This document shows, in pieces, positions 1 to 27,176 of a stretch of 27,176 bases of DNA (its first letter is position 1; every line of letters begins with the position of its first letter). The DNA comes from a virus. The DNA lies in IMG/VR virus record IMGVR_UViG_3300025771_000151, positions 1 to 27,176 of that record. One strand, written 5' to 3'. Both the position numbers and the translations under genes were made by a program. The notes below the pieces were generated by a model, which had not been told where the DNA came from, made no database searches, and worked only from the letters and a program-made list of their open reading frames with translations.

Positions 1-36
1 GAAAAAAAAAAAAAATCCAACCAAAAAAAAAATACC

Positions 37-327
37 ATGATTGATATCCGAATCTCTCCAAGCGAAGTTGTCACCGCAAAGAAAGCCATCCGCGAGATGG
101 TGCAACGTCACAACCGATACGCCTTCTGGAACACGATCGAATTGCGCTGTCCTCAGACGGGCTGGTTTGAGTCTTTGTACGATCATATTCAAGTGATCGA
201 CCACGAGCGTACAGCCGAGGATGACGATGACTGGACGTTCTTCTTGCGCGTTGAATTTGATGGCGTAGAGTACATCGCCAACTCCATCGAAGCTTACTTT
301 GGAGAGCGCAACGTTGCTTTTTTGTGA
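37..327 (+). CDS. Small acidic hypothetical protein
   Basis: A 96-residue protein that I do not recognise. It starts at an ATG behind a very A-rich leader (two A-tracts in positions 2-32), which is typical of Bacteroidota genes that lack a Shine-Dalgarno sequence. The middle is acidic (EDDDDW around residues 61-66) and is followed by an alternating hydrophobic stretch, suggesting a small alpha/beta fold. There is no signal peptide, membrane segment or cysteine cluster. It is the first gene of the plus-strand early operon in this window, 18 bases before the next gene. Position and size suggest an early accessory or host-takeover protein, but that is inference only. Confidence 0.75.
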   Translation: MIDIRISPSEVVTAKKAIREMVQRHNRYAFWNTIELRCPQTGWFESLYDHIQVIDHERTAEDDDDWTFFLRVEFDGVEYIANSIEAYFGERNVAFL

Positions 328-345
328 TACTTAATTCTGAGAAAA

Positions 346-702
346 ATGAAGATGATTACAGAGTATCGCTACAACGCGATTGAGACAGCAGCAGTTGAAG
401 CCTTGGAAAAGGCTGGATTCGAGCCTGAGTGCTATGCCTATGACAACGCCAAAGCGAAGGAAATCATGATTAACGGCCTGACCGTGTTTTTGCCCAATAC
501 CACCAAGGACAACTGCGACGAGGGAGAGTACAACACCTTTATCATTCCGTGGGATCGCTATGGGACGGGTCGAATGACTTGTAACTTGCGCACAATTGGT
601 GGTGTAATTCGATTCATTCGCGAATGCACACACCCCGACACCCACACCGATGCGGAGATCGAGGCGTTCATGCTCAAAATTGAGGCAATCTGTACGTCAT
701 GA
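346..702 (+). CDS. Hypothetical early protein
   Basis: A 118-residue protein with no family that I can name. The start at 346 follows an A-rich leader; a second ATG lies two codons further on (352) and is an alternative. The N-terminal half looks helical (IETAAVEALEKAGFEPE) and is followed by a beta-rich middle; the C-terminus is helical again (DAEIEAFMLKIEAI). It is soluble, without membrane segments. Its last codons overlap the next gene by 4 bases (ATGA), which indicates translational coupling. A minus-strand open frame over the same bases is a shadow. Confidence 0.75.
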   Translation: MKMITEYRYNAIETAAVEALEKAGFEPECYAYDNAKAKEIMINGLTVFLPNTTKDNCDEGEYNTFIIPWDRYGTGRMTCNLRTIGGVIRFIRECTHPDTHTDAEIEAFMLKIEAICTS

Positions 703-905
703 GCCAGTTCACAGAAATCATCACCAAGTTTGAGGGTACATGTTATGAGACGGGCCGACGCATCCCAAGGGGTGCAGCCGCCCTGCTCAGCACCAAGACA
801 GCAAACCTGTACTCTTGGGAGAGCGAGATGTACAAGAAGCATCGTGAACGGGAGTGGGACAGCGTAGATCTCGCCAAGGGCATCGCTAAATACTTTAAGC
901 CATGA
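699..905 (+). CDS. Small hypothetical protein
   Basis: A 68-residue protein joined to its neighbours by 4-base ATGA overlaps at both ends, so it is translated as part of one polycistronic unit. It contains a CYETGRRIPRGAAALL stretch, which resembles the short beta-hairpin proteins in which an incoming sample has its treated cysteine and glycine turn (C-E-TG-x-I-xxG), as in small zinc-ribbon or PARP-type finger halves; only one cysteine is present here, so metal binding is not supported. The C-terminus is charged and helical. Function unknown. Confidence 0.65.
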   Translation: MSQFTEIITKFEGTCYETGRRIPRGAAALLSTKTANLYSWESEMYKKHREREWDSVDLAKGIAKYFKP

Positions 906-1117
906 TTTGGGACGGAGGTGGATACTGGATCGTGGATGGATGCCGCGTTGACGAGAAACCTGCATGCAAGGAGTGCTTTGGTCATGGCCAGGTATGGACC
1001 GAGGATTGCGAATTTCTCGAGACATGCTGGAAGTGCGAGGGCACTGGACTGGTTGCGGGGGCGGAGTGGGTCCCTAGCTACGAGGACGAGTTTTTCGAAA
1101 GAAAGAGAGGTAAGTAG
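902..1117 (+). CDS. Mini zinc-finger protein, DnaJ-like CxxCxGxG motifs
   Basis: A 71-residue protein with two cysteine motifs, CKECFGHG (residues about 22-29) and CWKCEGTG (about 42-49). These match the CxxCxGxG repeats of the DnaJ cysteine-rich domain, where two such pairs hold one zinc ion. No J domain or other DnaJ part is present, so this is a free-standing zinc-binding module of the type found in many phage early regions, where it may take part in protein or nucleic-acid contacts. The gene overlaps the previous one by 4 bases and is the last before a 196-base non-coding gap. Metal binding is well supported; the biological role is unknown. Confidence 0.75.
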   Translation: MIWDGGGYWIVDGCRVDEKPACKECFGHGQVWTEDCEFLETCWKCEGTGLVAGAEWVPSYEDEFFERKRGK

Positions 1118-1166
1118 ATACCTATTTAGATATATATTTCTCTCTCTCTATCTTAATCTATTCTGT

Positions 1167-1197
1167 TATCTAGATATGTAGATATATCTAGATATAT
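1167..1197. repeat. Paired palindromes TATCTAGATA
   Basis: The 10-base perfect palindrome TATCTAGATA occurs at 1167-1176 and 1185-1194, 18 bases apart. The second copy is the centre of a longer perfect palindrome, ATATATCTAGATATAT (1182-1197). Identical symmetrical sites repeated at a spacing close to two helical turns suit a dimeric DNA-binding protein, such as an operator, or initiator iterons. TTATCTAGA at 1166-1174 also matches 7 of 9 positions of the DnaA box TTATCCACA. Confidence 0.55.
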
Positions 1198-1199
1198 GG

Positions 1200-1249
1200 C
1201 CCCAAGAAAAAAAAAGCAAGGAAAACACGGTTTTTTTTTCGCGATGGGG
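1200..1249 (+). other. Imperfect A9/T9 hairpin
   Basis: CCCC (1200-1203) and nine A (1207-1215) can pair with GGGG (1246-1249) and nine T (1231-1239), leaving a 15-base loop and an asymmetric internal loop. The T-run follows a weaker inner AAAAC/GTTTT stem, so it could act as a poor terminator for the four genes before it, or as a duplex-unwinding or protein-binding element of an origin. The pairing is seen directly; its use in the cell is unknown. Confidence 0.35.
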
Positions 1250-1313
1250 TCTTTCGGGAAATAATTTGCGGAAGTGACCTCTGTCTGTGTACATTGCTCG
1301 TCCGCACCAATAA

Positions 1314-1622
1314 ATGCCAATGAACTATTTTGAGAAACTTAAGAGGCTGGTCAATGAGAGAATCAACCCCAGCCGTGACAAGAAATACGAGATTTACGAG
1401 GTCGTCATTAAAGGTGTTGATGATGGTGAGTTGTGGCGTTTTGGGTATGACGACGCCTACCTTCTTGTTCAGGATCAAATGCCTGAAGCTCGTTTTGACG
1501 AGGTCGTGCAGGTCGTCAACATGATGGACTTTACAGGGCAGCTTAAATGGATTGGGAACACCAAAAGAGGTGCTGGTTATATGCCCATGTTTCAAGTCAA
1601 CAAGGAGGTGCCATGCCCGTGA
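1314..1622 (+). CDS. Hypothetical protein
   Basis: A 102-residue protein that I do not recognise, and the first gene after the repeat-rich gap. The N-terminus is basic and helical (YFEKLKRLVNERINPSRDKK); the rest alternates strands and acidic turns. A second ATG three codons in (MPMNYF to MNYF) is possible. Its end overlaps the start of the DnaA-like gene by 10 bases, and the Shine-Dalgarno sequence of that gene lies within its last codons, so the two are probably translated together. A role near replication is suggested only by position. Confidence 0.7.
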   Translation: MPMNYFEKLKRLVNERINPSRDKKYEIYEVVIKGVDDGELWRFGYDDAYLLVQDQMPEARFDEVVQVVNMMDFTGQLKWIGNTKRGAGYMPMFQVNKEVPCP

Positions 1623-1978
1623 TGAGACCCAGCCCCTACGTGTACCCAGGCATCCCAGCCAGCGACGTAAAGATGTCCGCTCGGATGTTCATGTACAATT
1701 ACATTCAGGCCAATGGGGTCAGCTTGAGAGCGTTGCAGCAGCTGGACCGCAGAAAAAAAATCGTCGAAGTCAGGAGCATGCTTATGTACGTCCTACGGGA
1801 GCACTTTGAGATGATGGACTACGACATTGGTAGCCTCTTAGAAAAAGACAGGACCACGGTCTGCTACCACGTAAAAAAGACAAGTACGCGCCTGAGCATG
1901 AATGACAAGGTGACCATGGCGTACTACAAAAAAGCACTCACAATTCTTAATCGTTACCCCTATGAAGAAGATCATTGA
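1613..1978 (+). CDS. DnaA domain IV-like DNA-binding protein
   Basis: A 121-residue protein whose residues about 50-95 resemble domain IV of the bacterial initiator DnaA, the helix-turn-helix part that reads DnaA boxes. The segment DIGSLLEKDRTTVCYHVKK corresponds to the DnaA signature IG...GRDHTTVxHAxxKI, including the Thr-Thr-Val of the recognition helix. The ATPase domain of DnaA is missing. The start at 1613 was chosen because AAGGAGGT at 1602-1609 is a strong Shine-Dalgarno sequence, rare in this window; an in-frame ATG at 1547 lies inside the previous gene and has none. It heads the block of replication genes, so origin binding, or interference with host DnaA, is the likely role. Confidence 0.75.
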   Translation: MPVMRPSPYVYPGIPASDVKMSARMFMYNYIQANGVSLRALQQLDRRKKIVEVRSMLMYVLREHFEMMDYDIGSLLEKDRTTVCYHVKKTSTRLSMNDKVTMAYYKKALTILNRYPYEEDH

Positions 1979-2264
1979 TCTGGGCGTAAAGGTCTCCGCC
2001 CTAAGAGAGGCCATGAAATTTGCTGTGACAGCAGAAAACGGTGAGCAGTACATCAACCTGCGCATGATTGAGCTGGACAACAAGCAGTATAGCGACTACA
2101 ACTGCGTGGTCAAAGTCCCCAAGGAGGACTACGACAATGGCATCAAAGGGCCTCTGGTGGGCTGGGCCAAATACGTCAAGCCCAAGCCACAGGGGGAAGG
2201 CGCTGGAAATAATTCAGCACCCGCTAGCAACAACTCATCAACCCATGAGGACTTGCCGTTCTGA
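1962..2264 (+). CDS. SSB-like protein with acidic C-terminal tip
   Basis: A 100-residue protein with a compact N-terminal part rich in beta strands (residues 1-70), a flexible linker rich in Asn, Ser, Gly and Ala (about 75-93), and the C-terminal end HEDLPF. A disordered linker followed by a short acidic tip ending in Pro-Phe is the hallmark of bacterial single-stranded DNA-binding proteins, where DDDIPF recruits helicases, primases and repair enzymes. I cannot show the OB fold from sequence alone, and the protein is shorter than a typical SSB. Its place directly before the replisome organiser and helicase supports single-strand binding. It overlaps the DnaA-like gene by 17 bases. Confidence 0.6.
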   Translation: MKKIIDLGVKVSALREAMKFAVTAENGEQYINLRMIELDNKQYSDYNCVVKVPKEDYDNGIKGPLVGWAKYVKPKPQGEGAGNNSAPASNNSSTHEDLPF

Positions 2265-2788
2265 TGCTGATCCAAGTGAATTTAACCGAACTCGCAGCCA
2301 TCGACTACGAGGGCTTGCGCACGTTGAAGGCGTTGGTGAAAATTCACTACGGGCAAAACATGAACGATGTAGTAAAAGACCTAGATTTGTCATCGAGCGA
2401 GTCTAGCGCTCTCATTCATTTTTTGGTTAATGGGGGTGGACGGCAACGGTTGTCCACCCTTTTTTGTCAGCCATTGAGTGAGGACATCAATAAGTTTTGC
2501 GCGAAGGTTGTCCGTAAGCTTAACGACACACTGCGAACTGACTATCAGATTGATGACGTCAGCCCATATGTGAGTGTCCTATACAAGTCAGGCCACAACA
2601 AGTTTGAGGACTACGTCAGCGTCATAGAAGATAGAGCGAGGGAGTGGCAGCCAGACAGGCGCATGAGACAGCACCTGAGGCCTAGTACGTTGTTTGGGAA
2701 AAAATTTCATGAGTACCTGCAACTTACCCGTATCCAGCAGCTGCCCTTCGACCAGGTTAAGTGGAACGATGAATTTACGGGCGTATGA
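2264..2788 (+). CDS. Replisome organiser, Phg_2220_C-type C-terminal domain
   Basis: A 174-residue protein. Residues about 82-165 match the conserved C-terminal domain of phage replisome organisers (Phg_2220_C): a YLN/KLN-type helix (VVRKLNDTL), a central FEDYVSVIEDRAREW helix, and the closing signature LRPSTLFGKKFHEYL. In phages with this family the protein binds the origin and loads the helicase. The N-terminal 57 residues are short compared with the usual winged-helix part. The next gene encodes the helicase and overlaps by 4 bases, as expected for a loader-helicase pair. The coding sequence contains a terminator-like hairpin at 2434-2465. Confidence 0.75.
   Translation: MLIQVNLTELAAIDYEGLRTLKALVKIHYGQNMNDVVKDLDLSSSESSALIHFLVNGGGRQRLSTLFCQPLSEDINKFCAKVVRKLNDTLRTDYQIDDVSPYVSVLYKSGHNKFEDYVSVIEDRAREWQPDRRMRQHLRPSTLFGKKFHEYLQLTRIQQLPFDQVKWNDEFTGV
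2434..2465 (+). terminator. Terminator-like hairpin inside a coding gene
   Basis: A perfect 8-base-pair stem, GGGTGGAC (2434-2441) with GTCCACCC (2452-2459), a 10-base loop and a run of six T (2460-2465). This is the textbook form of a rho-independent terminator on the plus strand, yet it lies within codons about 57-68 of the replisome-organiser gene. It may act as an attenuator that reduces transcription of the helicase and later genes, or be bypassed when translated. The structure is seen; its activity is inferred. Confidence 0.6.
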
Positions 2789-3684
2789 ATTTGACCCAAA
2801 AAGCGAACGAGAGGTACGCTGGATTGCAAAACCTACGCAATGAGCAAAGACCTGATCCAGTCGTCACAGGGAATGCCCAACTTGACGACCTATACATTCC
2901 TCGGAAGGGATATCCCCTTTTCATCGCGGGTGCTCCGCATCATGGCAAATCGCTATTTCTTAAATGGCTTCTGACATGCTGGAGTGAACGCCATGGGTGG
3001 AAGCACTTTGTGTACATGGGGGAAGAGGGTAGTGTCGATGAACTTATCCTAGACTTCTGTGAGGCATACGTGCGTAAGCCTGCCAGGCGCGTGGACTGGA
3101 GGGGAAAGGAGCAGGCCCATATGACGGACACCGAATTTGAGGTGGCTGTGCGATGGGTCAACGACCACTTCACATTCTTCGATGGTGATGCCGTTGGAGA
3201 TAGTGGGTTTACGCCAGACCTCTTCTACGCCACGGCTGCTGACCTTCAGGTCGACACCACGACTATAGACCCGTGGAACGATGTGGCAAGGGATCTACGA
3301 AACGTTGGTGGCAGGGAGGATGTGTGGTTGACCGAGGAGCTGCGCAAGGTTCGTCAGCATAGCGCCAAGCACGACCGTGTCGACATCATCTGCAACCACA
3401 TCGCAAAGCTCAACGCCGACGCCACGACATTGGGTGGTAAGCGCTACCAGAAGCCAGCGCTGCCCCAAGAATGGGCTGGTGGACAGGCGTGGTACAGGAG
3501 AGCGTTTACGATGCTCCTTGTGTACAGGCCGCCTGTGGACCAAATCATGCGAGAGGGAGAGCCTATCATCGTGGACGGGGAAACTTGGATCATCAACCAA
3601 AAGAGCAAGCCAAAGGGCACTGGTCGGCTTGGAACAGCCAAGCTCCGATTGAATCGACAAACTAATCATTTTGAGGACCTATGA
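2785..3684 (+). CDS. Replicative DNA helicase, RecA-fold (DnaB-like)
   Basis: A 299-residue ATPase. The Walker A motif GAPHHGKS is at residues 49-56, preceded by a strand (YPLFIAG) as in DnaB and RecA-fold helicases. Later segments fit the family: a FVYMGEEG strand after the first helices, and RVDIICNHIAKLN around residues 199-211, the place of the sensor strand with polar end. The GGQAWYRRAFTMLLVYRP stretch resembles the region of DnaB-like phage helicases in which candidate clients for nucleotide contacts lie. The N-terminal DnaB domain and a primase domain are absent, so it is a minimal hexameric helicase core. It follows the probable loader gene with a 4-base overlap. Confidence 0.75.
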   Translation: MNLTQKANERYAGLQNLRNEQRPDPVVTGNAQLDDLYIPRKGYPLFIAGAPHHGKSLFLKWLLTCWSERHGWKHFVYMGEEGSVDELILDFCEAYVRKPARRVDWRGKEQAHMTDTEFEVAVRWVNDHFTFFDGDAVGDSGFTPDLFYATAADLQVDTTTIDPWNDVARDLRNVGGREDVWLTEELRKVRQHSAKHDRVDIICNHIAKLNADATTLGGKRYQKPALPQEWAGGQAWYRRAFTMLLVYRPPVDQIMREGEPIIVDGETWIINQKSKPKGTGRLGTAKLRLNRQTNHFEDL

Positions 3685-4013
3685 TGTACGCCAGAAACCT
3701 TGAATCATATGAGCGCATCATCAACCGACTGAAGGTTGGTGGCTTCCTAGAGTGTCTGCGGCAATGGCAGGCGGAGGAATCTGATAACAGGTGGAAGGCG
3801 AGATGCAAAAGCATGACCAACTGCCTCACCATCATGATGGATCAGGAGTACGGGCTTGAAAACAAATATGGGCAGATAGCACATAGTCTGGCTGTTGAGA
3901 GAAATATCAGCCTAAAAAGCCAGGTGCGAGTTCAACAACTAGAGGAAGAAAACTTTAGATTGCAAAAAGAAGTGGACGAACTCAAAAGAAGCATCAACAA
4001 ATGGATGGGTTAG
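3681..4013 (+). CDS. Hypothetical protein with C-terminal coiled coil
   Basis: A 110-residue protein of unknown function. The last 40 residues (about 66-107) form a clear heptad pattern (VRVQQLEEENFRLQKEVDEL), so it probably forms a dimeric or trimeric coiled coil. The N-terminal half is helical, with a few cysteines but no metal motif. The first two codons are both ATG. It overlaps the helicase gene by 4 bases and the next gene by 13 bases. Being co-translated with the helicase suggests a replication accessory role, which the sequence alone cannot confirm. Confidence 0.7.
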   Translation: MMYARNLESYERIINRLKVGGFLECLRQWQAEESDNRWKARCKSMTNCLTIMMDQEYGLENKYGQIAHSLAVERNISLKSQVRVQQLEEENFRLQKEVDELKRSINKWMG

Positions 4014-4261
4014 GCGACGACGAATACGAGCTGATTGACGAGAACATCATCATCCTGACTGAGAAACTCAGGGAGGAAGGTATAGGTCACATTTACATCC
4101 GAAGCAGCCCCTGCGGGGAACGTTTTAGCGTGGCCATCAACGGCAACGAACACCAGATCTTAGACATGTTTCTGTTCCTGTTTGACGAATACCCCATCCT
4201 TGCCAATCTGGCCAAGATTGCCCTGATTGTAAAAGACGAAGAAGACTCACAACAAAATTAA
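4001..4261 (+). CDS. Small acidic hypothetical protein
   Basis: An 86-residue acidic protein that I do not recognise. It has an alpha/beta appearance: a helix (NIIILTEKLREEG), strands (IGHIYIRSS, RFSVAING), then a hydrophobic helix (ILDMFLFLFDEYPILANLAKIALIV, about residues 53-78), probably part of a soluble core rather than a membrane segment because charged residues interrupt it. Its ATG lies inside the end of the previous gene (13-base overlap). Confidence 0.65.
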   Translation: MDGLGDDEYELIDENIIILTEKLREEGIGHIYIRSSPCGERFSVAINGNEHQILDMFLFLFDEYPILANLAKIALIVKDEEDSQQN

Positions 4262-4263
4262 TT

Positions 4264-4389
4264 ATGCCTAGTAGAGGATACGTAAAACCACGCAAAGCGA
4301 AGGAGCGCCTTGAGATGCGCCAGAAGGCTTTTGCCAACCTGAAGAACAACAAGGGATTCACCAAGCCTGGCAGCAAGCAGGGCTACTAA
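4264..4389 (+). CDS. Very small basic protein, 41 residues
   Basis: A 41-residue, strongly basic frame (MPSRGYVKPRKAKERLEM at the start, KPGSKQGY at the end) that fills the space between two genes exactly: it starts 2 bases after the previous stop and ends 10 bases before the next start. The tight fit in a densely packed operon and the lysine and arginine content support a real gene that may bind nucleic acid. I know no family for it, and its short length leaves some doubt. Confidence 0.6.
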   Translation: MPSRGYVKPRKAKERLEMRQKAFANLKNNKGFTKPGSKQGY

Positions 4390-4399
4390 TCAAAAAAAA

Positions 4400-4804
4400 A
4401 TGTCACAATTAACTGAAGAACAGAAGAAAGAGTTTCGGCAACTGACCGACGAATGTGGACTCACTCAAGACGACTTCCACTTCCACAAGCACTACTGCAT
4501 CATCAAGCGCAAGGGCATCGAAAAGATTCAAGCCAACTATGGCATCACGGTGGAATTCGAGGAGGTGCTGTGTGAGCCTATGTTCTTTTGCCTTAAGGCC
4601 AAGGGCAAAATTCTCATGGAATATGAGAACAGCAAACAATGGATGTTTATGGAGACCTACGGATCGGCCTGCCCCAAGAACTGCCAGACGGCATACCTGC
4701 CTGAGATGGCTGAGAAGCGCGCTCTCTCTCGCGTGGTCCTCAAGCTGGTAGGCTTGTATCAGTACAATATCTTCGGCGAGGACGAAATCGACGAGAAAGA
4801 ATGA
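4400..4804 (+). CDS. Putative single-strand annealing or recombination protein
   Basis: A 134-residue protein. The segment ETYGSACPKNCQTAYLPEM and then AEKRALSRVVLKLVG (residues about 86-118) has the look of phage proteins in which a GEA.P.N...YP.AMAEKRA.DR..LKL pattern is followed by an acidic end (here GEDEIDEKE). The pattern recalls the helical end of Rad52/ERF-like annealing proteins (EKRAxxRxLxxLxG, then ED). The N-terminal half has a KRKGIEKIQANYGI element, also seen in such recombinases. The Rad52-like assignment is my inference and is weak. The gene lies between replication genes and a DNA methyltransferase, starts after an A-run leader, and overlaps the next gene by 4 bases. Confidence 0.55.
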   Translation: MSQLTEEQKKEFRQLTDECGLTQDDFHFHKHYCIIKRKGIEKIQANYGITVEFEEVLCEPMFFCLKAKGKILMEYENSKQWMFMETYGSACPKNCQTAYLPEMAEKRALSRVVLKLVGLYQYNIFGEDEIDEKE

Positions 4805-5700
4805 ATCATGGCAGCCTATTCTCTGGCATTGGCGGGTTTGACTTAGCGGCGGAGTGGATGGGTTGGACCAACGTGTTCAACTGCGAGTGGGAGGAGTTTC
4901 CTCGTCAGGTTCTCAGACACCATTTTCCAAAAACCAAACAATATGGAGACATCAAAGACTTCGACGCGACAGCTTACGCTGGACGAATTGATATCCTCAC
5001 AGGAGGGTTCCCATGTCAACCCTATAGCGCAGCAGGACGAAAGCTCGGAAAAGATGATGACCGCCACCTGTGGCCCGAGATGCTGCGCGTTATTAGAGAA
5101 TGCTCCCCGCGTTACGTCGTGGGCGAAAACGTTCGCGGCCTTGTTAGTTGGAATGGAGGGTTGGTCTTCGAAGAGGTGTGCGCTGACTTGGAAGCTCTCG
5201 GGTACTCCGTACAACCGTGTCTACTTGGTGCTGCAAGCGTCAACGCTCCGCACAAACGAATGCGAGTATGGTTCATTGCCCACGCCGAACGCGTTCGACT
5301 GGAACACCCCGAGGAGCGACGAGGCATGGGAGAGGTCCAAGGACAAGTGGGGCGACAGCCTACACACACCTCTCAAGCAGTTGGCGGCCCAGGGCCTATT
5401 GCCCACACCAGCCACCAGAGACTACAAGGGGGCAAACAGCATGGAGCATCTAACCAGAGAGAGCAGCAATCGGAATCACTTAGATCAATTGCCCAACGCG
5501 ATCAAATTGGCAACTGGGAACACTTCCCAACTCAACCCCCTGTTTGTGGAGGAGATGATGGGATTCCCAGAGAATTGGACTCTATCGCCTTTTCTAAATG
5601 GCGTAAAGAATCCATCAAAGGATATGGGAACGCCATAGTCCCGCAAGTGGCCCACCAAATCTTCAAAGCAATAGAGCAATATGAGCGACTGGATAGATAA
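4801..5700 (+). CDS. dcm: DNA (cytosine-5) methyltransferase
   Basis: A 299-residue C5-cytosine methyltransferase that transfers a methyl group from S-adenosylmethionine to cytosine in DNA, probably shielding phage DNA from host restriction. Conserved motifs are complete: motif I FSGIGGFDLAAE (7-18), motif IV GGFPCQPYSAAG (68-79) with catalytic Cys72, motif VI GENVRGL (108-114), motif VIII KRMRVWFIAHA (152-162) and motif X GYGNAIVPQVA (274-284). The target-recognition part (about 163-262) is unusually rich in Gln, His, Gly and Arg. That same stretch also encodes a second long frame (4943-5638). No restriction partner is nearby, so it is a solitary methyltransferase. It overlaps the next gene by 20 bases. 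Confidence 0.93.
   Translation: MNHGSLFSGIGGFDLAAEWMGWTNVFNCEWEEFPRQVLRHHFPKTKQYGDIKDFDATAYAGRIDILTGGFPCQPYSAAGRKLGKDDDRHLWPEMLRVIRECSPRYVVGENVRGLVSWNGGLVFEEVCADLEALGYSVQPCLLGAASVNAPHKRMRVWFIAHAERVRLEHPEERRGMGEVQGQVGRQPTHTSQAVGGPGPIAHTSHQRLQGGKQHGASNQREQQSESLRSIAQRDQIGNWEHFPTQPPVCGGDDGIPRELDSIAFSKWRKESIKGYGNAIVPQVAHQIFKAIEQYERLDR
4943..5638 (+). CDS. Long overlapping frame inside the methyltransferase gene
   Basis: A 231-codon frame in the +1 register, lying wholly inside the methyltransferase gene. It reads like a real protein: SWAKTFAALLVGMEGW, TWKLSGTPYNRVYLVLQ, two LPTP motifs (SLPTPNAFDW and LLPTPATRDYKG) and LNPLFVEEMMGFPENWT near the end. I recall similar LPTP...LNPxFVxxMMGFPxxWT proteins encoded next to or over phage Dcm-type genes, but I could not check this. 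The methyltransferase frame is of biased composition just where this frame looks most protein-like, as expected for overprinting. The start codon is uncertain, with no Shine-Dalgarno sequence. It may be untranslated. Confidence 0.45.
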   Translation: METSKTSTRQLTLDELISSQEGSHVNPIAQQDESSEKMMTATCGPRCCALLENAPRVTSWAKTFAALLVGMEGWSSKRCALTWKLSGTPYNRVYLVLQASTLRTNECEYGSLPTPNAFDWNTPRSDEAWERSKDKWGDSLHTPLKQLAAQGLLPTPATRDYKGANSMEHLTRESSNRNHLDQLPNAIKLATGNTSQLNPLFVEEMMGFPENWTLSPFLNGVKNPSKDMGTP

Positions 5701-5992
5701 CATGTTCGATGCCGTTGAGGGCATGATTGAACTCAAGCAAGACGAGATTGCTGAGCAGGAGCTATGGAAGATTCAAGATAGGCTGCTGGCTCTTCTTGAG
5801 CGATGCAAGTTCGAAGACAATGTTCACAAGCATTATGTCGATGAGATTTTAGATTCGGATCTGTCGTGGGATAAGTATCAAGAGTTAAAGAACTACTTCG
5901 ATGCCCACGTCCTAGATGTGCGCTACGAGTATGCACCATCGCAGAAAAGAGTGGCGGCATTCATCCGAATGATCTCAGGACTTGAAACGTGA
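5681..5992 (+). CDS. Hypothetical helical protein
   Basis: A 103-residue, acidic, almost entirely helical protein (MFDAVEGMIELKQDEIAEQE, LERCKFEDNVHKHYVDEIL) without recognisable motifs or membrane segments. Its start lies 20 bases before the end of the methyltransferase gene in another register, and its stop overlaps the GTG start of the phosphoesterase gene (GTGA). This makes it part of the same translation-coupled run. Function unknown. Confidence 0.7.
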   Translation: MSDWIDNMFDAVEGMIELKQDEIAEQELWKIQDRLLALLERCKFEDNVHKHYVDEILDSDLSWDKYQELKNYFDAHVLDVRYEYAPSQKRVAAFIRMISGLET

Positions 5993-6738
5993 AGCTCAAC
6001 ATTCCCGAATCGTTTTACAAGAAACGCCAGGCGGACGTCAAGATTCCTAGGAATCAAACAATCCTTGTACTTAGCGACATTCACTGCCCGTACCACGATG
6101 TGGACGCATTGACTCGGGCCATGTCCAGCGTTGAAGATCCAGATAGCGTCATCCTCTTGGGTGACGTTTTGGATTTTCATCGTATCAGCAAGTATCCCAA
6201 CGATAGAGACACCCTCTCATTCACAGAGGAACTCATCATTGGCAAGCAGTTGCTTTATGGCATCAGGGAGCGATTCCCCAACGCCAAGATCTACTACATC
6301 GAAGGCAACCACGAGGTTCGTCTGGACGCATACATCCAACGCAACGCAAACGAGCTAAGCGACCTGCCTAGCTTGCGCATGGAGGCGCTGTTGAGCCTCG
6401 ATGACCTCGATATACCCTACATCAAGAATGGCTTCATCCACTGCGGCGATATGACGTTCCTGCATGGCCATGAGATGCGCGGCATCGGAGGGGTGAACCC
6501 CAGCCGTAAGCTCTTCGCTAAGATGCACAAGAGCGCTATGTGTGGGCATCTCCACCGCCCCGACGTGTTCTACACCAGAGACGGTGCTGGGAAGCTTATC
6601 CAGTGCCATGTCATCGGTCACTTGGGAGAGCCTAATCCTCGCTACCACCCTCGTAATGATTGGCAGCATGGCTATGCTATTGTGGATGTTAGCAAAAATG
6701 GCTATATTCGCGTTCAGAATCAAATCCTAGAGCCATGA
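5989..6738 (+). CDS. Calcineurin-like metallophosphoesterase
   Basis: A 249-residue metal-dependent phosphoesterase. All family motifs are present in order: D30-x-H32 (LSDIHCPY), GDVLDFH (58-64), GNHE (106-109), FLHGHE (157-162) and CGHLHR (185-190). These bind two metal ions and hydrolyse phosphomonoesters or diesters; in phages such enzymes may act on nucleotides, RNA ends or host signalling compounds. It begins with GTG at 5989, overlapping the previous stop by 4 bases; no better ATG lies nearby. It ends in a 4-base overlap with the XRE regulator gene. The substrate cannot be told from sequence. Confidence 0.88.
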   Translation: MKLNIPESFYKKRQADVKIPRNQTILVLSDIHCPYHDVDALTRAMSSVEDPDSVILLGDVLDFHRISKYPNDRDTLSFTEELIIGKQLLYGIRERFPNAKIYYIEGNHEVRLDAYIQRNANELSDLPSLRMEALLSLDDLDIPYIKNGFIHCGDMTFLHGHEMRGIGGVNPSRKLFAKMHKSAMCGHLHRPDVFYTRDGAGKLIQCHVIGHLGEPNPRYHPRNDWQHGYAIVDVSKNGYIRVQNQILEP

Positions 6739-6989
6739 ATGAAATCATCCAAGACCTATGTGAGGATCTCCGTCGCATCAGACGCGCACGCCGCATCAGT
6801 CTCGACGAGGTAGCAGACGCAACCAACATTGGTAAAGGCAACTTGAGTCGGTATGAAAACGGGAAGCTCATTCCCAAATTTGACACCATTGGCCGCTGGG
6901 CCGATGCCCTCGACGTAGCCGTTAAGGTGAGCCTGTTTGACCGACAGGACGCCAAAGAATATTGTCGCAAGCAAAGTATTCCAGAATAG
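6735..6989 (+). CDS. XRE-family transcriptional regulator (Cro/CI-type HTH)
   Basis: An 84-residue DNA-binding protein. Residues about 9-65 form a Cro/C1-type helix-turn-helix: LRRIRRARRISLDEVADATNI, then GKGNLSRYENGKLIPKFDTI, where LSRYENGK is the classic recognition-helix end. No peptidase or sensor domain follows, so it is a minimal regulator. It is the last gene of the plus-strand operon, and its last 68 bases overlap the end of the oppositely oriented nuclease gene. It could control the switch from early to late transcription, or bind the palindromes at 1167-1197; both are guesses. Confidence 0.85.
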   Translation: MNEIIQDLCEDLRRIRRARRISLDEVADATNIGKGNLSRYENGKLIPKFDTIGRWADALDVAVKVSLFDRQDAKEYCRKQSIPE

Positions 6990-7356
6990 CGTTCAGGCAT
7001 TCCTCCTCTCCGACACAAAGCACAGCTTTGTAGCCTCGTTCGTTAAGGGCTAGTAACCACTCTTTTTGATGGTCGCTGGCCCTTCCTCCTTTGCGCTTGA
7101 TCTCAATCATCAAGCCCTTATAGATACCCCTAGGCTCATAAAAGATGAGGTCAGGTATACCCTTGCGGTACCCTGACCTCTTTATCTTTTTGGCCTCTGA
7201 GATAGACATGCGGGCACCTCCCACGGTGGCACAATACAGGAGGTGAGGGGCATTGCCATCAATGAAGTCGACGACAGCGCACTGCACGTCAAACTCACTC
7301 GGACTCAGGTTACGCTTCTGGGTAGATGATTTTTTGCGCCGCTTCCCAGTCGCCAT
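6922..7356 (-). CDS. VRR-NUC domain nuclease
   Basis: A 144-residue PD-(D/E)xK nuclease of the VRR-NUC family. The core is GIPDL (66-70) with Asp69, followed by MIEIKRKGGRASDHQKEWL, where Glu85 and Lys87 complete the metal site and the Q-KEWL helix is typical of the family. Such phage enzymes cleave branched or structured DNA and often work in replication or packaging. It is the last gene of the late minus-strand operon. Its start overlaps the endolysin gene by 47 bases, and its end runs 68 bases into the regulator gene on the other strand. A nuclease of this type is more usual among early genes. Confidence 0.87.
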   Translation of the reverse strand: MATGKRRKKSSTQKRNLSPSEFDVQCAVVDFIDGNAPHLLYCATVGGARMSISEAKKIKRSGYRKGIPDLIFYEPRGIYKGLMIEIKRKGGRASDHQKEWLLALNERGYKAVLCVGEEECLNAILEYFACDNILWRPVGQTGSP

Positions 7357-7759
7357 CCCAATCTATGTCTTCAGCATCAAAGCCAGGACAAAACGTGTCC
7401 TTGTACATGCGGTGGCCATGTATAGGAATGTTCTCGCCGTAGAGCACGCGGAAAGCATTGCAGACCTTTTGCAGAGTCAGCCATTGTGCCTCTGTAATCG
7501 TGCATGCATCCTTGTTGCGTGCGTCCCTACCACCGACAAAAGCGACCCCAATGCTGTCGTAGTTATTGCCCTTGGCATGCGCCCCAGTCATACCCAATGG
7601 CCTACCAGCACTCAACTTGCCATCATAGCCAATGTAGAAATGGTAGCCAATCATCTTCCAGCCAAAAGACTTGTGGAGACGATTGCACCAGTTCACATCA
7701 TACTGCTCCTCGCGTTTAGTCGCAGTGTGGTGAATGATGATCTTGTTGATTGGCCTCAT
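7310..7759 (-). CDS. Endolysin, N-acetylmuramoyl-L-alanine amidase
   Basis: A 149-residue amidase of the T7-lysozyme type (Amidase_2, PGRP fold). It cuts the bond between N-acetylmuramic acid and L-alanine in the peptidoglycan, releasing progeny phage. Probable zinc ligands are His10 (in IIIHHTAT), His116 (in IHGHRMYKD) and Cys124 (in FCPGF), the same His-His-Cys pattern as T7 lysozyme; the YHFYIGYDGKL strand is also typical. There is no signal peptide or cell-wall-binding domain, so it depends on a holin. The holin-like gene ends 2 bases before its start. Confidence 0.92.
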   Translation of the reverse strand: MRPINKIIIHHTATKREEQYDVNWCNRLHKSFGWKMIGYHFYIGYDGKLSAGRPLGMTGAHAKGNNYDSIGVAFVGGRDARNKDACTITEAQWLTLQKVCNAFRVLYGENIPIHGHRMYKDTFCPGFDAEDIDWDGDWEAAQKIIYPEA

Positions 7760-7761
7760 GC

Positions 7762-7932
7762 TCAGTTTTTGGGACGGCGACGACTCTTTCCCAAGACTAC
7801 GGCTTGGAGGATTCGCTTGAGGACATCAACGAACTTGTCGTCTTTGTCGGTTTCCGTCAACGCTGTCCAAGAGCCAGCTGCGGTGATGATGATGAGGGCG
7901 ATTTCAGCCCAGTTTGAAAATAAAAAGTCCAT
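7762..7932 (-). CDS. Small holin-like membrane protein
   Basis: A 56-residue protein starting MDFLFSNWAEIALIIITAAG, with one hydrophobic segment at residues about 5-22, an acidic-basic amphipathic middle (TETDKDDKFVDVLKR) and a basic tail (GKSRRRPKN). Size, layout and position 2 bases before the amidase gene fit a one-span holin, which would open the inner membrane at the end of infection. I infer the role from context, because holins share little sequence. The next gene on the same strand is the endolysin. Confidence 0.65.
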   Translation of the reverse strand: MDFLFSNWAEIALIIITAAGSWTALTETDKDDKFVDVLKRILQAVVLGKSRRRPKN

Positions 7933-8071
7933 GGTGTATGGGTTAGTTGTTGCAATATAATACTTCTGTGCTGGACTTGCGATCCCCCCAAAGTTGATGA
8001 TGTATATTTCCGCCTTTATAGCTCAAATTAGGGGTTAATGATGTTAAAATCCGTCAGGGCGTGCTGAGGGT
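7933..8071 (-). other. Intergenic gap in the lysis region
   Basis: A non-coding gap of 139 bases between the XhlA-like and holin-like genes, in an operon where most genes overlap. On the minus strand it contains two small hairpins at its right border (TCAG/CTGA at 8054-8067; GGGT/ACCC at 8068-8081, the second running into the end of the XhlA-like gene). On the plus strand the same part looks like the 3' half of a leucine tRNA. It may hold a separate promoter for the lysis genes; I see no convincing -33/-7 pair. Confidence 0.4.
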
Positions 8072-8275
8072 TCAAATACCCTTCTTAGCCAACAAGAGTT
8101 TTAACTCGTGGATGCCGTCAACGCACTTCTGCAACATTTCTTTCATCTCGTTTTGGTCGTTTTCAAGCCTGTATACGCGGCCCTTGAGTTTCGCTACTTC
8201 GCTATTGAGTGAAACCCACACTCCAATAGCAGCGGCGATAGAGGGGATGAGTCCTACTAGTGTATCTACATTCAT
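8072..8275 (-). CDS. XhlA-like membrane protein, lysis-associated
   Basis: A 67-residue protein with an N-terminal hydrophobic segment (LVGLIPSIAAAIGVWVSL, residues about 6-23), followed by a coiled coil with good heptads (EVAKLKGRVYRLENDQNEMKE begins it). This is the layout of the XhlA/haemolysin family found next to phage lysis genes, which sits in the inner membrane and helps the holin and endolysin, although its topology here is reversed compared with the usual C-terminal membrane anchor. It overlaps the CHU_C gene by 4 bases (ATGA). Confidence 0.65.
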   Translation of the reverse strand: MNVDTLVGLIPSIAAAIGVWVSLNSEVAKLKGRVYRLENDQNEMKEMLQKCVDGIHELKLLLAKKGI

Positions 8276-9249
8276 CTGAATATTGTTACTGTTCCGTTGA
8301 TCTCAACGGCTTTGGTGGAGTTAAATGTCGTTGCTTTGATTGTCCAGATATAAACCCCGTCGGGCACAAAAGCAGCGAGCCTGTTACCAAGCCATTTGTC
8401 ATTGGGGTCGTAGCTTATCCACACAAGTGTACCCCACCTGTTGTAGACGCGGCACTCCCACTTCCACCAGCACTCTGATGTCGTGACGGGCTTCCAGTAG
8501 TCGTTGCTCCCGTCGTTGTTAGGGGTGAAGGTGTTGGGGCAGAAGATGAGTGGGTCGTTGCAGTTCTCTCCCGCTTCGGGGTAGTATTCGCAAGGCCCTA
8601 CAATTGTACATTCTTCGCAGTAGTTGATAGCTACTGGGTCTACGCAGCCTTGATATACGCACGAGCCGTCGTCCTCCGTGGCTTCTTCATTGTAGTTGTA
8701 AGCGAACCAATCGGTACAGCCTAGCACGATAGGCGGAGGCGGTGGGTCACACGCTCCATTGAGGCTCCATGTAATCCAGCTGTTGAAGATATTGTCGTCG
8801 CCAAATTCTGGGTTATCGTTGATTTGCGTGACAGCCGTCACGACGCACTCTTCAAAATAGGCTGCGTCCTGAAATATCTCGATCCAGCAGTTGGCCGTCC
8901 CCGACCCCGCCCACGGAGTTTCAAGGAGGTTGAACGTTACCGTGTCCCCCGTCTGGAGAATATCATCGTCGCCCTCACCGATGTGGAATCCAGGAAAGTT
9001 AAGGGGGAAGATGAGATAGGCCCACCCGTCAGGGTAGAAGCACGGCCACGTATCCTGAGGGTTCTCGATGGGTGGTTGGAAGGTGAGGCCCAGCAGGAAT
9101 TCGCCTACGCTGTCGTTCTCTGTCATGCACGCCCCACCAAGGACCGTGATGGTCATATCCGTCGAGATAGGATTGAACCCCACGATTTCGATGTCGCATT
9201 GCCCGTAGGACAGATAAGGAATCAGAAACCAGAATAGTACCCTCTTCAT
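8272..9249 (-). CDS. Secreted protein with T9SS type B sorting domain (CHU_C)
   Basis: A 325-residue protein. Starting at 9249 gives a signal peptide (MKRVLFWFLIPYLSYGQ, then CDIE) and an ATGA overlap with the protease gene; the longer frame from 9282 would hide it. Residues about 18-170 are an unrecognised beta-rich region. Residues 178-197 carry the GCTDWFAYNYNEEATEDDGS motif common in marine Bacteroidota surface proteins. Residues about 238-325 form a CHU_C domain: PNTFTPNNDGSNDYW, RVYNRWGTLVW and DGVYIWTIKA. This domain directs proteins through the type IX secretion system to the cell surface. In a phage it is unexpected. It could be a secreted cargo, or a virion tip or fibre protein. Confidence 0.85.
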   Translation of the reverse strand: MKRVLFWFLIPYLSYGQCDIEIVGFNPISTDMTITVLGGACMTENDSVGEFLLGLTFQPPIENPQDTWPCFYPDGWAYLIFPLNFPGFHIGEGDDDILQTGDTVTFNLLETPWAGSGTANCWIEIFQDAAYFEECVVTAVTQINDNPEFGDDNIFNSWITWSLNGACDPPPPPIVLGCTDWFAYNYNEEATEDDGSCVYQGCVDPVAINYCEECTIVGPCEYYPEAGENCNDPLIFCPNTFTPNNDGSNDYWKPVTTSECWWKWECRVYNRWGTLVWISYDPNDKWLGNRLAAFVPDGVYIWTIKATTFNSTKAVEINGTVTIFR

Positions 9250-11159
9250 TGCACAAATACTTTCTTGGTTACAGCTCCCCACTTGAGGATGTAGACGCCT
9301 GTCGCGAGCTGATTAATGTCGCCGCGCACCCGACGCCCAGTCATATCGTATACACGAGGCATACCAGCAGGGAAAAATGATCCGTAGTCACTAGCCGCTT
9401 CAATAATTACATCCTTAAGCATACCTGTAGAGAAGTCCTGTTCGAGCGGGCAATCTCCAAGGATAGTCAACATATACAGCAAGTCCATAACGTTTACAAC
9501 CCCATCATTGTTTGGGTCTGTCTGGCATTCTGATTGACACCCGTATTCCAGCATCATCTCAAGGATGTCGCCATTACCTACAGCTCCGTTGCCGTCAAAG
9601 TCGAGAGGGCAGTCGCCGACAGAGAAACAGAAGGTTGTGTCGAAGAGAGAGTATTCTGTTTGCTCCGTCGCGAAGAGCACGTTGCCTCCAACCGTGGCCG
9701 TGATTCCCTCCCCCCCGAAGTCGCATACCCCATCATTCCCAAAGTCCATGGAGCACATGCCGTCCCCATTGCTGTCAGTAGCCTCGAAGGTATAGCACCC
9801 CTCATACACGCAGACCTCGTACTCGTATGTGTTCACGCCAAACGGGTAGTCCCCATCGCCAATCACGACCTCTCCTGTTGCATCGTAGAGTACCCAGTCG
9901 ACTTCGTTGGCCCAGTTGTCAGTCCCCACCACAATGTCCATGACCTCGCCATATACGGTCTCAATAGGCCACCAAGCGTAGTCGTTGTCTTGGTATTGGT
10001 CAAGCTCGCTGACCACCTGTACCTCGAACATCTGCGCTCCATCGACATATACACCCTCAAACATAACCTCGTGGGTGCCAGTAGGAACGTCGAATAAGTA
10101 CTCTACGTATTGGTTTCCATTGACGTAGAGCTGCACCTCTATGATATCCAAAGGAAGTGTCCCTTGGTTTACTATGTCGACCCAGATATCTTGAGTGGGC
10201 GTGCACCACGTCTGCTGGTAGTAAGCAGCAAGTGGGGTGGCGTCGTAGTCTACTACAGGAACACAAGACAGGTTGTCGAGCAGGCCAGACCGAACACCTT
10301 GGAGACACTCGTGCATACGCTCCGACTGGCCCACGGTAAAAGACTCGCGGCACGTCTCAGGGGTGTAGTCCATGAAGTTCTCGATTAGAGCATCAGGGCA
10401 GTCAGCAGCAAGACATCCCACGTCATTGGGTGTGGTGGGTGGCGTGTCGCATACTTCGTCACCCTGAGTCTCGCAGTTCGTCTCTACGCAGTCGTTCGAG
10501 TTAGAAAATGTATGCCAAAGAGAAAGGTGATGCCCCATCTCGTGAACCCCTGTAAACCCAAGCTCTCGACCTGGCTTCAGCGTGCCTACGTTGCCCGTGA
10601 CGTTGTACAGACATACCACTCCGTCGCGACAATCCCCCGTTGGGCCGAGGTAAGCAAATCCTTGAATGCCCCAGCCTCCGTCGTTGCCGTTAATCTCGCT
10701 GACTACATAGTAATTGATGTATTCGTCAGGGTTCCAGCACCCCGCGTCACTCTTAACTTGTGTCTGATCGGCCCCGCTACCCGACCCATTGCTAATCCCA
10801 TTCGCCATATACTCATCATTCCAGCTGTAATCGGTGCGAGTGATGCCGTTGGTGGGGTTGCCCTCGGGGTCGCGCACAGCCATACAAAACTGGATTTTGC
10901 TGTCGGCGAACTCTTCGTTCAGAACGTCGACCTGCGACATGATTTGTTCGTCAGAGATGTTGTTCTCCGCACCAGCGCCAGTATGTACAATATGAAATAC
11001 GATGGGTATAGTCACCGTGTCCACATCATTCAAATCCACCTCTACCCGATTCGCCTCAAGCCCCATGATTTTAGGCTCAAATAGGATGGAGCATTCCTCT
11101 TGAGCTGTGATTGCGTTAAACAATAGAGTGAACAGAGAGAGAAGGAAAAGTTGTTTCAT
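9246..11159 (-). CDS. Secreted M43-type metalloprotease with T9SS type A tail
   Basis: A 637-residue protein. Starting at 11159 gives a signal peptide (MKQLFLLSLFTLLFNAITAQ). Residues about 45-300 are a pappalysin-type (M43) metalloprotease: zinc site HEMGHHLSLWH (206-216), CDTPP (237-241) and a Met-turn NFMDY (261-265). The Gly of the usual HExxHxxGxxH is Ser213. Beta-rich adhesion-like regions follow (about 305-510), then two calcium-loop, dockerin-like repeats (DFDGNGAVGNGD, 520-531; DPNNDGVVNVMD, 548-559). Residues about 599-637 form a type A T9SS tail (RVYDMTGRRV, LATGVYILKWG). It lies between the tail-tip and CHU_C genes. A protease that is exported by, or mimics, the host T9SS is the best reading. 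Confidence 0.88.
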   Translation of the reverse strand: MKQLFLLSLFTLLFNAITAQEECSILFEPKIMGLEANRVEVDLNDVDTVTIPIVFHIVHTGAGAENNISDEQIMSQVDVLNEEFADSKIQFCMAVRDPEGNPTNGITRTDYSWNDEYMANGISNGSGSGADQTQVKSDAGCWNPDEYINYYVVSEINGNDGGWGIQGFAYLGPTGDCRDGVVCLYNVTGNVGTLKPGRELGFTGVHEMGHHLSLWHTFSNSNDCVETNCETQGDEVCDTPPTTPNDVGCLAADCPDALIENFMDYTPETCRESFTVGQSERMHECLQGVRSGLLDNLSCVPVVDYDATPLAAYYQQTWCTPTQDIWVDIVNQGTLPLDIIEVQLYVNGNQYVEYLFDVPTGTHEVMFEGVYVDGAQMFEVQVVSELDQYQDNDYAWWPIETVYGEVMDIVVGTDNWANEVDWVLYDATGEVVIGDGDYPFGVNTYEYEVCVYEGCYTFEATDSNGDGMCSMDFGNDGVCDFGGEGITATVGGNVLFATEQTEYSLFDTTFCFSVGDCPLDFDGNGAVGNGDILEMMLEYGCQSECQTDPNNDGVVNVMDLLYMLTILGDCPLEQDFSTGMLKDVIIEAASDYGSFFPAGMPRVYDMTGRRVRGDINQLATGVYILKWGAVTKKVFVQ

Positions 11160-11169
11160 ATGGTAGTTT

Positions 11170-11349
11170 TTAGCGTGCTTTCGGTGGCCCTTCTCCCGTA
11201 TCACCTGTGACATCAGCCAGCATCTGGTCGATGATGTTCGATAGCAGATTGATTCGGTCAATCAACTCTTGTTGAGTTGGACTCGCGGGCAAATCTCCAA
11301 TGTCCTCCCGCAAATCGGGTACAAAATAGTTTGTTATTTCAGTGCTCAT
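11170..11349 (-). CDS. Small hypothetical tail-region protein, 59 residues
   Basis: A 59-residue acidic protein (MSTEITNYFVPDLREDIGDL at the start) with a helical middle (TQQELIDRINLLSNIIDQML) and a Gly- and Pro-rich end. Its ATG overlaps the stop of the large tail-protein gene (ATGA), and it ends 10 bases before the protease start, so it fills the gap exactly. The heptad-like helix suggests a small oligomer, perhaps a chaperone or trimeric tip piece. No family recognised. Confidence 0.65.
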   Translation of the reverse strand: MSTEITNYFVPDLREDIGDLPASPTQQELIDRINLLSNIIDQMLADVTGDTGEGPPKAR

Positions 11350-14300
11350 TGCTGTACCAAAATTGTGTAGGAAGTATTGACGTATGTTGTCCCATTAGGC
11401 AGATCCGTCCTTTGGAAGAATATGAATACGAGGTCTCCCTTACTGATGGTCAGACCTGTAGCTGTCCCAGAGAAATCGTAGTGCCTATCCACTTGGGAGA
11501 TGGTCACACTGAGTTCTAGGACATCAGTGAGGCTGATTGACCCACTAGCACCATTAGGTGACTGACCCGTAAGCACCCACACCTTGATTGTGTCAACATT
11601 CGTGTCGTTGCGGAGGGTGCCGTAAATCTGAAGCTGACTCACATCGGTTGGGCAGACTATACCCATGTGTGCATAATCATCAATAAGTAAGGATCGCCCC
11701 GTCTGGCTCGTGCTGTAGCCCGTGTCGGTGTCCCACCCGTACAAACTAGAACCCATGTAATATCGGCTCGTGTAGTACATGGGAATCCGCGTCGAGGACG
11801 ATGCCAAGACGTATGGAGGGTAGCCCCAGCCAGGGTCTTGGGTGGTTCCGCCACTAGCTAAGTACTGGCCTTTTGTCCCTGCTGGCAATTCACTGATGAC
11901 TTGGTCTGGGGAGACCATAAGAATCCTGTCGTTGGTAATGCCAGTTCTAGGGTTACTACTAGCAAACACATCAGCAAAGCTGCCCATTGGGAGGTAGGCA
12001 GTCGAGCTAACCGTGAGGCTTGCGATGCCCGTCTTGTCAGGCGTAAGGTTGACGTGACTTAGCTTCTTGCTGTCCACAACGGGAAGTCCTGGGCGCTTGC
12101 CCCTGCGCTGAGCTTCACGAGTAAAGTCTATAGCCTCAGTAGGCAGCCCGCCAGAGTCATTGCCGCTCGTGCCAGTAGGATCGCGTCCCGTGTCTTGAGC
12201 CTCCGTTATCGAGTCCAAGTCACGCCCCATCTGCACGCAAGTCAAGTCGGTGATGCCGCTTGTCAGTTCGTGACGGATAGATATGGGGCACATCTGTAGC
12301 TCGGTGCCGTCTATGGTAAAGACGGGGCGATATTCATAATAAAGCAGGTCTTTGAACGTCTGCCCCGACACGTAGTTCTTGGGCTGCAACTTAAGGTCAT
12401 AGACGTATCGAGAGCTGTTACGGAAACGCATGTACTCATCGGCATGCACCTCGTATAGATCGCGGGCCGCGCCAAAATAGCCAACACCGCTCACAAACGA
12501 CCCGTAAGATTGAGAGTAGTCTTGGTCACCAGTGCCAATGTAGAGATATCCATTAGTACCAAACCACCCATTAGGACGGCCGCCAACAACACTAGCTGGC
12601 ATGCGCTCGACGATGTCTGTCTTGGGGTTGTTGCTTGCGGCAAAATATACGGCATCATCACCCTTCTCGCCTGTGCCAAGGAAGAACCTGACATTTTCAA
12701 ATCGCACATTGGCGCGAAGGAAGTCATCCATCTGAGTCTCGCTAAATGCAGAGCCTCCAGAGTCGTAAGCAATGACGTCTATCAGATACACCTCGATGCC
12801 AGTTTGATTTGCTGCGCCATCGGGAAGACTGGGGATGTCGATATCTAATGGCAGGCGGAAGTTGTGGAAGTTCTCAGCCTGAGACCCCATCATGTTGTTG
12901 CGATGGCGGAGACGATCAACCTCGCTATCGTCTGTCCTTGGCTCCAAAACCGTGGCGACACCACCACCATACTCGTAGCTATTGCCGTCCGCATCGATGT
13001 GAACCAAGGTGGCAAATTCAGCAGGCAACTCAAGCAGGTCGGGGTTGTTAAGGACAACCTCAAAACGATCAGTACTTGTCTGCGTCCATTCAGCATCTGC
13101 TGTCGCCCTCAATGGCTTATACCATGCGTTACCTCCTGGCTTAATGATTTCGAACCCATTGGTGTTTGGAATCTCGTCGCTAGCATAACTAGCGTGAGTC
13201 ACATGTTGCTTGAGGTAGTAACCACCGACTCTAATTTTGAATCGCAGAACAATCTTTGCCCCAACGGTGACGTCATTGTCAAAGTTGGTGTTGACATACG
13301 CCATGGTTTGGAAGCGGAAGGGGATGTCGGGTGGCACGTCTATCTCCGAATCTTCCAGAGGGTAATCCTCAGACCATGAAACGAGCTGCCTTGCCTCTGT
13401 TAAATTGATGCCTTGCAATTTCACACGATCCACCGTGGCGTGCTCTACGCGTGCGGGGGCCTCGTAGTAATCATGCTTACCAGTGCCAGCAGTAAATGGG
13501 TTTCCAACAACACTAAGCTGTTCAAAATCAAAATAGGTAGGCGTTCCAGCTATGACGCTTCGTAGGCGGCTGTAGAGTACGTGCGTGGTAAAGACGTTCT
13601 CAATACCAGACTCGTACCCATACTGCTGTAAGTTGTACGAGATGTTGCTGAATGTTTCAGCGTATTGAGGTGGTGCGGTACGAGGAATAGGGTATCGACC
13701 GCCAAGTACCCGTTGTGACCCGCTGTCTTTGTGAGTGTACAGAACGCCACGGAGGGCGGGCAATTGGTATCTGGTGCTACCCTCGAGAAGGTCGCAACCA
13801 TCTAAGTCAGTGAAGTCTGGGCGAGCTGACAAAGCCGTAATCCCATCTCCCGCGAGGGCTGGTATCTCTAATCTGTCCTTATTATCGTTTGATCCTGACA
13901 AGCCAGTATTGAGGTGCTCAAACCCTCGGCAGGTGCTCGCGTCGTGATAGGTGGTTGGGCTAATAAAGTATAGCGTGTCGTTCCGCATATGAAGGCGACA
14001 GCCCAAGGCGATACAGATGTGCTCAAGAACCTCGTAACAAGACATGACGTCCTCGAAAACCCTAAACCCAGTACCTACTGGATTTGGTAGCGAAGAAGGC
14101 TTGTTAAAAGTCTGCTGGTTGATTTTAAGTGTGTAAAGCACACTTTTGTCATCATAGGTCAAAGAGGTTCCCCAGTTCTTGCCAAACAAATCGATGTATT
14201 CGATAATGTTTATGGGAACAACTTCGCCTGTGATGGGAGTACTACCACGAAAAAAGTTGTAAGCGTCTCTTATGCGCGTGATGGCTCGGCCAATGGTAAT

Positions 14301-14807
14301 CTTAAGGGTCTGGTAGTCCTCGTAAGGCGTGTTGTCATCTCTTTCTTTGTACGCTACGTCTTTCAGTAGAGAGAGGCCATCAACGAACACAAGTTTAACT
14401 TGGTATGGATACCCGCCTAATTCAATTTTAATTTGATCTGGCACCAAGAAACCACGAAAGACCTCTCCCTCACTCATTTGCCCAGAAACCTCTTGAATGG
14501 ACACACCAATTTTCCAGTCGGGCTGTGAAGACAAGTACTTGATGTACTCGTGGTCGTCGTCAGAATTCACATACAGATCTAGCTCTAGCTTACTTGTCGT
14601 GATGGGCGAGTAAATGCCATTTGACAAGTCATTCTCGTAGCTTACGTTGACGCCTCCCTTTGGGATATCTAAGTCTCTGCCTATGCTAAAGTCATAGCTT
14701 GTAGGGTCGTAATTAATCGTCCCCTCTTGCAGGTTGAATACCATAATCTGAAATCGCCGACCGTGGTCGTCGTCAAATCTAGATTGTGCTAGTGTTGTGT
14801 ACGCCAT
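11346..14807 (-). CDS. Large tail-tip/tail fibre protein
   Basis: A 1153-residue protein directly after the tape measure gene, where siphoviruses encode distal tail and tail-associated proteins. The N-terminal half (about 1-420) contains long beta-rich stretches like the hub part of such proteins (NVSYENDLSNGIYSPITTSK; VFRGFLVPDQIKI). The middle has several carbohydrate-binding-like beta regions, and after about residue 900 the sequence becomes fibre-like, rich in Gly, Ser and Thr (KGQYLASGGTTQDPGWGYPP). The end (about 1040-1153) looks like a compact beta-sandwich. No catalytic motif is visible. Most likely it forms the baseplate hub and part of the receptor-binding tip. It starts in a 1-base overlap with the tape measure stop (TAATG). 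Confidence 0.72.
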   Translation of the reverse strand: MAYTTLAQSRFDDDHGRRFQIMVFNLQEGTINYDPTSYDFSIGRDLDIPKGGVNVSYENDLSNGIYSPITTSKLELDLYVNSDDDHEYIKYLSSQPDWKIGVSIQEVSGQMSEGEVFRGFLVPDQIKIELGGYPYQVKLVFVDGLSLLKDVAYKERDDNTPYEDYQTLKITIGRAITRIRDAYNFFRGSTPITGEVVPINIIEYIDLFGKNWGTSLTYDDKSVLYTLKINQQTFNKPSSLPNPVGTGFRVFEDVMSCYEVLEHICIALGCRLHMRNDTLYFISPTTYHDASTCRGFEHLNTGLSGSNDNKDRLEIPALAGDGITALSARPDFTDLDGCDLLEGSTRYQLPALRGVLYTHKDSGSQRVLGGRYPIPRTAPPQYAETFSNISYNLQQYGYESGIENVFTTHVLYSRLRSVIAGTPTYFDFEQLSVVGNPFTAGTGKHDYYEAPARVEHATVDRVKLQGINLTEARQLVSWSEDYPLEDSEIDVPPDIPFRFQTMAYVNTNFDNDVTVGAKIVLRFKIRVGGYYLKQHVTHASYASDEIPNTNGFEIIKPGGNAWYKPLRATADAEWTQTSTDRFEVVLNNPDLLELPAEFATLVHIDADGNSYEYGGGVATVLEPRTDDSEVDRLRHRNNMMGSQAENFHNFRLPLDIDIPSLPDGAANQTGIEVYLIDVIAYDSGGSAFSETQMDDFLRANVRFENVRFFLGTGEKGDDAVYFAASNNPKTDIVERMPASVVGGRPNGWFGTNGYLYIGTGDQDYSQSYGSFVSGVGYFGAARDLYEVHADEYMRFRNSSRYVYDLKLQPKNYVSGQTFKDLLYYEYRPVFTIDGTELQMCPISIRHELTSGITDLTCVQMGRDLDSITEAQDTGRDPTGTSGNDSGGLPTEAIDFTREAQRRGKRPGLPVVDSKKLSHVNLTPDKTGIASLTVSSTAYLPMGSFADVFASSNPRTGITNDRILMVSPDQVISELPAGTKGQYLASGGTTQDPGWGYPPYVLASSSTRIPMYYTSRYYMGSSLYGWDTDTGYSTSQTGRSLLIDDYAHMGIVCPTDVSQLQIYGTLRNDTNVDTIKVWVLTGQSPNGASGSISLTDVLELSVTISQVDRHYDFSGTATGLTISKGDLVFIFFQRTDLPNGTTYVNTSYTILVQQ

Positions 14808-17680
14808 TACCTTCCTGTTCTGAACATGTTGTACTTAGCTCGGCGGCTAGCCAAGACCAAGTCTTGACCATCCAAACGCGTGCTCAATTCCATGTCTTGA
14901 TTTCCGCCACCCATCTTATTCATCAGGCTTGGGAGCTTCTCGAGCGGGATGACAGCCTCCTTACCGCTGCGGTTGTCACCAATCATCGCGAGCATAGGCC
15001 CGTTGGTGATACCACCCTCGGCTAGAGCTGGGATGCTGTTGATGAGACCCGTGAGGACACCGAGACCCACGCTGGCGGCGACGAGCTTGCTGATTGCTTC
15101 AGGCTTGCTCTCGTCCTCCATAACAGCTGCCAAGTAACGCATGTAGGCATAGCGTGCAGCAGACTTGGCAGCATCCTTAAATGCCTCCATAGCGGCCTGA
15201 CCAAAGCTCTTGCTTGCATCGGCAGCCTCGCCAAGGTTCTGGCCAATCCCGAAAGAGATATCGCCAATCGTGCGCAAGGCATCGGTGTTTGACTCGGTAG
15301 CCTCCTTCGCCTTGTTTTGCGCATCCTCGAATGCCTTCTTCTTTGCGATGAGAGCCGTGAGGATATCTGCTTGCTCCAAGTACATTTCATTTTCTCGGCC
15401 AAGGGCATCAGCCAAGAAGTGGACCAAGCTGGCCTGATTGCTGATTTGAGCAGAAAGCATATCGCCTTCGTCAGTAAACATGCCAAGAGTGCTTCGCAAG
15501 TCGATTGACTCTTGGCCCTTGGCAAAGCGCAAGAGGGCCTTGGTGTACTCGTCAAAGGCAGACTCCTGATCCTCTAACGCCTTAACTTCTGGGGCAAGGC
15601 TTTCAATCTGCTTTTTGATTTCTGCAACTTGGTCGATGAACTCGCTGCGCACCTCAGGGTCGTCAATTTCACTAAAGTCCTTGAGGGCTTTGTTCAGGAT
15701 CTTGAGTTTGTCGGCTTGGAAGGCAATAGTGTCTTGGCCTCCGATGCCTTTCGTGAGGAAAGTAAACCGCTCCAGACGAGCCAAATCACGCTCCATTTCT
15801 TGGATGAAGTTCATGGGGCCTGGCGTGCCCATGCCGCCACCATCCCCAGTGCCAAACAGAGCCTCCAGAGCTTTCTTAAACTCAGGGCTGTTGAGCATCT
15901 CCAAAAACGCCTTCTGCTGAGCCTCTAGGTCCTCAATCTCTTTCTGCCTCTCACGAATGAAGACGTTCAGACTCTCTTTCTCTTGCCTCTTAGGGTCAAT
16001 GAGCATCCCGCCCTTGATAGTCTGGAATGGCGCATATCCCTGTTCGCCAGCGGCAGCCCTTCTCTGGATATCCTCAAGGCGTTGCTGAGCAGTAATTTGC
16101 TCACCAATCTTCTGCAACCTCTCCGCCTCTACCCTCTGTAGCTCACCTTGGATGGCTCGGGCCTTGGCCACATTAGCCACGGACTTAGCGAACTCGTTGT
16201 ACTTGGTTGTCAGGGTCTCCACTGACGTAGTCTCAGCGTCTAGCTTGCCGAAGTATTCGGGAGCCAATTCATTGAGCTTGTTCAGGATTTCTTGCCGCTC
16301 CTCGAGGGTGTGGTTCTGATTCTTGTAGGCTGCAATAAGGTTCTTGACTGGTGTGGTCTGCTTCGCAATAGATGTGGCCGCAGTCTCGTTGGCTCTAGCC
16401 ATACGCTCTGCTTGTGTCTGAACCTCCTTCATACCTCTCTCCAAGCCCATCAGGAAGGAGACAACAACGCTGACGGCTAGGATGGCCCCAAGGGCTGGTA
16501 GGAGGCTCGTGTTGATGGCCGCAGCTAGGCCTGGCGCGAGAATCGTCAATTGACTCCACATAGTCGCCAAGGCACCACTAATCACAAGCACGGGTCCAAT
16601 AGCGGCAACGAGAGCACCGAAAACCACGATGACACCTTGCAAGAAGGCTGGCATCTTGGCAAAGCCATTGGTGATCATGATTAAGATCTCAAGCAGGAAG
16701 TTGAGAATAGGCAGGAGCGCCTTACCAATTTGAATGCTCAGGTTCTCGAGGGCACTGGTGAGCTTCTTTTGTACAGCGAAGGACGTGTCGTCCATCTTCT
16801 GCTGCATGATATCCAGAGTCCCCGCGCTGTTTCTGAGAGACTGGAAGAGCTTGTGGAACTCGTCACGGTTCTCTTGCAGTACGGGGATGGCTGTTGCAGC
16901 GCGGATGCCGAAGCGGTCAATGGCCTCCGTCATAGTCATCGTCCCATTGATGACCTTCAGGAACTCTTGCTCCACATCACCACCCTCCTGTGCAAGCTTG
17001 GCAAAGATCATACGGAGTCGCGTACCCGCGATAGACCCCTTGACGCCCGTGTTGGCCAAGACGCCCATGGCAGCACTAAGCTGCTCGAGACTGATACCGC
17101 TGACAGCAGCTTGGCTACCAGCATATTTCATGGTCTCGGCAAACGATTCAAAATCAAGAGCCGAACGACTGATGGCCACTGCAACGATATCGTTTACGTG
17201 CTCAATCTTACTTGCCTCGAGACCGAAGGTTCGTAGCGTAGCACCAGCAATCTCAGCGGAGCGAGGGAGAGACGCCCCCGTCACTTGAGCAAGACTCAAC
17301 GTCGACTCAGTGACCTGATTGATTTCTTGGGCGCTGAAGCCGAGCTTAGCAAACTCCTCCTGAAGCTGACCAACACTACGTGCGGTGAAGATGGTCTTAC
17401 TACCAAGCTCCTCTGCTTTCATAGTCAGCCTTTCAAGCTCACCAGCAGCCGAGCCACTGATAGCTGCCACGCGGGCCATCTGGTACTCGAACTCGGTAGC
17501 CGTCTCAGCTACACGTCGGCCTATCAAAGCCAAAGGCAAGCTGATGCCGATAGACATCTTCTTGCCAATGTCGCTCATCATGCGACCAGCCCTCGCGGTT
17601 CTTTTTGCTACGTCATCAAGACCCTTACTAAACCGCTCGTGGTCTAGGGCTATTTGTAGTGATAGTTTCGAATCAGCCAT
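14807..17680 (-). CDS. Tail tape measure protein
   Basis: A 957-residue tape measure protein that sets tail length and is injected with the DNA. Residues about 60-320 match the TP901-type core (ATEFEYQMARVAAISGSAAG; TMKYAGSQAAVSGISLEQLS; GVKGSIAGTRLRM). Three hydrophobic segments follow (about 321-338, 346-372 and 392-412), which may form a membrane pore. A long helical and coiled-coil region (about 430-830) and a Gly-rich hydrophobic end follow. By the rule of about 1.5 angstrom per residue the tail would be near 140 nm; this is an estimate. The gene follows the frameshifting chaperone pair, the standard order, and overlaps it by 8 bases. Confidence 0.93.
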   Translation of the reverse strand: MADSKLSLQIALDHERFSKGLDDVAKRTARAGRMMSDIGKKMSIGISLPLALIGRRVAETATEFEYQMARVAAISGSAAGELERLTMKAEELGSKTIFTARSVGQLQEEFAKLGFSAQEINQVTESTLSLAQVTGASLPRSAEIAGATLRTFGLEASKIEHVNDIVAVAISRSALDFESFAETMKYAGSQAAVSGISLEQLSAAMGVLANTGVKGSIAGTRLRMIFAKLAQEGGDVEQEFLKVINGTMTMTEAIDRFGIRAATAIPVLQENRDEFHKLFQSLRNSAGTLDIMQQKMDDTSFAVQKKLTSALENLSIQIGKALLPILNFLLEILIMITNGFAKMPAFLQGVIVVFGALVAAIGPVLVISGALATMWSQLTILAPGLAAAINTSLLPALGAILAVSVVVSFLMGLERGMKEVQTQAERMARANETAATSIAKQTTPVKNLIAAYKNQNHTLEERQEILNKLNELAPEYFGKLDAETTSVETLTTKYNEFAKSVANVAKARAIQGELQRVEAERLQKIGEQITAQQRLEDIQRRAAAGEQGYAPFQTIKGGMLIDPKRQEKESLNVFIRERQKEIEDLEAQQKAFLEMLNSPEFKKALEALFGTGDGGGMGTPGPMNFIQEMERDLARLERFTFLTKGIGGQDTIAFQADKLKILNKALKDFSEIDDPEVRSEFIDQVAEIKKQIESLAPEVKALEDQESAFDEYTKALLRFAKGQESIDLRSTLGMFTDEGDMLSAQISNQASLVHFLADALGRENEMYLEQADILTALIAKKKAFEDAQNKAKEATESNTDALRTIGDISFGIGQNLGEAADASKSFGQAAMEAFKDAAKSAARYAYMRYLAAVMEDESKPEAISKLVAASVGLGVLTGLINSIPALAEGGITNGPMLAMIGDNRSGKEAVIPLEKLPSLMNKMGGGNQDMELSTRLDGQDLVLASRRAKYNMFRTGR

Positions 17681-17954
17681 TGCTCAGTTTTGAACCCATC
17701 TTCTGCAACCACTCGATGTTTGCTTCCGTTGGGCGGATGTCTTTTTGTTTTTCGACACCATCCGAATAGGGATGGAAGTCTTGAGGCTTATATGGCGTAG
17801 GTCTCTTCTTACTATCTCGGTTTAGGTTGGCATGCATGCAGAGTATGCTCGATGTATGCCACCACAGCCGTGACTGCTCTTCTTTGATACTATTGCTGAA
17901 AGTCGTGTACTCCCAAAAGGTCATAGACCAAAACTCCTTAGGCCGAAGCCCCAT
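17673..17954 (-). CDS. Tail assembly chaperone, -1 frameshift extension (gpT-like)
   Basis: A 93-codon frame that can start at 17954 but is most likely made as the C-terminal part of a fusion. From the slip site at 18011-18017, a -1 shift enters this frame, and it stays open for 19 codons (REKDQDPVTWQGLYHGGLS) before Met at 17954. The fusion would have 230 residues: 118 from the first frame and 112 from this one. The segment GLRPKEFWSMTFWEY is typical of gpGT-type chaperones, where the T part binds the tail tube protein while G binds the tape measure protein. It overlaps the tape measure gene by 8 bases. Confidence 0.85.
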   Translation of the reverse strand: MGLRPKEFWSMTFWEYTTFSNSIKEEQSRLWWHTSSILCMHANLNRDSKKRPTPYKPQDFHPYSDGVEKQKDIRPTEANIEWLQKMGSKLSNG

Positions 17955-17986
17955 AGACAGGCCCCCGTGATAGAGGCCTTGCCATG

Positions 17987-18364
17987 TTACGGGGTCTTGG
18001 TCTTTTTCACGTTTCCCAAGTCGTCGGCTTCAGATGGTTCGACGGGATCCTCGCCGCCCATAGCCACACTAATCAGCGTAGCGTATTCGGCAACGGTCTC
18101 TTCGTTCTCAAACATGTGAGCCGCAAACTGGTTAAAGTCTGGAAGCTGTGTCTTATCGTCCCCCTTATAGTGGAGGGCGTTGACCATCCCGTAATAGATG
18201 AGACGAGGGACGGCAGCGATTGGGTCGCGCTTAATCCACTCGTCCATTTGAGAGATGGTGAGAGCCTCAGCCTCGCAAACCAGTCGGAATGCATTCATGC
18301 TAAGGTGACACGTATACTTCTTTCCTTTGAAGGAAACCTGAAATTGACCTGACAACGTATTCAT
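17987..18364 (-). CDS. Tail assembly chaperone (gpG-like)
   Basis: A 125-residue protein between the tail tube and tape measure genes, the normal place of the gpG-type chaperone. It coats the tape measure protein before the tube assembles. It is alpha-helical after an N-terminal beta hairpin (FQVSFKGKKYTCHLSMNAFR). Its last codons contain the heptamer GGGAAAC in the register TTG-GGA-AAC, seven codons before the TAA stop, allowing a -1 shift into the downstream frame. Most ribosomes would stop here, so this short form should be the main product. Confidence 0.85.
   Translation of the reverse strand: MNTLSGQFQVSFKGKKYTCHLSMNAFRLVCEAEALTISQMDEWIKRDPIAAVPRLIYYGMVNALHYKGDDKTQLPDFNQFAAHMFENEETVAEYATLISVAMGGEDPVEPSEADDLGNVKKTKTP
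18011..18017 (-). promoter_or_regulatory. Programmed -1 frameshift site GGGAAAC
   Basis: The minus-strand heptamer G-GGA-AAC fits the X-XXY-YYZ slippery pattern in the zero frame and is close to the GGGAAAG of phage lambda G/T. The -1 frame is open from here to 17673. A 6-base-pair stem (GGCCTC with GGGGCC, 17960-17978) lies about 32 bases downstream, further than usual for a stimulating structure. The position at the end of the chaperone gene makes it very probable. Confidence 0.88.
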
Positions 18365-18401
18365 AGTGATTGAATTTACGCCACAAGATAAGCTTTATTG
18401 A

Positions 18402-18923
18402 TTACGGAATGAATTCCAGCAGCTTACCAGAAATCTCGAAAGATGCTGAGTAGTCAACAAAGCCGTTCACAGGTGCATTAGCTTGGAGAGACAACAGATA
18501 GGCAGTACCAAACATGGCATGATCATCATAGTTGTCGGTAGACCAAGCTACGATAAGTTCGGTCTTGTTGGTCAGGTGATCAACAAGCTCCTCGATATCG
18601 AAGTTAGCATGACCAAGAGCAACTAGGCCATCGACCGAGATCGTGGCACTAGTCACTCCTGTTCTCTTGTTCTCTGTGCGAGACGCCTTGATGACTGGCT
18701 GTATGTACTTGCGCACTTCAGTGTTTATGCTGATGGTCGCATTGCTGCTGTACGCTACGGGGACCCATGTGAAGATATTAACCACACCGCCACCGCCAGG
18801 GTGGTTAGCAAAGGCTTCAAAAGTGCCCCAGTTGCTCATAGCGTTATCCTCAGCAGTCTCAGGGCTGCGGTCAATGAAGACACCGACGTTATTACCCTTA
18901 AGGGTTCCCGCTGTACTAGCCAT
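18402..18923 (-). CDS. Tail tube protein paralog 1
   Basis: A 173-residue protein, the most diverged of three tandem tail tube-like proteins. It shares the opening pattern (MASTAGTLKGNNVGVFID) and the closing beta strands (VNGFVDYSASFEISG) with the two genes upstream. It belongs to the TP901-1-type major tail proteins, which form stacked hexameric rings around the tape measure. It has a Gly-rich insertion (NHPGGGGVVN, about residues 40-49) and lacks the GIGSSxRSYGIGSQ core of the others. It may be a tail terminator-like or tip ring, or a variant tube subunit. It lies 3 bases after the next paralog. Confidence 0.8.
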   Translation of the reverse strand: MASTAGTLKGNNVGVFIDRSPETAEDNAMSNWGTFEAFANHPGGGGVVNIFTWVPVAYSSNATISINTEVRKYIQPVIKASRTENKRTGVTSATISVDGLVALGHANFDIEELVDHLTNKTELIVAWSTDNYDDHAMFGTAYLLSLQANAPVNGFVDYSASFEISGKLLEFIP

Positions 18924-18926
18924 GTC

Positions 18927-19433
18927 TTAGGCTGCGTTAATCTCGCTTACGTCGCCGTCAATCTCAATGGTGCAGCTGAACGTCGTAAAGTCGTTCACCC
19001 CTGCGCTAGCCTCCAAAGACGTGACAAAGCCTGACCCAGCCAAAGCATATTCGGATGCGTCATTGGTGGCCCATACCACCGTGACCTTCGTCTTGTCGAT
19101 AGCCAAACCAGCCAAGAACTCGAGGTTGTAAGTGGCGTCCATAGCCACCACTCCCTCAAGGCTCATGCTTGCGCTCTGGGAGCCAATGCCGTAGCTGCGT
19201 GCGCTGCTACCGATGCCCTCAGAACCACCATTGGTCGTCTTGAACACGGTCTCGTAAGAGGCGTTGCTGATGCTGATGCTGGCGTTGGTGCTGGCGCCAA
19301 TCAAATGGTAGTCAGTCGTGTTGATAACGTCTGGCGTCCCGCTTGTGATGAAGTCCGACCCGTCTGAGTTGGCGTTGCTGTCGTCAATGTAGAGACCGAC
19401 AACATTACCTTGTACTGATCCTGTGATAGCCAT
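18927..19433 (-). CDS. Tail tube protein paralog 2
   Basis: A 168-residue major tail protein-like subunit that is closely similar to the gene before it. Shared segments include SVQGN, the NASxSISNASYET block, GIGSSARSYGIGSQSASMSL, and ASAGVNDFTTFSCTIEIDGD near the end. The fold expected is the beta-sandwich of phage tail tubes. Start at ATG 19433, 2 bases after the stop of paralog 3. The close similarity shows a fairly recent gene duplication that has been kept, so both copies may be built into the tail. Confidence 0.85.
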   Translation of the reverse strand: MAITGSVQGNVVGLYIDDSNANSDGSDFITSGTPDVINTTDYHLIGASTNASISISNASYETVFKTTNGGSEGIGSSARSYGIGSQSASMSLEGVVAMDATYNLEFLAGLAIDKTKVTVVWATNDASEYALAGSGFVTSLEASAGVNDFTTFSCTIEIDGDVSEINAA

Positions 19434-19435
19434 GA

Positions 19436-19930
19436 TTACGCTGCGTTATTCTTTGAAGCATCACCATCCAATTCAATCGTGCAAGAGAACGTGGTGAAGT
19501 CGTTTACCCCTGCGCTAGCTTCGATGCTGGTGATAAAACCAGTTCCAGTAATCTGCATGTCGTCACCATTGTTGGTGCCCCATACCACGCCGACCTTGGT
19601 CTTGTTGATGGCCAAGCCAGTCAGGTACTCAAGGCCGTAGGTTGCGTCCATTTGTACGACACCCTCCAAAGAGAGCGACCCACTCTGTGAGCCAATGCCG
19701 TAGCTACGTGAGCTACTGCCGATACCTGCGGCTCCAGCATTAGTAGTCTTGAAGTTAGTCTCGTATGACGCATTGCTGATGCTGAACGAGGCATTCGTTG
19801 TAGCGCCAATGAGGTCCCAGTTTGCGGTAGCGGGAGTCCAAGTGCCTCCTGCTGCTGCCGCTGGGGAGCTGGTGCTATCCACGTACAGGCCAACGATATT
19901 ACCTTGTACGCTTCCCGATGTTGCTGCCAT
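19436..19930 (-). CDS. Tail tube protein paralog 3
   Basis: A 164-residue major tail protein-like subunit, the first of the three in transcription order. It has the SGSVQGNIVGLYVD opening, an Ala- and Gly-rich loop (PAAAAGGTW), the GIGSSSRSYGIGSQSGSLSL core and the ASAGVNDFTTFSCTIELDGD end. It is most similar to paralog 2. A 69-base gap lies before it, one of the few in the late operon, and could hold a promoter to boost tail tube synthesis, though no clear promoter motif was found there. Confidence 0.85.
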   Translation of the reverse strand: MAATSGSVQGNIVGLYVDSTSSPAAAAGGTWTPATANWDLIGATTNASFSISNASYETNFKTTNAGAAGIGSSSRSYGIGSQSGSLSLEGVVQMDATYGLEYLTGLAINKTKVGVVWGTNNGDDMQITGTGFITSIEASAGVNDFTTFSCTIELDGDASKNNAA

Positions 19931-19999
19931 AGCTTCTGTGTTAGAATTTGAAAGAGAAAGTTCGATTTGATACGCGAGATGTCGACAAACTAGGTTGGA

Positions 20000-20410
20000 T
20001 TACCCATCCCATTTGTCCATCTCAAGAGCGTAGATTGTTCTGATGATGTAGAAGTCGTCGAGTTCATGAGCGTCGGTCATGACGTCGACCAAGCTGATAA
20101 GCTTGATGTCGTAAGGCCCTAGACCGCTAACGCTGGCGCTGGGGTTCTTGTAGTTATCGAGGCGAGCGCGACAAGCCTCGTGGATGCGCCACGTTTGGTA
20201 GATGCTTGGATGCGTGATGTAGACCTCGATGTTGTAGGTCTCGAAGACCATGCCGTCCTTAGTGCGATCTAAGTCAGTGCTCAAGAGATTCACAATGATG
20301 TGAGGGCGCTCTATGGTCTGCTCACCCTTAACGGCTGAGATGTTTGTCGTGGGGACGAGGGTTGTGACGGCGTTATCCGTCATGAGCAACTGCATAACAA
20401 CGTGAATCAT
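20000..20410 (-). CDS. Tail completion protein (DUF3168-like)
   Basis: A 136-residue protein in the position of the tail completion/terminator protein (HK97 gp10 gene followed by this and then the tube gene). The composition fits: N-terminal helix MIHVVMQLLMTDNAVTTLV, a PHIIVNLLSTD strand resembling the P-x-I/V pattern of DUF3168, and the ENIEVYI-like strand YNIEVYITHP. It would form the ring that ends the tail tube and docks to the head. The assignment rests mostly on gene order plus general likeness. It overlaps the previous gene by 4 bases. Confidence 0.65.
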   Translation of the reverse strand: MIHVVMQLLMTDNAVTTLVPTTNISAVKGEQTIERPHIIVNLLSTDLDRTKDGMVFETYNIEVYITHPSIYQTWRIHEACRARLDNYKNPSASVSGLGPYDIKLISLVDVMTDAHELDDFYIIRTIYALEMDKWDG

Positions 20411-20970
20411 GATCCGTACTTTTTCTTTATCGCCTTTCTAATCTTACCCTCAATGAGCTTTTTCATCTTCTCATCCAATCTTTTCTTGGCAACAGCCTCC
20501 AGACCAACCTTAGCTTTGGCTACGTAAGGGTTGGCTTTACGACCATGGAAGATGCGTGGCACAACAACCTTCTGTCCAGGGTTCTTTCTGTCGTCAAAGA
20601 CAAAACGCGAGCCTGTCTTTCGTGGTCGCTTGACCTTTTTTGTTGTTCCAAGTTCGACCAAGTGAGAGTAGTTGATGCGCTTCTTGCTCCGCCCCCTGAT
20701 GGTTGGCCCAACGCGGACACCATAGAATGACCCCAGCCCCGTTCTAGCCAAATCCGTAGTATTGATACTTGCCTTCAAATTGCCCGTCTCGCCCTTTGGG
20801 GCGTACATGCGCATGGCGTCACGGATAGGCTTAGCCGCGTGCCTACACGCTTGCTGCATGTAGTTCTTGCGGTCTTTTAAGTCAAGCCTCTTGAGGTCCT
20901 CAGTGAAGCGCTTAAATGCCGTCGTATCAAACTTGACGTTGGGGCTATATCGTCCGCTTGAAAGGCTCAT
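20407..20970 (-). CDS. HK97 gp10-like neck protein
   Basis: A 187-residue basic protein of the HK97 gp10 family that takes part in joining head and tail. Features: DLKRLDLKDRKNYMQQACRH, a helix followed by AAKPIRDAMRMYAPKGETGNL (the A.......P..tG.L pattern of the family), then GVRVGPTIRG and HLVELGTT, which correspond to the conserved strand and the YA..vEfGT segment. The start at 20970 was preferred over 21006 because it gives an ATGA overlap with the previous gene. The C-terminal 40 residues are very lysine- and arginine-rich and may contact DNA. Confidence 0.87.
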   Translation of the reverse strand: MSLSSGRYSPNVKFDTTAFKRFTEDLKRLDLKDRKNYMQQACRHAAKPIRDAMRMYAPKGETGNLKASINTTDLARTGLGSFYGVRVGPTIRGRSKKRINYSHLVELGTTKKVKRPRKTGSRFVFDDRKNPGQKVVVPRIFHGRKANPYVAKAKVGLEAVAKKRLDEKMKKLIEGKIRKAIKKKYGS

Positions 20971-21323
20971 GCTATCTCTGGTGTCCAGTTGTCTCTGCGC
21001 AAGCACAAGATGCGGACGTAACGATTGCGCTCCATCTCGTCAATACGAGTAATCTCGTAGTATTGACTCTTGTATTTTACGATGGCTCTTTCGTCGAAAC
21101 CGCTCTGGATGCCTTTGATGTAGAACTCGGTTCTAGCCTCCACCACGAGTTGCTTGGCGTGGACCTCTTCCCCAATCGTAGACCACTCGATGTCCCTGCG
21201 GAAAGCCATGCACGTCCTGTGCAAGATGTAGCTGTTACGCGGCTCATTGAACGCGTCAGGCTGCACCGTCTTAGGGGTGTAGATTTTGATCTGCCTATCA
21301 AATCGACCGAGGTTCAGGTTCAT
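20967..21323 (-). CDS. Head closure protein (Phage_H_T_join-like)
   Basis: A 118-residue beta-barrel type protein between the connector and gp10-like genes. It shows the family pattern: N-terminal GRFDRQIKIYTP, then a DAFNEPRNSYIL loop, a WSTIGEEVHAKQLVVEARTE region and the final strand pair KYKSQYYEITRIDEMERN and RYVRILCLRRD. Head closure proteins of this group (SPP1 gp16, HK97 gp9) seal the portal after packaging and receive the tail. ATGA overlaps on both sides mark it as part of a coupled operon. Confidence 0.82.
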   Translation of the reverse strand: MNLNLGRFDRQIKIYTPKTVQPDAFNEPRNSYILHRTCMAFRRDIEWSTIGEEVHAKQLVVEARTEFYIKGIQSGFDERAIVKYKSQYYEITRIDEMERNRYVRILCLRRDNWTPEIA

Positions 21324-21886
21324 GCGAATGATTGTTTGCGGTACTTCTCAAGGAGGTACTTGCTGTTCATAGGAACCTCGAAAACTCGGCTGTATCCAAC
21401 ATCCTGACGCATCTCGTACAAATGCCCCACAATCATGAGTCCAGCTTGCTTGACTAGCTTGGGTGTGGTGGTGTACGATGACGACCATGACACCTGAAGC
21501 CACTCGGGGTCGTTGTTGACGTTGTTGAGGTGTACGCTGTCGGCGAAGACTATCTGACCTGGGTACGCCTTACTGGTGGATTTGTAGTCAGACGTGTCAA
21601 GGGTCTGGTAGGTGCCGTCTTCCAACTTGTGCTGGACCGTGGGTAAATGAGTTAGGTTGGCCTGACGGAAATGCAATACGCGGCTGAAGGTGTCGGTATA
21701 TCCTACGTGGTTGTAGGTCCCGAACCCAAAGCCGAGGATTTGTTCACATGCTTCCTGAGCTGCATCAATCAAGGCATCGACATACGTATCGTCCGTGCTG
21801 AAGTCGATACGGATATGGTCTTTAGCCTCATCGGTAGTAATCCAGTCAGATGTGTTGGCGATTCTTGAGCTGCTGTAGAAGTCCAT
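21320..21886 (-). CDS. Head-tail connector protein (HK97 gp6-like)
   Basis: A 188-residue protein of the gp6/gp15-like adaptor family. The N-terminus has the typical helical bundle TTDEAKDHIRI ... DDTYVDALIDAAQEACEQIL (residues about 17-51), and the C-terminus the long helix LVKQAGLMIVGHLYEMRQD (about 144-162). A beta-rich insert separates them. Twelve or thirteen copies form a ring under the portal. It is the first gene after the terminator that follows the capsid gene. Confidence 0.85.
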   Translation of the reverse strand: MDFYSSSRIANTSDWITTDEAKDHIRIDFSTDDTYVDALIDAAQEACEQILGFGFGTYNHVGYTDTFSRVLHFRQANLTHLPTVQHKLEDGTYQTLDTSDYKSTSKAYPGQIVFADSVHLNNVNNDPEWLQVSWSSSYTTTPKLVKQAGLMIVGHLYEMRQDVGYSRVFEVPMNSKYLLEKYRKQSFA

Positions 21887-21903
21887 GTGCGGTGTTTTGA
21901 GAG

Positions 21904-21930
21904 AAAAAAGGGGAGGGACATTCCCTCCCC
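21904..21930 (-). terminator. Intrinsic terminator after the capsid gene
   Basis: On the minus strand a perfect 9-base-pair GC-rich stem (GGGGAGGGA, 21930-21922, with TCCCTCCCC, 21918-21910), a 3-base loop and six T (21909-21904) form a strong rho-independent terminator just after the capsid gene stop. An A-run on the other side of the stem could make it work weakly in the other direction as well. It probably limits transcription of the connector and tail genes relative to the capsid. Confidence 0.87.
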
Positions 21931-21954
21931 CTTTCGTGTTTATTCAGTCAGCTA

Positions 21955-23187
21955 TTACGCTGCGAAGTTGTCATCGAGGAGCAACTTGGTGAAGGCACCT
22001 GCGTACATAGGCTTAGCCTGAGCGTACACTTGGGCCACCATCCGCGTGATGCCCTTAGGAGACTCGGTGTAAGGATCAATCAAGAGATCCAAGCCATTCC
22101 AGTAGCAAACGGCTGCGTGAGAGAACTCACCGAACACCAATGCCACGACACCAGCGGTAGCGTTGCTCAATTCAGCGATGTTGGTAGCGCCAACGTTGTA
22201 CCCGTAGAGCTGGCCGTTCTCGATGAACGCCTGACCTGAGCCAGTACCGAACTTACCCTGACCCGCCAAGAGGGCGCGCATACCAGGAGTGGTGACGTAA
22301 GCGCAGTTGTTGCCCAAAGCGTGAGCATCGCCCACAATACCTTCAAGCTCTGTCAACTCAGCGTATGTCGGCAAAGCAGCAGTCGTACCAGCCGTAGCAT
22401 CGTTAGCAATAGTGCCAACCACCTCTGAGAAGAACATGCGGTCCACAGCAGAGCCGATTTCATCGGCAATCTGACCAGCCAAGACAGCCTCCAAGCTTCC
22501 GTTGAGCTGAGCCAACGTCTGGTTAGAGACATCGAGGCGAGCACCAACACGCTCGGGAGACATGGTCACAGCAGTATCCAAGCCAGGAGACGCGGTAGCG
22601 CTGGTGGCCTCATCCGTGTGGAGGGTAGCAGCAGCCTTCAACTTAGGGAACTTGATGTCGCCTGACACACCCGTGATGCGCTGAGCACCCAATGTCTCGA
22701 TGAGAGGCTTAGGCACCAAGGCAGCCAACGTGCTGAGCTGCTCTACACCCGCAACAGAAGTAGCGAGACCCACAGTACGCTGCTCGAAGATGGGAATCTG
22801 GAGGTTACCAGTAGTGGCCACACCAGCGTTCTTAGCTTGGTTGCGAGCCTCTTGGTGCATCTCTGCTTCCAAGCCCGTCAAGCCACGTCCGCTAGCGGCC
22901 TCTTGGATAGCCTTACCGAAGCTGTAGCTACGCTGCACCTTTGCGATGTCGCGGTCCTCAGCGGTCTCGCTAGCCGTCATAGCTGCGTTGCGGGCCAAGA
23001 TAGCCTCTGTCTTTTCCGCGTTAGCAATTTTGCCGTCGAGGTCGGCAATTTGATCATTGAGGGTCGCTTGACGCGATTCCTCATCTTGGGTGAAGTCGCG
23101 GTCTGCGGCCTTGGCACCCTGAACGAGCGCCTCAAGTTCTGCGACTTTGGCACCGCGCTCCTCTTTGAGAGAGAGAGAGTTTTTCAT
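21955..23187 (-). CDS. Major capsid protein, HK97 fold
   Basis: A 410-residue HK97-type capsid protein. Residues about 1-75 are a charged coiled coil (KEERGAKVAELEALVQ, DEESRQATLNDQIADLDGKI) that acts as the scaffolding delta domain and is removed by the prohead protease. The rest carries family patterns: an N-arm, the E-loop region (KFPKLKAAATLHTDEATSAT), the long spine helix with LDVSNQTLAQLNGSLEAVLA, and the A domain (GKFGTGSGQAFIENGQLYGY). It is preceded by the protease gene (4 bases) and followed by a terminator. Confidence 0.95.
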   Translation of the reverse strand: MKNSLSLKEERGAKVAELEALVQGAKAADRDFTQDEESRQATLNDQIADLDGKIANAEKTEAILARNAAMTASETAEDRDIAKVQRSYSFGKAIQEAASGRGLTGLEAEMHQEARNQAKNAGVATTGNLQIPIFEQRTVGLATSVAGVEQLSTLAALVPKPLIETLGAQRITGVSGDIKFPKLKAAATLHTDEATSATASPGLDTAVTMSPERVGARLDVSNQTLAQLNGSLEAVLAGQIADEIGSAVDRMFFSEVVGTIANDATAGTTAALPTYAELTELEGIVGDAHALGNNCAYVTTPGMRALLAGQGKFGTGSGQAFIENGQLYGYNVGATNIAELSNATAGVVALVFGEFSHAAVCYWNGLDLLIDPYTESPKGITRMVAQVYAQAKPMYAGAFTKLLLDDNFAA

Positions 23188-23191
23188 CCTG

Positions 23192-23896
23192 TTAGGATTT
23201 GAGTTTGTGAATGGACAATTGTGCCTCGGCCAGCTTCACAAGATGAGCCTTGGAGGTGGGAATTTCTGTTTCCGATTGAGACTCGAGAGCACCAATCATG
23301 TCGCGCATAGCGACCGAAGTCTGTGGGTAGGCTGGAACCGAGACTACTGAGACGTCGATGAGACGTCCGATTTTCTCGATACGACGGAGGTAGCGGCCAT
23401 TGTCTTGGCGCTCATACTGATCCTCTCGCACGGTGAAAGCAAAGCTGCTGCCCTTGATGTCGCCTCGCTTGATGGATTCTTCCAAGTCGCGGGCATACGT
23501 CTGATTACCAAGACGGAAGGTGTACTTCAAGCCCTTCTCGTCAATCTCCATACGGAGGGTGCCCTCACCGCCTGTGCTGCGGGCGAGGACCATGTTCATG
23601 TCGTGGTTGAACAAAGCAACCACGTCGTCATTAAGGCTGTCGTTGAACGCGTCGCGGCTGATGACCTCGTCGACTTCGCCAATGCGTGTCTCTGCGTCAA
23701 ATACAGCTGCGTAGCCCGTCACAATGCGACCGCCATCATCGTCGTCACGGAACTCAATGTCCGCGCAACGTCTTTCAAAGTCACTCATAGCGTTGCTCTT
23801 TTTTTCTTGTTGTTTGATTTTACTAGCACACCAGTTGCGCATGCTAGTTCCGCCCCAAGCTGCTGGATATCCTCCGTAGGTCTCAGCCATCGCCAT
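23192..23896 (-). CDS. Prohead protease, HK97 family
   Basis: A 234-residue serine protease that processes the capsid shell. From ERRCADIEFR (residues about 40-49) it follows the HK97 protease family: GYAAVFDAET, VISRDAFNDSL, VVALFNHDMNMVLARS (His of the catalytic site), GDIKGSSFAFTVRED (catalytic Ser) and LIDVSVVSVPAYP. The start is debatable. At 23788 the protease core begins directly, but that leaves a 95-base gap after the portal gene. ATGs at 23890 or 23896 overlap the portal end and add YGGYPAAWGGTSMRNWCASK, which resembles the end of a domain I have seen fused to phage prohead proteases (WGG..MR.W...K). I chose 23896 for its A-rich leader. Confidence 0.85.
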   Translation of the reverse strand: MAMAETYGGYPAAWGGTSMRNWCASKIKQQEKKSNAMSDFERRCADIEFRDDDDGGRIVTGYAAVFDAETRIGEVDEVISRDAFNDSLNDDVVALFNHDMNMVLARSTGGEGTLRMEIDEKGLKYTFRLGNQTYARDLEESIKRGDIKGSSFAFTVREDQYERQDNGRYLRRIEKIGRLIDVSVVSVPAYPQTSVAMRDMIGALESQSETEIPTSKAHLVKLAEAQLSIHKLKS

Positions 23897-25127
23897 TTTG
23901 ATTGTGGGAGTTGGTGACGCTTTGAGCATACGACTGCATGCTGTCAAGTGGGATTTGGTTGATTTGAACCAAATGCTGATCACCCTCTGGCACCTTGTTT
24001 TTGTCCTCCATCGCCCGAACCTCGTTGACACTGAATACTCCAGACATCAAGAGAGTTTGGTAGTAGTTGGCACGAGCCTGCATATCGCCACGCATCAAAC
24101 TCATCATGTTGAACTTGAACATGCGCTTACCGCGCTCCGACTTTTTCAGCAGCTTCTTGTTGAGTTCTTGCTCAATGTTTTTGAGCCAAGGGGCAATCGT
24201 GTGCTTAGCAAAGAAGAGGTCTTGCTGCTCTTGGTTGCTGTACTTGACGTTTGCGTCCATCTGAACCATGCTCGTGGGCACGTTGAAGATGCGGCAAACC
24301 TCCTCTACCTGGTACTTGCGAGTCTCCAAGAACTGACACTGATCGGGCGGGATGCCCACTCGCTCGTAGCGCAACCCAGCCTCAAGCACAGCCGTGCTGT
24401 GTGCCGCGTTCATGCCGTGGTATTTAGCGTCCCACGTCTGCATCAGTCGGTTGTACTGCTCCTCAGTCAGGATTTTGTCCGTATGCAATACGCCGCTCAT
24501 GTTACCGCCACTGCCAAAGAAGCTGCTGCCATACATCTGTGCAGCATACCCTAGTGAGATGTTTTCCATGTGCTCACGAATGGGTGACAACCCACGGAAG
24601 CATTCCACCACAAGTAAGTCCTCGTTGTAGTAGGCATCGCTGTGATCCTCATGGATGTACATGCGACGACCATCAATGTACTTCATCTTCACCTTTGTGG
24701 GTGAGAGGAGTTCGAGGCTTACGGGGTCGCCAGCGATATTGCGCTTGATTTCGGCATAACCGCATCCGTGGATGAGCGCATCGCTAACGAGATGCTGGAA
24801 GAACTGGAATGGATTCCAGTACTCACTTGGCGCCTGAGACACCAAGTACAGACTTGGGTGAGCATCAAGCATAATCTTGCCATCACGGTCGCGCTCATAC
24901 AAGTGCAAGTCCATGCTGGCGATGGTGCTGCTGATCTTGTTCACACAAGCGTATACAGCGCTAACCGCTAACGCTCCGTCCTCACTAAGTGAGAAGCCAG
25001 TCGTAGTCGGCACGAAGGGGAACGACGCTCCCATATGCACGTTGGCAAATGAACGCTCCTCCGTATTTTCTTGCCCGCCAAATGCCTTGCGGATGCGGGC
25101 CAACAGGCCATTGCGGTTCTCAGCCAT
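23883..25127 (-). CDS. Portal protein, HK97 family
   Basis: A 414-residue portal protein that forms the dodecameric DNA channel of the head. Family features: GALAVSAVYACVNKISSTIA (residues about 50-69), the HLVSDALIHGCGYAEIKRN segment, LLSPTKVKMKYIDG, and the later LETRKYQVEEVCRIFNVP with the QQDLFFAKHTIAPWLKNIE helix (the stem and crown region). Length fits the family. It lies between terminase and protease, the normal order; a 36-base gap separates it from the small gene before it. Confidence 0.94.
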   Translation of the reverse strand: MAENRNGLLARIRKAFGGQENTEERSFANVHMGASFPFVPTTTGFSLSEDGALAVSAVYACVNKISSTIASMDLHLYERDRDGKIMLDAHPSLYLVSQAPSEYWNPFQFFQHLVSDALIHGCGYAEIKRNIAGDPVSLELLSPTKVKMKYIDGRRMYIHEDHSDAYYNEDLLVVECFRGLSPIREHMENISLGYAAQMYGSSFFGSGGNMSGVLHTDKILTEEQYNRLMQTWDAKYHGMNAAHSTAVLEAGLRYERVGIPPDQCQFLETRKYQVEEVCRIFNVPTSMVQMDANVKYSNQEQQDLFFAKHTIAPWLKNIEQELNKKLLKKSERGKRMFKFNMMSLMRGDMQARANYYQTLLMSGVFSVNEVRAMEDKNKVPEGDQHLVQINQIPLDSMQSYAQSVTNSHNQNGDG

Positions 25128-25163
25128 GTTCGCAATAATACGTAATGCAGGACAACTTTTGTC

Positions 25164-25394
25164 TTACTTTGTTCGACTCTTCAGGAGCCGTCTCATAATC
25201 GTATGGAAGCTCTGGTAGCAGCTGTACCTCGTTCGTCCAAAGATGCGCTCGAAGTCATCCTCTACGCTGTAATACGCATCGATGTTTCGTTTGTGCTGAT
25301 AGAGGCGCCGTTGGTATTCATTCAAGAATCCTTCGGGGCTGCTTAGCTTCTTGGCCAAGGCGAGTTCATCCTCGCATGTGCGCTTGGGTTTCAT
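25164..25394 (-). CDS. Small hypothetical protein between terminase and portal
   Basis: A 76-residue basic protein (MKPKRTCEDELALAKKL start; RRLLKSRTK end) that is mostly helical, with several tyrosines and arginines in the centre. I recognise no family. It overlaps the end of the terminase gene by 4 bases (ATGA) and precedes the portal gene by 36 bases, so it belongs to the packaging module and may be a packaging accessory factor. Confidence 0.68.
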   Translation of the reverse strand: MKPKRTCEDELALAKKLSSPEGFLNEYQRRLYQHKRNIDAYYSVEDDFERIFGRTRYSCYQSFHTIMRRLLKSRTK

Positions 25395-27097
25395 ATGAAT
25401 CGTATGTTGAAATCGTCAGGAAGGGTATTGTCATCATCTTCATACGTCATAGCCTCTCCGATGGCACACACCAGTGCCACTACGCCGTCTATCTTATCGC
25501 CACTTCTTGCTTTGTCTGGTTTCATGTTTAAGGCTGGGTCGTAGGCGACGCTAACGTTGCCAATCATCCAGCGGAGAACGGGATCGCCCTCGTGATTAAT
25601 CTTGCCCTCAAGGACCAAGCGATACAGCTCTTTCATGGGTGCGCTCATGCTGACGAATCCCATGCCCATGGGACTCATCTCCACCCCGTCGTTTTGTAGG
25701 TTGATGACGAGTTGCGTGGAGTTGTATCGGTCGTAGGCGATGCTCTTGACGTTGTACCTGCGCATGATGCAGTCCTCGTCAAACTTGACTTGACCATTCT
25801 CGACATAGTATCCGCTGATGGCCTTGCGGATGTAGTCGTAGTCGCATACGTTGCCTGGCGTGACGGTCACCTCTGTGGCGTCTTTGAGCTGCAGGTAGAT
25901 GGTATTCTCGTCTTTGTAGAGTCGCTGCTCAACAGCAGCCTCTGGTAGCCAGTAGAAGCGCTTGGTGTCGTAGCCGCCATCCTCACGCGGGAAGGCTAGG
26001 CATAGTGCGCTCCAGTCGTTGACACTTGCCAAGTCAAGTCCGCCATAGCAGATTTGGCCCTGTTCGGGAGTGAAGCGCTGGTGGTCATTGTCCATCCAAA
26101 CCTCATCCTGTATCCAAGTAACCTCGCTGCGGACCCAGAGGTTGCAATGCTTAGTCTTGAAGTTCACCTCCTCCGCGCCACCATAGTTGCGTGCTTGGAC
26201 GCTCTGCTCACGCAAGTAGTCCATGCTGATGCTCTCGTGTAGGCTAGGGTTGGCTTTGATCCACACCTCCTCGTCCTTCCAGTCGTCGTCATCATCAAGT
26301 TCGTAGATGAGAGCAAGCAGGCTCTCGTCCTCCTTCTTGCCGTCTAGCACCTCCTTGCATGTCCTGGCCAACTGATAGCATGGGCCATCAACATTAAAGC
26401 CTGCCGTGGTGATGGTCATCATAAGTGGCTGTAGTCGCGAACCCATAGAAGACTTTAGCACGTTGTATACGTGGCTGGTGGGGTGAGCGTGGTACTCGTC
26501 GACAACAGCAAGATGGCTGTTTAGTCCATCCAAGCTGTTCTTGTCGCTGCTCAACGGCTCCGCCTTGCTGTTGGTCTTGGTCACATGCATGTTGGCACGG
26601 TGGCATCCAATACGCTTGTTCAAGATGGGGCTGGCCTTGACCATGCGCTGCGCCTCCTCAAATACGATGCGGGCTTGATCACGCTTCACAGCAGCGTAGT
26701 AGACCTCGGCGCCAGGCTCATTGTCGAAGTCGAGCATGGCTAGGCTCAACCCACTAAGCAGAGTGGACTTGCCGTTCTTACGCCCGACCTGTATGTAGGC
26801 CGTCCTGTATTTGCGGTATCCGCTGTCGGCGTGGTGCCAGCCGAAGATGTTGGCTACGATGAACTGCTGCCATGGCAGAAGTATGAAGGGTTGCCCAGCA
26901 AACTTGCCCTTGCTGTGACGTAGGAACTGGTGGAAGAACTCAATGTAGCGCTGCGCCTTATCAGCGTCAAAGACATAGCGCTCGTCCTCGAACAAGTCGA
27001 AGAACTTCTCACATGCGAGCTTAACGTACTTCGATGACGCTATCTTCCCCGAGGTGATGTCGTCCGCATACTGGGCATATGTCGGTAGCGTACTCAT
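25391..27097 (-). CDS. terL: Terminase large subunit
   Basis: A 568-residue DNA-packaging motor (Terminase_1 type). The N-terminal ATPase has Walker A GRKNGKST (residues 105-112), Walker B LAVVDE (196-201) with the catalytic Glu201 in VVDEYHAH, and motif III MMTITTAG further on. The C-terminal RNase H-like nuclease has GGLDLASVNDWSALCLAF, giving the first acidic residue, and SGDKIDGVVALVCAIGEA near the end, giving the last. It cuts and pumps DNA into the prohead through the portal. The small subunit is not in the window and probably lies to the right, after the HNH gene. Confidence 0.95.
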   Translation of the reverse strand: MSTLPTYAQYADDITSGKIASSKYVKLACEKFFDLFEDERYVFDADKAQRYIEFFHQFLRHSKGKFAGQPFILLPWQQFIVANIFGWHHADSGYRKYRTAYIQVGRKNGKSTLLSGLSLAMLDFDNEPGAEVYYAAVKRDQARIVFEEAQRMVKASPILNKRIGCHRANMHVTKTNSKAEPLSSDKNSLDGLNSHLAVVDEYHAHPTSHVYNVLKSSMGSRLQPLMMTITTAGFNVDGPCYQLARTCKEVLDGKKEDESLLALIYELDDDDDWKDEEVWIKANPSLHESISMDYLREQSVQARNYGGAEEVNFKTKHCNLWVRSEVTWIQDEVWMDNDHQRFTPEQGQICYGGLDLASVNDWSALCLAFPREDGGYDTKRFYWLPEAAVEQRLYKDENTIYLQLKDATEVTVTPGNVCDYDYIRKAISGYYVENGQVKFDEDCIMRRYNVKSIAYDRYNSTQLVINLQNDGVEMSPMGMGFVSMSAPMKELYRLVLEGKINHEGDPVLRWMIGNVSVAYDPALNMKPDKARSGDKIDGVVALVCAIGEAMTYEDDDNTLPDDFNIRFI

Positions 27098-27176
27098 TCT
27101 TTCTTGTGGGCTTGTCTGCCGCTAACCCTAGCATGACAGAAGTCGCACAGCCCCCTGATTGTTTCGATGTCGTAGA
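27094..27176 (-). CDS. Partial HNH-type endonuclease (C-terminal end only)
   Basis: The last 26 residues of a gene cut by the right edge of the window: IRGLCDFCHARVSG and then a basic end. The CxxCH element after a hydrophobic residue is how small phage HNH nucleases end (N-L-x-x-L-C-x-x-CH, then K/R-rich tail). Such enzymes are commonly encoded beside terminase genes and help the packaging cut. Its stop overlaps the terminase start by 4 bases (ATGA). The DHI part of the motif is outside the window. Confidence 0.7.
   Translation of the reverse strand, partial: YDIETIRGLCDFCHARVSGRQAHKKE

Follow-up and report, generated by a model that had tools for sequence, protein, structure and literature searches.

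A similar natural two-part C5-cytosine DNA methyltransferase is already known, M.EcoHK31I, where the small open reading frame (ORF) is contained in the large gene but read in a different register, and where both proteins are required in vitro; the interesting part of the arrangement described here is its breadth across phages. In M.EcoHK31I (YGGCCR), one polypeptide is reported to carry motifs I-VIII together with motif X, and the other motif IX alone, with the recognition domain predicted to be in the large subunit (PMC3404938); this enzyme has been described as a naturally split C5-methyltransferase (PMC3439449). In the open papers where we sought the frame arrangement of this enzyme, we found the motif division alone. 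M.AquI (CYCGRG) is also a two-polypeptide C5-methyltransferase, and has motifs IX and X in the small subunit (PMC3404938). In the single-chain enzymes M.HhaI and M.HaeIII, a single reading frame specifies one chain with motifs I-VIII, the target-recognition domain (TRD) and motif IX.

We analyzed a dcm-type gene in a window of 27,176 nucleotides (the whole stretch of DNA under study, positions 1 to 27,176 of the IMG/VR virus record IMGVR_UViG_3300025771_000151), within which a second, long ORF is present in the +1 register. Based on the sequences of both ORFs and their relatives, we consider it highly probable that each of these ORFs encodes one subunit of a single C5-cytosine DNA methyltransferase, with both subunits specified by the same DNA. 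The features of the locus are as follows.

4801-5700, + strand: large-chain ORF, 299 codons (299 aa)
4813..4839, + strand: motif I (SLFSGIGGF, aa 5-13), long frame, outside the overlap; invariant columns in alignment A2
4943-5638, + strand: small-chain ORF, 231 codons from its ATG, in the +1 register and wholly inside 4801-5700
4943..4945, + strand: ATG within TAT GGA, where translation of the small chain probably begins, from conservation and codon bias
5002..5022, + strand: motif IV with the catalytic Cys (GGFPCQP, aa 68-74), long frame; invariant columns in A2, aligning with GFPCQ of M.HhaI
5072..5242, + strand: conserved N-terminal part of the small chain (aa 44-100), helices and then the strand pair LTWKLSGTPYNR..LVL
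5125..5133, + strand: motif VI (ENV, aa 109-111), long frame; invariant columns in A2
5251..5271, + strand: motif VIII (HKRMRVW, aa 151-157), long frame; invariant or near-invariant columns in A2
5276..5287, + strand: first LPTP motif (aa 112-115), +1 frame, from sequence
5296..5634, + strand: stretch of the long frame that comprises the linker and continues to motif X (aa 166-278), with predicted disorder (pLDDT < 50)
5399..5410, + strand: second LPTP motif (aa 153-156), +1 frame; nearly invariant in relatives
5528..5581, + strand: motif IX-like segment (QLNPLFVEEMMGFPENWT, aa 196-213), +1 frame; invariant L197, M205, M206, G207, P209 and W212
5608..5673, + strand: motif X (ESIKGYGNAIVPQVAHQIFKAI, aa 270-291), long frame; invariant Y, G, N, A, V, P and Q in A2

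The 4801-5700 ORF is predicted to encode a C5-cytosine DNA methyltransferase large chain (alpha type), with motifs I-VIII, a disordered linker and motif X. Searches with this chain identified PF00145 in Pfam (E = 5e-45), with a match only to residue 168, PHROG 363 over residues 1-296 (E = 9e-76), and the M.HhaI profile over residues 5-169 (E = 1e-31). The catalytic motifs I-VIII match those of the single-chain enzymes over 160 residues, and the M.HhaI and M.HaeIII profiles match only through motif VIII. The AlphaFold2 model of the large chain contains a confident core made up of most of residues 1-165, disorder over residues 166-278, and a C-terminal helix at residues 280-298, and a Foldseek search with this chain found M.HhaI (E = 4e-14). 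Motif IX was not found in the long frame. A single-chain M.HhaI type was rejected for this locus, since the M.HhaI profile match stops at residue 169 and motif IX is present in the +1 frame only. An M.AquI-type assignment was also rejected: although both enzymes are naturally split after motif VIII, motif X of M.AquI is in the small subunit, whereas here it is in the long frame, with the small frame ending at 5638, before most of motif X.

Likened to M.EcoHK31I by its published description, the phage pair shows the same motif division, i.e., motifs I-VIII and X in the large chain, with motif IX separate. The phage pair is also nested, with 4943-5638 inside 4801-5700 at +1, and is under selection. 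It differs from M.EcoHK31I in that the large chain has a disordered linker where the TRD would be expected, and in that the variable region is in the small chain. The segment of the long frame between motifs VIII and X is predicted to be disordered and evolves with a +1 periodicity, which points to the small chain as the probable site of recognition.

The original prediction described a 231-codon +1 ORF containing two LPTP motifs and LNPLFVEEMMGFPENWT, and this matches our ORF list and the sequence exactly; this ORF does span most of the dcm-type gene (696 of 900 nt). It was also proposed that the overlap corresponds to the variable target-recognition part of the methyltransferase, but the region covered is wider, as it takes in motifs IV-VIII (~aa 48-160) and the conserved segment directly before motif X. 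The bias towards Gln, His, Gly and Arg ascribed to the methyltransferase frame over this stretch is present in the linker between motifs VIII and X (~aa 166-238), and is absent from the rest of the overlap. In the other forward frame of the gene, the longest open run is 88 codons. When the synonymous codons of the gene were permuted, a +1 run of at least 231 codons occurred in 20 of 20,000 trials, and the interval was free of +1 stops in 6 of 20,000 trials. By itself, the length of the +1 ORF is only moderately unusual, and this single sequence is suggestive and inconclusive. A chance or composition-driven open frame without a coding role would be compatible with such numbers, as a 231-codon run in 0.1% of synonymous permutations is not overwhelming for a lone sequence, but the relatives make this explanation close to negligible: the +1 frame is free of stops in all of them, the synonymous constraint is bounded by the ends of the ORF, and substitutions show the periodicity of the +1 frame.

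Relatives were gathered using the long-frame protein only, and thus the set is not selected for the +1 frame. Removal of duplicates gave 66 distinct relatives, which are 51-67% identical except for one near-identical contig. The +1 frame is open in 66 of 66, over 215-311 codons, and the +2 frame in the same 66 relatives is open for at most 106 codons. Four-fold sites were analyzed in 48 sequences, all <85% identical. With the overlap divided into three parts, pairs of sequences agree at the third base in 66%, 82% and 78% of cases; upstream of the +1 ATG this agreement is 36%, and downstream of the +1 stop it is 33%, compared to an expectation of ~30% (inside versus outside the overlap, MWU P = 2e-10). 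Since the third position of a long-frame codon corresponds to position 2 of a +1 codon, the +1 protein is altered by any wobble substitution that is silent in the long frame. In the linker between motifs VIII and X, substitutions are commonest at position 1 of the long frame, i.e., the wobble position of the +1 frame, and this is unchanged whether the alignment follows the long frame, the +1 frame or the nucleotides. Both frames are coding and are conserved together, as the claim of conserved dual coding had it, with synonymous sites constrained exactly over the overlap rather than neutral. It is the conservation that is decisive, and on this basis the reading of 4943-5638 as a real, conserved overprinted coding frame is strongly supported.

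The small frame is found at +1 over the large chain in 160 of 160 viral loci, including loci found using the small protein, and over a methyltransferase chain in 79 of 80 genome loci and in 4 phages, with the 80th genome locus containing runs of N. Among the relatives found, none encodes the small protein without an overlapping large chain. One locus that appeared to be “fused” at first look (L178) was rejected, as this stretch contains runs of N, and L059 was rejected as an exception, as the same overlap is present and the best match had been to a second, unrelated methyltransferase. The family is present in 3 of 395 genomes drawn from one phylum, a number too small for a statement of prevalence.

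An ATG is present at the site equivalent to 4943 in 51 of 67 sequences, with most of the others containing an in-frame ATG four codons upstream. The Tyr codon in which this start is embedded is TAT in 39 of 45 cases, whereas TAT accounts for 113 of the 420 Tyr codons at other sites (P = 4e-15). A Shine-Dalgarno-like core before the small-chain ATG is absent in 67 of 67 sequences, which is expected if the hosts are Bacteroidota, where this absence is a known trait of the phylum. The start site also bears on the alternative that ribosomal frameshifting joins the two frames into one chain, in the order I-VIII, TRD, IX and X. This order of modules along the DNA is indeed that of a single-chain enzyme, and there are actinophage versions in which a single frame holds a larger share of the module, but frameshifting would require two shifts, into +1 and back again to reach motif X. 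Together with the conserved start codon of the small frame and the codon bias found there, and with a long frame that is open between motifs VIII and X in all relatives, this makes frameshifting very improbable.

We read 4943-5638 as a putative small (beta-type) chain, with a conserved N-terminal part, a variable LPTP region and a motif-IX-like segment. The near-invariant residues are W60, F64, W74, L81, W83, T88 and R92, and strands E80-88 and E92-100 are predicted, although in a low-confidence model. Invariant residues concentrate in the C-terminal SQL(N/S)PxFVxEMMGFPxxWT (core LxPxFVxEMMGFPxxW), a segment that resembles motif IX (compare LTPRECxRLQGFP of single-chain phage enzymes). Searches of the small chain against Pfam and NCBIfam gave no match, and searches of the PDB, by sequence and by profile, gave no useful match to solved structures. 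Modeled alone with AlphaFold2, this chain gives a poor model (pLDDT 60, pTM 0.28), for which Foldseek returned only noise and no fold match. As there is no structural match for the small chain, the assignment of motif IX rests on the sequence pattern and on single-chain relatives. For example, in Gordonia and mycobacterial phages, the LPTP region and a motif-IX-like EWMMxxPxGWVT are present in one chain with motifs I-VIII and X, in that order, and comparison of the small-chain profile with the VIII-X region of single-chain actinophage methyltransferases gave an hhalign probability of 96.9%, with reversed and shuffled controls at ≤1.2%. The small chain is related to this single-chain region.

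The product of the +1 frame had been proposed to be unknown, which no longer applies. This frame matches PHROG 1008, “DNA methyltransferase” (E = 2e-22), always lies over the large chain of a methyltransferase, carries the motif IX absent from the long chain, and corresponds to the annotated second methyltransferase ORFs of Paenibacillus phages. PHROG 363 and PHROG 1008 correspond to the large- and small-chain families, respectively; for neither is a mechanism given or the mutual overlap stated. The Dcm pairs of Paenibacillus larvae phages (e.g., Tadhana_54/_55) show the same +1 nesting and the same small-chain family, with both ORFs annotated as DNA-cytosine methyltransferase, but differ in a small-chain identity of ~29% and a divergent C-terminal part of the large chain. 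A de novo overprinted gene of unrelated function was rejected, as selection is present and the product is a methyltransferase-family protein. It could still be argued that the product of the +1 frame is a genuine protein of different function, for example a regulator, a host-takeover protein or an anti-restriction protein, and that its frame overlaps the methyltransferase gene by happenstance, given that the association of the two chains is our inference and that the small chain is without a Pfam, NCBIfam or fold match. We consider this unlikely, since the small chain occurs only over a methyltransferase large chain, with an unchanged offset in all usable loci, since it has the motif IX missing from the large chain and the PHROG 1008 match, and since in actinophage methyltransferases its module is combined with motifs I-VIII and X in a single chain.

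In the two-subunit reading that we prefer, the large chain would bind AdoMet and provide the catalytic Cys through motifs I-VIII, followed by a flexible linker and by motif X, which would close the catalytic domain. The small chain would start at the internal +1 ATG and contribute the small DNA-binding domain, comprising motif IX and the variable region for target recognition. The two chains would associate to form one active enzyme, in which the large and small domains of a C5-methyltransferase are rebuilt. Such an overlap would be tolerated because a flexible linker is all that the long frame has to provide between motifs VIII and X, and it is here that the small chain varies most. The window is that of a tailed phage, with terminase, portal, head protease and major head protein genes, and, as a difference from M.EcoHK31I, this copy is in a phage with no restriction gene seen among the annotated neighbors in the window. 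From this context, protection of phage DNA is a likely role, where the enzyme probably methylates phage DNA against host restriction.

Elsewhere in the window, the protein encoded at 8272-9282 (- strand) contains a CHU_C type IX secretion signal domain (PF13585, E = 2e-14). The adjoining gene, at 9246-11261 (- strand), sits between tail-type and lysis genes and encodes a large protein in which a metallopeptidase domain of the M43 (PAPP-A-like) type is present (E = 8e-17). The CHU_C domain protein is odd in a phage structural region, and suggests a Bacteroidota host.

We consider it evenly balanced whether phages of Bacteroidota, Bacillota, Pseudomonadota and Actinomycetota generally have overlapping +1 specificity subunits in their Dcm-type genes, with the position of the split shifting from lineage to lineage and motifs IX and X in either chain. 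If true, dual coding would link the evolution of the catalytic core and of target recognition in one of the commonest phage enzymes. The spread of this arrangement and the moving split point may be under-appreciated: the small frame is often unannotated or “hypothetical”, and many methyltransferases of phages and Bacteroidota are thus annotated as one chain that would lack its recognition half. Codon-optimized cloning of the long ORF would destroy the second subunit, and the resulting enzyme could be dead or non-specific. The locus also provides a long, well-supported same-strand overlap where both products have a testable function.

Our survey of relatives included several further arrangements. 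An enterobacterial relative was sought among plasmids, where canonical single-chain enzymes were found instead. Actinophage Dcm genes whose long chain includes motifs IX and X nevertheless carry a +1 ORF over motifs V-VIII (L247 1544-2123, L251 1832-2144, L252 1832-2336, L255 1739-2060 and L264-L288), with a conserved-looking pattern, ~W.T...S.T.P.SG....G.L..L....T...SLPTP. As many single-chain actinophage relatives contain this +1 ORF, they may not be pure single-chain enzymes, and its presence beside long-chain motifs IX and X indicates that the division between frames varies by lineage. A +1 ORF, not annotated as such, is also present in the Dcm genes of Escherichia phage BEU33 (L261 1376-2171) and Edwardsiella phage eiAU (L254, from 1400), where it ends in a variant motif (QLNPAHSRWLMG.PPEW). 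In Mycobacteriophage ICleared (L246 1480-2575), motifs I-VIII are in one gene (gp78), and LPTP, IX and X are in the separate, following gene (gp77), which overlaps at +1 and has the same LPTP/IX module, so that this pair looks like an AquI-like split. On a Bacteroides finegoldii plasmid (L258 1558-2675), the long methyltransferase frame is stopped at ~2128, and the +1 frame is open for 353 codons.
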